DNA of 64,000 nucleotides, from positions 434,001 through 498,000 of the forward strand of contig NZ_CP014646.1 of the NCBI RefSeq assembly GCF_001051995.2, written 5' to 3'. Numbering within the stretch: the first letter of the stretch is position 1; every line of letters begins with the position of its first letter. The notes beneath the pieces are model-generated. The model ran no database searches. It was not told the origin of the DNA and saw only the letters and a program-made list of their open reading frames with translations. A program made the translations under genes and the position numbers. This document shows positions 1 through 64,000 of the stretch, piece by piece. Source of the DNA: Thauera humireducens (GTDB taxonomy: Bacteria > Pseudomonadota > Gammaproteobacteria > Burkholderiales > Rhodocyclaceae).

Positions 1-39
1 GAGGTCTATCTGCTCGGCAAGGGTCCGCGTGCGGTCTGA
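1..39 (+). CDS. rlmE: 23S rRNA (uridine-2'-O-)-methyltransferase RlmE, C-terminal end only
   Basis: The first 13 codons of the window read EVYLLGKGPRAV and then stop. This matches the C-terminal end of RlmE (FtsJ/RrmJ), which methylates U2552 of 23S rRNA in the 50S subunit. Only the tail is visible, so no domain or active-site residue can be checked. Support comes mainly from the neighbour: rlmE directly upstream of ftsH is a widely conserved pair in proteobacteria. The frame opens at the window edge, so the gene is cut by the window and not truncated in nature as far as can be seen. Confidence 0.75.
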   Translation, partial: EVYLLGKGPRAV

Positions 40-153
40 TGCTGTAGCGATTGGCCGTAGTAATCGCGGCCATTGGTTTGCCGGCGGGAACGTTCGGCAC
101 TAGAATCGGTCAGTCGCGTACATGGCCAAAAACGGCTTCTGAGGAAGGGAACG

Positions 154-2046
<1,893 letters not shown>

Positions 2047-2075
2047 GTTTCACCGCTCTTGACCCTGTAATCCGA

Positions 2076-2103
2076 CGGGCCGGTTTTTCCGGCCCGTTTC
2101 TCT
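2076..2103 (+). terminator. Rho-independent terminator after ftsH
   Basis: Perfect 8-bp GC stem CGGGCCGG / CCGGCCCG (2076-2083 with 2089-2096), loop of five T, followed by TTTCTCTT. It lies 29 bp after the ftsH stop and ends 12 bp before folP, so folP probably depends on read-through or on a promoter within this short gap. Confidence 0.8.
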
Positions 2104-2115
2104 TGGTGCTTCAGC

Positions 2116-2946
2116 ATGACGACTGTTCAGTGTGGGCGTTTCCGCCTCGATCTTTCCCGGCCGCAGGTGATGGCGATCATCAATCTCACCGATGACTCCT
2201 TCACCGGTGATGGCCTTCACGGCGACCTGTCCGCAGCCCTGCGGCGGGCCGAGTTGGCCGTCGAGCAGGGTGCGCAGATGCTCGACATCGGTGCCGAGTC
2301 ATCGCGCCCGGGCGCAGATCCGGTCCCTGAGGCGCAGGAGATGGAGCGCGTGGTCGGCTTCATCGAACGCACCCTCGACTGGAACATTCCACTGTCGGTC
2401 GATACGCTGAAACCGGCCGTGATGGCCGCGGCGGTGCGGGCCGGGGCGGACATGATCAACGACATCAACGCGTTCCGCGCTGAGGGCGCCATCGAGGCGG
2501 TTGCTGCGAGTCCGGCGGGCCTGTGCGTGATGCACATGCAGGGCGAGCCGCGCACGATGCAGGACGATCCGCGCTACGACGACGTGGTGGGTGAGGTGAA
2601 GGCCTTCCTCGACGAGCGGGTGCAGGCCCTCGAGGCTGCGGGCGTCGCACGCGAGCGCATCGTGCTGGACCCGGGTTTCGGCTTCGGCAAACGTACGGTG
2701 CATAACTACGCCTTGCTGCGGGAACTCGAGCGCTTCCGGGTCGATGGGTACGCGGTGCTCGCAGGGCTGTCGCGCAAGACCATGCTGGGTGCGGTGACTG
2801 GACGGCCGGTCGAGGCGCGCATGCCGGCCAGCGTCGCTGCCGCGCTCATCGCCGTGCAGCGCGGAGCGGGCATCGTGCGCGTGCACGATGTGGGGCCGAC
2901 CTGCGACGCACTGAAGGTCTGGCAGGCGGTGTGCGGCGACGCGTGA
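2116..2946 (+). CDS. folP: Dihydropteroate synthase
   Basis: Cytoplasmic folate-pathway enzyme that condenses 6-hydroxymethyl-7,8-dihydropterin pyrophosphate with p-aminobenzoate; it is the sulfonamide target. The 276-aa product has the family length and a TIM-barrel pattern. Visible motifs are MAIINLTDDSFTGDG at about residue 16-31 (pterin site loop 1), DIGAESSRPGADP near 57-69 (loop 2), and GFGFGK near 192-197. The order ftsH-folP-glmM is conserved across proteobacteria. The second motif has Ala in DIGAESSRPG where many enzymes have Gly or Ala, so nothing unusual is seen. Confidence 0.96.
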   Translation: MTTVQCGRFRLDLSRPQVMAIINLTDDSFTGDGLHGDLSAALRRAELAVEQGAQMLDIGAESSRPGADPVPEAQEMERVVGFIERTLDWNIPLSVDTLKPAVMAAAVRAGADMINDINAFRAEGAIEAVAASPAGLCVMHMQGEPRTMQDDPRYDDVVGEVKAFLDERVQALEAAGVARERIVLDPGFGFGKRTVHNYALLRELERFRVDGYAVLAGLSRKTMLGAVTGRPVEARMPASVAAALIAVQRGAGIVRVHDVGPTCDALKVWQAVCGDA

Positions 2947-2964
2947 GCAAGGCTGGGTGCCGGA

Positions 2965-2973
2965 TGCGATAAT
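2965..2973 (+). promoter_or_regulatory. Candidate extended -10 promoter element before glmM
   Basis: TGCGATAAT followed by CCGCG, 30 bp before the glmM start. It has the TGn extension and a near-consensus -10, but no good -35 hexamer is visible. The same TATAAT-CCGCG pattern recurs before other genes in this window. Confidence 0.35.
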
Positions 2974-3002
2974 CCGCGTTTTGAGACAGACGTGGAGTGA
3001 CG

Positions 3003-4355
<1,353 letters not shown>

Positions 4356-4367
4356 TTGGATGTGCTG

Positions 4368-4389
4368 CCGGAGCCGAGGGCGGCTCCGG
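4368..4389 (+). terminator. Strong hairpin after glmM (no U-tract)
   Basis: Perfect 9-bp stem CCGGAGCCG / CGGCTCCGG with loop AGGG, 13 bp after the glmM stop. No run of T follows, so it may be a Rho-assisted or stabilising 3' hairpin and not a classical intrinsic terminator. Confidence 0.45.
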
Positions 4390-4428
4390 CTACCGTCGCT
4401 TGGCGGGGTATTCTTCCCGTTTGATGAC

Positions 4429-4457
4429 ATGAAACGTGGCTGTAACAATGCATTGAT
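4429..4457 (+). promoter_or_regulatory. Weak candidate Pho box upstream of pstS
   Basis: Three degenerate 7-mers spaced 11 bp apart, ATGAAAC (4429), CTGTAAC (4440) and CATTGAT (4451), lie 36 bp before pstS. The spacing is that of PhoB direct repeats (CTGTCAT-N4), but only the central copy resembles the consensus. Phosphate control of pstS is expected from the family; this site as its operator is inference. Confidence 0.25.
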
Positions 4458-4492
4458 ACCTTACGGGTCTAGTCTTTCAACCCGAGGTAGTC

Positions 4493-5536
4493 ATGATGCG
4501 TTTTTCCACCAAGTTCGCTCTTACCGCTTCTTCCGCCGTCCTGTTTGCCGTCAGTGCCCAAGCGGCTGACATCACCGGGGCGGGCGCATCCTTCCCCGCG
4601 CCGATCTACGCCAAGTGGGCTGACGCCTATCAGAAGGCGACGGGCAATCGGGTGAACTACCAGTCGATCGGTTCCGGTGGTGGCATTCGCCAGATCACCG
4701 CCAAGACGGTCGACTTCGGTGCTTCGGACATGCCGCTGACGCCCGAGAAGCTTGCCGAAGGCGGTCTGCAGCAGTTCCCGACCGTGATCGGTGGCGTGGT
4801 GCCCGTGGTGAACCTCCAGGGCGTCAAGCCGGGTGACCTGAAGTTTACTGGCGAAGTCTTGGCCCAGATCTACCATGGCAAGATCACCAAGTGGAACGAC
4901 CCCGCGATCGTCGCGCTGAACCCGGGTCTCGCGCTGCCGGACCAGGACATCGGTGTGGTCCGTCGTGCTGACGGCTCGGGCACCACCTTCGTGTTCACCA
5001 ACTACCTGTCGAAGGTTTCCGCCGAATGGAAGGAAAAGATCGGTGAAGGCACCGCCGTGCAGTGGCCGGTGGGGCTGGGTGGCAAGGGCAACGAAGGCGT
5101 GTCGGCGTTCGTGCAGCGTCTGCCGGGTTCGATCGGCTACGTCGAGTACGCCTACGCCAAGCAGAACAAGCTCTCGCATGCCATCATGCAGAACAAGGAA
5201 GGTCAGTTCGTCGAGCCGAACAACGAGACTTTCGCCGCTGCTGCAGAGGGTGCAGACTGGTCGAAGTCGGCGTTCTACGAGATCCTGACCAACCAGCCGG
5301 GTGCGAAGTCGTGGCCGATCACCAGCGCAACCTTCATCCTGATGCACAAGGTTCAGGACAAGCCCGCTCAGGCCGCCGAAGCGCTCAAGTTCTTCGACTG
5401 GGCCTACGTCAACGGTGGCGAGATGGCGCTCGAGCTCGAGTACATCCCGATGCCGAAGGCGACGATCGACCTGATTCGCGCCTCCTGGGGCGAGATGAAG
5501 GACGCCGGTGGCAAGGCGGTTTTCCCGGTCAAGTAA
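4493..5536 (+). CDS. pstS: Phosphate ABC transporter, periplasmic phosphate-binding protein
   Basis: High-affinity phosphate receptor of the PstSCAB importer. The 347-aa product has a Sec signal peptide (basic MMRFSTK, hydrophobic core, cleavage probably after AQA near residue 24), so the mature protein begins [13 protein letters not shown]. Phosphate-contacting regions seen are [12 protein letters not shown], the GSGGGIRQI loop and [19 protein letters not shown] at 4484-4487 serves ATG 4493; ATG 4496 is an equally possible start. It heads the pst operon, and a hairpin before pstC could lower expression of the membrane genes relative to this abundant binding protein. Confidence 0.97.
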
Positions 5537-5572
5537 CCCGGACCGCGCCCCGTGGTTCAACGTAACCAACAG

Positions 5573-5600
5573 CCAGAGGCCCGCGGGGCCTTTGGCGTTT
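5573..5600 (+). terminator. Hairpin between pstS and pstC (probable attenuator)
   Basis: CCAGAGGCCC (5573-5582) pairs with GGGCCTTTGG (5586-5595) over 10 bp with one G-U pair and a 3-nt loop; CGTTTCC follows. Placed 37 bp after pstS, it may partly end transcription or protect the pstS mRNA 3' end, giving more PstS than PstCAB. Confidence 0.6.
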
Positions 5601-5650
5601 CCATTTCCCCGGGTGGCGGTGCTCCGGCCGCGGCCCTTTCGGGTGTTTCC

Positions 5651-6613
5651 ATGCGAACGACCGAGTTCACGTCTTCGGCGTCCAAGCGGGTCGGCGACAA
5701 GGTGTTCGGCGGTTTGGCGAAATCCTTCGCCTGGCTGACCCTCATCCTGTTGGCGGGCATCATCATTGCCCTTGTCTATGCGTCCTGGCCAAGCATACAG
5801 GCCTTCGGTATCGGCTTCCTGTTTTCGGATGCCTGGAATCCGCCGATGGAGGATTTCGGCGCCCTGATCCCGATCTACGGCACGCTCGTCACCTCCGCAA
5901 TCGCACTGCTGATCGCGGTGCCCGTCAGTTTCGGTATCGCGCTCTTTCTCACCGAGCTTTCCCCGACGTGGTTGCGTCGCCCCCTCGGTACCGCGATCGA
6001 ACTGCTGGCCGCGATCCCGAGCATCGTTTACGGCATGTGGGGCCTGTTGGTCTTCGCCCCCATCTTCGCCCAGTACATCCAGCCCGCCCTGCAGTCGTCG
6101 ATCGGTCACGTGCCCGTTATCGGCAAGCTATTCGCCGGCGCACCGCTCGGTATCGGTCTCCTCTGTGCCGGCGTCATCCTGGCGATCATGATCATCCCGT
6201 ACATCGCTTCGGTGATGCGCGACGTTTTCGAAGTGACGCCGCCCATGCTGAAGGAGTCCGCCTACGGTGTGGGCTGCACGACGTGGGAGGTGATGCGGGG
6301 CGTGGTGCTGCCCTACACCAAGACCGGCGTCATCGGTGGTGTGATGCTGGGTCTGGGGCGTGCGCTCGGCGAGACCATGGCCGTGACCTTCGTCATCGGC
6401 AATACCAACTTCCTGAACTCCGCTTCCCTGTTCGAGCCCGGCAACAGCATCACTTCGGCGCTGGCGAACGAGTTCGCCGAGGCGGATCAGGGGCTGCATA
6501 CGGCGGCGCTGATGGAACTGGGACTCATCCTGTTCGCGATCACGCTCGTGGTGCTGGTCGTTTCCAAACTGCTGCTGACGCGACTCGCCAAGGGCGAGGG
6601 TGCGAAGAGCTGA
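5651..6613 (+). CDS. pstC: Phosphate ABC transporter permease PstC
   Basis: Inner-membrane permease subunit of the phosphate importer. I choose ATG 5651 ([21 protein letters not shown]), giving 320 aa, the normal PstC size; upstream in-frame starts would translate the inter-gene hairpin. Six hydrophobic segments are visible, beginning with [17 protein letters not shown]. The ABC-contacting EAA-like loop is [20 protein letters not shown], followed by [17 protein letters not shown], which is diagnostic for PstC. It lies between pstS and pstA in the standard order. Confidence 0.95.
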
Positions 6614-6626
6614 GCGAGTGACCGAC

Positions 6627-7469
6627 ATGAACCTGCTTACAAGACGCAAACTCGTCAACAAGATTGCCCTGACCCTGTCGTTGTCGGCGATGGTCTTCGG
6701 CCTGTTCTGGCTGGCCTGGATCCTGTGGACCGTGTTCGAACTGGGCCTGTCCGGCCTTTCGCTGACCCTGTTTACCGAGATGACGCCGCCACCCGGCGCC
6801 GAGACGGGCGGGCTGCTCAACGCGATTGTCGGCAGCCTGATCCTGGTCGTGCTGGCGACCCTGCTCGGCACGCCGATCGGCGTGCTCACCGGCGTGTATC
6901 TTGCCGAGTACGGGCGTCATCACTGGTTGGGGCAGGCGACACGCTTCATCAACGACCTGCTGCTGTCGGCACCCTCGATCGTGATCGGCTTGTTTGTCTA
7001 TGCCGTCGTGGTTGCGCAGACGGGCAAGTTTTCCGCGTGGTCCGGCGTCATCGCGCTGGCGTTGATCGTGCTCCCGGTGGTCGTGCGCACCACCGAGAAC
7101 ATGCTGCAGCTCATCCCGAACACGCTGCGAGAGGCGGCGTTCGCGCTGGGGGCGCCGAAGAGCGTGGTGATCTCCAAGGTCACGCTGCGCGCGGCGCGGG
7201 CGGGCGTTCTGACCGGCGTGCTGCTGGCGGTGGCGCGCATCGCGGGTGAGACGGCGCCGCTGCTCTTTACCGCCCTGTCGAACCAGTTCTGGACGCTGAA
7301 TCTGAATGAGCCGATGGCGAACCTGCCGGTCACGATCTTCAAGTTCGCGATGAGCCCCTTCACCAACTGGCAGGAACTCGCCTGGGCCGGCGTCTTCCTG
7401 ATCACCATGGGTGTGCTGGTGCTCAACATCATCGCCCGTGTCTTCCTGCGGGCCGAGAAGATCAACTAA
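6627..7469 (+). CDS. pstA: Phosphate ABC transporter permease PstA
   Basis: Second permease subunit, pairing with PstC in the inner membrane. From ATG 6627 it has 280 aa ([17 protein letters not shown]); GTG 6618 would add three residues and cannot be excluded. Six membrane segments are visible. The coupling loop reads [24 protein letters not shown] (given here only as its position near residues 170-190), followed by [13 protein letters not shown], characteristic of PstA. The gap from pstC is 13 bp, so translation is probably coupled. Confidence 0.94.
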
Positions 7470-7519
7470 GGAACCAATCGATACCATCCGTGCCGCGAGG
7501 TACGAGATTGGAGATGACT

Positions 7520-8284
7520 ATGCAAATCACCGACGCGCAAATCGAGTTCAAGGACTTCAACTTCTATTACGGCAAGTTCCACGCGCTGAAGAACATCAAC
7601 TTCCAGATGGCGCGCCACAAGTGCACCGCGTTCATCGGTCCCTCGGGTTGCGGCAAGTCGACGCTGTTGCGCACCATCAACCGCATGTACGACCTCTACC
7701 CGGAGCAGCGGGCCGAAGGTCAGTTGCTGTTCGACGGTCGCAATCTGCTCGGCTCCGACATCGACGTCAGCGTCTTGCGCGCGAAGATCGGCATGGTGTT
7801 CCAGAAGCCCACGCCGTTTCCGATGTCCATCTACGACAACATCGCCTTCGGTGTGAAGCTGCACGAGAAGCTGTCGTCGAAAGACATGGACAACCGGGTC
7901 GAATGGGCGCTGCGCAAGGCGGCGCTGTGGGACGAGGTGAAGGACAAGCTCAACCAGAGCGGCATGAGCCTGTCGGGCGGTCAGCAGCAGCGTCTGTGCA
8001 TTGCCCGCGGGATCGCGGTGAAGCCGGAAGTCATCCTGCTCGACGAGCCGACCTCGGCGCTGGATCCGATCTCCACCGCGCGTATCGAAGAGCTGATCGA
8101 CGAGCTCAAGACCGAGTTCACGATCGTCATCGTCACGCACAACATGCAGCAGGCCGCACGGATCTCGGACTACACCGCCTACATGTATCTGGGCGAGATG
8201 GTGGAGTTCGGCGTAACCGATGAGCTCTTCGTGAAGCCCAAGAAGAAGGAAACCGAGGACTACATCACTGGCCGCTTCGGCTGA
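7520..8284 (+). CDS. pstB: Phosphate ABC transporter ATP-binding protein
   Basis: ATPase subunit of the phosphate importer. GGAG at 7510-7513 fits ATG 7520 ([13 protein letters not shown], 254 aa) better than ATG 7514, which it abuts. Walker A is GPSGCGKST near residue 40, the signature is LSGGQQQR near 151, and Walker B is [12 protein letters not shown]. PstB-specific features include [14 protein letters not shown] and the [17 protein letters not shown]-loop. The operon ends here: no phoU or phoBR follows, although phoU usually ends pst operons in gamma-proteobacteria. Confidence 0.97.
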
Positions 8285-8290
8285 TCGATG

Positions 8291-8315
8291 AAAGGGCGGA
8301 TGATCCACCCTTTTT
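8291..8315 (+). terminator. Rho-independent terminator of the pst operon
   Basis: AAAGGG-C-GG pairs with CC-A-CCCTTT around a short loop, one C/A mismatch in the stem, followed by a T run (8311-8315). It lies 6 bp after pstB. Confidence 0.8.
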
Positions 8316-8430
8316 CATTCCGAGGCGGGGCGCCCGATTGGTACTGATGGTGCGTGACGACAACGTCCCCTCGACCCCGAGAGTCGGTATCGGCTGAACT
8401 GGCATCATGGCCGCGTGTCACGGCGTGAAT

Positions 8431-8459
8431 TTGCCGCCACGGCGAGTGATGCCTATAAT
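8431..8459 (+). promoter_or_regulatory. Sigma-70 promoter of tpiA
   Basis: TTGCCG (8431-8436), 17-bp spacer and TATAAT (8454-8459), 36 bp before the tpiA ATG. This is one of the best sigma-70 matches in the window. It shows that tpiA is transcribed separately from the terminated pst operon. Confidence 0.8.
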
Positions 8460-8495
8460 CCCGCGGTTTAGCTCTCGACGTCAGCCGTCCGTACC

Positions 8496-9230
8496 ATGAG
8501 AAAATTCGTCGCCGGCAACTGGAAGATGAACGGCAGCCTTGCCGCCAATGAAGCGCTTCTCGCCGGTCTTGAGGCGGTGCCCGGGGTCGAGGTCGCGCTT
8601 TGCGTGCCGTATCCTTATCTGGGGCAACTCCAGCGCCGCCCCGTCGGTCTCGAGTTGGGCGCGCAGGATGTCAGCGAGTTCGACGTCGGTGCCTACACGG
8701 GCGAAGTGAGCGCTGCCATGCTTGCCGAGTTTGGTTGCCGTTACGTGATTGTCGGGCATTCCGAGCGGCGTGCGCTGTTCGGGGACGATGATCTTTCGGT
8801 GGCGCGCAAGGCAGAGGCCGCCCTCTCTTCCGGGCTGGTGCCCATCGTTTGCGTCGGCGAGACGCTGGCCGAACGTGACGCCGGACAGGTGCACGCGGTG
8901 ATTTCCCGTCAGCTTGCTGCGGTCGGCGAGGTGCTGGGACGTGAGCGATTCGGCGGCGTGGTCGTGGCCTACGAACCGGTCTGGGCGATCGGTACGGGGC
9001 GTTCGGCCACGGCTGCCCAGGCGGAAGAGGTGCATGCCGCGATTCGCGGCTGGCTCGTGGAGCAGGGCGTGCAGGCGGATGCGGTCCGCATTGTGTATGG
9101 TGGAAGCGTGAAGCCGGACAACGCAGCCGAACTCTTTGCCATGCCGAACGTGGATGGCGGGCTGATCGGCGGCGCATCGCTGGTGGCTGACGATTTCATG
9201 GCGATCTGCCGCGCGGCGGCTGGGGTCTGA
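8496..9230 (+). CDS. tpiA: Triosephosphate isomerase
   Basis: Cytoplasmic enzyme interconverting dihydroxyacetone phosphate and glyceraldehyde-3-phosphate. The 244-aa product opens with [11 protein letters not shown] (substrate Asn and Lys), carries the catalytic-histidine motif VIVGHSERR near residues 84-92, the catalytic-glutamate motif [13 protein letters not shown] near 155-167 which runs into loop 6, and the phosphate-binding [10 protein letters not shown] and GGLIGGASL. It has its own promoter and is followed 32 bp later by secG, a common beta-proteobacterial pair. Confidence 0.97.
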
Positions 9231-9262
9231 TCTTTCAACGAAGTGTCTTTTTAGGGTTTGTG

Positions 9263-9622
9263 ATGGGCGACTATCTTTTTTCTCTGGTGCTGACCGTGCA
9301 CGTGCTGGTGGGCCTCGGTGTCATCGGCCTGGTTCTTGTGCAGCACGGAAAAGGTGCTGACATGGGGGCCGCCTTCGGTAGCGGGGCCTCGGGCAGCTTG
9401 TTCGGATCGTCCGGCTCTGCGAACTTCCTGAGCCGGACGACAGCCGTGCTTGCAGCTGTGTTCTTCATCACCAGTCTGGGTCTCAGCTATCTCGCAAGCG
9501 ACAAGCCCGCTGCGCCCTCCAGTGTCATGGAAGGCGTTCAGTCGTCGCCTGCGACTGATGCGGTGCCTGCCGTTCCTGCGCCTGCGGGGGATGACTCCAA
9601 GGCGCAGTCGATTCCGAAATAA
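9263..9622 (+). CDS. secG: Protein translocase subunit SecG
   Basis: Small subunit of the SecYEG channel that assists SecA-driven export. The 119-aa protein has two membrane helices (about residues 3-25 and 54-74) around the family loop LVQHGKGADMGAAFGSGASG, with QHGKGADMGAAFG the key signature. A Pro/Ala-rich C-terminal tail of about 35 residues follows, as is common in beta-proteobacteria. ATG 9263 is preferred over the adjoining GTG 9260. It lies between tpiA and tRNA-Leu, as in the conserved secG-leuU arrangement. Confidence 0.94.
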   Translation: MGDYLFSLVLTVHVLVGLGVIGLVLVQHGKGADMGAAFGSGASGSLFGSSGSANFLSRTTAVLAAVFFITSLGLSYLASDKPAAPSSVMEGVQSSPATDAVPAVPAPAGDDSKAQSIPK

Positions 9623-9637
9623 TTGCGCAACGAACTC

Positions 9638-9654
9638 TTTGCGCACCGCGCAAA
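9638..9654 (+). terminator. Short terminator hairpin after secG
   Basis: TTTGCGC (9638-9644) pairs perfectly with GCGCAAA (9648-9654) around ACC. It lies 16 bp after secG and overlaps the -35 element of the tRNA-Leu promoter. Confidence 0.5.
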
Positions 9655-9666
9655 AAGTCGTATAAT
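9639..9666 (+). promoter_or_regulatory. Sigma-70 promoter of tRNA-Leu
   Basis: TTGCGC (9639-9644), 16-bp spacer and a consensus TATAAT (9661-9666). The predicted start is about 15 bp before the tRNA 5' end. Confidence 0.75.
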
Positions 9667-9687
9667 CATTTGGCTTTGAAACGAAGC

Positions 9688-9772
9688 GCCGACGTGGTGA
9701 AATTGGTAGACACGCTATCTTGAGGGGGTAGTGGCGAAAGCCGTATGAGTTCGAGTCTCATCGTCGGCACCA
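9688..9772 (+). tRNA. tRNA-Leu (anticodon GAG)
   Basis: The 85-nt sequence folds as a class II tRNA. The acceptor stem is GCCGACG / CGTCGGC, the discriminator is A, and CCA is encoded at 9770-9772. The anticodon loop CTTGAGG gives GAG, reading CUC/CUU leucine codons. A long variable arm and the T-loop TTCGAGT are present. This is the counterpart of leuU beside secG in Escherichia coli. Confidence 0.95.
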
Positions 9773-9782
9773 GATTACGGAG

Positions 9783-9806
9783 AACGCCCGCTTATGCGGG
9801 CGTTTC
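9783..9806 (+). terminator. Terminator hairpin between tRNA-Leu and nuoA
   Basis: AACGCCCGC (9783-9791) pairs with GCGGGCGTT (9796-9804), loop TTAT, then TCC. It lies 11 bp after the tRNA and probably ends the tRNA transcript, so nuo would need a promoter in 9807-9872. Confidence 0.7.
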
Positions 9807-9872
9807 CACGCAGAGCAACCAAAACAATAATGGCAGCAATAAAGCTGTCAATCTTACTGGGGGTTTCTGAAC

Positions 9873-10247
9873 ATGCTGGAAAACTACTTTCCTGTATTGA
9901 TGTTCATACTCGTAGGTTTGGGTTTCGGTGTTGCTCCTGTAGTCCTCGGGCGAGTTCTCGCCCCATATCGCCCTGACAGCGAAAAGCTCTCTCCTTACGA
10001 ATGTGGCTTCGAGGCGTTTGAAGACGCCCGGATGAAGTTCGACGTTCGGTATTACCTGATAGCCATCCTCTTCATCCTGTTTGATCTGGAAATCGCCTTT
10101 CTTTTCCCGTGGGCGACGGTCTTTCAGGAATTCATTGCCGCTGGCGAGCTGGCCTGGTTCGTGTTCGGTTCGGTAATGGTCTTTCTCTCGGTTCTGGTCA
10201 TCGGTTATATCGTCGAGTGGAAGAACGGCGCACTCGACTGGGAGTAA
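9873..10247 (+). CDS. nuoA: NADH-quinone oxidoreductase subunit A
   Basis: Small membrane subunit of complex I at the junction of peripheral and membrane arms. It has 124 aa and three membrane helices. The conserved loop with [23 protein letters not shown] between helices 1 and 2 carries the family's Cys; only its key residues CGFE and RYY need checking. A GGGGG run at 9859-9863 precedes the ATG by about 9 bp. First gene of a complete 14-gene nuo operon with separate nuoC and nuoD, the arrangement typical of alpha- and beta-proteobacteria. Confidence 0.96.
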
Positions 10248-10250
10248 TGC

Positions 10251-10727
10251 ATGAGCATTGAGGGCGTCTTCCGCGAGGGGTTTGTCACCACCTCGCTCGA
10301 TGCGGTCATCAACTGGACGCGAACCGGTTCGATGTGGCCGATGACTTTCGGTCTTGCCTGTTGTGCGGTCGAGATGATTCATGCGGGCTGTGCTCGTTAC
10401 GACCTTGACCGCTTCGGTGTCGTGTTCCGTCCGAGTCCCCGTCAGTCGGATCTGATGATTGTTGCCGGCACGCTGTGCAACAAGATGGCGCCGGCGTTGC
10501 GCAAGGTCTATGACCAGATGTCCGAGCCGCGCTGGGTCATCTCCATGGGCTCCTGCGCCAATGGTGGCGGCTATTACCACTATTCCTACTCGGTCGTGCG
10601 TGGTTGCGATCGCATCGTGCCTGTCGATGTCTATGTGCCGGGCTGTCCGCCGACGGCCGAGGCCTTGATTTACGGCATTCTCCAGCTTCAGAACAAGATC
10701 AAGCGCACCAATACGATTGCGCGCTGA
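10251..10727 (+). CDS. nuoB: NADH-quinone oxidoreductase subunit B
   Basis: Carries the terminal [4Fe-4S] cluster N2 that passes electrons to quinone. The 158-aa product shows the ligands: tandem Cys in [10 protein letters not shown], a Cys in [10 protein letters not shown] and another in [21 protein letters not shown] is a further signature. It starts 3 bp after nuoA, so translation is probably coupled. No extension or missing ligand is seen. Confidence 0.97.
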
Positions 10728-10741
10728 CGGGTGTCATAGAC

Positions 10742-11347
10742 ATGAGTGCCAAGTTTGAACGCCTGAGCCAGACCTTGCGCGACCTATTCGGCGACACCCT
10801 GCAGTCGCTCGTCGTTGATCGAGGCGAGGTCACCATCGAAGTTGCCGCTGCCGATTACCTGCAAGTCGCGCGCATGCTGCGTGACAGTCCGGATCTGCAT
10901 TTCGAGCAGTTGGTGGATATTTCGGGGCTCGACTATTCCGCCTTTGGCAATGCGCCCTGGTCAGGCAAGCGTTTTGCGTCCGCGGCTCACCTGACTTCGG
11001 TGCGGCACAACTGGCGCCTGCGTCTGCGCACGTTTGCCGATGATGACGAGTTTCCGGTGCTGGATTCTGTCGTCGACGTGTGGCCGAGTGCCAACTGGTA
11101 CGAGCGCGAGTCCTTCGACCTCTACGGCATCATGTATTCGGGGCATCCGGATCTGCGCCGGATTCTCACTGATTACGGTTTCGTCGGGCATCCGTTCCGC
11201 AAGGACTTTCCGGTGTCTGGGTATGTCGAGATGCGTTACGACCCGGAGCAGGGGCGGGTCGTCTATCAGCCGGTCACCATCGAGCCGCGCGAGAACACGC
11301 CGCGCATCGTGCGCGAAGAGAACTACGGGGACGTCGGCCATGGCTGA
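10742..11347 (+). CDS. nuoC: NADH-quinone oxidoreductase subunit C
   Basis: 30-kDa peripheral subunit of complex I. From ATG 10742 ([18 protein letters not shown]) it has 201 aa; upstream in-frame codons overlap nuoB and lack family similarity. The diagnostic motif is [20 protein letters not shown] near residues 120-139, followed by the GHPFRKDFP segment. It is a separate gene, unlike the fused nuoCD of enterobacteria. Its stop overlaps the nuoD start by 8 bp. Confidence 0.96.
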
Positions 11348-12593
11348 GATCCGCAACTACACGATTAACTTCGGTCCGCAGCACCCGTCTGCGCACGGCG
11401 TGCTGCGTCTGGTGCTGGAACTGGACGGCGAAGTCGTCGAGCGTGCCGATCCGCATATCGGTCTGCTGCACCGCGGCACCGAAAAGCTGGCCGAAACGCG
11501 CACCTGGGTGCAGTCCGTGCCCTACATGGACCGCCTCGACTATGTGTCGATGATGTGCAACGAGCACGCCTACTGCATGGCGATCGAGAAGCTGCTCGGT
11601 GTGCAGGTGCCGGAGCGTGCGCAGTACATCCGCGTGATGTTCGACGAGGTCACGCGCATTCTGAATCACCTGCTGAATATCGGTACGCACGCACTCGACA
11701 TCGGCGCGATGACGATGGTGTTGTATACCTTCCGCGAGCGCGAGGACCTGATGGACGCCTACGAGGCGGTGTCGGGTGCGCGCATGCACGCGGCGTATTA
11801 CCGGCCGGGTGGTGTCTATCGTGATCTGCCCGATCGCATGCCGAAGTACGAGGTCAATCGGTTCAAGAACGAGAAGGTCGTTCGCGAATTGAATGCGAAC
11901 CGTGAAGGCTCGCTGCTCGACTTCCTCGAGGACTTCACGAACCGCTTCCCGACATACTGCGACGAATACGAGACGCTGCTGACCGACAACCGGATCTGGA
12001 AGCAGCGCACCGTCGGTATCGGTGTTGTCTCGCCCGAGCAGGCGCTGGCTTGGGGTTTCACCGGTCCCATGCTTCGTGGCTCCGGGGTTGCGTGGGATCT
12101 GCGCAAGAAGCAGCCCTACGAAGTCTACGACCGGATCGACTTCGACATTCCCGTCGGCAAGAACGGTGACTGCTACGACCGTTACCTGTGCCGCATGGAA
12201 GAGATGCGCCAGTCGAACCGGATCATCAAGCAGTGCATCGACTGGCTGCGCAAGAATCCCGGTCCGGTCATCACCGACAACCACAAGGTGGCACCGCCGG
12301 CGCGCGAGGACATGAAGTCCAACATGGAAGAGCTGATCCACCACTTCAAGCTCTTCACCGAGGGTATTCACGTGCCGAAGGGCGAGGTCTATGCGGCGGT
12401 GGAGCATCCGAAGGGTGAGTTCGGCGTCTATGCGGTGTCCGACGGCGCCAACAAGCCTTACCGGCTGAAGCTTCGCGCACCGGGCTTCGCGCATCTCGCG
12501 GCCATGGACGACATCGCGCGTGGGCACATGATCGCCGACGTGGTCGCCATCATCGGCACGATGGACGTCGTGTTCGGCGAGATCGACCGCTGA
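11340..12593 (+). CDS. nuoD: NADH-quinone oxidoreductase subunit D
   Basis: 49-kDa subunit that, with NuoB, forms the quinone-binding pocket; it is related to the large subunit of [NiFe] hydrogenases. I choose ATG 11340 ([20 protein letters not shown], 417 aa). The quinone-site loop [10 protein letters not shown] lies near residues 10-19, [14 protein letters not shown] near 38-51, and the C-terminus ends DVVFGEIDR, a standard NuoD ending. The 8-bp overlap with nuoC suggests translational coupling. Confidence 0.97.
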
Positions 12594-12648
12594 AGGTCGT
12601 GACCGTAGCAAACAAGAATCGGCAGGCTATCCGGAAGATCAAGACGAC

Positions 12649-13128
12649 ATGCTGAGCCAGGAATCGCTGCAACAGATAGATCGAGAGATCGCCAAGTACC
12701 CATCGGATCAGAAGCAGTCCGCCGTGATGGCGGCGCTGCGGATCGCGCAGGTCGAGAAGGGCTGGCTGCCGAAGGAGCTCATCGAGTTCGTCGCGCGCTA
12801 CCTCGACATGCCGCCGATCGCCGCCTTCGAGGTGGCAAGCTTCTACAACATGTACGACCTCCATCCGGTCGGTCGCCACAAGATCACCGTCTGCACGAAT
12901 CTGCCCTGTGCGCTGTCGGGGGGTGTGCATGCCGGTGAATACCTCAGGCAGAAGCTGGGTATCGGCTTCAATGAGACCACTCCCGACGGCAAGTTCACGC
13001 TGAAGGAAGGCGAGTGCATGGGCGCCTGTGGCGACGCCCCGGTGCTGCTGGTGAACAACCATCACATGTGCAGCTGGATGACCACCGAGAAGATCGACCA
13101 GATGCTGGCCGACCTGGACAAGAAATGA
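12649..13128 (+). CDS. nuoE: NADH-quinone oxidoreductase subunit E
   Basis: 24-kDa subunit carrying [2Fe-2S] cluster N1a and helping the NADH-oxidising module. The 159-aa protein has the four ligands as C-x4-C in CTNLPC and C-x3-C in CMGAC. The N-terminal part has the family motif [16 protein letters not shown] 55-bp gap separates it from nuoD. Its TGA overlaps the nuoF ATG as ATGA. Confidence 0.97.
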
Positions 13129-14444
13129 GCACGCAAGGAATGATCCTCGCCGGCTGTGACGGCGACCGCACCTGGCGGCTCCAGGACTATGTCGCGCGGG
13201 GCGGTTACGCCGCACTGCGCCGGATCGTCGCCGAGAAGATTCCCCAGGACACGATCATCGGCGAGCTGAAGACTTCGGTGCTGCGCGGTCGTGGCGGTGC
13301 CGGCTTCCCGACGGGCTTGAAGTGGAGCTTCATGCCGCGCTCGTTCCCGGGCGACAAGTACCTCGCCTGCAACTCCGACGAAGGCGAACCGGGTACCTTC
13401 AAGGACCGCGACATCCTGCGCTACAACCCGCACAGCGTCATCGAGGGCATGGCGATTGCCGCCTATGCGATGGGGGCTGCGCGCGGTTACAACTACATCC
13501 ACGGCGAGATCTTCGAGGTGTATCAGCGCTTCGAGGAAGCGCTGGCCGAGGCGCGGACCGCTGGTTTGATCGGGCAGAACATCCTGGGCTCGGACTTCTC
13601 GTTCGAACTCTTCGCCCATCACGGCTACGGTGCGTACATCTGCGGCGAGGAAACGGCGCTGCTGGAATCGATCGAAGGCAAGAAGGGGCAGCCCCGCTTC
13701 AAGCCGCCGTTCCCGGCAAGTTACGGCCTTTACGGCAAGCCGACCACGATCAACAACACGGAAACCTTCGCGTCCGTGCCGTTCATCATGAACATGGGCG
13801 GCGAGGCCTTCCTGAATCTCGGAAAGCCCAACAACGGCGGCATGAAGCTGTTCTCTGTGTCGGGCCACGTCAATCGCCCGGGCAACTACGAGATTCCGCT
13901 CGGCACGCCGTTCTCCGAGTTGCTCGAGATGGCGGGTGGCATGCGAGGCGGACGCAAGCTAAAGGCCGTGATCCCGGGAGGCTCGTCAGCGCCGGTCGTG
14001 CCGGGCAGCGTCATGATGGACTGCACGATGGATTACGACTCGATCTCGAAGGCGGGTTCGATGCTCGGTTCCGGTGCGGTGATCGTGATGGACGAGACGA
14101 CCTGCATGGTGAAGGCGCTCGAGCGTCTGTCCTACTTCTACTTCGAGGAGTCCTGCGGTCAGTGCACGCCCTGTCGTGAAGGCACCGGCTGGCTCTATCG
14201 CGTGGTCCACCGCATCGAGAACGGCCTCGGCCGTCCGGACGATCTCGATCTGCTGAATTCCGTGACGGCCAACATCATGGGTCGCACCATCTGCGCGCTG
14301 GGCGATGCCGCATCGATGCCGGTGCAGAGCTTCGTCAAGCATTTCGGCGCAGAGTTCGAATACCACATCGAAAACAAGAAGTGCCTCGTGCCGCCGGAAG
14401 TGCAGCGCGCGGGCAGTCAAATCTACGTGAGCCCGTCATGCTAG
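13125..14444 (+). CDS. nuoF: NADH-quinone oxidoreductase subunit F (NADH/FMN binding)
   Basis: 51-kDa subunit that oxidises NADH through FMN and [4Fe-4S] cluster N3. From ATG 13125 ([10 protein letters not shown]) it has 439 aa. [13 protein letters not shown] near residues 54-66 is the NADH-binding glycine loop, [14 protein letters not shown] the FMN region, [15 protein letters not shown] a conserved flavin site, and [11 protein letters not shown] the cluster site. The start overlaps nuoE by 4 bp and the end overlaps nuoG by 7 bp. Confidence 0.97.
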
Positions 14445-16780
14445 AGATCGAAATCGACGGCAAGCAGGTCCAGGTCGACGACGGCAGCACCGTAATGGAT
14501 GCCGCCGCGGTTGCTGGCGCCTACATCCCGCACTTCTGCTACCACAAGAAACTGTCGATCGCGGCCAACTGCCGCATGTGTCTGGTGCAGGTTGAGAAAG
14601 CGCCCAAGCCGTTGCCGGCCTGTGCGACGCCCGTCACCAACGGCATGAAGGTGTGGACCCACTCGGAACTCGCCGTGAAGGCCCAGAAGGGCGTCATGGA
14701 GTTCCTGCTCATCAACCACCCGCTCGACTGCCCGATCTGCGATCAGGGTGGAGAATGCCAGTTGCAGGATCTGGCGGTCGGTTATGGCTCCACGGCCTCG
14801 CGCTACCAGGAAGAGAAGCGCGTCGTCTTCAACAAGAATCTCGGTTCGCTCGTGTCGACCGACATGACGCGCTGCATCAACTGCACGCGCTGTGTCCGTT
14901 TCACGGCCGAGATCGCCGGCGAGATGGAGCTGGGTCAGGCCTTCCGCGGCGAGCATGCGGAGATCATGCCCTTCATCGAGAAGACGATCGACTCCGAGCT
15001 GTCGGGCAACATCATCGATCTGTGCCCGGTTGGCGCATTGACGTCGAAGCCGTTCCGCTTCGCCGCCCGCACGTGGGAGTTGTCACGGCGCAAGTCGGTC
15101 AGCCCGCACGATTCGCTGGGTGCAAACCTGATCGTCCAGACCAAGCACGACGTCGTGAAGCGTGTGCTGCCGTTCGAGAACGAAGACGTCAACGAGTGCT
15201 GGCTGTCGGACAAGGATCGCTTCTCCTACGAGGCGCTCAATGGGGACGAACGCCTGACGGCCCCGATGATCAAGCAGGGCGGCGAGTGGAAACGCGTCGA
15301 CTGGCAGGCCGCGCTTGAATTCGTTGCGACCGGGCTGCGCGACATCGCCAAGGATCATGGCCCTGCGTCGATCGGCGCGCTGGGTTCGCCGCACTCGACG
15401 CTCGAGGAACTCTATCTGCTGCAGAAGCTGGTTCGTGGCGTCGGCTCGGATAACGTCGATTTCCGCCTGCGTCAGTCGGATTTCCGTGCTGATGGCAAGC
15501 GCAGTGGCGCGCCCTGGCTCGGCATGCCCGTCGCGGGCGTGAAGGACCTGAATCGCCTGCTCGTGGTGGGCAGCTTCTTGCGCAAGGATGCGCCGCTGCT
15601 TGCTCAGCGCGTTCGCCAGGCCGCGAAGAAGGGCCTGCATGTCAGCGCGATCGGGCCGAACGCCGAAGAATGGCTGTTGCCGGTCAAGCATCGTGCGCTG
15701 GTTGCGCCGTCGGCCATGGTCGCGATGCTCGCTGAGGTGGTCGCGGCCCTGTCTGCAGCAAAGGGCGTCGAGGTCTCGGTCGCCTTGCACGGCAAGCTGC
15801 CTGGCGTCGTGTCCGACGCCGCGCGTGGCATCGCAGAGAGCCTCGCAAGCGGGGGCAAGGTTGCGGTGTTGCTGGGTAACCTCGCCGCCCAGCATGGACG
15901 TGCGAGCGAGTTGCAGATGCTCGCCCAGGAAGTTGCACGCCTGTCCGGCGGCACGTTCGGCTTCATCGGCGATGCGGCGAACAGCGTCGGCGGATACCTC
16001 GCAGGCGCGACGCCTGGTGCAGACGGCCTCAATGCGCTCAGCATGATCGCGCAGCCCCGTCAGGCTTACGTGGTGCTCGGCGCCGAACCTGATTTCGATT
16101 TCGCCGACCCAGTGGCCACGAAGGCAGCCCTCGGCAGCGCGCAACTGGTTGTCGGCCTGAGCGCCTTCGACTCGGCGTCGTTGCGCGGCGTCGCCGATGT
16201 GATGCTGCCGATCGCACCCTTCACGGAAACCTCCGGTACCTACGTGAACTGCGAAGGCCGTGCGCAGAGCTTCACCGCTGTCGCGCGCCCGCAGGGCGAG
16301 ACGCGGCCGGGCTGGAAGGTCCTGCGCGTGCTCGGCAACATGCTGTCGCTCGACGGTTTCTCGCAGGGGGATTCGGAGGCCGTGCGCGACGAAGCCTTGG
16401 CCAGCGGCATCGCCGAGCGGCTCGACAACGGTCTCGAGGGCGTGTTGGTATCGTCAGCAGTGGCGGCGGCCGGTGCGCTCGAGCGCGTGACCGATGTGCC
16501 GATCCATTTCGCCGACCCGATCGTGCGTCGTGCGCCATCGCTGCAGAAGACCCGTGACGCTGCAGCGCCGGTGGCTCGTATCGCCCCTGAGACCCTTGCT
16601 GCGCTCGGCGTCAATGCCGGCGATCGCGTGCGGGTCCGCCAGGCTGGCGGTGGGCAGGCGGATCTCGTGGCACAGGCCGACGCCGGCCTCGCGGCCGGCT
16701 GCGTGCGGATTGCTGCGGCACATCTTTCAACCGCAGCGCTGGGCGCGATGAGCGGTGATGTCAGCGTGGAGCGTGTCTGA
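14438..16780 (+). CDS. nuoG: NADH-quinone oxidoreductase subunit G
   Basis: 75-kDa iron-sulfur subunit of the peripheral arm. From ATG 14438 ([16 protein letters not shown]) it has 780 aa. An N-terminal ferredoxin domain carries [17 protein letters not shown]; then come [15 protein letters not shown] and the [10 protein letters not shown] cluster site, followed by a long molybdopterin-oxidoreductase-like domain with no visible cofactor role in this family. It overlaps nuoF by 7 bp and shares one base with nuoH (TGATG). Confidence 0.96.
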
Positions 16781-17829
16781 TGGAAGCGATGCTGCAACCC
16801 GTCGCCGATTTCTTCGGCCCGACCTGGCCGGCCGTGTGGACGCTGGTCAAGATCGTCGCGATCATCGCGCCGCTCATGATTGCGGTCGCCTATCTGACGC
16901 TGGCCGAGCGCAAGGTCATCGGCTTCATGCAGGTCCGGTTCGGGCCGAATCGCGTCGGCCCCTGGGGACTGCTGCAACCGATCGCGGACGGCGTCAAGCT
17001 GCTCCTCAAGGAGATCATTGTCCCCAGCGGTGCGAGCAAGGGGCTCTTCATCCTCGGCCCGATCCTCGCAATCGCGCCGTCGCTTGCGGCATGGGCGGTG
17101 ATTCCTTTCGATGACGGGCTGGTGCTGGCGAACGTCAATGCCGGCCTGCTGTTCCTGCTGGCGATCACCTCGATGGAGGTTTATGGCGTGATCGTGGCCG
17201 GCTGGGCATCGAACTCGAAATATCCCTTCCTCGGCTCGATGCGTGCGGCTGCACAGATGGTGTCGTATGAAGTGTCGATGGGCTTCGCCCTGATCTGCGT
17301 GCTGCTGATCTCGGCGAGCCTGAACCTGACCGACATCGTGACCTCGCAGGGGCAGGGGCGCTTTGCCGACATGGGGCTGGGTTTCCTGTCGTGGAACTGG
17401 TTACCGCTGCTGCCGATGTTCGTCGTGTATGTGATCTCGGGCATCGCCGAGACCAACCGCGCGCCGTTCGACGTGGTGGAAGGTGAGGCGGAGGTGGTCG
17501 CGGGTCACATGGTCGAGTACTCGGGCATGGCCTTCGCGCTGTTCTTCCTCGCGGAGTACGCCAACATGATCCTGGTCTCGATTCTGACCTCGGTCCTGTT
17601 CCTGGGCGGCTGGCTGTCGCCGGTGGGTTTCCTGCCTGACGGCTTCCATTGGCTCGCACTGAAGACGGCTGCCATCCTTTTCGTCTTCCTTTGGGCGCGC
17701 GCCACGTTCCCGCGGTTCCGCTACGACCAGATCATGCGGTTGGGCTGGAAGGTATTCATACCGGTTACCCTCGTGTGGGTGTTTGTCGTGGCGGTGTGGT
17801 TGATGTCGCCGCTGTCGATCTGGAGTTGA
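16780..17829 (+). CDS. nuoH: NADH-quinone oxidoreductase subunit H
   Basis: Membrane subunit forming much of the quinone tunnel. The 349-aa protein has eight hydrophobic helices. Signatures include [22 protein letters not shown] near residues 44-65, of which AERK and GPNRVGP are decisive, [17 protein letters not shown], and the acidic loop [20 protein letters not shown] with key EAE, which lies in the quinone channel. Start overlaps nuoG by one base. Confidence 0.97.
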
Positions 17830-17836
17830 GAAGACC

Positions 17837-18322
17837 ATGGGTGCCAAGGATTACATCGGCAGTCTGTTCCTGAAGGAACTGCTCAAGGGCATGGCCCTGA
17901 CCGGGCGGCATTTCTTCCAGCGCAAGATCACTGTCCTGTTCCCGGAAGAAAAGACGCCGCAGAGCAACCGATTCCGGGGACTGCATGCGCTGCGTCGCTA
18001 CCCGAATGGCGAAGAGCGCTGCATTGCTTGCAAGCTGTGCGAAGCGATCTGTCCCGCGATGGCGATCACCATCGAATCGGAGCAACGCGACGACGGTTCG
18101 CGGCGCACAAGCCGCTACGACATCGACCTGACGAAGTGCATCTTCTGCGGATTCTGCGAAGAGGCCTGTCCGGTCGATGCAATCGTCGAGACGCGAGTGT
18201 TCGAGTACCACGGTGAACAGCGGGGCGATCTCTACTACACCAAGCAGATGTTGCTGGCGGTGGGGGATCGCTACGAGTCGCAGATCGCGGCCGACCGCGA
18301 ACAGGACGCGAAGTACCGCTAA
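17837..18322 (+). CDS. nuoI: NADH-quinone oxidoreductase subunit I
   Basis: TYKY subunit holding clusters N6a and N6b. The 161-aa protein has two 2[4Fe-4S] ferredoxin motifs, [12 protein letters not shown] near residues 62-73 and [12 protein letters not shown] near 101-112, each C-x2-C-x2-C-x3-CP. The region before the first motif, including [17 protein letters not shown], is typical. It begins 7 bp after nuoH. Confidence 0.97.
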
Positions 18323-18355
18323 CGGACGGCGCCCTGCGCGCCACGAGTCAAGAAC

Positions 18356-18961
18356 ATGGAATTCAAGACCTTCGTCTTCTACTTTCTCGCCGCGATCATG
18401 GTGTTCGCGGCGCTGAGGGTGATCACAGCCCGGAATCCGGTGCATGCCGCGCTGTTCCTGGTGCTGACCTTCTTCAACGCGGGTGGCATCTGGCTGCTGC
18501 TGCAGGCCGAGTTCCTCGCGATCACGCTGGTGATGGTGTACGTCGGCGCAGTGATGGTGCTGTTCCTGTTCGTGGTCATGATGCTCGACATCAACCTGGA
18601 CAGGATCCGCGAGGGTTTCTGGAGTTACCTGCCGGTCGGTGCGCTGGTCGGCATCCTGATGCTGGTCGAGATGGTCATGGTGCTCGGGGGCTCCTACTTC
18701 GGGCTCGAGGCGATGCCGGCGCCGCCGGCTGCGGGTGAAGGGTTCAGCAACACCCGCGAACTCGGGCGGGTGCTCTACACCGATTACGTCTATCCGTTCG
18801 AACTGGCTTCGCTCGTGTTGCTGGTGGCGATGGTGGCCGCTGTGGCGCTGACGCTGCGCAAGCGCAAGGGCATCAAGTACATGCATCCGTCGGACCAGGT
18901 GGCCGTCAAGCGCGAAGGGCGCGTCGAGCTGGTCAAGATGCAGGCCGAGAAAGAAGACTGA
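18356..18961 (+). CDS. nuoJ: NADH-quinone oxidoreductase subunit J
   Basis: Membrane subunit of complex I. The 201-aa protein has five membrane helices; the conserved ARNPVHAALFLVLTFFNAGG segment is near residues 22-41 and VYVGAVMVLFLFVVMML, with the family pi-bulge region, is near 60-76. The C-terminal 40 residues are charged and cytoplasmic or periplasmic. It begins 33 bp after nuoI. Confidence 0.96.
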   Translation: MEFKTFVFYFLAAIMVFAALRVITARNPVHAALFLVLTFFNAGGIWLLLQAEFLAITLVMVYVGAVMVLFLFVVMMLDINLDRIREGFWSYLPVGALVGILMLVEMVMVLGGSYFGLEAMPAPPAAGEGFSNTRELGRVLYTDYVYPFELASLVLLVAMVAAVALTLRKRKGIKYMHPSDQVAVKREGRVELVKMQAEKED

Positions 18962-19020
18962 ACCCGCACGCGAACAAAGAAACGCACCGGTAACAGACCG
19001 GTGCGATCAGGGAGTCACAG

Positions 19021-19326
19021 ATGCTTTCGCTTTCCCATTTCCTCATCCTGGGCGCGATCCTGTTCGCGATCAGCGTGGTCGGGATCTTCCTCAACCGGAA
19101 GAACCTGATCGTGCTGCTGATGGCCATCGAACTGATGCTGCTTGCGGTGAACATGAACTTCATCGCCTTCTCGCACTATCTCGGCGACATTGCCGGCCAG
19201 GTTTTCGTTTTCTTCATCCTCACGGTCGCGGCTGCCGAGTCGGCAATCGGTCTGGCGATCCTGATCGTCATGTTCCGGAACATGCGCACGATCCATGTGG
19301 ATGATCTGGACAGCCTCAAGGGTTAA
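19021..19326 (+). CDS. nuoK: NADH-quinone oxidoreductase subunit K
   Basis: Smallest membrane subunit (101 aa, three helices), homologous to MrpC of Na+/H+ antiporters. It has the two helix glutamates expected for proton transfer: one in [11 protein letters not shown] near residues 35-45 and one in [14 protein letters not shown] near 69-82. [12 protein letters not shown] [14 protein letters not shown] precedes the first. GGGAG-like GGAG at 19012-19015 serves the start. Confidence 0.97.
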
Positions 19327-19338
19327 GGAAGCGTCACG

Positions 19339-21360
19339 ATGACGGACATGCAGACTCTCTATCTCCTCGTCCCGCTGGCGCCGCTGGCCGGGGCGATCCT
19401 TGCCGGCCTGTTCGGCAAGACCATCGGGCGCACCGGCGCGCACATCGTCACCATCCTTGGCGTTGCGATTGCGCTGGCAGCCTCGGTCGTGATCTACCAG
19501 GACGTTCAGGCGGGCAACACCTTCAACGGCACCATCTACACCTGGATGGTTGCCGGTGGCATCACCTTCGAGGTGGGTTTCCTGATCGACTCGCTGACCG
19601 TCATGATGATGCTGGTCGTGACCTTCGTGTCGCTGATGGTGCATATCTACACCATCGGCTACATGTCCGAGGACCCGGGCTACCAGCGCTTCTTCAGCTA
19701 CATCTCGTTGTTCACCTTCTCCATGCTGATGCTGGTGATGTCCAACAACTTCCTGCAGTTGTTCTTCGGCTGGGAAGCGGTGGGGCTCGTCTCGTATCTG
19801 CTGATCGGTTTCTGGTATGACCGCCCGACGGCCATCTACGCCAACCTGAAAGCCTTCCTGGTGAACCGCGTGGGCGACTTCGGTTTCCTGCTCGGCATCG
19901 GCCTGATTGCCGCCTATGCAGGCACGCTGAATTACGCCGAAGTCTTCGCGAAGGCCGGCGAACTCGCTTCGCAGGACATGGCCGTGACCGGCTGGCCGCT
20001 CATTACCGCGATTTGCATCTGCCTGTTCATCGGCGCGATGGGCAAGTCGGCCCAGGTGCCGCTGCACGTCTGGCTGCCGGACTCAATGGAGGGCCCGACC
20101 CCGATCTCGGCACTGATCCACGCCGCGACCATGGTGACTGCCGGCATCTTCATGGTGGCGCGCATGTCGCCGCTGTTCGAACTGTCGGACGCAGCGCTGT
20201 CCTTCGTGCTCGTGATCGGTGCGACGACCGCGCTGTTCATGGGGTTCCTCGGCATCGTGCAGAACGACATCAAGCGCGTCGTGGCGTATTCGACGCTGTC
20301 GCAGCTCGGCTACATGACGGTCGCGCTGGGCGTGTCGGCTTACTCGGCCGCGGTGTTCCACCTGATGACGCACGCCTTCTTCAAGGCGCTGCTGTTCCTT
20401 GGCGCCGGTTCGGTGATCATCGGCATGCACCACGACCAGGACATGCGGAACATGGGCGGCCTGTGGAAATACATGCCCATCACGTGGATGACCTCTTTGC
20501 TGGGTTCCCTCGCGCTGATCGGCTTCCCGCTGTTTTCGGGCTTCTACTCGAAGGACTCAATCATCGAGGCCGTGCATGCCTCGACGATCCCGGGCGCGGG
20601 CTACGCACTGTTCTGCGTGCTGCTGGGGGTGTTCGTCACCGCGTTCTACTCCTTCCGCATGTATTTCCTCGTCTTCCATGGCGAGGAGCGCTTCGGCAAG
20701 GCCGACGGGCACCATGACCACCACGGTGATCACGATGACGAAGAACCCGCGGCCGATCATCACCATGGTCTCGCTCCGGGCCAGAAACCGCACGAGTCGC
20801 CGTGGGTCGTGACGCTGCCGCTGGTGCTGCTGGCGATCCCGTCGGTGCTGATCGGTTTCTTCACCATCGAGCCGATGCTGTTCGGCGACTGGTTCAAGGG
20901 TGTGATCTCCGTCGGCGACAACCATGTCGGCCTGAAGGAGCTCGAAGCGGCGTTCCACGGTCCCGTCGCAATGGCCTTGCACGGCCTGCAGACCGCGCCG
21001 TTCTGGCTGGCGATGGGGGGAGTCGCAACCGCCTGGCTGTTCTACATGGTCAAGCCGGGCATCCCGGCCGCGATCCAGCGCACCTTCAAGCCGATCCACA
21101 GCCTGCTCGAGAACAAGTACTACTTCGACCGCTTCAACGAAATCGTCTTTGCCGGTGGTGCGCGAGCGCTGGGCAAGGGCCTGTGGAAGGCGGGCGACCA
21201 GGCACTGATCGACGGTGTGGCGGTGAATGGCACCGCGCGGCTGGTGGGCTGGGTCGCGCAGATGTCGCGCCTGTTCCAGACCGGCCATCTGTACCAGTAC
21301 GCCTTCATGATGATCATCGGCGTGTTCATCCTGCTCACCTTCTGGTTCAACCGCGGGTAA
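19339..21360 (+). CDS. nuoL: NADH-quinone oxidoreductase subunit L
   Basis: Largest antiporter-like proton-pumping subunit (673 aa), with a predicted 14-16 helices and the long lateral amphipathic helix toward the C-terminus. Signatures are GWEAVGLVSYLLIGFWY near residues 143-159, GKSAQVPLHVWLPDSMEGPT (pumping Lys region) and ALIHAATMVTAGIFM. A loop rich in His and Asp occupies about residues 455-476 (20704-20769); such loops occur in other beta-proteobacterial NuoL proteins, but its role is unknown. It begins 12 bp after nuoK. Confidence 0.97.
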   Translation: MTDMQTLYLLVPLAPLAGAILAGLFGKTIGRTGAHIVTILGVAIALAASVVIYQDVQAGNTFNGTIYTWMVAGGITFEVGFLIDSLTVMMMLVVTFVSLMVHIYTIGYMSEDPGYQRFFSYISLFTFSMLMLVMSNNFLQLFFGWEAVGLVSYLLIGFWYDRPTAIYANLKAFLVNRVGDFGFLLGIGLIAAYAGTLNYAEVFAKAGELASQDMAVTGWPLITAICICLFIGAMGKSAQVPLHVWLPDSMEGPTPISALIHAATMVTAGIFMVARMSPLFELSDAALSFVLVIGATTALFMGFLGIVQNDIKRVVAYSTLSQLGYMTVALGVSAYSAAVFHLMTHAFFKALLFLGAGSVIIGMHHDQDMRNMGGLWKYMPITWMTSLLGSLALIGFPLFSGFYSKDSIIEAVHASTIPGAGYALFCVLLGVFVTAFYSFRMYFLVFHGEERFGKADGHHDHHGDHDDEEPAADHHHGLAPGQKPHESPWVVTLPLVLLAIPSVLIGFFTIEPMLFGDWFKGVISVGDNHVGLKELEAAFHGPVAMALHGLQTAPFWLAMGGVATAWLFYMVKPGIPAAIQRTFKPIHSLLENKYYFDRFNEIVFAGGARALGKGLWKAGDQALIDGVAVNGTARLVGWVAQMSRLFQTGHLYQYAFMMIIGVFILLTFWFNRG

Positions 21361-21432
21361 GCAGGACACGGCGGCAGGAATACATAACAAGATGGAACGC
21401 GCCGTACGCGGCGCACTGAACGGAAAGCAACG

Positions 21433-22914
21433 ATGACGGACATTCCTCTCCTCAGTCTGGCGATCTGGGTGCCGATTCTCGGCGGCCTGCTGGTGCTCGC
21501 GACCGGCGCCGATCGCAATGCCCCGCTGGCGCGCATGCTCGCCCTCGCGGTTGCGGTGGCTGGTTTCGTCGTGACCCTTCCGCTCTACACCGGCTTCGAC
21601 ACGACGACGAGCGCGATGCAGTTCGTCGAGATGACGTCCTGGGTGCCGCGGTTCAACATCAATTACCACCTCGGCGTCGACGGCATCTCGGTGCTGTTCG
21701 TGATCCTCAATGCCTTCATCACGATCACGGTCGTCCTGGCGGGCTGGAAGGTCATCGATGACAGGGTGGCGCAGTACATGGCGGCCTTCCTGATCATGTC
21801 GGGGCTGATGAACGGCATTTTCTCGGCACTGGACGGCGTGCTGTTCTACGTGTTCTTCGAGGCCTCGCTGATCCCGATGTACCTGATCATCGGCGTGTGG
21901 GGCGGTCCCAACCGTGTGTATGCGGCGATCAAGTTCTTTCTCTACACGCTGCTCGGCTCGCTGCTGATGCTGGTCGTGCTGCTTTACCTGTTCATGCAGT
22001 CGGGCGGCAGCTTCAGCATTCTCGACTGGCACCAGCTTCCCCTGCCGATCGAGCCGCAGATTCTCATCTTCCTGGCCTTCCTGATCGCCTTTGGGGTCAA
22101 GGTACCGATGTGGCCGGTGCACACCTGGCTGCCTGATGCCCACGTCGAGGCGCCGACGGGTGGCTCCGTCGTGCTGGCCGCGATCGCGCTGAAGCTGGGT
22201 GCCTATGGTTTCCTGCGCTTCTCGTTGCCGATCGTGCCCGATGCTTCGCAGGAGCTGGCCTGGCTCGTGATCATGCTGTCGCTGATCGCCGTGGTGTATA
22301 TCGGTTTCGTCGCGTTGGTTCAGGCCGACATGAAGAAGCTGGTGGCCTATTCGTCGATCTCGCACATGGGCTTCGTCACCTTGGGCTTCTTCATCTTCAA
22401 TCCGCTGGGGGTGGAAGGCGCGATCGTCCAGATGATTTCCCACGGTTTCGTGTCGGCCGCGATGTTCCTTTGCATCGGGGTCCTGTACGACCGCGTGCAT
22501 TCGCGCCAGATCGCCGATTACGGCGGTGTGGTGCACACCATGCCCAAGTTCGCCGCGTTCTTCATGCTGTTCGCGATGGCCAACTCGGGTCTCCCGGCGA
22601 CGTCGGGTTTCGTGGGCGAGTTCATGGTCGTGCTGGGGGCAGTGCAGTACAACTTCTGGATCGGCTTCATCGCCGCCACCACGCTGATCCTCGGTGCCGC
22701 GTATTCGCTCTGGATGTACAAGCGCGTGGTGTTCGGCAAGGTCGCCAACAAGCATGTGGCCGAACTCGAAGATATCAACGCGCGCGAGTTCGCCTTCCTT
22801 GGCATCCTTGCACTCTGCGTCCTGGCGATGGGCCTGTACCCGTATCCCTTCACCGAGGTGATGCACGCGTCGGTCAACGAACTCCTGCGGCATGTTGCCG
22901 TGAGCAAGCTCTGA
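21433..22914 (+). CDS. nuoM: NADH-quinone oxidoreductase subunit M
   Basis: Antiporter-like proton-pumping subunit of complex I, 493 aa, about 14 helices. Family motifs are YHLGVDGISVLFVILNAF near residues 77-94, FFEASLIPMYLIIGVWGG with the key Glu, FGVKVPMWPVHTWLPDAHVE with the pumping Lys and His, and AYSSISHMGFV. The preceding 72-bp gap contains no clear terminator or promoter. Confidence 0.97.
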   Translation: MTDIPLLSLAIWVPILGGLLVLATGADRNAPLARMLALAVAVAGFVVTLPLYTGFDTTTSAMQFVEMTSWVPRFNINYHLGVDGISVLFVILNAFITITVVLAGWKVIDDRVAQYMAAFLIMSGLMNGIFSALDGVLFYVFFEASLIPMYLIIGVWGGPNRVYAAIKFFLYTLLGSLLMLVVLLYLFMQSGGSFSILDWHQLPLPIEPQILIFLAFLIAFGVKVPMWPVHTWLPDAHVEAPTGGSVVLAAIALKLGAYGFLRFSLPIVPDASQELAWLVIMLSLIAVVYIGFVALVQADMKKLVAYSSISHMGFVTLGFFIFNPLGVEGAIVQMISHGFVSAAMFLCIGVLYDRVHSRQIADYGGVVHTMPKFAAFFMLFAMANSGLPATSGFVGEFMVVLGAVQYNFWIGFIAATTLILGAAYSLWMYKRVVFGKVANKHVAELEDINAREFAFLGILALCVLAMGLYPYPFTEVMHASVNELLRHVAVSKL

Positions 22915-22964
22915 GTGCCGGGCATCCCGAGCGCCATAGAGACTTATAACGGACTGGTCAGAAG

Positions 22965-24434
22965 ATGAACTTTGTCGTCCCCGACTTCTACCCCGCAGCG
23001 GCCGAGATTTTCGTTGCCGTGATGGCCCTGGTGATCATGCTCGCGAGCACCTTCGCGCGCAGCATTGCCCGATCGCTTTCCTACTACGCGACCCAGTTCA
23101 CGCTGATCGCGGCGGCCTTCGTCACCATCTTCACGATGGAGGGCGAGCCGGTGTACACCTTCAGCAATCTGTTCATCAGCGACCTGATGGGCGATTTCCT
23201 GAAGCTGATGATCTACTTCTCGACGGCCATCGCCTTGCTTTACGGCCGGGCCTACCTCGCCGACCGCAAGATCGACAAGCCCGAGTACTACCTGCTTGCG
23301 CTGCTGATGACGCTGGGCATGATGGTGATGGTCACGGCCAACCATATGCTACCGATGTATATCGGCCTCGAGATGATGTCGCTGGCGCTGTACACGATGG
23401 TCGCCTTCGACCGCGAGTCGGCACGCTCGACCGAGGCGGCGATGAAGTACTTCGTGCTCGGCGCACTTGCATCGGGCCTGTTACTCTACGGCATGTCGAT
23501 GGTCTATGGCGCGACCGGCTCACTCGAGTTCTCGGCCATTGCGCAGGCGATCTACAACGAGGCAGCGAATCGTACGGTGCTGATGTTCGGCCTCGTGTTC
23601 CTGGTCGCCGGCATCTCGTTCAAGCTCGGTGTCGTGCCCTTCCACATGTGGGTGCCCGACGTCTATCAGGGCGCACCGACGGCAGTCACACTGATGATCG
23701 CGACTGCGCCCAAGCTGGCGGCGTTTGCAATGGCGGTGCGTTTGCTGATCTGGGCGCTGTTCGACATCGCCGAGGAATGGCAGACGATGTTGATGCTGGT
23801 TGCGGTCGCTTCGATCGTGCTCGGCAACCTGGCTGCGATCGCGCAACAGAACATCAAGCGCATGCTCGCCTACTCGGGTATCTCGCACATGGGTTTCATG
23901 CTGCTTGGCCTGCTTGCGGGGGTGGTGGACGGGGATCGCCACTTCGCGCTCAATGCCTACAGCTCGGCCATGTTCTACGCCGTGTCGTACGTGATCATGA
24001 GCCTGGCATCCTTCGGCATGCTCATCCTGCTGTCGCGTGCCGGATTCGAGGCGGAGAACATCGACGACTTCAAGGGACTTAACAGGCGCAGCCCCTGGTT
24101 TGCGCTGATGATGCTCTTCGTCATGTTCTCGATGGCCGGCATTCCGTTCTTCATTGGTTTCTTCGCCAAACTGTCGGTCCTTCAGGCCGTCGTGGCAGCC
24201 GGTTACTTCTGGCTTGCGGTGGTCGCGGTGCTGATGTCGGTCGCTGGGGCGTTCTACTACCTGCGTGTGGTCAAGGTCATGTATTTCGACGAACCGGTCG
24301 ATGCGTCCCCGATCCACGCGCCTGCTGAGGTCCGCGTGATGCTATCGGCGAACGGTATCGCGATCGCTGCGCTGGGACTGGCGCCGCAGATGCTGATGTC
24401 CCTGTGCGCGTATGCGCTGTTGGGGTCGCTGTAA
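22965..24434 (+). CDS. nuoN: NADH-quinone oxidoreductase subunit N
   Basis: Third antiporter-like membrane subunit, 489 aa and about 14 helices, closest to NuoM and NuoL in fold. Key motifs are [19 protein letters not shown] with the conserved Glu near residue 133, [20 protein letters not shown] with the pumping Lys, and [16 protein letters not shown]. It completes the 14 structural genes of complex I, so the operon encodes a full enzyme. Confidence 0.97.
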
Positions 24435-24464
24435 GCCGGTCCGGACGTTCGGCGCCGCTGACTC

Positions 24465-24791
24465 ATGAACGAGACGACGAGCGTCTATCTGCTCCTGGCC
24501 ATCGTGTTTACGATGGCCAACCTGCCTTTCGTGTTCGATCGCATCCTCTTCGTAATCCGCCCCCCTGCGGGGCGTGCAAAAGGCCTGGCGTGGCGCCTCT
24601 TTGAGTTGGCGATCCTGTATTTCGTCGCCGGCGCACTGGCGATGGGACTCGAAGCTCAGGGGCATGGCAGCGTGTATGCGCAGAACTGGGAGTTCTACGC
24701 CACCACCTTCTGCCTGTTTCTCGTGTTCGCATTCCCGGGTTTCGTCTTCCGCTACCTGTGGCACGCACCGCGCAAGGCAGCAGCCGAATGA
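24465..24791 (+). CDS. DUF2818 family membrane protein
   Basis: A 108-aa protein with three predicted membrane helices (about residues 7-30, 45-65 and 82-98). It matches the DUF2818 family, which I know as a small protein found behind nuoN in beta-proteobacteria. No catalytic motif is visible. The position 30 bp after nuoN and the 4-bp ATGA overlap with the next gene suggest it is transcribed with nuo. A role in complex I assembly or stability is possible but is inference from location only. Confidence 0.85.
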   Translation: MNETTSVYLLLAIVFTMANLPFVFDRILFVIRPPAGRAKGLAWRLFELAILYFVAGALAMGLEAQGHGSVYAQNWEFYATTFCLFLVFAFPGFVFRYLWHAPRKAAAE

Positions 24792-25354
24792 GCGGGGCCG
24801 CGGGGACGGAGCCGCTGGAGGAGCGCGAGCTTTCGACCGAGCAGGTGTTCGGCGGCCGTCTGCTGAATGTGTGGCGTGATCGGGTGCGCCTGCCCGATGG
24901 CGGGGAAGGTACCCGCGAGTACATACGCCATCCCGGTGCGGTGGTGGTGGTTGCGGCGCTGCCGGACGGCAGGCTGCTGTTCGAGCGCCAGTTTCGCTAT
25001 CCGTTGCGGCGCGCCTTCGTTGAGCTGCCAGCGGGCAAGATCGACCCGGGCGAGGACATCCTGGCCTGCGCGCAGCGTGAGCTGCGCGAGGAAACGGGCT
25101 ACGAGGCGGCGAGCTGGCAGCATGTCGGCGTGATGCATCCCTGCATCGGTTATTCGGACGAGCGGATCGAGATCTTCTTCGCTCGGGGTCTGCGTCATGT
25201 CGGTCATGCATGGGACGAAGGCGAGTTCCTCGAGATCCTGACGCTTTCCGTGGAAGAGGCCGAGGCGGCCATTCACCACGGCGAAATCACCGATGGGAAG
25301 TCGATCAGCGCCTTGTATCGCTGCCTGCCCCTGTTGCGTTCAGCGGGGCGTTGA
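24788..25354 (+). CDS. NUDIX hydrolase (ADP-ribose pyrophosphatase-like)
   Basis: Cytoplasmic hydrolase of nucleoside diphosphates linked to another group, most like ADP-ribose pyrophosphatase. From ATG 24788, overlapping the previous stop, it has 188 aa. The Nudix box runs from GKIDPGEDILACAQRELREE into TGY near residues 87-110, with the metal-binding REL-REE residues. The preceding strand FELP-like VELPAG and the substrate loop RQFRYPLRRAFVE are typical of the NudF group. Linkage to complex I may reflect NAD(P)-derived ADP-ribose metabolism; this is inference. It ends 3 bp before the converging gene. Confidence 0.9.
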   Translation: MSGAAGTEPLEERELSTEQVFGGRLLNVWRDRVRLPDGGEGTREYIRHPGAVVVVAALPDGRLLFERQFRYPLRRAFVELPAGKIDPGEDILACAQRELREETGYEAASWQHVGVMHPCIGYSDERIEIFFARGLRHVGHAWDEGEFLEILTLSVEEAEAAIHHGEITDGKSISALYRCLPLLRSAGR

Positions 25355-25357
25355 GGG

Positions 25358-26533
25358 CTACGACCCCCCTTTCGCCGAGGCCTTGAACGGGGCGTGCTCG
25401 GCCAGTTCGTCGAGATAGAAATCCATCTGCCCGCGTTCGCGGGTGAGATAGTCGTCGACCGCCGTCCGGAAGCGTGGGTCGGCGATCCAGTGTGCCGAGT
25501 GCGTTCGCACCAGCTGCAGTCCGCGTGCCAGCTTGTGTTCGCCCTGTGCGCCTCCTTCGAAGCGTTGCAGGCCATGTTGGATGCAATATTCGATGGCCTG
25601 GTAGTAGCACAACTCGAAATGCAGGAAGGGCAGGTTCTCCGTTGCACCCCAGTAGCGCCCGTAGAGTGTGTGGTCGTCGCACAGGAAGAAGGCCGACGCG
25701 ACCGGTGATTGTCCGCGCTCGGCAAGCAGAAGGCGCACATGGCCGGGCAGGTCACTGGCCAGCCGGTCGAAGAAGGCGGGGCTGAGGTAGGGTGTCGAGC
25801 GGTGCAATGCGTAGGTCGTGGCGTAGCAACGGTAAAGGAAAGCCCAGTCCGCGGTCGTGGCCGAATGGCCGTCTTCCCAACGCAGGGACAGGCCGTGGGT
25901 GGCTGCGCGACGACGTTCCTGTCGGATCTTCTTGCGCTTGTCGTGATTGAGACTGGCGAGGAAAGCATCGAAGTCCCGGTAAGGCGGACCGGAGGGATCA
26001 TGCGGATCGGCATTGCGCCAGTGGAACTGCACGCCGTGGCGAATCGACAGACGCGCGTTCTCCAGCACGCCCAGGTCGTCGTCCATCGGAAACAAGAGGT
26101 GTAGCGAGGACAAGCCGCTCTGACGAGCGTGCTGGATCACGCTCGTCAGCAATGCCTGGCGGCTTGCGGTCGAGCGGCCGAGGAGGCGTGGGCCGGGAAT
26201 CGGGGTGAAGGGGATGGCGGACAGCCATTTCGGATAGTAATCCAGGCCATGGCGGTGGTAGGCCTCGGCCCAGGCCCAGTCGAACACGTACTCGCCCCAC
26301 GAATGCGTCTTCAGATAGAGCGGCATCGCCGCGACGAGTTCGGCATCTGCCCATAAGGTTGCATGCCGGGGCGTCCATCCGGTCTCGGGGCATACGCAGC
26401 CGCTGGCCTCGAGGGCGTGCAGGTAGGCATGGCGGAGGCAGGGTGGCGCGTCGGATGGGAGCAGGGCGTCCCACGCTTCGGGCGCGACGTCGGAGATTGC
26501 GTCGAGGAGATGGAGGCCGTGCCGGGCGTGCAT
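25358..26533 (-). CDS. FemAB-like GNAT family acyltransferase (DUF482 / PF04339 type)
   Basis: A 391-aa soluble protein of the GNAT-fold peptidogalycan-biosynthesis-like family. I start at 26533 (MHARHGLHLLDAISDVAPEAWDALLP); the frame stays open far upstream but the extension is antisense to nadE and not family-like. Recognisable segments are LRHAYLHALEASGCV near residues 32-46, YLKTHSWGEYVFDWAWAEAY, the long KRKKIRQERRRA stretch near 205-216, and FLHFELCYYQAIEYCIQHG with EGGAQGEHKLARG toward the end. The substrate is unknown. It converges with the NUDIX gene, leaving 3 bp between stops. Confidence 0.85.
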   Translation of the reverse strand: MHARHGLHLLDAISDVAPEAWDALLPSDAPPCLRHAYLHALEASGCVCPETGWTPRHATLWADAELVAAMPLYLKTHSWGEYVFDWAWAEAYHRHGLDYYPKWLSAIPFTPIPGPRLLGRSTASRQALLTSVIQHARQSGLSSLHLLFPMDDDLGVLENARLSIRHGVQFHWRNADPHDPSGPPYRDFDAFLASLNHDKRKKIRQERRRAATHGLSLRWEDGHSATTADWAFLYRCYATTYALHRSTPYLSPAFFDRLASDLPGHVRLLLAERGQSPVASAFFLCDDHTLYGRYWGATENLPFLHFELCYYQAIEYCIQHGLQRFEGGAQGEHKLARGLQLVRTHSAHWIADPRFRTAVDDYLTRERGQMDFYLDELAEHAPFKASAKGGS

Positions 26534-26713
26534 GAGCGGGGGCGGGAGGGAGCGCGGGTGGTTCGGCGAGTTGCCGTAGGCGGGAGCAGGCTGGGGGGCT
26601 GCCTTATTTTTGAGCAGATCGAAGATACGCTTTGTGCGCTGCAACTTGCAAGCGCTGTCCACTGCTTGTCCACAGGCTTTCACACGGTCGCTGTGGGTTA
26701 CACAGGTCCGCGT

Positions 26714-26744
26714 TTGCACGGCGGTTGCGCCGAAGCGGTATAGT
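26714..26744 (+). promoter_or_regulatory. Candidate promoter of nadE
   Basis: TTGCAC (26714-26719), a long 19-bp spacer and TATAGT (26739-26744). The predicted transcription start is about 26751, almost at the first ATG (26753), so nadE would be leaderless or would start at the second ATG, 26771. Confidence 0.5.
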
Positions 26745-26752
26745 TTCGCTCC

Positions 26753-28381
26753 ATGAATGCGAACGCCCACATGCCCCTTACGCTTGCAGTCGCCCAACTC
26801 AATCTCACCGTCGGAGATCTCGTCGGCAACGCCGACCGGATCATCGGTGCCATCGAGCGCGCTCGCGCGGCAGGGGCCGACCTTCTGCTCACGCCTGAAC
26901 TCGCGCTGTCCGGTTACCCGCCAGAGGATCTCTTGCTCCGGCCCGACTTCTATCGCGCCTGCGCCCGCGAGACGCAGCGCATCGCTGACGCGGCAGGCGA
27001 CATGCGGGTGGTCCTCGGCCATCCCGCGGAATCCGGCCATGCGCGCTTCAATGCAGCGTCGGTGCTGAGCGGCGGTCGGGTGCTGACCAGTTACTACAAG
27101 AACCTGCTGCCCAACTACGAGGTTTTTGACGAGGAGCGCTATTTCGAGTCCGGTGCGACGCCCTGTGTGTTCGAGCTCAAGGGCGTGCGGTTCGGCGTCA
27201 ATATCTGCGCCGACGTCTGGGAGACCGGACCGGCGGAGCTCGCGCGGGCGGCAGGCGCCCAGGTGTTGCTGTCGCTGAACGCTTCGCCCTATCACATGGA
27301 CAAGCAGGCGCAGCGCGTGCAGGTGCTGCGTGACCGTGTGCGGGAGACGGGCCTGCCGGTGCTGTACTGCAACATGGTGGGCGGACAGGATGAACTGGTG
27401 TTCGACGGCAATTCGTTCGCGCTCGACATGGATGGCCGGCTGGGCTATCAGGCGACGTCCTTCGATGAGCGTGTCGACATTCTCCGTTTCGATGCCGGAC
27501 GCTGGTCGAGCGATACCAAGGCAGCACCCCGTCTCCTCGAGGCTGAGGTCTATGAGGCGCTGAAGACCGGGGTGCGCGACTATCTTGGCAAGAACGGTTT
27601 CCCCGGGGCGATCATCGGCTTGTCTGGCGGAATCGATTCGGCACTTACCCTGGCGGTGGCGGTAGATGCGTTGGGGGCGGACAAGGTTCGCGCGGTGATG
27701 ATGCCTTCGCCCTACACCGCACAGATGAGCCTGGACGATTCGCGCGAGATGGTGCGCAGGCTGGGCGTGCGTTACGACGAGATCCCGATTGCGCCGGCGA
27801 TGCAGGTGTTCGCCGACCTGCTCGAACCGCATTTCGCCGGGCTGCCTCCGGATGCGACGGAGGAGAACCTGCAGAGCCGGATCCGCGGCATGATCCTGAT
27901 GGCCTTGTCCAACAAGACGGGGGCGATCGTGCTGACCACGGGCAACAAGAGCGAGATGGCCACCGGCTACGCGACCTTGTATGGAGACATGGCTGGCGGA
28001 TTCGCGGTCCTGAAGGATCTCTACAAGACTTTCGTGTTCCGCCTGTCGAACTGGCGCAACACCGTGGGCCCGGTGATTCCACGAAACATCATTGACCGCC
28101 CGCCATCGGCCGAGCTCAAGCCCGACCAGAAGGATCAGGACAGTCTGCCGCCCTACGAAGTGCTCGATGCGATCATCGAGGCCTACATGGAGCGTGACGA
28201 GTCGCCGCGCCATATCATCGCGGCTGGTTTTCCAGAGGCGGAGGTTCGTCGCACGGTGGGCATGCTCAAGCGCAACGAGTACAAGCGTCGCCAGGCGCCG
28301 GTGGGCATCCGCGTGACACAGCGGGGGTTCGGCAAGGACTGGCGTTATCCGATAACATCTCGTTATCAGGATGAGTTCTAG
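26753..28381 (+). CDS. nadE: Glutamine-dependent NAD+ synthetase
   Basis: Catalyses the last step of NAD synthesis, amidating nicotinate adenine dinucleotide with glutamine-derived ammonia. The 542-aa two-domain protein has an N-terminal nitrilase-type amidase with the triad Glu49 (TPELALSGYPPED), Lys116 (YYKNLLPNYEVFDE) and Cys152 (NICADVWE), then a synthetase domain with the ATP-pyrophosphatase loop SGGIDS near residue 290 and GNKSEMATGYATLYGD. Start at ATG 26753 gives MNANAHMPLTLAVAQ; ATG 26771 (MPLTLAVAQLNL) is an alternative that fits the family's N-terminus and the promoter position better. It is divergent from the acyltransferase gene. Confidence 0.96.
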   Translation: MNANAHMPLTLAVAQLNLTVGDLVGNADRIIGAIERARAAGADLLLTPELALSGYPPEDLLLRPDFYRACARETQRIADAAGDMRVVLGHPAESGHARFNAASVLSGGRVLTSYYKNLLPNYEVFDEERYFESGATPCVFELKGVRFGVNICADVWETGPAELARAAGAQVLLSLNASPYHMDKQAQRVQVLRDRVRETGLPVLYCNMVGGQDELVFDGNSFALDMDGRLGYQATSFDERVDILRFDAGRWSSDTKAAPRLLEAEVYEALKTGVRDYLGKNGFPGAIIGLSGGIDSALTLAVAVDALGADKVRAVMMPSPYTAQMSLDDSREMVRRLGVRYDEIPIAPAMQVFADLLEPHFAGLPPDATEENLQSRIRGMILMALSNKTGAIVLTTGNKSEMATGYATLYGDMAGGFAVLKDLYKTFVFRLSNWRNTVGPVIPRNIIDRPPSAELKPDQKDQDSLPPYEVLDAIIEAYMERDESPRHIIAAGFPEAEVRRTVGMLKRNEYKRRQAPVGIRVTQRGFGKDWRYPITSRYQDEF

Positions 28382-28400
28382 TCATTGAGCTTGGCTCTAG

Positions 28401-28769
<369 letters not shown>

Positions 28770-28773
28770 GGTT

Positions 28774-29883
28774 TCAGCGCTGCGCGGCGTTCTGCGCCCG
28801 CAGCAGCACCAGCAGCGCGCCCCCGCCGCCATCGTGGGGGCCAGCCTGGCAGAAGGCCAGGATCTCTTCGCGCTGGGCAAGCCAGCCGCGGGACAGTTGC
28901 TTGAGGATGGACACCTTTCCCGGCGAGCCGTGCCCCTTGCCGTGGATCACCCGGATGCAGCGTTTGCCCTGGGTCAGGCTGTCGTGCAGGAAATGGGCGA
29001 GCGCATCGCGCGCTTCGTCGCGCACCAGACCGTGCAGGTCGATCTGCCCCTGCAGCACCCAGCGCCCGCGTCGCAGGTCGGTCAACACCCTGCGCGGTAG
29101 TCCGGGACGAAGGAACGCCGCCTCGTCGCCCATGTCGAGGCGATCTTCGAACGTCAGCGGCGCCTGCAGCGATTCGTGCAGCGCTGCCCGCTCGTCTTCC
29201 TCGCGCTTGATTGGCGCCGGCCGCGGTGTTGGGCGGGCGAGCTCCACCCGGTTGCGCAGGTCGATCGGCTGGGTGTCGCCGACCACACTGCGGAAAAGCG
29301 ACGCAGGGTCGCTGACGTCGGCATCAGGGGGCAGGACGATGGCGTCGGGCCGTTGGATGCGTGGCGCCTGTCCGGTCGTGTCGTGCCGAACGCGGTGCCG
29401 CAGCGGGGTGTCGAGTTCTACCCGGCCGGTATCGCGCAAGGGCATGACGCCTTCGTAGGCCAGGCTGAGCGGGTCCCGGGGCGGCTGGCGTGCGGGGGCG
29501 GGTTCATCGTCGACGGTAGGCTGAGCGCGCGGGATCGGTGCGGGACGTGGACGCTCGATCTCGATGCGGTCACCGCCGCGGACCGGCAAGGTGTCACCGG
29601 CCATGCGGCGGAACAGCGCCATCTCTTCCGCGTCGGGCAGGCGGGCGTCGGCCAGCGAGGTGTCGCCTTCGGTCTCGCGTGTGGCCGTGCGCGACGGACG
29701 GATCTTCTTTCCTGCCGGTTGTGGCACCTGCGTCGGCCGCGTGTCAGCCTGGTTGTCGCGGAGTTGCTTGCGCAGCCCCGCGAGCGGCGTGTTGGGCGGA
29801 AGCCCCCGGCCTGCGTCGGCGTCGCCCGTGCGCGCGCCGGCCGGCGTGGCCGAAGGCAGGGCAGGGCGCGGGCGACGAGCCAT
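28774..29883 (-). CDS. Smr domain protein with a repeated N-terminal motif
   Basis: A 369-aa protein with a C-terminal Smr (MutS2-type small MutS-related) domain, a nuclease-like fold. Its signatures are LDxH-like IDLHGL at residues 281-286 and the HGKGHGSPGK loop near 315-324. The N-terminal 260 residues are rich in Pro, Arg and Ala and contain two similar segments, LFRRMAGDTLP...RIEIERPRPAP (90-116) and LFRSVVGDTQP...RVELARPTPRPAP (196-224). The function of such stand-alone Smr proteins is unsettled. It begins 6 bp after trxB and converges with glnB. Confidence 0.88.
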   Translation of the reverse strand: MARRPRPALPSATPAGARTGDADAGRGLPPNTPLAGLRKQLRDNQADTRPTQVPQPAGKKIRPSRTATRETEGDTSLADARLPDAEEMALFRRMAGDTLPVRGGDRIEIERPRPAPIPRAQPTVDDEPAPARQPPRDPLSLAYEGVMPLRDTGRVELDTPLRHRVRHDTTGQAPRIQRPDAIVLPPDADVSDPASLFRSVVGDTQPIDLRNRVELARPTPRPAPIKREEDERAALHESLQAPLTFEDRLDMGDEAAFLRPGLPRRVLTDLRRGRWVLQGQIDLHGLVRDEARDALAHFLHDSLTQGKRCIRVIHGKGHGSPGKVSILKQLSRGWLAQREEILAFCQAGPHDGGGGALLVLLRAQNAAQR

Positions 29884-29889
29884 TGCGGA

Positions 29890-30879
<990 letters not shown>

Positions 30880-30957
30880 TTATAGCCGAGCGCATCCTGA
30901 CGTCGCGGCCATGAAGCCGATAGGGGCGCTTCATCGCCGGTGTGCGTCCCGTGTGGA

Positions 30958-30973
30958 CGTGATCTGCATCACG
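30958..30973. promoter_or_regulatory. CRP-type operator between trxB and the CRP-like gene
   Basis: CGTGATCTGCATCACG contains GTGA-N6-TCAC, the conserved core of the CRP site (TGTGA-N6-TCACA); the outer T/A pair is replaced by C/G. It lies 91 bp upstream of the CRP-like regulator gene and about 115 bp upstream of trxB, so it could serve autoregulation. Confidence 0.5.
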
Positions 30974-31063
30974 CTGCTGCAATGGTGCGGCGAATATTCG
31001 TTTAAACTCGTGACAAAACGCCCTCGACAAACATTCTTGCGCTGTGTTACCCGCGGAGTCAGC

Positions 31064-31735
31064 ATGACCAAATCCACTGCCGTGTCCGTCATCGCCCTGA
31101 AGACGTTCCCGCTCTTTCACGGACTGTCCGACGATGTGCTCGCCAATGTGGCCCGCGTGTCGATGATGCGGCGCATTCCGCGCGGACAGTCGGTCGTGAA
31201 TGCGGGCGATCGTTCAGACTATGTGTATTTCGTGCTGACCGGCAGCCTCAAGGTCATCGTCAGCGACGAGGACGGTCGCGAGGTCATCCTGTCGATCCTG
31301 GGGCAGGGCGAACTCTTCGGCGAGATGGGCATGTTCGACGAGCAACCGCGCTCGGCTTCCGTCGTCGCCGTGGTGCCGGCCGACCTCATCCTGATCGCCA
31401 AGCAGGATTTCCGCATCATCATGCGCGACAACTTCGAGGTCGCCTGGCGCATCATGTGCAATCTCGCCAGTCGTCTGCGCAATGCGGACCGCAAGATCGA
31501 GAGCCTGGCGCTGATGGACGTCTACGGGCGCGTTGCCCGCCTGCTGATCGAGATGGCCGAGGATGTCGGCGGCGAGTCGGTCGTGGTGCGCAAGATCTCG
31601 AAGCAGGATATCGCCAAGATGATCGGCGCCTCGCGCGAGATGGTCAGCCGCGTCATGAAGGATCTCGGCCAGCAGGGCCTCATCGAGGAGCGCCCGCAGG
31701 GCATCATATTGCGCGAGCGACTCAGCGAAGTCTGA
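31064..31735 (+). CDS. CRP/FNR family transcription regulator (cAMP-receptor-like)
   Basis: A 223-aa one-component regulator. The start MTKSTAVSVIALKTFPLFHG at 31064 fits CRP length. The N-terminal cyclic-nucleotide domain contains LFGEMGMFDEQPRSAS near residues 84-99; the Gly-Glu and Arg-Ser pairs match the cAMP-contacting residues of CRP. There is no N-terminal cysteine cluster, so it is not an FNR-type oxygen sensor. The C-terminal helix-turn-helix SKQDIAKMIGASREMVSRVM near 182-201 has SREMVSR, resembling CRP's recognition helix. A CRP-type site upstream suggests autoregulation. The true ligand is not known from sequence. Confidence 0.88.
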   Translation: MTKSTAVSVIALKTFPLFHGLSDDVLANVARVSMMRRIPRGQSVVNAGDRSDYVYFVLTGSLKVIVSDEDGREVILSILGQGELFGEMGMFDEQPRSASVVAVVPADLILIAKQDFRIIMRDNFEVAWRIMCNLASRLRNADRKIESLALMDVYGRVARLLIEMAEDVGGESVVVRKISKQDIAKMIGASREMVSRVMKDLGQQGLIEERPQGIILRERLSEV

Positions 31736-31855
31736 CCTGCTCCCGGGCGATTCCCTTCGATTGGCGGTGCGCAGGTGGCGGCGCTGCGGAGAAGGGTTCC
31801 GGCGCAGGTTTGTGAGCAGGCGCAACGTCGCGGCCGAGTGCCGTGATGCATCGCA

Positions 31856-31861
31856 TATAAT
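31856..31861 (+). promoter_or_regulatory. Candidate -10 element for ftsK
   Basis: TATAAT followed by CCGCGC, 39 bp before the ftsK ATG. The -35 region is poor. It matches the TATAATCCGCG pattern seen at other promoters here. Confidence 0.35.
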
Positions 31862-31900
31862 CCGCGCTGTTGTTTCATTCAGGCTTGCTGCCGTCGCCCA

Positions 31901-34188
<2,288 letters not shown>

Positions 34189-34192
<4 letters not shown>

Positions 34193-34863
34193 TGTCAGTG
34201 CGTTTCGGCGTGGGGCGTGCAGTTCGGGCGCTGGTTCGGAGCCTGTGCGCTGCCGGCCTGCTGGCGATCGGCGGGTTGACGCTTGCCGCGGACGGGGTCG
34301 AGCAGCTGCGCCAGTTCGTGAGTTCGACGCGCAGCGCGGAGGGGGCTTTCGAACAGACCGTGGTCGCAAAGTCGGGGCGCAGGCCGCAGCAGGCGGCCGG
34401 CAGCTTCGCCTACGCGCGGCCCGGACGCTTTCACTGGGAATACGACCAGCCCTATCGGCAGGTGCTGGTGGGCGACGGCACTCGGCTATGGACCTGGGAT
34501 CCGGATCTGAATCAGGTGACGGTACGCGAGATCGGCGAGGCCCTCGGCGCGACGCCGGCGGCGATCCTGTTCGGTAGCGGCGAACTCGAGGAAGGCTTCG
34601 AGTTGGCCGATGGTGGTACCGACAATGGGCTGAGCTGGGTCGAGGCGCGCCCGAAGAAGACCGAGAGCGGCTTCGAGTCGTTGCGCATCGGCCTTCAGGA
34701 CGGTCAGCTGCGGCAGATGGAAATGCGCGACAACTTCGGCCAGACCACTTTCATCCGCTTCACGCGCCTGCAGCCCAATCCGCAACTCGATGCCGGTCGC
34801 TTCCGCTTCACGCCGCCGGCGGGCGCAGACGTGATCGGCGACGTGCCGGCCGTGGCGCGTTAA
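34189..34863 (+). CDS. lolA: Outer-membrane lipoprotein carrier protein LolA
   Basis: Periplasmic chaperone that ferries lipoproteins from LolCDE to LolB. The 224-aa product has a Sec signal peptide (basic N-region, hydrophobic [14 protein letters not shown], cleavage after about residue 34). The mature protein shows the family pattern [39 protein letters not shown] and [13 protein letters not shown]. The C-terminus has the [11 protein letters not shown] motif. It overlaps the ftsK stop (ATGA) and precedes rarA by 16 bp; ftsK-lolA-rarA is a conserved proteobacterial cluster. Confidence 0.95.
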
Positions 34864-34879
34864 GTCACGGTACTTCCCG

Positions 34880-36295
34880 ATGGCCGACCTGTTCGAATCG
34901 ATCGAGCCGCCACGCGTCCCGCTGGCCGAGCGCATGCGGCCGAAATCGCTGGACGAGGTTGCGGGGCAGCAGCACCTGCTGGGTCCCGGAAAGCCCTTGC
35001 GCCTGGCCTTTGCCGCGCGCAAGCCGCATTCGATGATCCTGTGGGGGCCACCCGGTGTTGGCAAGACGACGCTCGCCCGGCTGATGGCGCAAGGCTTCGA
35101 TGCCGATTTCGTCGCGCTCTCGGCGGTGTTCTCCGGGGTCAAGGAGATTCGGGAGGCGATCCAGCAGGCGCAGGCCGCCAAGGCGCGCGGACGGCATACG
35201 ATCCTGTTCGTGGATGAAGTCCATCGCTTCAACAAGTCGCAGCAGGATGCATTCCTGCCATACGTCGAGCAGGGGCTGGTGACCTTCATCGGCGCCACCA
35301 CCGAGAATCCATCCTTCGAGGTCAATTCGGCGCTGCTGTCGCGTGCCACCGTGTATGTGCTCGAGCCGCTGGACGCCGGTGCGATGCAGATGCTGTTCGG
35401 GCGAGCATGGCAGATTGCCTGCCCGGCGCTGGCCATCGACGATGATGCGCGGGATCGCATGATCGGCTTTGCCGATGGCGATGCACGCCGCCTGATGAAC
35501 CTGATCGAGCAGGTGCAGGTGGCGGCCGAGACGGCCGCGGTGGCACCGGTGACGGCGGATTTCATCGACGCTGCGCTGTCGCAGAACCTGCGGCGCTTCG
35601 ATAAGGGCGGTGAGGCTTTCTACGACCAGATCTCGGCGCTGCACAAGTCGGTGCGCGGTTCTGACCCGGATGCCGCGCTGTACTGGCTGTGCCGCATGCT
35701 CGACGGTGGGGCCGATCCGCTCTATCTCGGACGACGGCTGATCCGCATGGCGGTGGAGGACATTGGTCTCGCCGATCCGCGCGCGCTCGAAATCAGCCTG
35801 AACGCCTGCGCGACCTACGAGCGCCTCGGCTCGCCGGAGGGCGAGCTGGCATTGGCGCAGGCGACGATCTTTCTGGCCTGTGCGGCCAAGTCCAACGCCG
35901 CTTACAAGGCCTACAACGCGGCGCGCGATTTCGTGAAGCGGGATGGCTCACGTCCTGTGCCGCTGCACCTGCGCAATGCGCCGACCCGGCTGATGAAGGA
36001 GCTGGGCTACGGCAAGACCTACCGCTACGCACATGACGAGCCCGAGGCGTATGCGGCCGGGGAAGACTACCTGCCTGAGGGCATGCCGCGGCCGGGCTGG
36101 TACCAGCCCACGCCACGGGGCATGGAAGCCCGGATTGGCGACAAGCTCGCCCATCTCCGGGCGCTGGACGCCGCCGCGCAACAAGAAAGCACCCGCCTCG
36201 GGAAGCCTGCTGCTCCCGCGACGGGTGCAAACCCGGAGGGGACATCCGGGCAAGATCGTGACGACCTCAATGTGGCAGGGGGTGATCGGACATGA
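34880..36295 (+). CDS. rarA: Replication-associated recombination protein A (RarA/MgsA)
   Basis: AAA+ ATPase of the clamp-loader superfamily acting at stalled replication forks. The 471-aa protein has RPKSLDEVAGQQHLLGPG near residues 20-37, Walker A GPPGVGKTTLARL near 58-70, Walker B LFVDEVHRFNKSQQDAFLP and sensor 1 GATTENPSFEVN. The C-terminal MgsA domain carries LYWLCRMLDGGADPLYLGRRLIRMA. About 30 residues at the end (after RLGKPAAPATG) look unstructured and overlap the converging small gene by 29 bp. Confidence 0.96.
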   Translation: MADLFESIEPPRVPLAERMRPKSLDEVAGQQHLLGPGKPLRLAFAARKPHSMILWGPPGVGKTTLARLMAQGFDADFVALSAVFSGVKEIREAIQQAQAAKARGRHTILFVDEVHRFNKSQQDAFLPYVEQGLVTFIGATTENPSFEVNSALLSRATVYVLEPLDAGAMQMLFGRAWQIACPALAIDDDARDRMIGFADGDARRLMNLIEQVQVAAETAAVAPVTADFIDAALSQNLRRFDKGGEAFYDQISALHKSVRGSDPDAALYWLCRMLDGGADPLYLGRRLIRMAVEDIGLADPRALEISLNACATYERLGSPEGELALAQATIFLACAAKSNAAYKAYNAARDFVKRDGSRPVPLHLRNAPTRLMKELGYGKTYRYAHDEPEAYAAGEDYLPEGMPRPGWYQPTPRGMEARIGDKLAHLRALDAAAQQESTRLGKPAAPATGANPEGTSGQDRDDLNVAGGDRT

Positions 36296-36530
36296 AACGC
36301 TCGCACACCCTGCGTGCCAATTGCGCCTTCCGTTCGTCGCCGCGTTCACTGGCCCGCTCGATGAGGTCGAGCATGTAGTGGGTCAGCATCAAGACGCCTT
36401 CGGGCGTCTGAACCAGACCGCAGGCCATCTGTGCCGCAGCCACGTCGGGAATGCCCTCATGCTCGGCGATGAGCGAGACCTCATCGTCGGTAAGGTCGCA
36501 GTAGTCGAGGCAGTCTCGAATGGATAGCAT
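36267..36530 (-). CDS. Small hypothetical protein, 87 aa
   Basis: I do not recognise a function. The 87-aa product (MLSIRDCLDYCDLTDDEVSLIAEHEGIPD...) is acidic at the N-terminus and basic at the C-terminus, predicted mostly helical, with no membrane segment. Two Cys sit near residues 7 and 11 and one near 38. AAGGAGGA lies about 8 bp before its ATG on the minus strand, a strong ribosome-binding site, and the codon use looks like that of real genes here. It overlaps the 3' end of rarA by 29 bp, tail to tail. I recall similar small proteins in beta-proteobacteria, but no role. Confidence 0.75.
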   Translation of the reverse strand: MLSIRDCLDYCDLTDDEVSLIAEHEGIPDVAAAQMACGLVQTPEGVLMLTHYMLDLIERASERGDERKAQLARRVCERFMSDHPLPH

Positions 36531-38088
<1,558 letters not shown>

Positions 38089-38095
38089 GCAGGGC

Positions 38096-39481
38096 TCAGT
38101 CGGTCTGGCCCAGCCTCAGGCGGGGCAGGGCCAGTGCCGGCTCGTAGGGGGCCTCGAGGCGTAGCAGGATGTCGTGGAAGCTGCGCACGTTTTCCGTCAT
38201 CACCACCGCTTCGCCGCCGCGTGCCGGCCCGGCTTTCAGCCGCTGTGCGTATTGCGGTCTCGACAGCAGCGGCAGCACCGACTTCATGTCCCACCACGAG
38301 CGGTCGTCCTTGCCGAGGCCGCGTGCGATGGTGCGCGCGCCTTTCATGTGGCCCATGCCCAGGTTGTAGGCCGCGGTCGCCATCCACGTTCGATCCGGCT
38401 CGGGGAGGTCGTCCGGCAGTTGCTCCCTGAGCATGTCCAGGTAGCGGGCGCCACCCAGGATGCTCTGGCGCGCATCCAGCCGGTTCTCGACGCCGAGGTG
38501 ATCGGCGGTGTCCGCCGTCAGCATCATCATGCCGCGCACACCGGTGAACGAGGTGGCGTGGGGATCCCAGTGCGACTCCTGGTAGGCGACGGCCGCGATG
38601 TAACGCCAGTCGAGGCCGGTCAGGGCTTCGGCCTCGTGGAAGAAGGGGCGGTAGCGCGGCAGGCGCTCGCGAATGCGGCTCAGGAAGGTGGCGACGTCGG
38701 CTTCGTCGAGCCGCCGCACGTGGCCGAAGTAGCGATCGGCGATGCGTGCCAGGCGGCCACTGGCGGTGATCTCCGTGAGGAAGGCCGCAATGTCGGTCGC
38801 GAGTGCGCCTCCCGCCTGAGGCAGCGCCCAGGCGATGCCTGAGCGGCCAGGCAGTTCATGCACGATTTCGAGTTCGGGATGGATGCGTGCGGCAAAGACG
38901 AAATGCAGGCGATCGGTGGCGACGAGGTCGAGTCTGCCTTCGGCCAGATCGCTCAGCAGCTTCTCCTCGGCGCTCCGGGTCGGGAAATGCACGTTAACGC
39001 CCGGCAGGCGCTTGCGGATCTCCGACACCTTGTCGGCGGCGAGTGTGCCGCGACGCACGGATACGGTACGTCCCGCAAGATCCTTCTCGGCGTTGACCGC
39101 TCGTCCATCGCTGCGTCCGACGATGACGTACTCCACCTCACGCAAGGATTGCGACCAGCTCAGTGGCAGGCGATCGTTGCGTCCTAGGCCGGCGGCGGCC
39201 ATATGGACCTGGCCGTTGATGACGGCGTCGAGCGCGCGTGCGGCATCGGGATAGGGCACGAAACGCACGGGTACGCCCAGCGTGTCACCGAGTGCAAGCA
39301 GCAGATCGTGCTCGAAGCCACTGGCGCGGCCGTCCTCGTCGAGGCGGTATGAGATGGCGTCGTGGCGGGTTGCCACGCGCAACTCACCGACGCTGCGATA
39401 GTCGCCCACGCGCGGGGTTTCGCTCGGGGCACAGGCGGCCAGGACAAGGCTCAGCAGGGCAATCAGGAGCAGTCGGAGCAT
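38096..39481 (-). CDS. mltF: Membrane-bound lytic murein transglycosylase F-type lipoprotein
   Basis: Outer-membrane lipoprotein that cleaves peptidoglycan with formation of 1,6-anhydro-MurNAc. From ATG 39481 it has 461 aa with a lipoprotein signal MLRLLLIALLSLVLAACAP (lipobox LAAC). A periplasmic solute-binding type 3 domain covers about residues 35-260, then the SLT domain carries catalytic Glu302 in YQESHWDP and GVRGMMMLT. The two-domain order is that of MltF, where the first domain regulates activity. The frame is open upstream, but the lipoprotein signal fixes the start. Confidence 0.9.
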   Translation of the reverse strand: MLRLLLIALLSLVLAACAPSETPRVGDYRSVGELRVATRHDAISYRLDEDGRASGFEHDLLLALGDTLGVPVRFVPYPDAARALDAVINGQVHMAAAGLGRNDRLPLSWSQSLREVEYVIVGRSDGRAVNAEKDLAGRTVSVRRGTLAADKVSEIRKRLPGVNVHFPTRSAEEKLLSDLAEGRLDLVATDRLHFVFAARIHPELEIVHELPGRSGIAWALPQAGGALATDIAAFLTEITASGRLARIADRYFGHVRRLDEADVATFLSRIRERLPRYRPFFHEAEALTGLDWRYIAAVAYQESHWDPHATSFTGVRGMMMLTADTADHLGVENRLDARQSILGGARYLDMLREQLPDDLPEPDRTWMATAAYNLGMGHMKGARTIARGLGKDDRSWWDMKSVLPLLSRPQYAQRLKAGPARGGEAVVMTENVRSFHDILLRLEAPYEPALALPRLRLGQTD

Positions 39482-39534
39482 CGTGTATCCCGGTGTTGTG
39501 CCTGCGCTCAGGCCGGGCACGTCCGTGAGTGAGC

Positions 39535-40578
39535 TCAATCGGGTAGCCATTGTGCCTGCCAGGCGGCCAGTTCCGGTAGGTGATGTGCCAGCGCGCCCTG
39601 GAGTTCCCGCTCGAGGGCTTCGAGCAAGGGCTGAAGCGTGTCGTCGGCATGCGACAGCATGACGGGGCGCAACTCGACGATCAGGTCTCCCGCAGGGCGT
39701 TCGCCGCGCGCCGGAAAGCCCGCACCGGGGATACGGAGCTCGCGCGGGGCCGTGCTGCCTGGGGCGAGCGAGAGCGTGCGCGTTCCGTCTGGATGGGGGA
39801 TCTGAAGATCGCCACCGAGCAGCAGACGAACGGCGCTTACGGGACGCTGCAGGCGCAGATCGCGGCCCTGGCGTCCGAAGAGCGCATGCGGCTGAAGACG
39901 TATGTGCAGATGAAGGTTGCCCGGGAGACCATGGTGTTCTGCGGGCGGCTCGCCTTCGCCGGCCAGGCGCAGGGTGTCGCCATCGATCAGCCCTGCGGGA
40001 AGGCTGACTGCGAGCCAGCGCTCGAGCGTTGTGTTGCCCTGCCCGTGGCAGTGCGGGCAGGGCGTTGTATTGCGATAGCCACGACCGCCGCAGCCCTCGC
40101 AGCGTGTCAGGTGCCTGCTGCCTCCCACGCGGCCGGAGCCGCGGCAGGGTTCGCACAGACGCGTGTGCGCAAGGGTCACCTCGCCCTCGCCGTCGCAGTG
40201 GGCGCAGGGCGAAGACTGTTGCAGACATAGCGGCTTCTGCCCCCCGCGGAAGGCCTCTTCGAATGTGAGCTCAAGCTCCATGAAGCGATCTGCGCCGCGC
40301 GGCTCGGCATTGGCGGCGGCGCGCGCCGCTTCCGCCTCGGGTGCGGCTCGCCGCGTGTTCGCATCGTCGTCCGATGTCGGCCCGGTGCTGGCCAGGCCCT
40401 TCTCGATTTCATCGAGCAGCGTGTCGTGCGCCTGACGCAGTGCCTTGAAGTGTTCTGCGGCCAGGGGGTCGCCATTCCGATCGGGATGCCAGCGCATCGC
40501 CAGCCGGCGAAACGCACGCCTGATTTCGGCCCGGGTCGCGCCGGGCTCCAGGCCGAGCAGTTCGTAAGCGTCGTGCAT
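39535..40578 (-). CDS. DnaJ-type J-domain protein with zinc-finger, no G/F linker
   Basis: A 347-aa co-chaperone-like protein. The J domain is at residues 1-65 with the HPD tripeptide in MRWHPDRNGD. An Ala/Glu-rich linker (about 66-105) replaces the Gly/Phe region of true DnaJ. Four zinc-binding repeats follow: CAHCDGEG, CEPCRGSG, CEGCGGRG and CPHCHGQG, then a C-terminal substrate-binding part with LPAGLIDGDTLRLAGEG. It is shorter than DnaJ (about 375 aa) and is not near dnaK or grpE, so it is probably a second, specialised J-protein. Partner Hsp70 is unknown. Confidence 0.85.
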   Translation of the reverse strand: MHDAYELLGLEPGATRAEIRRAFRRLAMRWHPDRNGDPLAAEHFKALRQAHDTLLDEIEKGLASTGPTSDDDANTRRAAPEAEAARAAANAEPRGADRFMELELTFEEAFRGGQKPLCLQQSSPCAHCDGEGEVTLAHTRLCEPCRGSGRVGGSRHLTRCEGCGGRGYRNTTPCPHCHGQGNTTLERWLAVSLPAGLIDGDTLRLAGEGEPPAEHHGLPGNLHLHIRLQPHALFGRQGRDLRLQRPVSAVRLLLGGDLQIPHPDGTRTLSLAPGSTAPRELRIPGAGFPARGERPAGDLIVELRPVMLSHADDTLQPLLEALERELQGALAHHLPELAAWQAQWLPD

Positions 40579-40641
40579 GATTGGCGTCTGCCTGATGGAG
40601 GAGGGGCTCCAGAGCGCTTGGGTGTCGAGACGGTGCCGAAA

Positions 40642-40677
40642 CGCAAAAGGCCCAGTCCGGAGACTGGGCCTTTTGCG
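40642..40677. terminator. Bidirectional terminator between tRNA-Arg and the DnaJ-type gene
   Basis: A perfect 16-bp stem, CGCAAAAGGCCCAGTC (40642-40657) with its complement at 40662-40677, around loop CGGA. A and T runs flank the stem, so it can act in both directions. On the minus strand it ends the tRNA-Ser/tRNA-Arg transcript, 7 bp beyond the last tRNA. Confidence 0.9.
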
Positions 40678-40683
40678 CGAAGC

Positions 40684-40760
40684 TGGCGCGCCCGGAAGGA
40701 TTCGAACCTCCTACCCCCTGGTTCGTAGCCAGGTACTCTATCCAGATGAGCTACGGGCGC
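40684..40760 (-). tRNA. tRNA-Arg (anticodon ACG), copy 1
   Basis: 77 nt including encoded CCA (40684-40686). Acceptor stem GCGCCCG / CGGGCGC, discriminator G, anticodon loop CTACGAA giving ACG (read as ICG after deamination), T-loop TTCGAAT. Identical base for base to the copy 44 bp away. Confidence 0.96.
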
Positions 40761-40804
40761 AATCTCGAAACGTTTAGGGCCCGTCATCGAAAGGCCTGAA
40801 AAAC

Positions 40805-40881
40805 TGGCGCGCCCGGAAGGATTCGAACCTCCTACCCCCTGGTTCGTAGCCAGGTACTCTATCCAGATGAGCTACGGGCGC
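40805..40881 (-). tRNA. tRNA-Arg (anticodon ACG), copy 2
   Basis: 77 nt including encoded CCA (40805-40807), identical to copy 1. A promoter lies just upstream on the minus strand, so the two copies are probably made from one transcript that ends at the 40642-40677 terminator. Confidence 0.96.
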
Positions 40882-40907
40882 TTTTTGCTGCACTGCGAAG
40901 GAGCGGG

Positions 40908-40935
40908 ATTATAACGCTTAATTCCGCATCTTCAA
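40908..40935 (-). promoter_or_regulatory. Sigma-70 promoter of the tRNA-Arg pair
   Basis: On the minus strand TTGAAG (40935-40930), 16-bp spacer, TATAAT (40913-40908), followed by CCCGC. The -10 ends 27 bp before the tRNA 5' end. Confidence 0.75.
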
Positions 40936-40943
40936 GTGTTTTT

Positions 40944-41033
<90 letters not shown>

Positions 41034-41047
41034 GCTCGAAGGTCGGC

Positions 41048-41075
41048 ATTATAGGGCGTAATCCGGGGAAGTAAA
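41048..41075 (-). promoter_or_regulatory. Sigma-70 promoter of tRNA-Ser
   Basis: On the minus strand TTTACT (41075-41070), 16-bp spacer and TATAAT (41053-41048), about 15 bp before the tRNA-Ser 5' end. Confidence 0.6.
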
Positions 41076-41093
41076 CGCCCTTGCGTGAAATTT

Positions 41094-41453
41094 TTAAGCT
41101 GTGGGGGTCTTCGGTGCCATTTCCTCATACGCACGAACCGCTTCGGCCGCATACATCAGGGCCGGGCCGCCGCCCATGTAGGTGCATACGCCCAAGGTTT
41201 CCATGATCTGCTCGCGGCTGGCGCCGAGTCGGATCAAGGCCTTGATGTGGAAGCCGACGCAGGCGTCGCAGCGTTGGGTGACAGCGATCGCCAGGGCGAT
41301 CAGTTCCTTCTGCAGTTCGCTCAAGACGCCATCCTGCAGTGCGCCTTTGGCCATCGCGCTGAAGCCCTGCATCGTTTCCGGGGTCTCCTTGCGCAGCGTG
41401 GCGAGCGCCTTGGATACGTCGGTGGTGATCTGGACGAAGGACTTGGAGGACAT
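41094..41453 (-). CDS. Carboxymuconolactone decarboxylase (CMD/AhpD-like) family protein
   Basis: A 119-aa all-helical protein of the CMD/AhpD fold. The redox pair is in RCDACVGFH near residues 60-68 (C-x2-C followed four residues later by His), the AhpD-type active site used to recycle peroxiredoxins or act as a disulfide reductase. GASREQIMETLGV near 79-91 is also typical. It is not next to a peroxiredoxin gene, so the partner is unknown. It is the last gene before the tRNA cluster and is transcribed away from folE2's neighbours as a probable single gene. Confidence 0.88.
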   Translation of the reverse strand: MSSKSFVQITTDVSKALATLRKETPETMQGFSAMAKGALQDGVLSELQKELIALAIAVTQRCDACVGFHIKALIRLGASREQIMETLGVCTYMGGGPALMYAAEAVRAYEEMAPKTPTA

Positions 41454-41622
41454 CGCGGCGACTCCGTATTTAAGGAAATGCTTATTTTAATCCGAAAGTG
41501 CGGGCGAGGGGCATTGGCCTTGTCGATTCATGCATGCGGCAAACGAATCGGCCGGAAAGCGAAACGGCGGCCGTCCCTTTGGAGGATGGCCGCCGCAGGC
41601 AGGATTGAAACGCGGGCGACGC

Positions 41623-42429
41623 TCAGGGGCGGCGCTTGTCGCACTCGATCAGGGCGTACGCGGAGTGGTTGTGGATGGATTCGAAGTTCTCGGATTCCAC
41701 GACGTAGGCGTCGATGCGAGGTTCGGCATTGAGCAGGCCGGCGACGTCGCGCACGAGGTCCTCGACGAACTTGGGATTGTCGTAGGCGCGCTCGGTGACC
41801 CATTTCTCGTCCGGTCGCTTGAGCAGGCCGAAGACCTCGCAGGAGGCCTGGCTTTCGACCAGCTGCACCATGTCCTCGATCCACAGGTGGTCGTTGAGCA
41901 CCGCGGTCACGGTGATGTGCGAGCGCTGGTTGTGCGCGCCATAGTCCGAGATCTTCTTGGAGCAGGGACACAGGCTCGTGACCGGCACCACGATCTTCAT
42001 CGTGAACTCGTAGCGGTCACCTTCACGGATCTCGCCGATGAAGGTGACGTCGTAATCGAGCAGGCTGTTCACGCCGGAAACAGGTGCGGCCTTGTTGATG
42101 AAGTAGGGGAAGCTCATCTCGACATGGCCGGTCTCGGCCTCGAGGCGCTCGACCATGGCACGGAGCATCGGTTCGAAGGATTCGACCGAGATGTCGCGTT
42201 CGTTCGAATTCAGGATCTCGACGAAGCGCGACATGTGGGTGCCCTTGAAGTTGTGGGGCAGCCCGACGTACATGTTGAAGCTGGCGACGGTGTGCTGGAC
42301 GCCACCGGTCTTGTCGCTGACCTTGACGGGATGGCGGATCGACTTGATGCCGACCTTGTTGATCGCGATCTGCCGCGTGTCCGCGCTGCTCTGGACGTCG
42401 GGCATGGGTGCATCGGTGGGGGTGTTCAT
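41623..42429 (-). CDS. folE2: GTP cyclohydrolase FolE2 (type IB)
   Basis: Converts GTP to 7,8-dihydroneopterin triphosphate, the first step of folate and queuosine precursor synthesis, with a metal other than obligate zinc. The 268-aa protein has [13 protein letters not shown] near residues 28-40, [19 protein letters not shown] near 51-69, and the active-site Cys region [20 protein letters not shown] near 150-169. It is unrelated in sequence to FolE. In many bacteria FolE2 replaces FolE under zinc limitation, but no Zur-like site was recognised upstream. Confidence 0.95.
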
Positions 42430-42530
42430 GAGCGGCTCTCAGGAAAGGCTGCGGGGCGGCCTGCCGCGCCCGCATGACATGCAACCCAGTTGCAACAGGG
42501 TTGCCATCTTAGCTTTCCCGACAAAAATGC

Positions 42531-44390
42531 TCAACTATCGATCTGATTGACTTTCCCGATACTGGCGAGGATGCCGGCTTCGTCGAGGCCTACCGAGGCG
42601 AGCAGTTGCGCCTGGTCGCCGTGGTCGATGAAGCGGTCGGGCAGGCCGAGGCGCAGCACGCGCGGGCGCTGTGGCAGCGTATCGACGAAGCGCGAGACTT
42701 CGGCGCCGGCGCCGCCGACCACGGCGTTCTCCTCGAGGGTCACGAACAGTTCGTGGCTGCCAGCGAGTTCGGCGAGCAGTGCTTCGTCGAGCGGCTTGAC
42801 GAAGCGCATGTTGACCACGGTGGCGTCCAGCGTCTCGCCGACCCGCTCGGCCACGCCGACCATGCTGCCGTAGGCCAGCAAGGCGACCCGCTTGCCGGCG
42901 CGCCGAACTTCGGCCTTGCCGATCGGCAGGGCCTGCATCTGTGCCGCCGGCGCCGCGCCGGTGCCGCTGCCGCGCGGGTAGCGCACGGCGGTCGGTCCCG
43001 GGTGTTGCGTGGCCGTGTAGAGCATCTGGCGGCATTCGTTTTCGTCCGCCGGCGCCATCACCACCATGTTGGGGATGCAGGCGAGGTAGGACAGGTCGTA
43101 GGCGCCGTGGTGGGTGGCGCCGTCCGCGCCGACCAGGCCGCCACGGTCGATGGCGAACACGACCGGCAGGTTCTGCAGCGCGACGTCGTGGATCAACTGG
43201 TCGTAGGCGCGCTGCAGGAAGGTGGAGTAGATCGCTACCACCGGGATGAAGCCTTCGCAGGCCATGCCTGCGGCGAAGGTCACGGCGTGCTGCTCGGCGA
43301 TACCGACGTCGAAGTAGCGATCCGGGTACTCGTGGGCAAAGCGCACCAGGCCCGAGCCTTCGCGCATCGCGGGAGTGATGCCGACGATGCGCGGATCGGC
43401 CTTCGCCATGTCGCACAGCCAGTCGCCGAAGACCTGGGTGTAGGTGAGCTTGCCTGCCCCCTTGCCGGTCTGGATGCCTGCCGTGTGGTCGAACTTGGAA
43501 ACGCCGTGATAGAGAATCGGATCGGCTTCGGCCAGTTTGTAACCCTGACCCTTCTTCGTGATCACGTGCAGGAACTGCGGACCCTTGAGCTTCTTGAGGT
43601 TCTGCAGCGTCGGGATCAGCGCGTCGAGGTCATGGCCGTCGATGGGGCCGTAGTAGCGGAATCCGAATTCCTCGAACAGCGTTCCCGGGCTGATCATTCC
43701 CTTTGCGTACTCTTCGACCTTGCGCGCCAACTCGGCGACCGGCGGGGCCATGCCCAGCACCTTTTCGCCAACGCGGCGCGCCGTGTTGTAGGTCGAGCCT
43801 GAGAGCATTCGGGCGAGGATCTTGGTGAGTGCGCCGACCGGCGGCGAGATCGACATCTCGTTGTCGTTGAGGATCACCAGCAGGTTGATGTCCTCGATGT
43901 CGCCGGCGTTGTTGAGCGCCTCGAAGGCCATGCCGGCGCTCATCGCGCCGTCGCCGATGACGGCGATGGCATGGCGGTCTTCCTTGCGCGCACGGGCGGC
44001 GACAGCCATGCCCAGTGCCGCCGAGATCGAGGTCGACGAGTGTGCGGTGCCAAAGGTGTCGTATTCGCTCTCGCAGCGTCGCGGGAAACCCGAGATGCCG
44101 CCCCAGTGGCGCAGGCCGGACATCGCCTCGCGGCGGCCGGTGAGTACCTTGTGGCCGTAGGTCTGGTGGCCGACGTCCCACACGATACGGTCGTAGGGCG
44201 TGTCGAACACCCGATGCAGCGCGATGCTCAGTTCGACCGTGCCGAGGTTTGACGAGAGGTGGCCGCCGGTCTTGGAGACCGATTCGATCAGGAAGGCACG
44301 CAATTCCTGAGCAGCCGTGTCGAGCTCGCGGCGGTCGAGTGCGCGCAGGTCGGCAGGTGAGCTGATGCGTTCCAGGGTGGGGTAGGACAT
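42531..44390 (-). CDS. dxs: 1-deoxy-D-xylulose-5-phosphate synthase
   Basis: Thiamine-diphosphate enzyme that condenses pyruvate and glyceraldehyde-3-phosphate, the first step of the MEP isoprenoid pathway. The 619-aa protein has the thiamine-diphosphate motif [19 protein letters not shown] near residues 145-163, [12 protein letters not shown] near 74-85, the [28 protein letters not shown] substrate region, and the central pyrimidine-domain segment [18 protein letters not shown] near 360-377. It begins 57 bp after ispA in the conserved xseB-ispA-dxs operon. Confidence 0.97.
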
Positions 44391-44447
44391 GGGCGGTCCG
44401 AGTCTGAGTCGTGTTCGTTCGTGGGCGTCGGTCGGGCGGTCGCTTGC

Positions 44448-45347
44448 CTAGAAGGCGCGGTGCACGATGTAGTCGGCCAGGGATTCGAGGCGCGCGGCAG
44501 CGGCGCCCAGGGGCGACAGTGTCGCACGGGCGTCGGCCAGCATGTCTTCCGCCAGACGTTTGGCGTCGGCGAGGCCGAGCAGGCTCACGTAGGTCGGCTT
44601 GTCATTGTCGGCGTCCTTGCCCGCGGTCTTGCCGAGCGTGGCGGTGTCGGCCTCGGCATCAAGGATGTCGTCCACGACCTGGAACAGCAGGCCGACGACC
44701 TTGGCGTAATGGTCCAGGCGCTCCAGGGTCGCGTCGTCCAGGCTGCGTCCGGCATGCGCACCCAGCAGCACGGCGGCGCGAATCAGCGCTCCGGTCTTGT
44801 GGATGTGCATGAACTCCAGCTCCTCGCGGCTCAGCTGCTTGCCCACCGCAGCGAGGTCGATCGCCTGGCCGCCGGCCATCCCGCGCGAGCCCGATGCCGT
44901 CGCCAGCAGGCCGAGCATCTTGAGCTGCGTCTGCGGCGTGTCGGCCGTCTCTGCATCGGTCAGGGACTGGAAGGCGAGCGTCTGCAGGGCGTCGCCAACC
45001 AGCAGCGCGGTGGCCTCGTCGTATTCGACGTGCACGGTCGGCTTGCCGCGACGCAGCACGTCGTTGTCCATGCAGGGCATGTCGTCATGCACCAGCGAAT
45101 AGGCGTGGATCAGCTCGACCGCACAGGACACGCGATCCAGTCGCTCGGCCGACGCACCCGCGAACTCGCCGGCTGCATGCGTCAGCAGCGGGCGGACACG
45201 CTTGCCGCCGCCCAGTACCGCGTAGCGCATGGCTTCATGCAGACGCTGGGGGGCAATCGCCGCGGCGGGCAGCAAGGTGTCCAGTGCGACCTCGGTGCGC
45301 TGCTGCACCTGGAGCATCCATTCCTTGAAGGACTGAGTGGTGCTCAT
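44448..45347 (-). CDS. ispA: Farnesyl diphosphate synthase (polyprenyl synthetase family)
   Basis: Makes farnesyl diphosphate from IPP and DMAPP for quinones and undecaprenyl carriers. From ATG 45347 (MSTTQSFKEWMLQVQQRTE) it has 299 aa. The first Asp-rich motif is HDDMPCMDND near residues 86-95 and the second is FQVVDDILDAEAD near 222-234. GGGKRVRPLLTHAA is the IPP-binding segment. ATGA overlap with xseB indicates translational coupling. Confidence 0.95.
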   Translation of the reverse strand: MSTTQSFKEWMLQVQQRTEVALDTLLPAAAIAPQRLHEAMRYAVLGGGKRVRPLLTHAAGEFAGASAERLDRVSCAVELIHAYSLVHDDMPCMDNDVLRRGKPTVHVEYDEATALLVGDALQTLAFQSLTDAETADTPQTQLKMLGLLATASGSRGMAGGQAIDLAAVGKQLSREELEFMHIHKTGALIRAAVLLGAHAGRSLDDATLERLDHYAKVVGLLFQVVDDILDAEADTATLGKTAGKDADNDKPTYVSLLGLADAKRLAEDMLADARATLSPLGAAAARLESLADYIVHRAF

Positions 45348-45601
45348 TCGGCATCTCCCGTGTTCGCGGCCTGACCGCTTTCGTTGCCGAATGCGACCAG
45401 TGTGTCGCCTTCGAGCACCTTGATGCGCTGTTCGGCGTTCGCGAGCGTACCCTGGCAATAACGCAGCAGGCCGACGCCGCGCTGGTAGCGCGTCAGCGCC
45501 TCTTCCAGTGGCAGGTTTCCGGACTCCATCTCCTGCACGATGGCTTCGAGTTCGGAAACCGCAGCTTCGAATGACTTGGGGGAGGTCGCCGACTTTGGCA
45601 T
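45344..45601 (-). CDS. xseB: Exodeoxyribonuclease VII small subunit
   Basis: Small helical subunit that binds XseA to form exonuclease VII, which degrades single-stranded DNA. I choose ATG 45601 (MPKSATSPKSFEAAVSELEAIV, 85 aa); a further ATG at 45622 would add seven residues. The family pattern SFEAAVSELEAIVQEMESGN followed by LPLEEALTRYQRGVGLL is clear (key motif ELE-x2-V-x2-ME-G-LPLEE). It heads the xseB-ispA-dxs operon. Confidence 0.93.
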   Translation of the reverse strand: MPKSATSPKSFEAAVSELEAIVQEMESGNLPLEEALTRYQRGVGLLRYCQGTLANAEQRIKVLEGDTLVAFGNESGQAANTGDAE

Positions 45602-45725
45602 GGATGAATATCTGCGCGGCAAAAGCGGGAAAATAACCGATGGCAGGTCTGGCGGTCAAACAGAGGGTGGCTTACACTAACCTGTTTATTTTTCCGGATT
45701 TCTTGTCCGCAAGGGGGGTTCGGGG

Positions 45726-46832
45726 ATGACCGACATCGCTTCCAAGGCTCAACTGGCCCAGGCTGTTTCGCAACTGCCTGTTTCGTGGTACTTCGACGAG
45801 AAGGTGTTCGAACTGGAGAAGCAACTCCTCTTCGATGCCGGTCCGGGGTACGTCGGCCACGAGCTGATGGTGCCTGAGGTCGGCAACTACCGTTCGCTCG
45901 AGTGGCTGGATCACTCCAAGCTACTGTTCCGCACCGAAGCCGGCATTCACCAGATGTCGAACGTCTGCCGCCATCGTCAGGCCATCATGCTGCAGGGCAG
46001 TGGCACAGCCGAGCACATCGTGTGCCCGGTGCACCGCTGGACCTACAACCAGCAGGGCGACCTCATCGGGGCGCCGCATTTCGCCGAGAAACCTTGCCTG
46101 GGACTCAAGCGCGATGTGCTGGAAAACTGGCATGGCCTGCTGTTCAAGGGGCCGCGCTCGGCCAATGCCGACCTCGCGGGCATGAAGGTCGCGCCTGAAC
46201 TGGACTTCTCCGGCTACAAGCTCGACCGCGTCGAAATCCACCAGTGCAACTACAACTGGAAGACCTTCATCGAGGTCTATCTCGAGGACTACCACGTCGT
46301 GCCTTTCCATCCGGGCCTGGGCAGTTTCGTGACCTGCGACGACCTGACCTGGCAGTTCGGCGACTGGTATTCGGTACAGCAGGTGGGGATCACCTCGCTG
46401 GCCAAGCCGGGCTCGGCGACCTACGCCAAGTGGCACAAGGCGGTGCTCGACTACTACGGCGAGAAGAAGCCCGAGCATGGGGCGATCTGGCTGACCTACT
46501 ACCCCAACATCATGGTGGAGTGGTATCCGCACGTGCTGGTGGTGAGCACGCTGATCCCGACCGACATCGACAGGACGACCAACGTGGTGGAGTTCTACTA
46601 CCCGGAGGACATCGTCGAGTTCGAGCGCGAGTTCGTCGAGGCCGAGCAGGCCGCCTACATGGAGACCGCCATCGAGGACGACGACATCGGCGAGCGGATG
46701 GACCGCGGGCGGCTGGCGCTATACAAGGAAGGCCGTAACGAGGTCGGTCCGTACCAGTCGCCGTTCGAGGACGGCATGCAGCATTTCCACGAGTTCTACC
46801 GGCGGATCATGGAGCCGCACATCGGGAGGTAA
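45726..46832 (+). CDS. Rieske (2Fe-2S) aromatic ring-hydroxylating oxygenase, alpha-subunit type
   Basis: A 368-aa non-haem iron oxygenase. The Rieske ligands are Cys81, His83, Cys100 and His103 in CRHRQA and CPVHRW. The mononuclear iron site is in EVYLEDYHVVPFHPG near residues 176-190, with the D-x2-H-x4-H pattern; a distal acidic ligand lies in the C-terminal domain. No reductase, ferredoxin or beta subunit gene is next to it, so electron donor and substrate are unknown. It is followed by a 253-bp palindromic repeat and preceded by the divergent xseB gene. TACACT at 45673-45678 is a possible -10. Confidence 0.88.
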   Translation: MTDIASKAQLAQAVSQLPVSWYFDEKVFELEKQLLFDAGPGYVGHELMVPEVGNYRSLEWLDHSKLLFRTEAGIHQMSNVCRHRQAIMLQGSGTAEHIVCPVHRWTYNQQGDLIGAPHFAEKPCLGLKRDVLENWHGLLFKGPRSANADLAGMKVAPELDFSGYKLDRVEIHQCNYNWKTFIEVYLEDYHVVPFHPGLGSFVTCDDLTWQFGDWYSVQQVGITSLAKPGSATYAKWHKAVLDYYGEKKPEHGAIWLTYYPNIMVEWYPHVLVVSTLIPTDIDRTTNVVEFYYPEDIVEFEREFVEAEQAAYMETAIEDDDIGERMDRGRLALYKEGRNEVGPYQSPFEDGMQHFHEFYRRIMEPHIGR

Positions 46833-46877
46833 GGCGCTTCAGGCGGGCGGGGCGCCGTGGCGTGTCCGGGGCGTGAT

Positions 46878-47130
46878 GTGCGGGGTATTCGCTCCGCTGG
46901 CTGCGGAACTCGCTCGATTCCTCGCTCGGACAGTCCTCGCCAGCTGCGCAAACACCCCGCACACCACTCCACTGATCGGTGCGGGTCGGCCCCGCTGCAA
47001 CCCGCCTTCTAAACTGGGCGGGCTCTTCAGTACCGATCACGTGAGCGGCGTGCGGGGTATTCCTGGAGTCGGCGAGGACTGTCCGAGCCCGTAGGGCGAG
47101 TTCCGCAGCCGATGGAAGGAATGCCCCGCA
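46878..47130. repeat. 253-bp imperfect palindrome made of two inverted 80-bp elements
   Basis: The only long gene-free stretch here (46833-47172) is nearly filled by this structure. The left element (46878-46962) and right element (47050-47130) are inverted copies. Exact inverted matches include 18 bp (46924-46941 with 47071-47088), 15 bp (46899-46913 with 47096-47110), and 8 bp TGATCGGT / ACCGATCA (46973-46980 with 47032-47039). Each element also begins with GTGCGGGG and ends with its complement. A small hairpin CCCGCC / GGCGGG (47001-47022) is at the centre. No coding capacity is seen. It resembles a REP/BIME or MITE-like intergenic repeat. Confidence 0.8.
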
Positions 47131-47172
47131 TGGCGCCTTCGGAGCGCTTAAGGAGACGCTTCGAAGCGCTTT

Positions 47173-48111
47173 TCAGCGAACGTCCTGCAGTTCCTTCGGC
47201 AGCGGAAAGGTCACCTTCTCCGGCACGCCGTCGAGGTTGCGCACCGAGCCGCCGCTCAGTTCCTTGAGCCGCGCGATCACTTCCTCGACCAGCACCTCCG
47301 GCGCCGATGCCCCCGCGGTGACGCCGACGCGGCGCTTGCCTTCGACCCAGGCCGGGTCGATGCCTGCCGCGTTGTCGACCAGATAGGCCGGCACGCCCCG
47401 CAGTTCCGCCACTTCGCGCAGGCGGTTGGAGTTCGAGCTGTTCTTCGAGCCGACCACGAACACCACGTCCGCGTGCGGGGTCATGAACTTCACCGCATCC
47501 TGGCGGTTCTGCGTGGCGTAGCAGATGTCGTCCTTCTTCGGTCCGGCGATGTTCGGGAAGCGCGCGCGCAAGGCGTTCACGATGTTTGCCGCATCGTCCA
47601 CCGACAGCGTGGTCTGCGTGACATAGGCCAGCAGATCCGGATTGGCGACCTGCAGCGTGGCGACGTCTTCCGGGGTCTCGACCAGATGGATGCCGGTCTT
47701 GACCTGGCCCATCGTGCCCTCGACCTCGGGGTGGCCCTTGTGGCCGATCATGATGATCTCGCGGCCCTGCTCGCGCATGCGGCCGACCTCGATGTGCACC
47801 TTGGTCACCAGCGGGCAGGTGGCGTCGAACACGCGCAGGCCGCGTTTCTCCGCTTCCTCGCGCACTGCCAGCGATACGCCGTGGGCCGAGAAGATCACGG
47901 TGTTGCCGGTGGGGACTTCGTCGAGTTCCTCGACGAAGATCGCGCCCTTGTTGCGCAGGTCGTCGACGACGAACTTGTTGTGCACGACTTCGTGGCGCAC
48001 GTAGATGGGCGCGCCGAAGCGCTGCAGCGCGCGCTCGACGATCTCGATCGCGCGTTCGACGCCGGCGCAGAAGCCGCGCGGGTTGGCCAGCAGGATTTCC
48101 TTGTCGCTCAT
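47173..48111 (-). CDS. ispH: 4-hydroxy-3-methylbut-2-enyl diphosphate reductase
   Basis: Last enzyme of the MEP pathway, an iron-sulfur enzyme making IPP and DMAPP. The 312-aa protein has the three cluster cysteines in [13 protein letters not shown] (near residue 14), [11 protein letters not shown] (near 98) and [11 protein letters not shown] (near 199). [11 protein letters not shown] is the substrate-binding motif. It is the last gene of the ribF-ileS-lspA-fkpB-ispH operon, the same order as in Escherichia coli. Confidence 0.97.
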
Positions 48112-48136
48112 GTTTCGTCTCTGTGGGGCGCAGGGC

Positions 48137-48565
48137 TCAGGACACGCCGATCACTTCCACCTCGAAGCGGATGGATTTGCCAGCGAGCGGGTGATTGAAG
48201 TCGATCAGCGCGGACTGTTCGTCGATTTCGCGCACCAGACCCGAGTAGCGCGAGCCGTCGGGCGCGGTGAATTCCATGATGCTCATCGGCTCGATCTCCT
48301 CGTCCGGCATGTGTTCGCGCTTCACGCGCTCGATGAGCTCGGGACGGTGCGGGCCGAAGGCCTGTTCCGCTTCCAGCTCGAACACGTGGTGCGTGCCGGG
48401 GGCGAGGCCGATCATCAGCTGCTCCATCGCCGGCAGCATTTCGCCCGCGCCCAGTTGCAGGGTGGCGGGCGTGGCATTGAAGGTGCTGATCAGCGGCTGC
48501 CCGTTGGGCAGCGAGATGCGGTAGTGCAGCGTGACCAGGCTGTTGGCTTGGACGACTTGGCTCAA
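48137..48565 (-). CDS. fkpB: FKBP-type peptidyl-prolyl cis-trans isomerase (SlpA/FkpB)
   Basis: Proline isomerase and chaperone of the SlyD/SlpA group. I place the start at TTG 48565 ([19 protein letters not shown], 142 aa). GGAGAAG is about 6 bp upstream, and TTGA overlaps the lspA stop, which fits operon coupling; the in-frame codons further upstream are inside lspA. Signatures are [18 protein letters not shown] near residues 11-28, [20 protein letters not shown] near 43-62, and [18 protein letters not shown] at the end. The IF (insert-in-flap) domain lies between about 70 and 125. Confidence 0.93.
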
Positions 48566-49098
48566 GATGGCTTCTCCGGGGTCGGGCGGCGGTCGTGGCG
48601 GAATTGTCCCCACAGCATCAGCACCACGCCGACGGTAATGGCCGAGTCGGCCAGGTTGAACGCCGGCCAGCTCCAGCCGGCGTAGTGGAAATGCAGGAAA
48701 TCGACGACTGCGCCATGCACGAGGCGGTCATACACGTTGCCGACGGCACCGCCGATGATCAGGGCGAAGGCGGTCGGCAACAGTTTCTCGTCGCGGTGCT
48801 GCCAGGTCAGCGCCAGCAACCAGCCGCAGATCACGGTGGCGAGCCCGGTGAAGAACCAGCGCTGCCAGCCGTCGTGGTCGGCAAGAAAGCTGAAGGCCGC
48901 ACCCGGATTGAACACCAGCACCAGGTCGAAGAAGCCGGTGACCGGGATGATCTGGCCGTGGTGCAGGCTGTTGAGCACCCATTGCTTGCTCGCCTGGTCG
49001 AGCACGGCGACCGCGATCGCCAGGGCGATCCAGGGCGCCATGGCGGCCAGTGCGGGACGCGTCGAGGTCTTGTGCATCGCGGGCAGTACGTCAGGCAT
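48562..49098 (-). CDS. lspA: Lipoprotein signal peptidase
   Basis: Inner-membrane aspartyl protease that removes signal peptides from prolipoproteins after lipidation. The 178-aa protein has four membrane helices and the catalytic aspartates in [20 protein letters not shown] and [20 protein letters not shown] near the N-terminus is typical. The start overlaps the ileS stop by 8 bp; a later Met ([13 protein letters not shown]) is an alternative. It overlaps fkpB at TTGA. This enzyme would process MltF-type lipoproteins encoded nearby. Confidence 0.95.
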
Positions 49099-51901
49099 GG
49101 ATACGCGTCTCGCCGTCGCCGAACAGGTTGCTCACGCAGCGGCCGCACAGCGTGGGGTGTTCGGTCTGGCTGCCAACCGATTCCACGTAATGCCAGCAGC
49201 GCTCGCACTTCTGCGCGGCACTGGGCGTGGCGACGATGCGCTCGTCCTCCGCGTTGGCCACCTGGACGAGGGTTGCGGCCGAGGTCATGGTGACGAAGCG
49301 CAGGTCCTCGCCCAGGCTGGTCATCGCGGCGAACTTGTCGGCGGTCAGCGCCAGGCTCAGTTCGGCCTGCAGCGAGGCGCCCACCTTGCCCTCGGTGCGC
49401 AGCGCCTCGATCACCTTCAGGCCCTCGCTGCGCACGGCGCGGATGATCTCCCAGCGCGCGATCAGGCCGGCTTCGCCTTCCTGGGCGGGCAGGGCATGGA
49501 AGGTGTGCAGCATCACGCTGTCGGGTTCCTCGCCGGCCTTGGCCGGGTTCAGGATGGACCAGGCTTCCTCGGCGGTGAAGGACAGGATCGGCGCCATCAG
49601 CTTGAGCAGCGTCTGGGTGATGTGCCACAACGCGGTCTGCGCGGCACGGCGCGGCAGGCTGCCGGCAGCCGTGGTGTATAGGCGGTCTTTCAGGATGTCG
49701 AGATAGAAGGCGCCGAGGTCCTCGGCGCAGAACACCTGAAGCGCCTGCACGATGCGGTGGAACTCCATCTTCGCGTAGTCGGCCTCGGCCTGCTGCGCCA
49801 TCTGGCGGGTGAAGGCGAGCGCGTAGCGGTCGAGGTCCATCCACTGCTCGAGCGGCACCGCGTCCTTGGCGATGTCGAAGTCGGCGGTGTTGGCGAGCAG
49901 GAAGCGCAGCGTGTTGCGGATGCGGCGATAGACCTCGACCACGCGGTCGAGGATCTCCTTCGAGATCGACAGCTCGCCCGAGTAATCGGTCGACGCGACC
50001 CACAGGCGCAGGATCTCGGCGCCGAGCTTGCCGGTGACTTCCTGCGGCACGACCACGTTGCCGAGCGACTTGCTCATCTTGCGCCCGGCGCCGTCCACCG
50101 CGAAACCGTGGGTGAGCAGGCTGCGATACGGTGCGTGGCCGTCGATCGCGCAGCCGGTGAGCAGCGATGAGTGGAACCAGCCGCGGTGCTGGTCCGAGCC
50201 TTCCAGGTACATGTCGGCGCGCGGTCCTTCGGGGTGGCCGTCGTTGTGCGAGCCGCGCAGCACGTGCTTGTGGGTGGTGCCGGAGTCGAACCAGACGTCG
50301 AGGGTGTCACTGATCTTGTCGTACTGGCCGGCTTCGGCGCCGAGCAAGTCCGCAGCGTCGAGCTTGAACCAGGCCTCGATGCCTTCCTTCTCTACGCGCA
50401 GCGCGACTTCCTCCATCAGTTCGACGGTGCGCGGATGCAGCTCGCCGGTTTCCTTGTGCAGGAAGAAGGGGATCGGCACGCCCCAGTTGCGCTGGCGCGA
50501 GATGCACCAGTCGGGGCGGTTGGCGAGCATCGCGTGCAGGCGCGCCTGGCCCCAGCCGGGGTAGAACTTGGTGGCTTCCACCGCGCGCAGCGCGCGCTCG
50601 CGCAGCGTCGAACCGTCGGCGGCCGTCTTGTCCATGCCGACGAACCATTGCGCGGTGGCGCGATACACCAGCGGCGTCTTGTGGCGCCAGCAGTGCATGT
50701 AGCTGTGGGTGATCTTGCCGTGCGACAGCAGGGCGCCGACTTCGGCGAGCTTGTCGACGATGGCGGCGTTGGCCTTCCAGATGTTCATGCCGCCGAAGAA
50801 GGGCAGGTCGGGCACGTACTCGCCGCCACCCATGACCAGCGACAGGATCTCCTCGTTGCTGCGGCCGTAGGCGCGCCACGAGTTGAAGTCGTCCACGCCA
50901 TGCGCCGGTGCCGAATGCACGATGCCGGTGCCGGCGTCCACGCCGACGTAATCGGCCAGATACACCGGCGAGACACGGTCGTAGAAGGGATGGCGGAACG
51001 CGATGCGGTCGAGCGCCACGCCCTTGGCGGTCGCGACGATCGTGCCTTCGCGCTGGTAGCGCTGCAGGGCGGTCTCGACCAGTTCCCTGGCGAGCACCAG
51101 AAGACGATCACCCACGTCCACCAGCGCATAGTCGAACTCGGGGTGGGCGTTGAGGGCCTGGTTGGCGGGGATGGTCCACGGGGTGGTGGTCCAGATCACC
51201 GCGGCGGCGGGCTTGTCGAGCTTGGCCAGGCCGAAGGCGGCAGCGAGCTTGTCAGCCTCGGCCACCGGGAAGGCGACGTCGATCGTCGGCGACTGCTTGT
51301 CGGCGTACTCCACCTCGGCTTCGGCCAGCGCCGAGCCACAGTCGAAGCACCAGTTGACCGGCTTCAGGCCCTTGAACACGTAGCCGTTCTTCGTCATCTC
51401 GGCCAGCGCGCGGATCTCGTTGGCTTCGTTGGCGAAGTCCATCGTGCGGTAGGGGTTGTCCCAGTCGCCGAGCACGCCGAGGCGGATGAAGTCGGCCTTC
51501 TGGATCTCGATCTGCTCGGCGGCGTAGGCGCGGCACAGCTCACGCACCTTGTCGGCGGGCAGGTTTTTGCCGTGGGTGACCTCGACCTTGTGCTCGATCG
51601 GCAGACCGTGGCAGTCCCAGCCCGGCACATAGGGCGCGTCGAAGCCGGCGAGGGTCTTCGAGCGCACGATGATGTCCTTGAGGATCTTGTTCAGCGCATG
51701 GCCGATGTGCAGGCTGCCGTTGGCGTAGGGCGGGCCGTCGTGCAGCACGAACTTGGGCCGGCCGGCGCTGGCCTTGCGGATGCGCTGGTAGAGCTTCCTT
51801 TGCTGCCAGTCGGCGATCCAGTTCGGCTCGCGCTTGGGCAGGTCGCCGCGCATCGGGAAGGGCGTGTCGGGCAGGTTGAGCGTCTTGCGGTAGTCGGCCA
51901 T
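49091..51901 (-). CDS. ileS: Isoleucine--tRNA ligase
   Basis: Class I aminoacyl-tRNA synthetase, 936 aa. HIGH motif in [16 protein letters not shown] near residues 60-75; editing (CP1) domain with [22 protein letters not shown] motif in [11 protein letters not shown] near 605-615. The C-terminal zinc site is [12 protein letters not shown] with [10 protein letters not shown], as in bacterial IleRS type 1. It lies 42 bp after ribF and overlaps lspA by 8 bp, matching the operon order of Escherichia coli. Confidence 0.98.
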
Positions 51902-51943
51902 GGCGTAAACGTCAGTCTTGTGGGTTCTTGGGGCTCGGGCCGT

Positions 51944-52888
51944 TCAGGCCTGAAGGCGGTCGGGGTGGTCGGCAAACCACTGCCGTGCGATGTCGGCGTC
52001 GAGTGCAATCTGGGTGCGCAGGGCGTCGAGCGATTCGAACTTGCGCTCGGCACGCAGCTTGTGCAGGAAGTGCACGCGGATGTGGGCGCCATAGCAGCTC
52101 TGCGTCCAGTCGAAGAGATGCACTTCCAGACGCGCGCGTCCTGCGGATGTCGCGGTGGGACGAACGCCGATGTTCGCCACCCCGGCGATGCGCTTGCCGG
52201 CTAGTCCTTCGACGCCCACTGCATAGACGCCGGTGAGCGCCGGCCGGCGGTGCTTCATCTGGATGTTGGCGGTCGGGAAGCCCAGCTGGCGACCGATCTT
52301 GTCGCCATGGCTGACGCGGCCGGCAATGCTGTAAGGGCGCCCGAGCAGGCGCGCGGCATGCTCCAGGTCGTCCTCGCCGAGCGCGTCGCGTACCGCGGAG
52401 CTCGATACACGCTCGCCCTGGACGCCGAGCGTCGGCATGGATTCGACCCCGAAGCCATGTCTGTCGCCCGCCGCCTGCAGCATCGCGAAGTTGCCCTGAC
52501 GGCGCGCGCCGAAGCAGAAGTCGTCGCCGACGAAAAGGTGGCGCACACCCAACCCACGGACCAGCGTGTCCTCGATGAAGGCTTGCGCGGTCTGCGATGC
52601 AAAGCGGGCGTCGAAGCGGCACACGTAGGTACGGTCGACACCTGCGGCGCCCAGCAGCAGCAGCTTCTCGCGCAGCGAGGCGAGGCGGGCGGGGGCGTCG
52701 GACGGGCTGAAGTACTCACGCGGGTGCGGTTCGAATGTGAGCACGACAGCCGGCAGGCCGAGTGAACGCGCCTTGTCGGTGAGTAGCTTGAGCAGCGCCT
52801 GATGGCCGAGGTGGACACCATCGAAGTTGCCGATGGTCAGCACCGCGGCGGTGTCGGCTCGCTCGGGAATCCCGCGAAAAACCCGCAT
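51944..52888 (-). CDS. ribF: Bifunctional riboflavin kinase / FAD synthetase
   Basis: Makes FMN from riboflavin and then FAD. The 314-aa protein has an N-terminal nucleotidyltransferase domain with GNFDGVHLGHQALL near residues 18-31 and FVGDDFCFGARRQGN near 120-134, and a C-terminal flavokinase domain with RPYSIAGRVSHGDKIGRQLGFPTANI, where GFPTAN is diagnostic. No FMN riboswitch is visible in the 100 bp upstream. It is the first gene of the ileS operon. Confidence 0.96.
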   Translation of the reverse strand: MRVFRGIPERADTAAVLTIGNFDGVHLGHQALLKLLTDKARSLGLPAVVLTFEPHPREYFSPSDAPARLASLREKLLLLGAAGVDRTYVCRFDARFASQTAQAFIEDTLVRGLGVRHLFVGDDFCFGARRQGNFAMLQAAGDRHGFGVESMPTLGVQGERVSSSAVRDALGEDDLEHAARLLGRPYSIAGRVSHGDKIGRQLGFPTANIQMKHRRPALTGVYAVGVEGLAGKRIAGVANIGVRPTATSAGRARLEVHLFDWTQSCYGAHIRVHFLHKLRAERKFESLDALRTQIALDADIARQWFADHPDRLQA

Positions 52889-52988
52889 AAGCGCCTGAAA
52901 AAAGCGGCAATTATAACGGCAAAGCGCGACCGTGCGGGCTTGCCGCGGACCGCGTCGGTTGCGATAGGGTCCGCAGGCCGCGGGGTGT

Positions 52989-54359
52989 TCAGCCGAGTTG
53001 GGCGACGCGCGTCGTACCCGCTGGCGGGTTGGTCTCGAAGTAGCGCCGGATTCCGCGCAGCAGGGCGTTGGCCATTTTTTCCTGGTAGGCCTCGTCGTTC
53101 AGGCGGCGCTCTTCCTGCGGGTTGCTTATGAAGGCCGTCTCGACGAGCACCGAGGGGATGTCCGGCGCCTTCAGGACCGCGAAGCCCGCCTGTTCGACAT
53201 CCTGCTTGTGCAGGCGGTTGATGCCGCCGATCTCGCCGAGCATGGCGCGGCCGAGCTTGAGGCTGTCGTTGATCGTCGCGGTCTGCGACAGATCGAGCAG
53301 GGTGCGGGCGATGTGGCCGTCCTGGCGGGCGAGATTGACGCCACCAACGAGGTCGGCGTCGTTTTCCTTTTGCGCCAGCCAGCGTGCCGCGGTACTCGAG
53401 GCGCCGCGCTCGGACAGCACGTAGACCGAGCTGCCGTTGGCCTCGGGTTTGACGAAGGCGTCGGCGTGGATGGACACGAAGAGGTCGGCACGCACGCGGC
53501 GCGCGCGCGTGACACGCTGCTGCAGCGGCACGAAATAGTCGCCGTCGCGCGTCAGCACCGCGCGCATGTTCGGTTCGGCGTCGATCTTGCGCTTGAGGCG
53601 GCGGGCGATGGAGAGCGTGACGTTCTTCTCGTAGCTGCCCGCGGCGCCGATCGCACCCGGGTCTTCGCCGCCGTGGCCCGGATCGAGCACGACGGTAAAC
53701 AGGCGATTGACGTTCGGGTCGGCGCGGCGGGCGGTGCTGCGTTCCGCCGGCGGATTCCCGTTGTCGGAAACGCTGGCCTGGGCGCTGTCCTGGCCAGCGT
53801 CGCCCGCCGCGGCGTCCATCGGCGAATCCTTCATGATCAGCGCCAGCAGCGGGTCGTGCTCCTCGGTCGAGTGCAGGTCGAGCACCAGACGGTGGCCGTA
53901 GTTGCCGACCGGTGCAAGGGTGAACACCTGCGGATTCACCGGCGCTTTCAGTTCGACCACCACGCGCACGACACCGGGGCGGTTCTGGCCCGCGCGGATC
54001 AGGCGGATGTACGGGTCGGACTCCATGACCTTGGAGGGCAGGGACTGCAGCACGCTGTCGAGGTGAACGCCCTCGAGGTCGACCACCAGTCGGTCGGGGT
54101 CGGGCACCAGCATGTGGCTATAGCGCAGGGTGGTCGAGCCCTCGAGCGTGATGCGGGTGTATTCGGCCGACGGCCAGACGCGAACGGCGAGCAGGCTGGC
54201 CGGCGCTGCGTGGCCGACAGGGCTGACCAGCAGGGCCAGCGTCGCCCCGGCGAACTTGAGCAGGCGACGACGATCGATGCCCTGCGCAAGCGCAGCATCC
54301 GGCTCCGTCAGGACGCCGGGTCCGCGCCCCGCAATGCTTTCCCCAGTTCGATCACGCAT
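52989..54359 (-). CDS. amiC: N-acetylmuramoyl-L-alanine amidase (AmiC type, Tat-exported)
   Basis: Periplasmic zinc amidase that splits septal peptidoglycan during cell separation. The 456-aa protein begins with a twin-arginine signal (DRRRLLKFAGATLALLVSP at about residues 29-47). An AMIN domain follows (about 55-150), then a disordered linker and Amidase_3 (about 222-440) with LDPGHGGEDPGAIGAAGS (zinc His, Glu) and FVSIHADAF (zinc His). The start overlaps the end of tsaE by 52 bp, more than usual; no closer in-frame ATG/GTG precedes the Tat motif. Confidence 0.93.
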   Translation of the reverse strand: MRDRTGESIAGRGPGVLTEPDAALAQGIDRRRLLKFAGATLALLVSPVGHAAPASLLAVRVWPSAEYTRITLEGSTTLRYSHMLVPDPDRLVVDLEGVHLDSVLQSLPSKVMESDPYIRLIRAGQNRPGVVRVVVELKAPVNPQVFTLAPVGNYGHRLVLDLHSTEEHDPLLALIMKDSPMDAAAGDAGQDSAQASVSDNGNPPAERSTARRADPNVNRLFTVVLDPGHGGEDPGAIGAAGSYEKNVTLSIARRLKRKIDAEPNMRAVLTRDGDYFVPLQQRVTRARRVRADLFVSIHADAFVKPEANGSSVYVLSERGASSTAARWLAQKENDADLVGGVNLARQDGHIARTLLDLSQTATINDSLKLGRAMLGEIGGINRLHKQDVEQAGFAVLKAPDIPSVLVETAFISNPQEERRLNDEAYQEKMANALLRGIRRYFETNPPAGTTRVAQLG

Positions 54360-54829
54360 GTCCGCCCCGCATCCGTATTGCCATCGATCTCCACAAACCG
54401 CCCGGAATCATGGGTTTCGAGCCGGATTTCGAGGTCAGGCGGCGGCAGATAGGGGGCGGCTTTGTCCGGCCATTCCACTACACATACGCCCTGACTCGCG
54501 AAGTATTCGTCCAGCCCCGCGTCCAGATATTCTTCGGGCGAATTGAAGCGATAAAAATCAAAGTGATATAAGTCTAATCTAGAAACAACGTAAGGTTCAA
54601 TCAAGGTGTATGTCGGACTTTTCACCTTGCCTTCGTGACCGAGTGCCCGCAGCAGCCCGCGCGTGAGCGTCGTCTTGCCCATGCCGAGGTTGCCCTGCAG
54701 CCAGATTCTGAGCCCCGGACGCAGGGTGGCGGCCAGTGCGGCGCCGATGGCTTCGGTGTCGGCCTCGGCGGGCAAGTGCGCGCGGAGGCGGGCGCCGCTA
54801 TCATCGGCGGCCTTGAGCAACTCGATCAT
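54308..54829 (-). CDS. tsaE: tRNA threonylcarbamoyladenosine biosynthesis ATPase TsaE
   Basis: ATPase that works with TsaB and TsaD to form t6A37 in tRNAs. From ATG 54829 (MIELLKAADDSGARLRAHLP) it has 173 aa. Walker A is GNLGMGKTTLTRGLL near residues 46-60; VKSPTYTLIEPYVV and LYHFDFYRF are family motifs, and VVEWPDKAAPYLPPPDLEI is also typical. AGAGGA is 5 bp before the start. The start lies only 15 bp from that of the divergent queG. It overlaps amiC by 52 bp. Confidence 0.94.
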   Translation of the reverse strand: MIELLKAADDSGARLRAHLPAEADTEAIGAALAATLRPGLRIWLQGNLGMGKTTLTRGLLRALGHEGKVKSPTYTLIEPYVVSRLDLYHFDFYRFNSPEEYLDAGLDEYFASQGVCVVEWPDKAAPYLPPPDLEIRLETHDSGRFVEIDGNTDAGRTCVIELGKALRGADPAS

Positions 54830-54844
54830 GGAATCCTCTCGTTG

Positions 54845-55948
54845 ATGGCTGAAAACGCGGCGGCAGACGGCATGGCGGGTGCCGATGGCACCCCGTTCGA
54901 CGGGGCCGCCCTGCTGGCCCGCATCCGCCAGTGGGCGGCGGAACTCGGTTTCGGCGCCGTCGGCGTCGCGGACACCGACCTGCACGAGGCCGAGCCCGGG
55001 CTCACGGCATGGCTGAATGCCGGTTTTCACGGCGGGATGGATTATATGGCGCGCCACGGCATGAAGCGTGCGCGTCCGGCCGAACTGGTGCCCGGAACCC
55101 TGCGCGTGATCAGCCTGCGGCTCGACTACTGGCCCGACGCCGCCGATGCCGGAGCGAACCTGGCCGATGGCCAGCGTGCCTACGTCTCGCGCTATGCACT
55201 GGGGCGCGACTACCACAAGGTCTTGCGCAACCGGCTGCAGAAGCTGGCCGAGCGGATCGCCGCCGAGGTGCCGCACGCGTACCGCGTGTTCACGGACTCG
55301 GCGCCGGTACTCGAGGTCGAGCTGGCCAGTCGCAACGGGCTGGGCTGGCGCGGCAAGCACACCTTGCTGCTGGATCGCAGCGCCGGCTCCTATTTCTTCC
55401 TCGGTGAGATCTTCACCGACCTGCCGCTGCCGGTCGATGAGCCGGTCGAACCGCACTGCGGTCGCTGCACCGCCTGCATCGACGCCTGTCCGACCGGCGC
55501 CATCGTCGCGCCCTACCAGGTCGACGCGCGGCGCTGCATCTCCTATCTGACGATCGAACTGCACGGCCCGATTCCCGAGGCGCTGCGCCCGTCGCTGGGC
55601 AATCGCATCTATGGCTGCGACGACTGCCAGCTGGCGTGCCCGTGGAACCGCTTCGCACGCCTGACGGCGGAGGGCGACTTCGCGCCGCGTCATGGCCTGG
55701 ACACTGCGCGCCTCGTCGAACTGTTCGCCTGGAGCGAGGCGGTGTTTGCCGAACGCACTGCCGGCAGCCCGATCCATCGCATCGGTCACGAACGCTGGCT
55801 GCGCAACATCGCGGTGGCGCTGGGCAACGCGCCGGCCGCGCCGGATGTGCTCGCCGCCTTGCAGGCGCGCGCCGACCATCCCTCGGCCCTGGTGCGCGAA
55901 CACGTGGCATGGGCGCTGGCGCGGCATGGCGCGCCCCTTGCCGGCTAG
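54845..55948 (+). CDS. queG: Epoxyqueuosine reductase
   Basis: Cobalamin- and iron-sulfur-dependent enzyme that makes the last step of queuosine formation in tRNA. From ATG 54845 (MAENAAADGMAG) it has 367 aa; TTG 54842 is adjacent. The two [4Fe-4S] motifs are CGRCTACIDACPTGA near residues 205-219 and CDDCQLACPWN near 258-268. DYHKVLRNRLQKL and TDSAPVLEVELA are also diagnostic. No ribosome-binding site is seen in the 15 bp separating it from tsaE. A HEAT-like C-terminal extension (about 320-367) is present. Confidence 0.94.
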   Translation: MAENAAADGMAGADGTPFDGAALLARIRQWAAELGFGAVGVADTDLHEAEPGLTAWLNAGFHGGMDYMARHGMKRARPAELVPGTLRVISLRLDYWPDAADAGANLADGQRAYVSRYALGRDYHKVLRNRLQKLAERIAAEVPHAYRVFTDSAPVLEVELASRNGLGWRGKHTLLLDRSAGSYFFLGEIFTDLPLPVDEPVEPHCGRCTACIDACPTGAIVAPYQVDARRCISYLTIELHGPIPEALRPSLGNRIYGCDDCQLACPWNRFARLTAEGDFAPRHGLDTARLVELFAWSEAVFAERTAGSPIHRIGHERWLRNIAVALGNAPAAPDVLAALQARADHPSALVREHVAWALARHGAPLAG

Positions 55949-55979
55949 AATCGCGCCCCTCAACTCACCGGATACCCGC

Positions 55980-56180
55980 ATGGAAGACCGCCTCGAAGCG
56001 CTCGAAACCAAGATCATGTCGGCCGAGGATCAGCTCGACGAACTGAACCGCACCGTTTGGCGCCAGCAGCAGGAGCTCGACCTGCTGCGCGAGCAGGTGC
56101 GACAGCTGGCGCAGCAGGTCAAGACCATCCAGCCGGGCGCGCCGAACCGTCCGGAAGACGAGATCCCGCCGCACTGGTAG
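55980..56180 (+). CDS. slyX: SlyX family protein
   Basis: A 66-aa protein predicted to be almost entirely a coiled coil (residues 3-50) with a Pro-rich tail ending PPHW, which is the typical SlyX ending. The start ATG 55980 is 31 bp after queG. SlyX was found beside slyD in Escherichia coli and has no settled function. It is probably transcribed with queG and precedes the nirS promoter region. Confidence 0.88.
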   Translation: MEDRLEALETKIMSAEDQLDELNRTVWRQQQELDLLREQVRQLAQQVKTIQPGAPNRPEDEIPPHW

Positions 56181-56292
56181 GACATCCACGGAACGCCTCG
56201 GAGGCGGACGCGCGCGCGTGTTCGCGACACCCTCGGCCGGGCCCGGGAGACCGGCAGGAAGCGACACCCTTACCCTCGATCAAGTCCGGTTT

Positions 56293-58137
<1,845 letters not shown>

Positions 58138-58156
58138 GGCGCCTGCGAGTCCCTCG

Positions 58157-58178
58157 GGGGAGAGGGCAGCCCCTCCCC
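58157..58178 (+). terminator. GC-rich hairpin after nirS
   Basis: GGGGAG (58157-58162) pairs with CTCCCC (58173-58178), with GGG/CCC pairs further inside. It lies 20 bp after the nirS stop and has no T-tract, so termination may be partial and allow read-through to the next gene. Confidence 0.4.
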
Positions 58179-58227
58179 GGATTGCTCAGTCCGTCGCCTT
58201 GCCGAACCATCTAGAGGTGTCGTTGAA

Positions 58228-59727
58228 GTGATCGCCCCAACGAGGGACGCCCTTTGGGCGCAACGCAAGCTGCTGGCGGCCGAGCCGCTCTTTGCCGGCC
58301 TGCCGGCGGCCTTGTTCGACGAACTGGCGGTGGGTAGCCGCGTGCTCGAACTGAACGCGCAGAGCCTGCTCTACCGTGCCGAGGATCCGATCCACGAGGC
58401 CTTCGTGCTGGCCAGCGGCAGCGTGGCGCGCGAGCACCTGCTGCCCACCGGCAACGAGAAGGTGCTGGAACTGGCGCAGGCGCCGCAGGTGCTCGCGCTC
58501 GGCGAACTACTGGCGCGCACGCATTACGGCGCATCGTGCAGGGCGCTCGCCCACAGCGTCGTCGTTGCGATCGACATCCGCCGCCTGCGCGGGGCCATCC
58601 AGAAGGACCCTGCGTTGAGCTGGCGGATCGTGCAGACGCTGGCGAAGCGCCAGTGCGCGATCGAGTTCGACGTTTCCGGCCACCATTCGGGGGCCACCGG
58701 CGCACAACGCATCCTCGACTACCTGCTCGCGCAGGCGGGTGATCGCATCGGTCTCGCCGGCGAGACCACGGTCGTGCTGAAGGCCAGCAAGAAGATCATT
58801 GCGGCCCGCATCGGCATGACCCCCGAGTCCTTTTCACGCAGCCTGCGCCAACTCAGCGATCAAGGTGTGGTCGTCGTCGAGGGGCGCAAGGTGCACGTCC
58901 AGCACGCCGCGCTGAGCGATATCGAAGCCGGCAAGTCGGGCCAGCGCCTGCGCTTCGTGCGCAAGGGCAAGGCCCAGGGCGTGCCGTCCGGTGCGCGTAT
59001 CGCGCCCGGGGCACTGGTCAACCTGTGCGGTCGCTGTCGCATGCTGTCGCAGCGCATGGCCATCGCCTGGGCACTGATCGCGGCGGGCCTGTCGGTGGAG
59101 AAGGCCGCGGTGCGCCTGCGGCGGCTGGTGCACGAGTTCGAGCGCGTGCTGGCCCGTCTCGAGGCGCTGGGGATGCCCGATCTCCTGGAGTCGGGGCGCG
59201 TGGCCGTGGTCGAGGCCTGGCCCGATTACCGTGCCGCGCTGGCCGAGGACGGCGCGACGCCGGCGCGGGCGAAGCGGGTGCTTGCCGCCAGCGAAACCGT
59301 GCTCGATGCGGCCGACCGGCTCACCAGCGCGGCCGAGCAGGCGTTCGGGCTGCCGGACGCGCATTACGTCAATGTGGCCGGTCGCAACCGCATGTTGTCG
59401 CAGCGCATCGGCAAGCTGTTCGTGTTTCGCGAGTGGGTGGCCGAGCCGGCGCGCATCCAGGACGAGATCGACGCGGCAACCGGTGAGTTCGAGCGCAACC
59501 TCGACGAACTGCGCCACAGCGGGCGGCGCCTTCCCGAACTGTCTGGGCAACTGCAGGAAGTGTCGGACCAGTGGCAGCGCTTCCTGCGTGCGCTGGCACC
59601 CGATGTGATGCGCGTGCAGCGCGCGCAGCATGTGCGGGCGGTGGTCGGCGAGGCCGACCGGCTGTTACGCCATGTGGATACCGCAGTGAAGCTCTATGAG
59701 CGGCTGACGCCGGCGCCGGCCGCCTAG
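58228..59727 (+). CDS. CRP/FNR-type regulator fused to two PilJ/NarX-like sensor domains
   Basis: A 499-aa soluble protein with an unusual architecture. Residues about 18-135 form a cyclic-nucleotide-type effector domain, and about 150-230 a CRP/FNR helix-turn-helix; ARIGMTPESFSRSLRQL has E-x2-SR, the FNR/DNR recognition pattern for TTGAT-N4-ATCAA. Two PilJ-type modules follow, opening with NLCGRCRMLSQRMA near 264-277 and NVAGRNRMLSQRIGKL near 380-395. These resemble the NarX P-box region that binds nitrate. There is no signal peptide or membrane helix, so the sensor is cytoplasmic. Start is GTG 58228. It lies 90 bp after nirS on the same strand. FNR's cluster cysteines are absent. Confidence 0.85.
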   Translation: MIAPTRDALWAQRKLLAAEPLFAGLPAALFDELAVGSRVLELNAQSLLYRAEDPIHEAFVLASGSVAREHLLPTGNEKVLELAQAPQVLALGELLARTHYGASCRALAHSVVVAIDIRRLRGAIQKDPALSWRIVQTLAKRQCAIEFDVSGHHSGATGAQRILDYLLAQAGDRIGLAGETTVVLKASKKIIAARIGMTPESFSRSLRQLSDQGVVVVEGRKVHVQHAALSDIEAGKSGQRLRFVRKGKAQGVPSGARIAPGALVNLCGRCRMLSQRMAIAWALIAAGLSVEKAAVRLRRLVHEFERVLARLEALGMPDLLESGRVAVVEAWPDYRAALAEDGATPARAKRVLAASETVLDAADRLTSAAEQAFGLPDAHYVNVAGRNRMLSQRIGKLFVFREWVAEPARIQDEIDAATGEFERNLDELRHSGRRLPELSGQLQEVSDQWQRFLRALAPDVMRVQRAQHVRAVVGEADRLLRHVDTAVKLYERLTPAPAA

Positions 59728-59758
59728 GGCATGACACGCCGCGGACCAACGGGGCGCA

Positions 59759-60049
59759 TCAGACCAGCGCGCCGGTCAGCCGTGCGAGCATGTCGCCGAA
59801 GGCGCTGGTGAGGATCACCAGAATCGGCATGCCGTAGCAGAAGCCGTGCATCGCCAGCCGGATGCCGCGCCGGGCCGTCGGCAGTTCGAGGAAACGGTCG
59901 CACACGATGCGGACCTTGATGCCCATCACCAGCGCGACCAGCACGGTGACGCCGAAGCCGGTGTCCGGGCTGCCGCCGAGCGCGGCGCCGACCACGCTCA
60001 GCACGACCAGTCCCAGCCAGGCGAGGTCGAGCTTGCGGATCTCGTTCAT
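59759..60049 (-). CDS. norF: NorF-like / cytochrome c oxidase subunit IV family protein
   Basis: A 96-aa membrane protein with three hydrophobic helices (about residues 10-28, 32-48 and 65-88), matching the COX4-type protein NorF encoded beside norE in denitrifiers. NorF affects the maturation or activity of nitric oxide reductase; its precise role is unsettled. It starts 16 bp after norE on the minus strand. Norm partners norCB are not in this window. The assignment rests on size, hydrophobic pattern and the norE link. Confidence 0.8.
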   Translation of the reverse strand: MNEIRKLDLAWLGLVVLSVVGAALGGSPDTGFGVTVLVALVMGIKVRIVCDRFLELPTARRGIRLAMHGFCYGMPILVILTSAFGDMLARLTGALV

Positions 60050-60065
60050 GGCATCGTCTCCAGGC

Positions 60066-60692
60066 TCAGCGCAGCACGTAGAACAGCGGAAAGATCATCA
60101 GCCAGATGATGTCCGTCGCGTGCCAGTAGCAGGCAAAGGCCTCCAGTCCCGAATGCTCGTCGGCCGAGTAGGAGCCGGTGCCGGTGCGCAGCATCACCCA
60201 GATCAGGCCGAGCAGCCCCCAGAACACGTGGATCAGGTGGTTGAAGGTCAGGTAGTAGTAGGTGACGATGAATACGCCGGCATCGCCGTCGAGACCGTGG
60301 GCGAGGTTCCAGCGCACTTCGAACAGCTTGATCACCGGGTAGCCGAGACCGAACACGAACGCGCCCAGCAGCCAGCGCAGGCTCGCCTTCCGGCGTCCGG
60401 CGCGCATGGCGTGCACTGCGCGTGCCACGCACCAGCCGCTGGTCAGCAGCATCAGCGTGTAGCCGGTGCCGGCCAGCAGCGACAGTCGCTCCGGGCCGGC
60501 GCGGAAGACCTCGGGGTGATGCGCGCGCGCGATGAAGTACACCGCGAACATCAGCGCGAATTCGGTCACCTCGCAGAAGATGCCGACCCACATCGCCTTG
60601 CTGCCCGGGATGCGGCCGGGGGCGGGTGGAGCGTCGGGCAGGGTGGCGGCGTACGACACGGGAGGGGCTTGAAGACGGGATCGGAAAGGCAT
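60066..60692 (-). CDS. norE: NorE: cytochrome c oxidase subunit III-like protein
   Basis: Membrane protein of the haem-copper oxidase subunit III family, found in denitrification clusters and needed for full nitric oxide reductase activity. I choose ATG 60692 (MPFRSRLQAPPVSYAATLPD, 208 aa); open frame continues upstream without family similarity. Features are GRIPGSKAMWVGIFCEVTEFALMF with the conserved Glu pair near residue 45, HVFWGLLGLIWV, and a C-terminal YWHATDIIWLMIFPLFYVL. It has five predicted helices. It is divergent from creA and forms norEF with the next gene. Confidence 0.88.
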   Translation of the reverse strand: MPFRSRLQAPPVSYAATLPDAPPAPGRIPGSKAMWVGIFCEVTEFALMFAVYFIARAHHPEVFRAGPERLSLLAGTGYTLMLLTSGWCVARAVHAMRAGRRKASLRWLLGAFVFGLGYPVIKLFEVRWNLAHGLDGDAGVFIVTYYYLTFNHLIHVFWGLLGLIWVMLRTGTGSYSADEHSGLEAFACYWHATDIIWLMIFPLFYVLR

Positions 60693-60718
60693 TCTCGCGC
60701 GGCCGCGCCGGCGCTGCC

Positions 60719-60732
60719 TTGATGCAGGGTAA
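60719..60732. promoter_or_regulatory. Degenerate FNR-type half site upstream of norE
   Basis: TTGAT-GCAG-GGTAA matches one arm of the FNR/DNR consensus perfectly and the other at 3 of 5 positions. It lies 26 bp before the norE start on the other strand, too close for a standard activating position unless translation starts later. Confidence 0.25.
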
Positions 60733-60785
60733 ATTGCGCGTCGCAATGCGATACTGGCGGCTCTCCGCAACAAGGATGCACGGAC

Positions 60786-61259
60786 GTGAAGATCTTCCTG
60801 CTCGGCGCGCTGGGCGCCGCCCTGGCATTGCCGCTCTGCGCGCAGGCCGAGACCGTCGGCGCTGTCGATACCGCATTCAAGCTCATCGGGCGCAATCACC
60901 AGGTGGTGGTCGAGGTGTTCGACGACCCCAAGGTGAAGGGCGTGTCGTGTTACGTATCGCGTGCGCGGACGGGTGGCATCAAGGGGACGCTGGGCCTTGC
61001 CGAGGACACGGCCGATGCCGCGGTTGCCTGCCGCCAGGTGGGTGAGATCACCCTGCTGGAACCGTTGGACAAGCAGGAGGAGGTGTTCTCCGAGCGCGCG
61101 TCGATCCTGTTCAAGAAGGTGCGCATCGTGCGCATGGCCGACGCCAGGCGCAACACGCTGGTATACCTCGTCTATAGCGACAAGCTGATCGATGGCAGCC
61201 CGCAGAACAACGTTACCGCAGTCCCCTTGCCCGCGAGCGTACCGCTCAAGCTGCGCTGA
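60786..61259 (+). CDS. creA: CreA family periplasmic protein
   Basis: A 157-aa secreted protein of the CreA family, named from the creABCD locus of Escherichia coli; function unknown. A Sec signal peptide (KIFLLGALGAALALPLCAQA, cleavage near residue 21) leads to ETVGAVDTAFKLIGRNH. The conserved core is VEVFDDPKVKGVSCYVSRA with GGIKGTLGLAEDTADAAVAC, where two Cys may form a disulfide, and the C-terminus has YLVYSDKLIDGSPQNNVTAV. It is divergent from norE by 93 bp and has no creBCD beside it. Confidence 0.93.
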   Translation: MKIFLLGALGAALALPLCAQAETVGAVDTAFKLIGRNHQVVVEVFDDPKVKGVSCYVSRARTGGIKGTLGLAEDTADAAVACRQVGEITLLEPLDKQEEVFSERASILFKKVRIVRMADARRNTLVYLVYSDKLIDGSPQNNVTAVPLPASVPLKLR

Positions 61260-61280
61260 ACCGAGCTCGTCTCAGCGCGC

Positions 61281-61550
61281 TCAGGCGGCGGCGACTTCCT
61301 GCAGGCTGCACTTGGCGACACCGAATTCGGTGTTCACCAGCAGCGGGTAGCGGGCACCGCTGAAGCGGCCGTAGTGGCCGATGTTGTAGCCCACCACGCA
61401 GCCGGCGACGTGGCCGACCAGGACTTCGCGTCCGATACGGTAACCCGCATGGATTGCGCGGTTGATCGCGATCTCTACGCCGTCGGGGCAGATGGGGTCG
61501 TGGGGTTGGTGGCGCGAACCCTCCACGATCAGGAGGTCTTGGGGGCGCAT
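61281..61550 (-). CDS. Small conserved-looking hypothetical protein, 89 aa
   Basis: I do not recognise this protein. From ATG 61550 (MRPQDLLIVEGSRHQPHDPICPDG) it has 89 aa; AGAGG lies 5 bp before the ATG on the minus strand. It is Gly- and His-rich in the middle (GHVAGCVVGYNIGHYGRFSG), with three Cys (near residues 20, 55 and 80) and several His that could bind metal. No membrane helix or signal is evident. It is tail to tail with creA, 21 bp apart. Confidence 0.7.
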   Translation of the reverse strand: MRPQDLLIVEGSRHQPHDPICPDGVEIAINRAIHAGYRIGREVLVGHVAGCVVGYNIGHYGRFSGARYPLLVNTEFGVAKCSLQEVAAA

Positions 61551-61763
61551 GATGGCCTCTGGGTCCTTGTGTTGAAGCGCGGATTTCGCGCCTGTCTTGT
61601 CTGACTCAATGGTAATCCCCGATGCCGTTGGACTGCGTGTGAGCCCTGTCACGGAGCGGCGCATGCAGTCTGCGCGGGCGGGGAGGCCGGTTTCGACCTC
61701 GGGCTGTTCGCGGGCCGGGGCCCTTTGCTAGCATCTGGGCAGGAAACGGCGGGAGGCAGGGGC

Positions 61764-62804
61764 GTGGACGAGACGGACGAGCGTCGGAAGGAGGTGTCGG
61801 CGTCTCACGGAGGCGGAGTGTCCGGCGCCCGGCGCGACGGCATGGGACCGGACGAGACGGCCGGGCACTATCTCGTTGCCAACGTTCCGCGTGCCCGGCG
61901 CGGGCAGACGGTGGCCGAGGTGCTGTCCCAACTTATCGCGCATGCCCACGACTGCATGGACGTCGTGTGTGTGCTCGATGACGACGAGCGTCTGGTGGGC
62001 GTGCTGACCCTGGCCGCCCTGTTCGCGCTGGAGCGGGACCGCCGTCTCGGCGACGCGGTGCAGCCGGGGTTTCCCAAGGTGCACGCCACGACCGACCAGG
62101 AACGGGTGGCCTCGCTGGCGCTGCACCATGCCATCAGCGCAATTCCGGTGGTCGATGCGAAGGGCAAGCTGCTGGGCGTGGTGCCCTCAGCAGCGCTGAT
62201 GCACATCCTGCGCCGCGAACACGTCGAGGACCTCCACCGTTTCGCCGGCATCGCGCGCGAGACCACGCTCGCGCGCGAGGCGATCGAGGCGCCGCCCCTG
62301 CGCCGGTTGCGTCACCGCCTGCCGTGGCTGCTGCTCGGGCTGGCGGGCAGCATGCTGGCGACGCTGATCATGTCGCGTTTCGAAGGGGCGCTTGCGATCG
62401 ATCCGGCGATTGCGTTCTTCGTCCCGGGCCTCGTCTATCTGGCCGACGCCATCGGCACGCAGACCGAGGCCGTCGCGGTGCGCGGCTTGTCGCTGAGCCA
62501 TGCCCGCATGCGCACCATCATCGGCGGCGAGGCGCGCACCGGCGTGCTGATCGGTCTGGTCATGGGCGGGCTGACCTTTCCCGCCGTGTGGCTCGTGTTC
62601 GGCAGCGTCCACCTGGCGGTTGCGGTCGCGGTAGCCCTGGTGGTGGCCGGCGGCATCGCCACGACCGTGGGGCTGGTGCTGCCCTGGTTGCTCGGCCGCT
62701 TCGGCAGCGATCCCGCCTACGGCAGCGGGCCGATGTCCACCATCATCCAGGACCTCCTGACGCTGCTGACCTATTTCGTCGTGGTCAGCCTGATCGTCGG
62801 CTGA
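61764..62804 (+). CDS. MgtE-family transporter lacking the N-terminal domain
   Basis: A 346-aa membrane protein, probably carrying Mg2+ or another divalent cation. I start at GTG 61764 (GGGAGG 8 bp upstream). A pair of CBS-type regulatory motifs occupies about residues 40-155, and five membrane helices fill about 195-346. The MgtE helical N-domain is absent. The membrane segment after the first helix, FVPGLVYLADAIGTQTEAVAVRG, has GTQ where MgtE proteins usually have NAGTQ-like GGN-xG-xQ, so the pore lining may differ. It is flanked by unrelated genes. Confidence 0.8.
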   Translation: MDETDERRKEVSASHGGGVSGARRDGMGPDETAGHYLVANVPRARRGQTVAEVLSQLIAHAHDCMDVVCVLDDDERLVGVLTLAALFALERDRRLGDAVQPGFPKVHATTDQERVASLALHHAISAIPVVDAKGKLLGVVPSAALMHILRREHVEDLHRFAGIARETTLAREAIEAPPLRRLRHRLPWLLLGLAGSMLATLIMSRFEGALAIDPAIAFFVPGLVYLADAIGTQTEAVAVRGLSLSHARMRTIIGGEARTGVLIGLVMGGLTFPAVWLVFGSVHLAVAVAVALVVAGGIATTVGLVLPWLLGRFGSDPAYGSGPMSTIIQDLLTLLTYFVVVSLIVG

Positions 62805-62833
62805 CGGCAAGGGACTGCGGCGGGCACCGGCGT

Positions 62834-63220
62834 TCAGCCGGCCAGGCGTGCGCCGAGCTCGAGCACCTCGGCCGGGATGTCGCGCGGCGCGCCCGCGGGT
62901 GTGGCGGCCGCGCTGCGGATCAGGCGCGTGACCACGGGCTCCAGGGGCAGGGATGCGCCGAAGTGCAGCGGTGTGCCGTGGTGGAAGATCGCGAGGGTCG
63001 GGAAGCTGTCGAGTTCGATGTCGCCCACCAGCTCGGCATCGTCCTCGATGTCGGCCCAGGCGAACACCATCTCGGGATGGGCGAGCGCGATGCGCTCCAG
63101 CACGGGCTGGAACTCGCGGCAGGTTCCGCACCAGTCGGCGCAGAGCGCGATGACGATCACCGGCCCGTCGGCAAGGCGCGGGTGAGCGGGAAGGCTCTGG
63201 ATCGGGTGCAGGGCGGACAT
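62834..63220 (-). CDS. Thioredoxin family protein
   Basis: A 128-aa cytoplasmic thioredoxin-fold protein. From ATG 63220 (MSALHPIQSLPAHPRLADGP) the active site is ALCADWCGTCREFQPVLERI near residues 26-45, with the redox pair in WCGTC instead of the canonical WCGPC. The cis-Pro loop is DSFPTLAIF near 73-81. No signal peptide is present. The Thr in place of Pro generally raises reduction ability toward disulfide formation or isomerisation in the family, but the substrate is unknown. It follows the U32 gene by 11 bp and may share its transcript. Confidence 0.85.
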   Translation of the reverse strand: MSALHPIQSLPAHPRLADGPVIVIALCADWCGTCREFQPVLERIALAHPEMVFAWADIEDDAELVGDIELDSFPTLAIFHHGTPLHFGASLPLEPVVTRLIRSAAATPAGAPRDIPAEVLELGARLAG

Positions 63221-63231
63221 GGGGGCGGGGT

Positions 63232-64000
63232 TCAGTTCCGTGCTGCTGCGGTCTTGTCGCTGCCCGGCTTGCTCGGGAAGAAACTGACCTTCTGGGCCAC
63301 CACGGTGTCGCGCATCTTCGTGATGTGCGGCTTCATCGCGCCGACGACGTGCATCTCGCAGCGCTTGCAGTCGAAGCGCAGGGTCAGCGTCTCGTTGCCG
63401 TTGACCAGCTGCATCGGGTCGGGGCGGATGCCTTTCACTTCCTTCGGGCACAGGTTGAAGCTGTAGCGCAGGCAGTGCTTGGTGATCATCAGCGAGACGT
63501 CGTCGGTCTCCTGGTTCTCTTCGAAGGCCGCGTCGATGAGCTTGACGCCGTGCCTGGCGTAAAAGACGCGCGCCTTGTCGTTGAGCACGTTGGCGAGGTA
63601 GCTCAGCGCGTCCTGCGGGTAGGGCACCGGCGGCTCGACCGCGGCGGCGCGCGGCGGGCGCGCGTGGGCCGCGATGCGGGCGGCTTCCAGGCGTTCCACG
63701 GCCTCGCGGCGCAGCGCGTTGAGCTGGCCGGCGGGCAGGAAGGGCACGGTGGGCAGGTCGAGCGTGATCGCGTCGAGGGTGAAGATGGTGTTGCCCAGCT
63801 TGCCGAGGTGCTCGTGCAGCGTGGCGAGCGCGCGCTCGGCGTTCTGCGCCGGCTCGAGGGCGGCGGCGAGCGTCGCGGTGGCGCTGACGCCGTCCTCGTC
63901 GCGCAGCGTCAGCGCCAGGCCGTCACCGGTGACGGCGAGCTGCGCGTCGACGCGGAGGCGGCGCTCGGCGGACTTCTTTTCCAGCGCACGCTCGAACGCG
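63232..64000 (-). CDS. rlhA: U32 family protein, RlhA-like, C-terminal part (cut by window end)
   Basis: The frame stays open from the stop at 63232 to the window edge, giving 256 residues of the C-terminal part; GTG 63747 is only an internal codon. The last segments have a DUF3656-like region (DEDGVSATATLAAAL) and the characteristic ending with YSFNLCPKEVKG and RFDCKRCEMHV, containing paired Cys of a probable iron-sulfur site. This matches RlhA (YdcP), the U32-type enzyme that hydroxylates C2501 of 23S rRNA. The catalytic N-terminal domain lies outside the window, so the specific function is inferred. Confidence 0.78.
   Translation of the reverse strand, partial: AFERALEKKSAERRLRVDAQLAVTGDGLALTLRDEDGVSATATLAAALEPAQNAERALATLHEHLGKLGNTIFTLDAITLDLPTVPFLPAGQLNALRREAVERLEAARIAAHARPPRAAAVEPPVPYPQDALSYLANVLNDKARVFYARHGVKLIDAAFEENQETDDVSLMITKHCLRYSFNLCPKEVKGIRPDPMQLVNGNETLTLRFDCKRCEMHVVGAMKPHITKMRDTVVAQKVSFFPSKPGSDKTAAARN

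Follow-up and report, generated by a model that had tools for sequence, protein, structure and literature searches.

A CRP/FNR-type protein with two PilJ modules encoded behind nirS in Thauera humireducens is a candidate N-oxyanion-responsive one-component regulator

How denitrifiers match nitrite reductase to the supply of N-oxyanions is only partly understood, and NO, the product of NirS, is the precursor of N2O. Several described systems, summarized here from the available excerpts of the cited papers, come close to the locus studied in this work. NasR of Klebsiella oxytoca, a NIT-ANTAR antiterminator, is a cytoplasmic one-component nitrate/nitrite regulator whose autoinhibition is relieved by ligand binding (PMC7496416), and both of its P-box arginines are present in an asymmetric nitrate site (PMC8199190). 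McpN of Pseudomonas aeruginosa is a PilJ chemoreceptor with an N-box; it is periplasmic, carries one module per chain, has its site on the homodimer axis and has chemotaxis as its output. R61 of McpN makes two hydrogen bonds to nitrate, and the R61A mutant is unable to recognize nitrate (PMC6381276). The G-x-x-R core of the motif is also found in NarX and NarQ (PMC8199190), the membrane histidine kinases that read nitrate through extracytoplasmic sensors and signal to NarL/NarP by phosphorelay. Within the CRP/FNR family, NarR of Paracoccus responds to nitrate or nitrite and has no Fe-S cluster; in the excerpts available it controls nitrate reduction and not nir (PMC8139620, PMC3541799). A 2019 paper refers in general terms to PilJ domains in transcriptional regulators (PMC6381276), and no paper on a CRP/FNR-PilJ fusion, or on a test of such a protein, was found among the open-licence papers searched. 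An initial sequence-only reading of the locus knew of no characterized example. Within the papers searched this still holds for the fusion, but NasR precedes it in cytoplasmic sensing and NarR as a nitrate/nitrite-responsive CRP/FNR protein. NarR is not known to have a PilJ half.

The DNA under study, referred to as the window, is a 64,000 nt stretch of Thauera humireducens (NZ_CP014646.1, positions 434,001 to 498,000), and coordinates below are positions within it. An open reading frame with a GTG start on the plus strand (58228-59727) encodes the 499-residue regulator, identified by Pfam and protein search. Its N-terminal half contains a cNMP-binding-type domain (PF00027, 41.0 bits; residues 41-127, 58348-58608) and an HTH_Crp_2 DNA-binding domain (PF13545, 41.5 bits; residues 160-224, 58705-58899), both above cut-off, the domain pair that defines the CRP/FNR superfamily. 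Residues 260-499, for which a profile search had been suggested, matched PilJ (PF13675) in two stretches with 70.4 bits against a gathering score of 26.6. Based on Pfam, the predicted model and the alignment, module 1 (59005-59343) consists of helices 260-285, 290-313, 318-337 and 345-372 and contains the motif VNLCGRCRMLSQR with G268 and R271; module 2 (59353-59706) consists of helices 376-400, 407-434, 436-456 and 465-493 and contains the N-box-like VNVAGRNRMLSQ with G385 and R388. RMLSQR occurs in both modules (residues 271-276 and 388-393). A CRP/FNR unit joined to two PilJ-type modules, each with this motif, is what the sequence-only reading had described. The architecture recurs in relatives, as that reading asked: the protein search, in which 8000 candidates were scored, returned 266 relatives at E<=1e-3, and the best 120 of these share 93-49% identity over 92-100% of the query and all have HTH_Crp and PilJ domains. 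The closest named relative is from Thauera propionica (92%).

The regulator had been described as free of a signal peptide or membrane helix, and none was apparent. Its highest 19-residue Kyte-Doolittle mean is 1.58, at residue 277 within a PilJ helix, compared with 3.08 for a NarX-like kinase of the same genome; across the family the peak exceeds 1.6 in 13 of 65 rows, with a maximum of 1.93. By hydropathy the protein looks soluble, in line with the cytoplasmic location proposed earlier. It shares a G-x-x-R motif and a four-helix sensor with NarX and NarQ, but neither histidine-kinase domains (Pfam) nor an apparent membrane helix was found in it.

The residues expected to contact nitrate are nearly invariant. 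N265, R271, Q275, N382, A384, G385, R386, R388 and Q392 are identical in all 121 aligned rows, and G268 is Gly in 119 of them, so that the G-x-x-R of the NarX P-box is present twice, as G268-R271 and G385-R388. The sensor alignment was built without L044 (run-on C-terminus), L021 (masked bases) and L033. A set of 65 rows, used for conservation, the tree and the N-box count, was made without L033 (length filter) and without L109, L110, L112, L113 and L114, which are copies of L042, L046, L013, L043 and L045; in this set R271 is kept in 64 rows (one gap) and R388 in 64 (one Leu), at identities down to about 30%. McpN is the best-scoring solved relative of the sensor half, and the HMMER alignment of module 2 with McpN places G385 on G58 and R388 on R61 (McpN numbering from the published motif). 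The strict N-box pattern, [IVL]-[ND]-x-A-G-x-Q-R-M-L-[ST]-Q (PMC6381276), is missed in the window by one deviation in module 2 (N for Q) and by two in module 1 (C for A, C for Q). One or both modules fit it fully in ten of the 65 family rows, both of them in two. The C-terminal RLLRHVDTAVKLYERL (residues 478-493, 59659-59706) belongs to the best-conserved parts of the family and may be a contact to the CRP half.

A fold search with the whole model returned mainly CRP-type folds, and the sensor half was therefore refolded alone. In this structure-prediction check, also suggested by the sequence-only reading, VIA-align superposed the NasR double bundle end to end on the sensor half, and in no other listed row did both bundles align at low rmsd, although Foldseek with the sensor half alone returned no row at E<=0.001. 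The Pfam NIT and ANTAR profiles had no match in the regulator at E<=1. Since the fold agrees while the NIT profile does not match, the sensor may work like NasR without NIT membership. On the predicted model, the PilJ modules fit a single double bundle of the NIT type better than two separate units, which revises the earlier description on this point and leaves its PilJ assignment and nitrate-contact residues in place. The two proteins differ in output and order: NasR has an RNA-binding ANTAR domain after the sensor, whereas the regulator has a DNA-binding CRP/FNR unit before it.

The regulator is linked to nirS far beyond chance. In the window, nirS (56410-58137, plus strand; ORF and Pfam) encodes a cytochrome cd1 nitrite reductase, with Pfam matches to cytochrome d1 (492.5 bits) and cytochrome c domains, and its stop codon lies 90 nt before the regulator. 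Mapping of the neighbours, as had been recommended, found nirS directly upstream on the same strand in 28 of 44 loci (loci rather than genomes, as some genomes give two; L052, with 24% identity, was left out). The distance from the aligned nirS end to the matched regulator start is 95-144 nt in 26 of the 28. Among 297 same-family genomes, 13 of 14 nirS copies of at least 84% identity are followed by the regulator, G260 being the exception. A nirS match is present in 36 of 37 genomes with a full-length regulator versus 153 of 260 without one, both counts read by eye and five partial-match genomes of 42 (G089, G094, G133, G181, G232) left out. On the 65-row tree the nirS-adjacent label changes 8 times, against an average of 22 for shuffled labels. 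Between nirS and the regulator no terminator-like site was called, no sigma-70-like site was found in 56150-58400, and in the 115 nt upstream of the regulator no FNR/DNR-type box was seen (3-5 mismatches in all 29 rows). To judge from the sequence, the regulator is likely co-transcribed with nirS.

The linkage has exceptions. No nirS lies upstream in 16 of the 44 loci. In Thauera terpenica (L009) the regulator and the flanking genes of the window are retained without nirS, and no denitrification gene was recognized by eye beside the members of a paralogue clade within Thauera (L037, L039, L041, L043, L048). Four of 21 further distinct loci have the regulator behind nirS (L102, L104, L106 and L107, the nirS of L106 being cut by a contig end), and in two others (L094, L116) it stands divergently beside nosZ (TIGR04244 above cut-off), with a NosR-like gene next (630.9 bits against a model cut-off of 1000 in L094, read by eye in L116). 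In both nosZ-linked proteins the motif glycines are replaced in both modules.

Other neighbourhoods were seen as well. A two-component pair resembling a response regulator and a sensor kinase occupies the usual nirS position in L024 and L026, and in L097 and L098 the regulator lies behind a set of cytochrome b, Fe-S and flavin reductase genes. Convergent with the regulator in the window are small COX4_pro and COX3-type genes (59759-60049 and 60066-60899, both minus strand; Pfam), with counterparts in L008 and L009; we take them to resemble norF and norE.

The host genome bears on which ion would be sensed. A NarX-like kinase gene and a response-regulator gene adjoin napA in this genome, and the earlier idea that the regulator bypasses a NarXL route is conjectural. 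Models for NarG, NarK and NirB had no match above cut-off in the genome, and NarG exceeds it in 3 of 13 genus genomes. With napA present and NarG and NarK unmatched, nitrate respiration in the host is, on the gene content, probably periplasmic, and the question becomes one of cytoplasmic nitrite or imported nitrate. That the signal is nitrite rather than nitrate, with the regulator reading the NirS substrate as it arrives in the cytoplasm, is a serious though somewhat unlikely alternative. The reduction of nitrate by NapA and the nitrite reductase as partner gene in 28 of 44 loci agree with it, and so does the behaviour of NasR, which responds to nitrate or nitrite (PMC7496416), and of NarX and NarQ, which bind both ions. 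Against it, the best-scoring solved relative, McpN, binds only nitrate in the excerpt available (PMC6381276), and the sequence cannot tell nitrate from nitrite.

The same genome has a second nirS (G000:C1:1340986-1342587, minus strand), 60% identical, in another cluster near d1-type and cytochrome-like matches. It also encodes, at L002 (1381-2196), a double-PilJ protein with a signal-like N-terminus, a possible source of the fused sensor, with no recognized nitrate gene adjoining; a further PilJ protein of the genome reads like a chemoreceptor. L002 adjoins a VWA-type gene, presumably NorD/CbbO-like.

In the CRP half, the recognition helix TPESFSR has the E-x2-SR pattern anticipated from the sequence, with E200, S203 and R204 invariant in 121 rows. 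The NCBIfam models for Fnr (20.1 bits, cut-off 228) and CRP (19.6 bits, cut-off 266) were both far from matched. The only cysteines in this half of the window's protein are C104 and C143, Cys in 83 and 86 of the 121 rows, and no FNR-type cysteines for a [4Fe-4S] cluster are conserved. In cAMP-sensing CRP the phosphate-binding cassette contains an Arg, R82 in E. coli CRP. G92-E93 is kept in the regulator, and Arg is absent from the three commonest residues at 101-104, a position inferred rather than aligned to CRP. Among solved structures, DNR gives the best sequence match to this half (97.7 bits), and it also ranks first with Foldseek in the whole-protein model search, which makes the DNR/NNR type the closest CRP-type core, although DNR is a chain of 227 residues with no PilJ half and these proteins respond to NO. 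The CRP half could thus itself be a DNR-type NO (haem) sensor, with NO as the main nirS signal and the PilJ half as a second input or a dimerization aid. Control of nirS by DNR/NNR in model denitrifiers (PMC8139620, PMC3541799) fits this proposal as the DNR matches do. We nevertheless consider it improbable: no His among the window's His positions in the sensing domain of the CRP half is invariant in the 121 rows, and among all His and Cys positions of that half only H223, in the DNA-binding part, is, whereas the PilJ arginines are invariant.

Upstream of nirS, a pattern search located TTGATTTTCATCAA, an FNR/DNR-type box (56332-56345, plus strand) that ends 64 nt before the likely nirS ATG at 56410; the listed ORF start, 56332, falls inside it. 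The perfect TTGAT-N4-ATCAA copy reported earlier is therefore real, and it is the only one in the window. With up to one mismatch there are 2 box matches in the window, a number reached by 15 of 100 shuffles, and the whole genome has 9 perfect boxes versus 0 for the reversed pattern. Regulator-linked nirS genes (the window and 26 loci; L011 and L012 were left out, as their nirS is cut by a contig end and distances are meaningless) carry a perfect box in 23 of 27 cases and one within one mismatch in 26 of 27, with varying spacers; L030 has none (4 mismatches). For control nirS genes, taken from genomes in which no regulator match reached the threshold used, the numbers are 4 of 20 and 16 of 20. 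The difference is significant for the perfect box (Fisher p 1.4e-5) and not for the box within one mismatch (p 0.15), in a comparison of related rows that covers 300 nt before the start region in the linked set and 420 nt around the match start in the controls. The second nirS of the genome (L197) has no perfect box nearby. The prevalence of the box in both sets, together with the genome counts, points to a site under selection, with more than one candidate regulator to bind it.

Such sites can also be bound by FNR/DNR-type proteins. In this genome the E-x2-SR helix recurs in three other CRP-type proteins, one with an FNR-like cysteine motif, and one of the nine perfect boxes lies upstream of ccoN, a usual FNR target. 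Given these proteins, the ccoN box and the 16 of 20 control nirS genes, the box is not evidence for this regulator, as the sequence-only reading had taken it to be, and was rejected as proof of its target. Least probable of the alternatives, and quite unlikely, is that the PilJ half no longer binds N-oxyanions and is a structural dimerization or protein-binding module while FNR/DNR runs nirS through the TTGAT site, since, for all that such proteins can account for the box and the nosZ-linked members lack the motif glycines, the PilJ receptor adduced for it has no N-box and both arginines, R271 and R388, persist in relatives with as little as about 30% identity.

The best explanation of the architecture, conservation, predicted fold and gene linkage, and one that we hold to be reasonably probable, is an N-oxyanion-gated one-component regulator of nirS; the ligand, the R271-R388 pairing, the coupling, the sign of control and the target are what we infer from them. 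In this mechanism, a soluble one-component transcription factor would carry in its C-terminal half two PilJ four-helix bundles on one chain, arranged like the NasR NIT domain; the two together would be, within one molecule, the equivalent of the NarX/McpN homodimer. A single nitrate or nitrite ion would sit between the bundles, contacted by R271 of the first and R388 of the second. The bound ion would alter the packing of the sensor half on the CRP-type half, by release of autoinhibition as in NasR or through an altered dimer. NasR is a reasonable model for the coupling, as the sensor of the regulator is also joined by a flexible linker in the predicted model. Binding to a TTGAT-N4-ATCAA-type site would thereby be switched, and with it transcription of nirS, the gene most often preceding the regulator. 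A defined two-arginine site in a soluble protein would make nitrate/nitrite control of nirS directly testable in culturable Thauera, Dechloromonas and Azospira, and the regulator might be put to use as a nitrate biosensor made of one protein.

The sensor also occurs outside the family. At E<=1e-20 its profile matches 16 of the 369 class genomes sampled and, at E<=1e-15, 20 of the 398 phylum genomes, own genome included in both; this is a sample rather than a census, with the best few candidates per genome scored. No CRP fusion was seen in these genomes outside the own genome, and in the searches made the fusion is confined to the window's family save for L023, a MAG labelled Desulfobulbus. The L023 locus has a nirS (88% identical) and a regulator of Rhodocyclales type, and the MAG is probably mis-binned. 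The matching open frames of both samples are 188-350 aa long except for L155, L158, L162 and L177. L158 (5572-6921) and L177 (655-2199) combine ANTAR with two PilJ modules, and L158 adjoins genes resembling those for a molybdopterin nitrate reductase and for nitrate transport. By their domains, these proteins appear to be a second type of cytoplasmic double-PilJ regulator, which differs from the first in its RNA-binding output; no test of them was found in the literature searched. A broader proposal, which we put forward tentatively at somewhat less than even chances, is that PilJ bundles with an N-box, arranged in tandem, serve as an interchangeable sensor of N-oxyanions in the cytoplasm, equivalent to NIT but distinct from it in sequence, and have been joined to CRP/FNR for DNA output in the Rhodocyclales-type family searched and to ANTAR for RNA output. 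The CRP version would then act as a nitrate/nitrite switch dedicated to an individual denitrification step and encoded beside the gene for it, which is nirS in most members and nosZ in a branch with a changed sensor. The pairing suggests a single sensor fold behind DNA, RNA, kinase and chemotaxis outputs. Of the other long frames, Pfam finds nothing but PilJ in L162, and at L155 a longer gene was not identified. Seven double-PilJ loci outside the family (L155-L161) were opened and inspected by eye: four (L155, L156, L159, L160) have no nitrate gene, L157 has a NarX-like kinase nearby, and L161 adjoins a molybdopterin oxidoreductase and an ANTAR response regulator.
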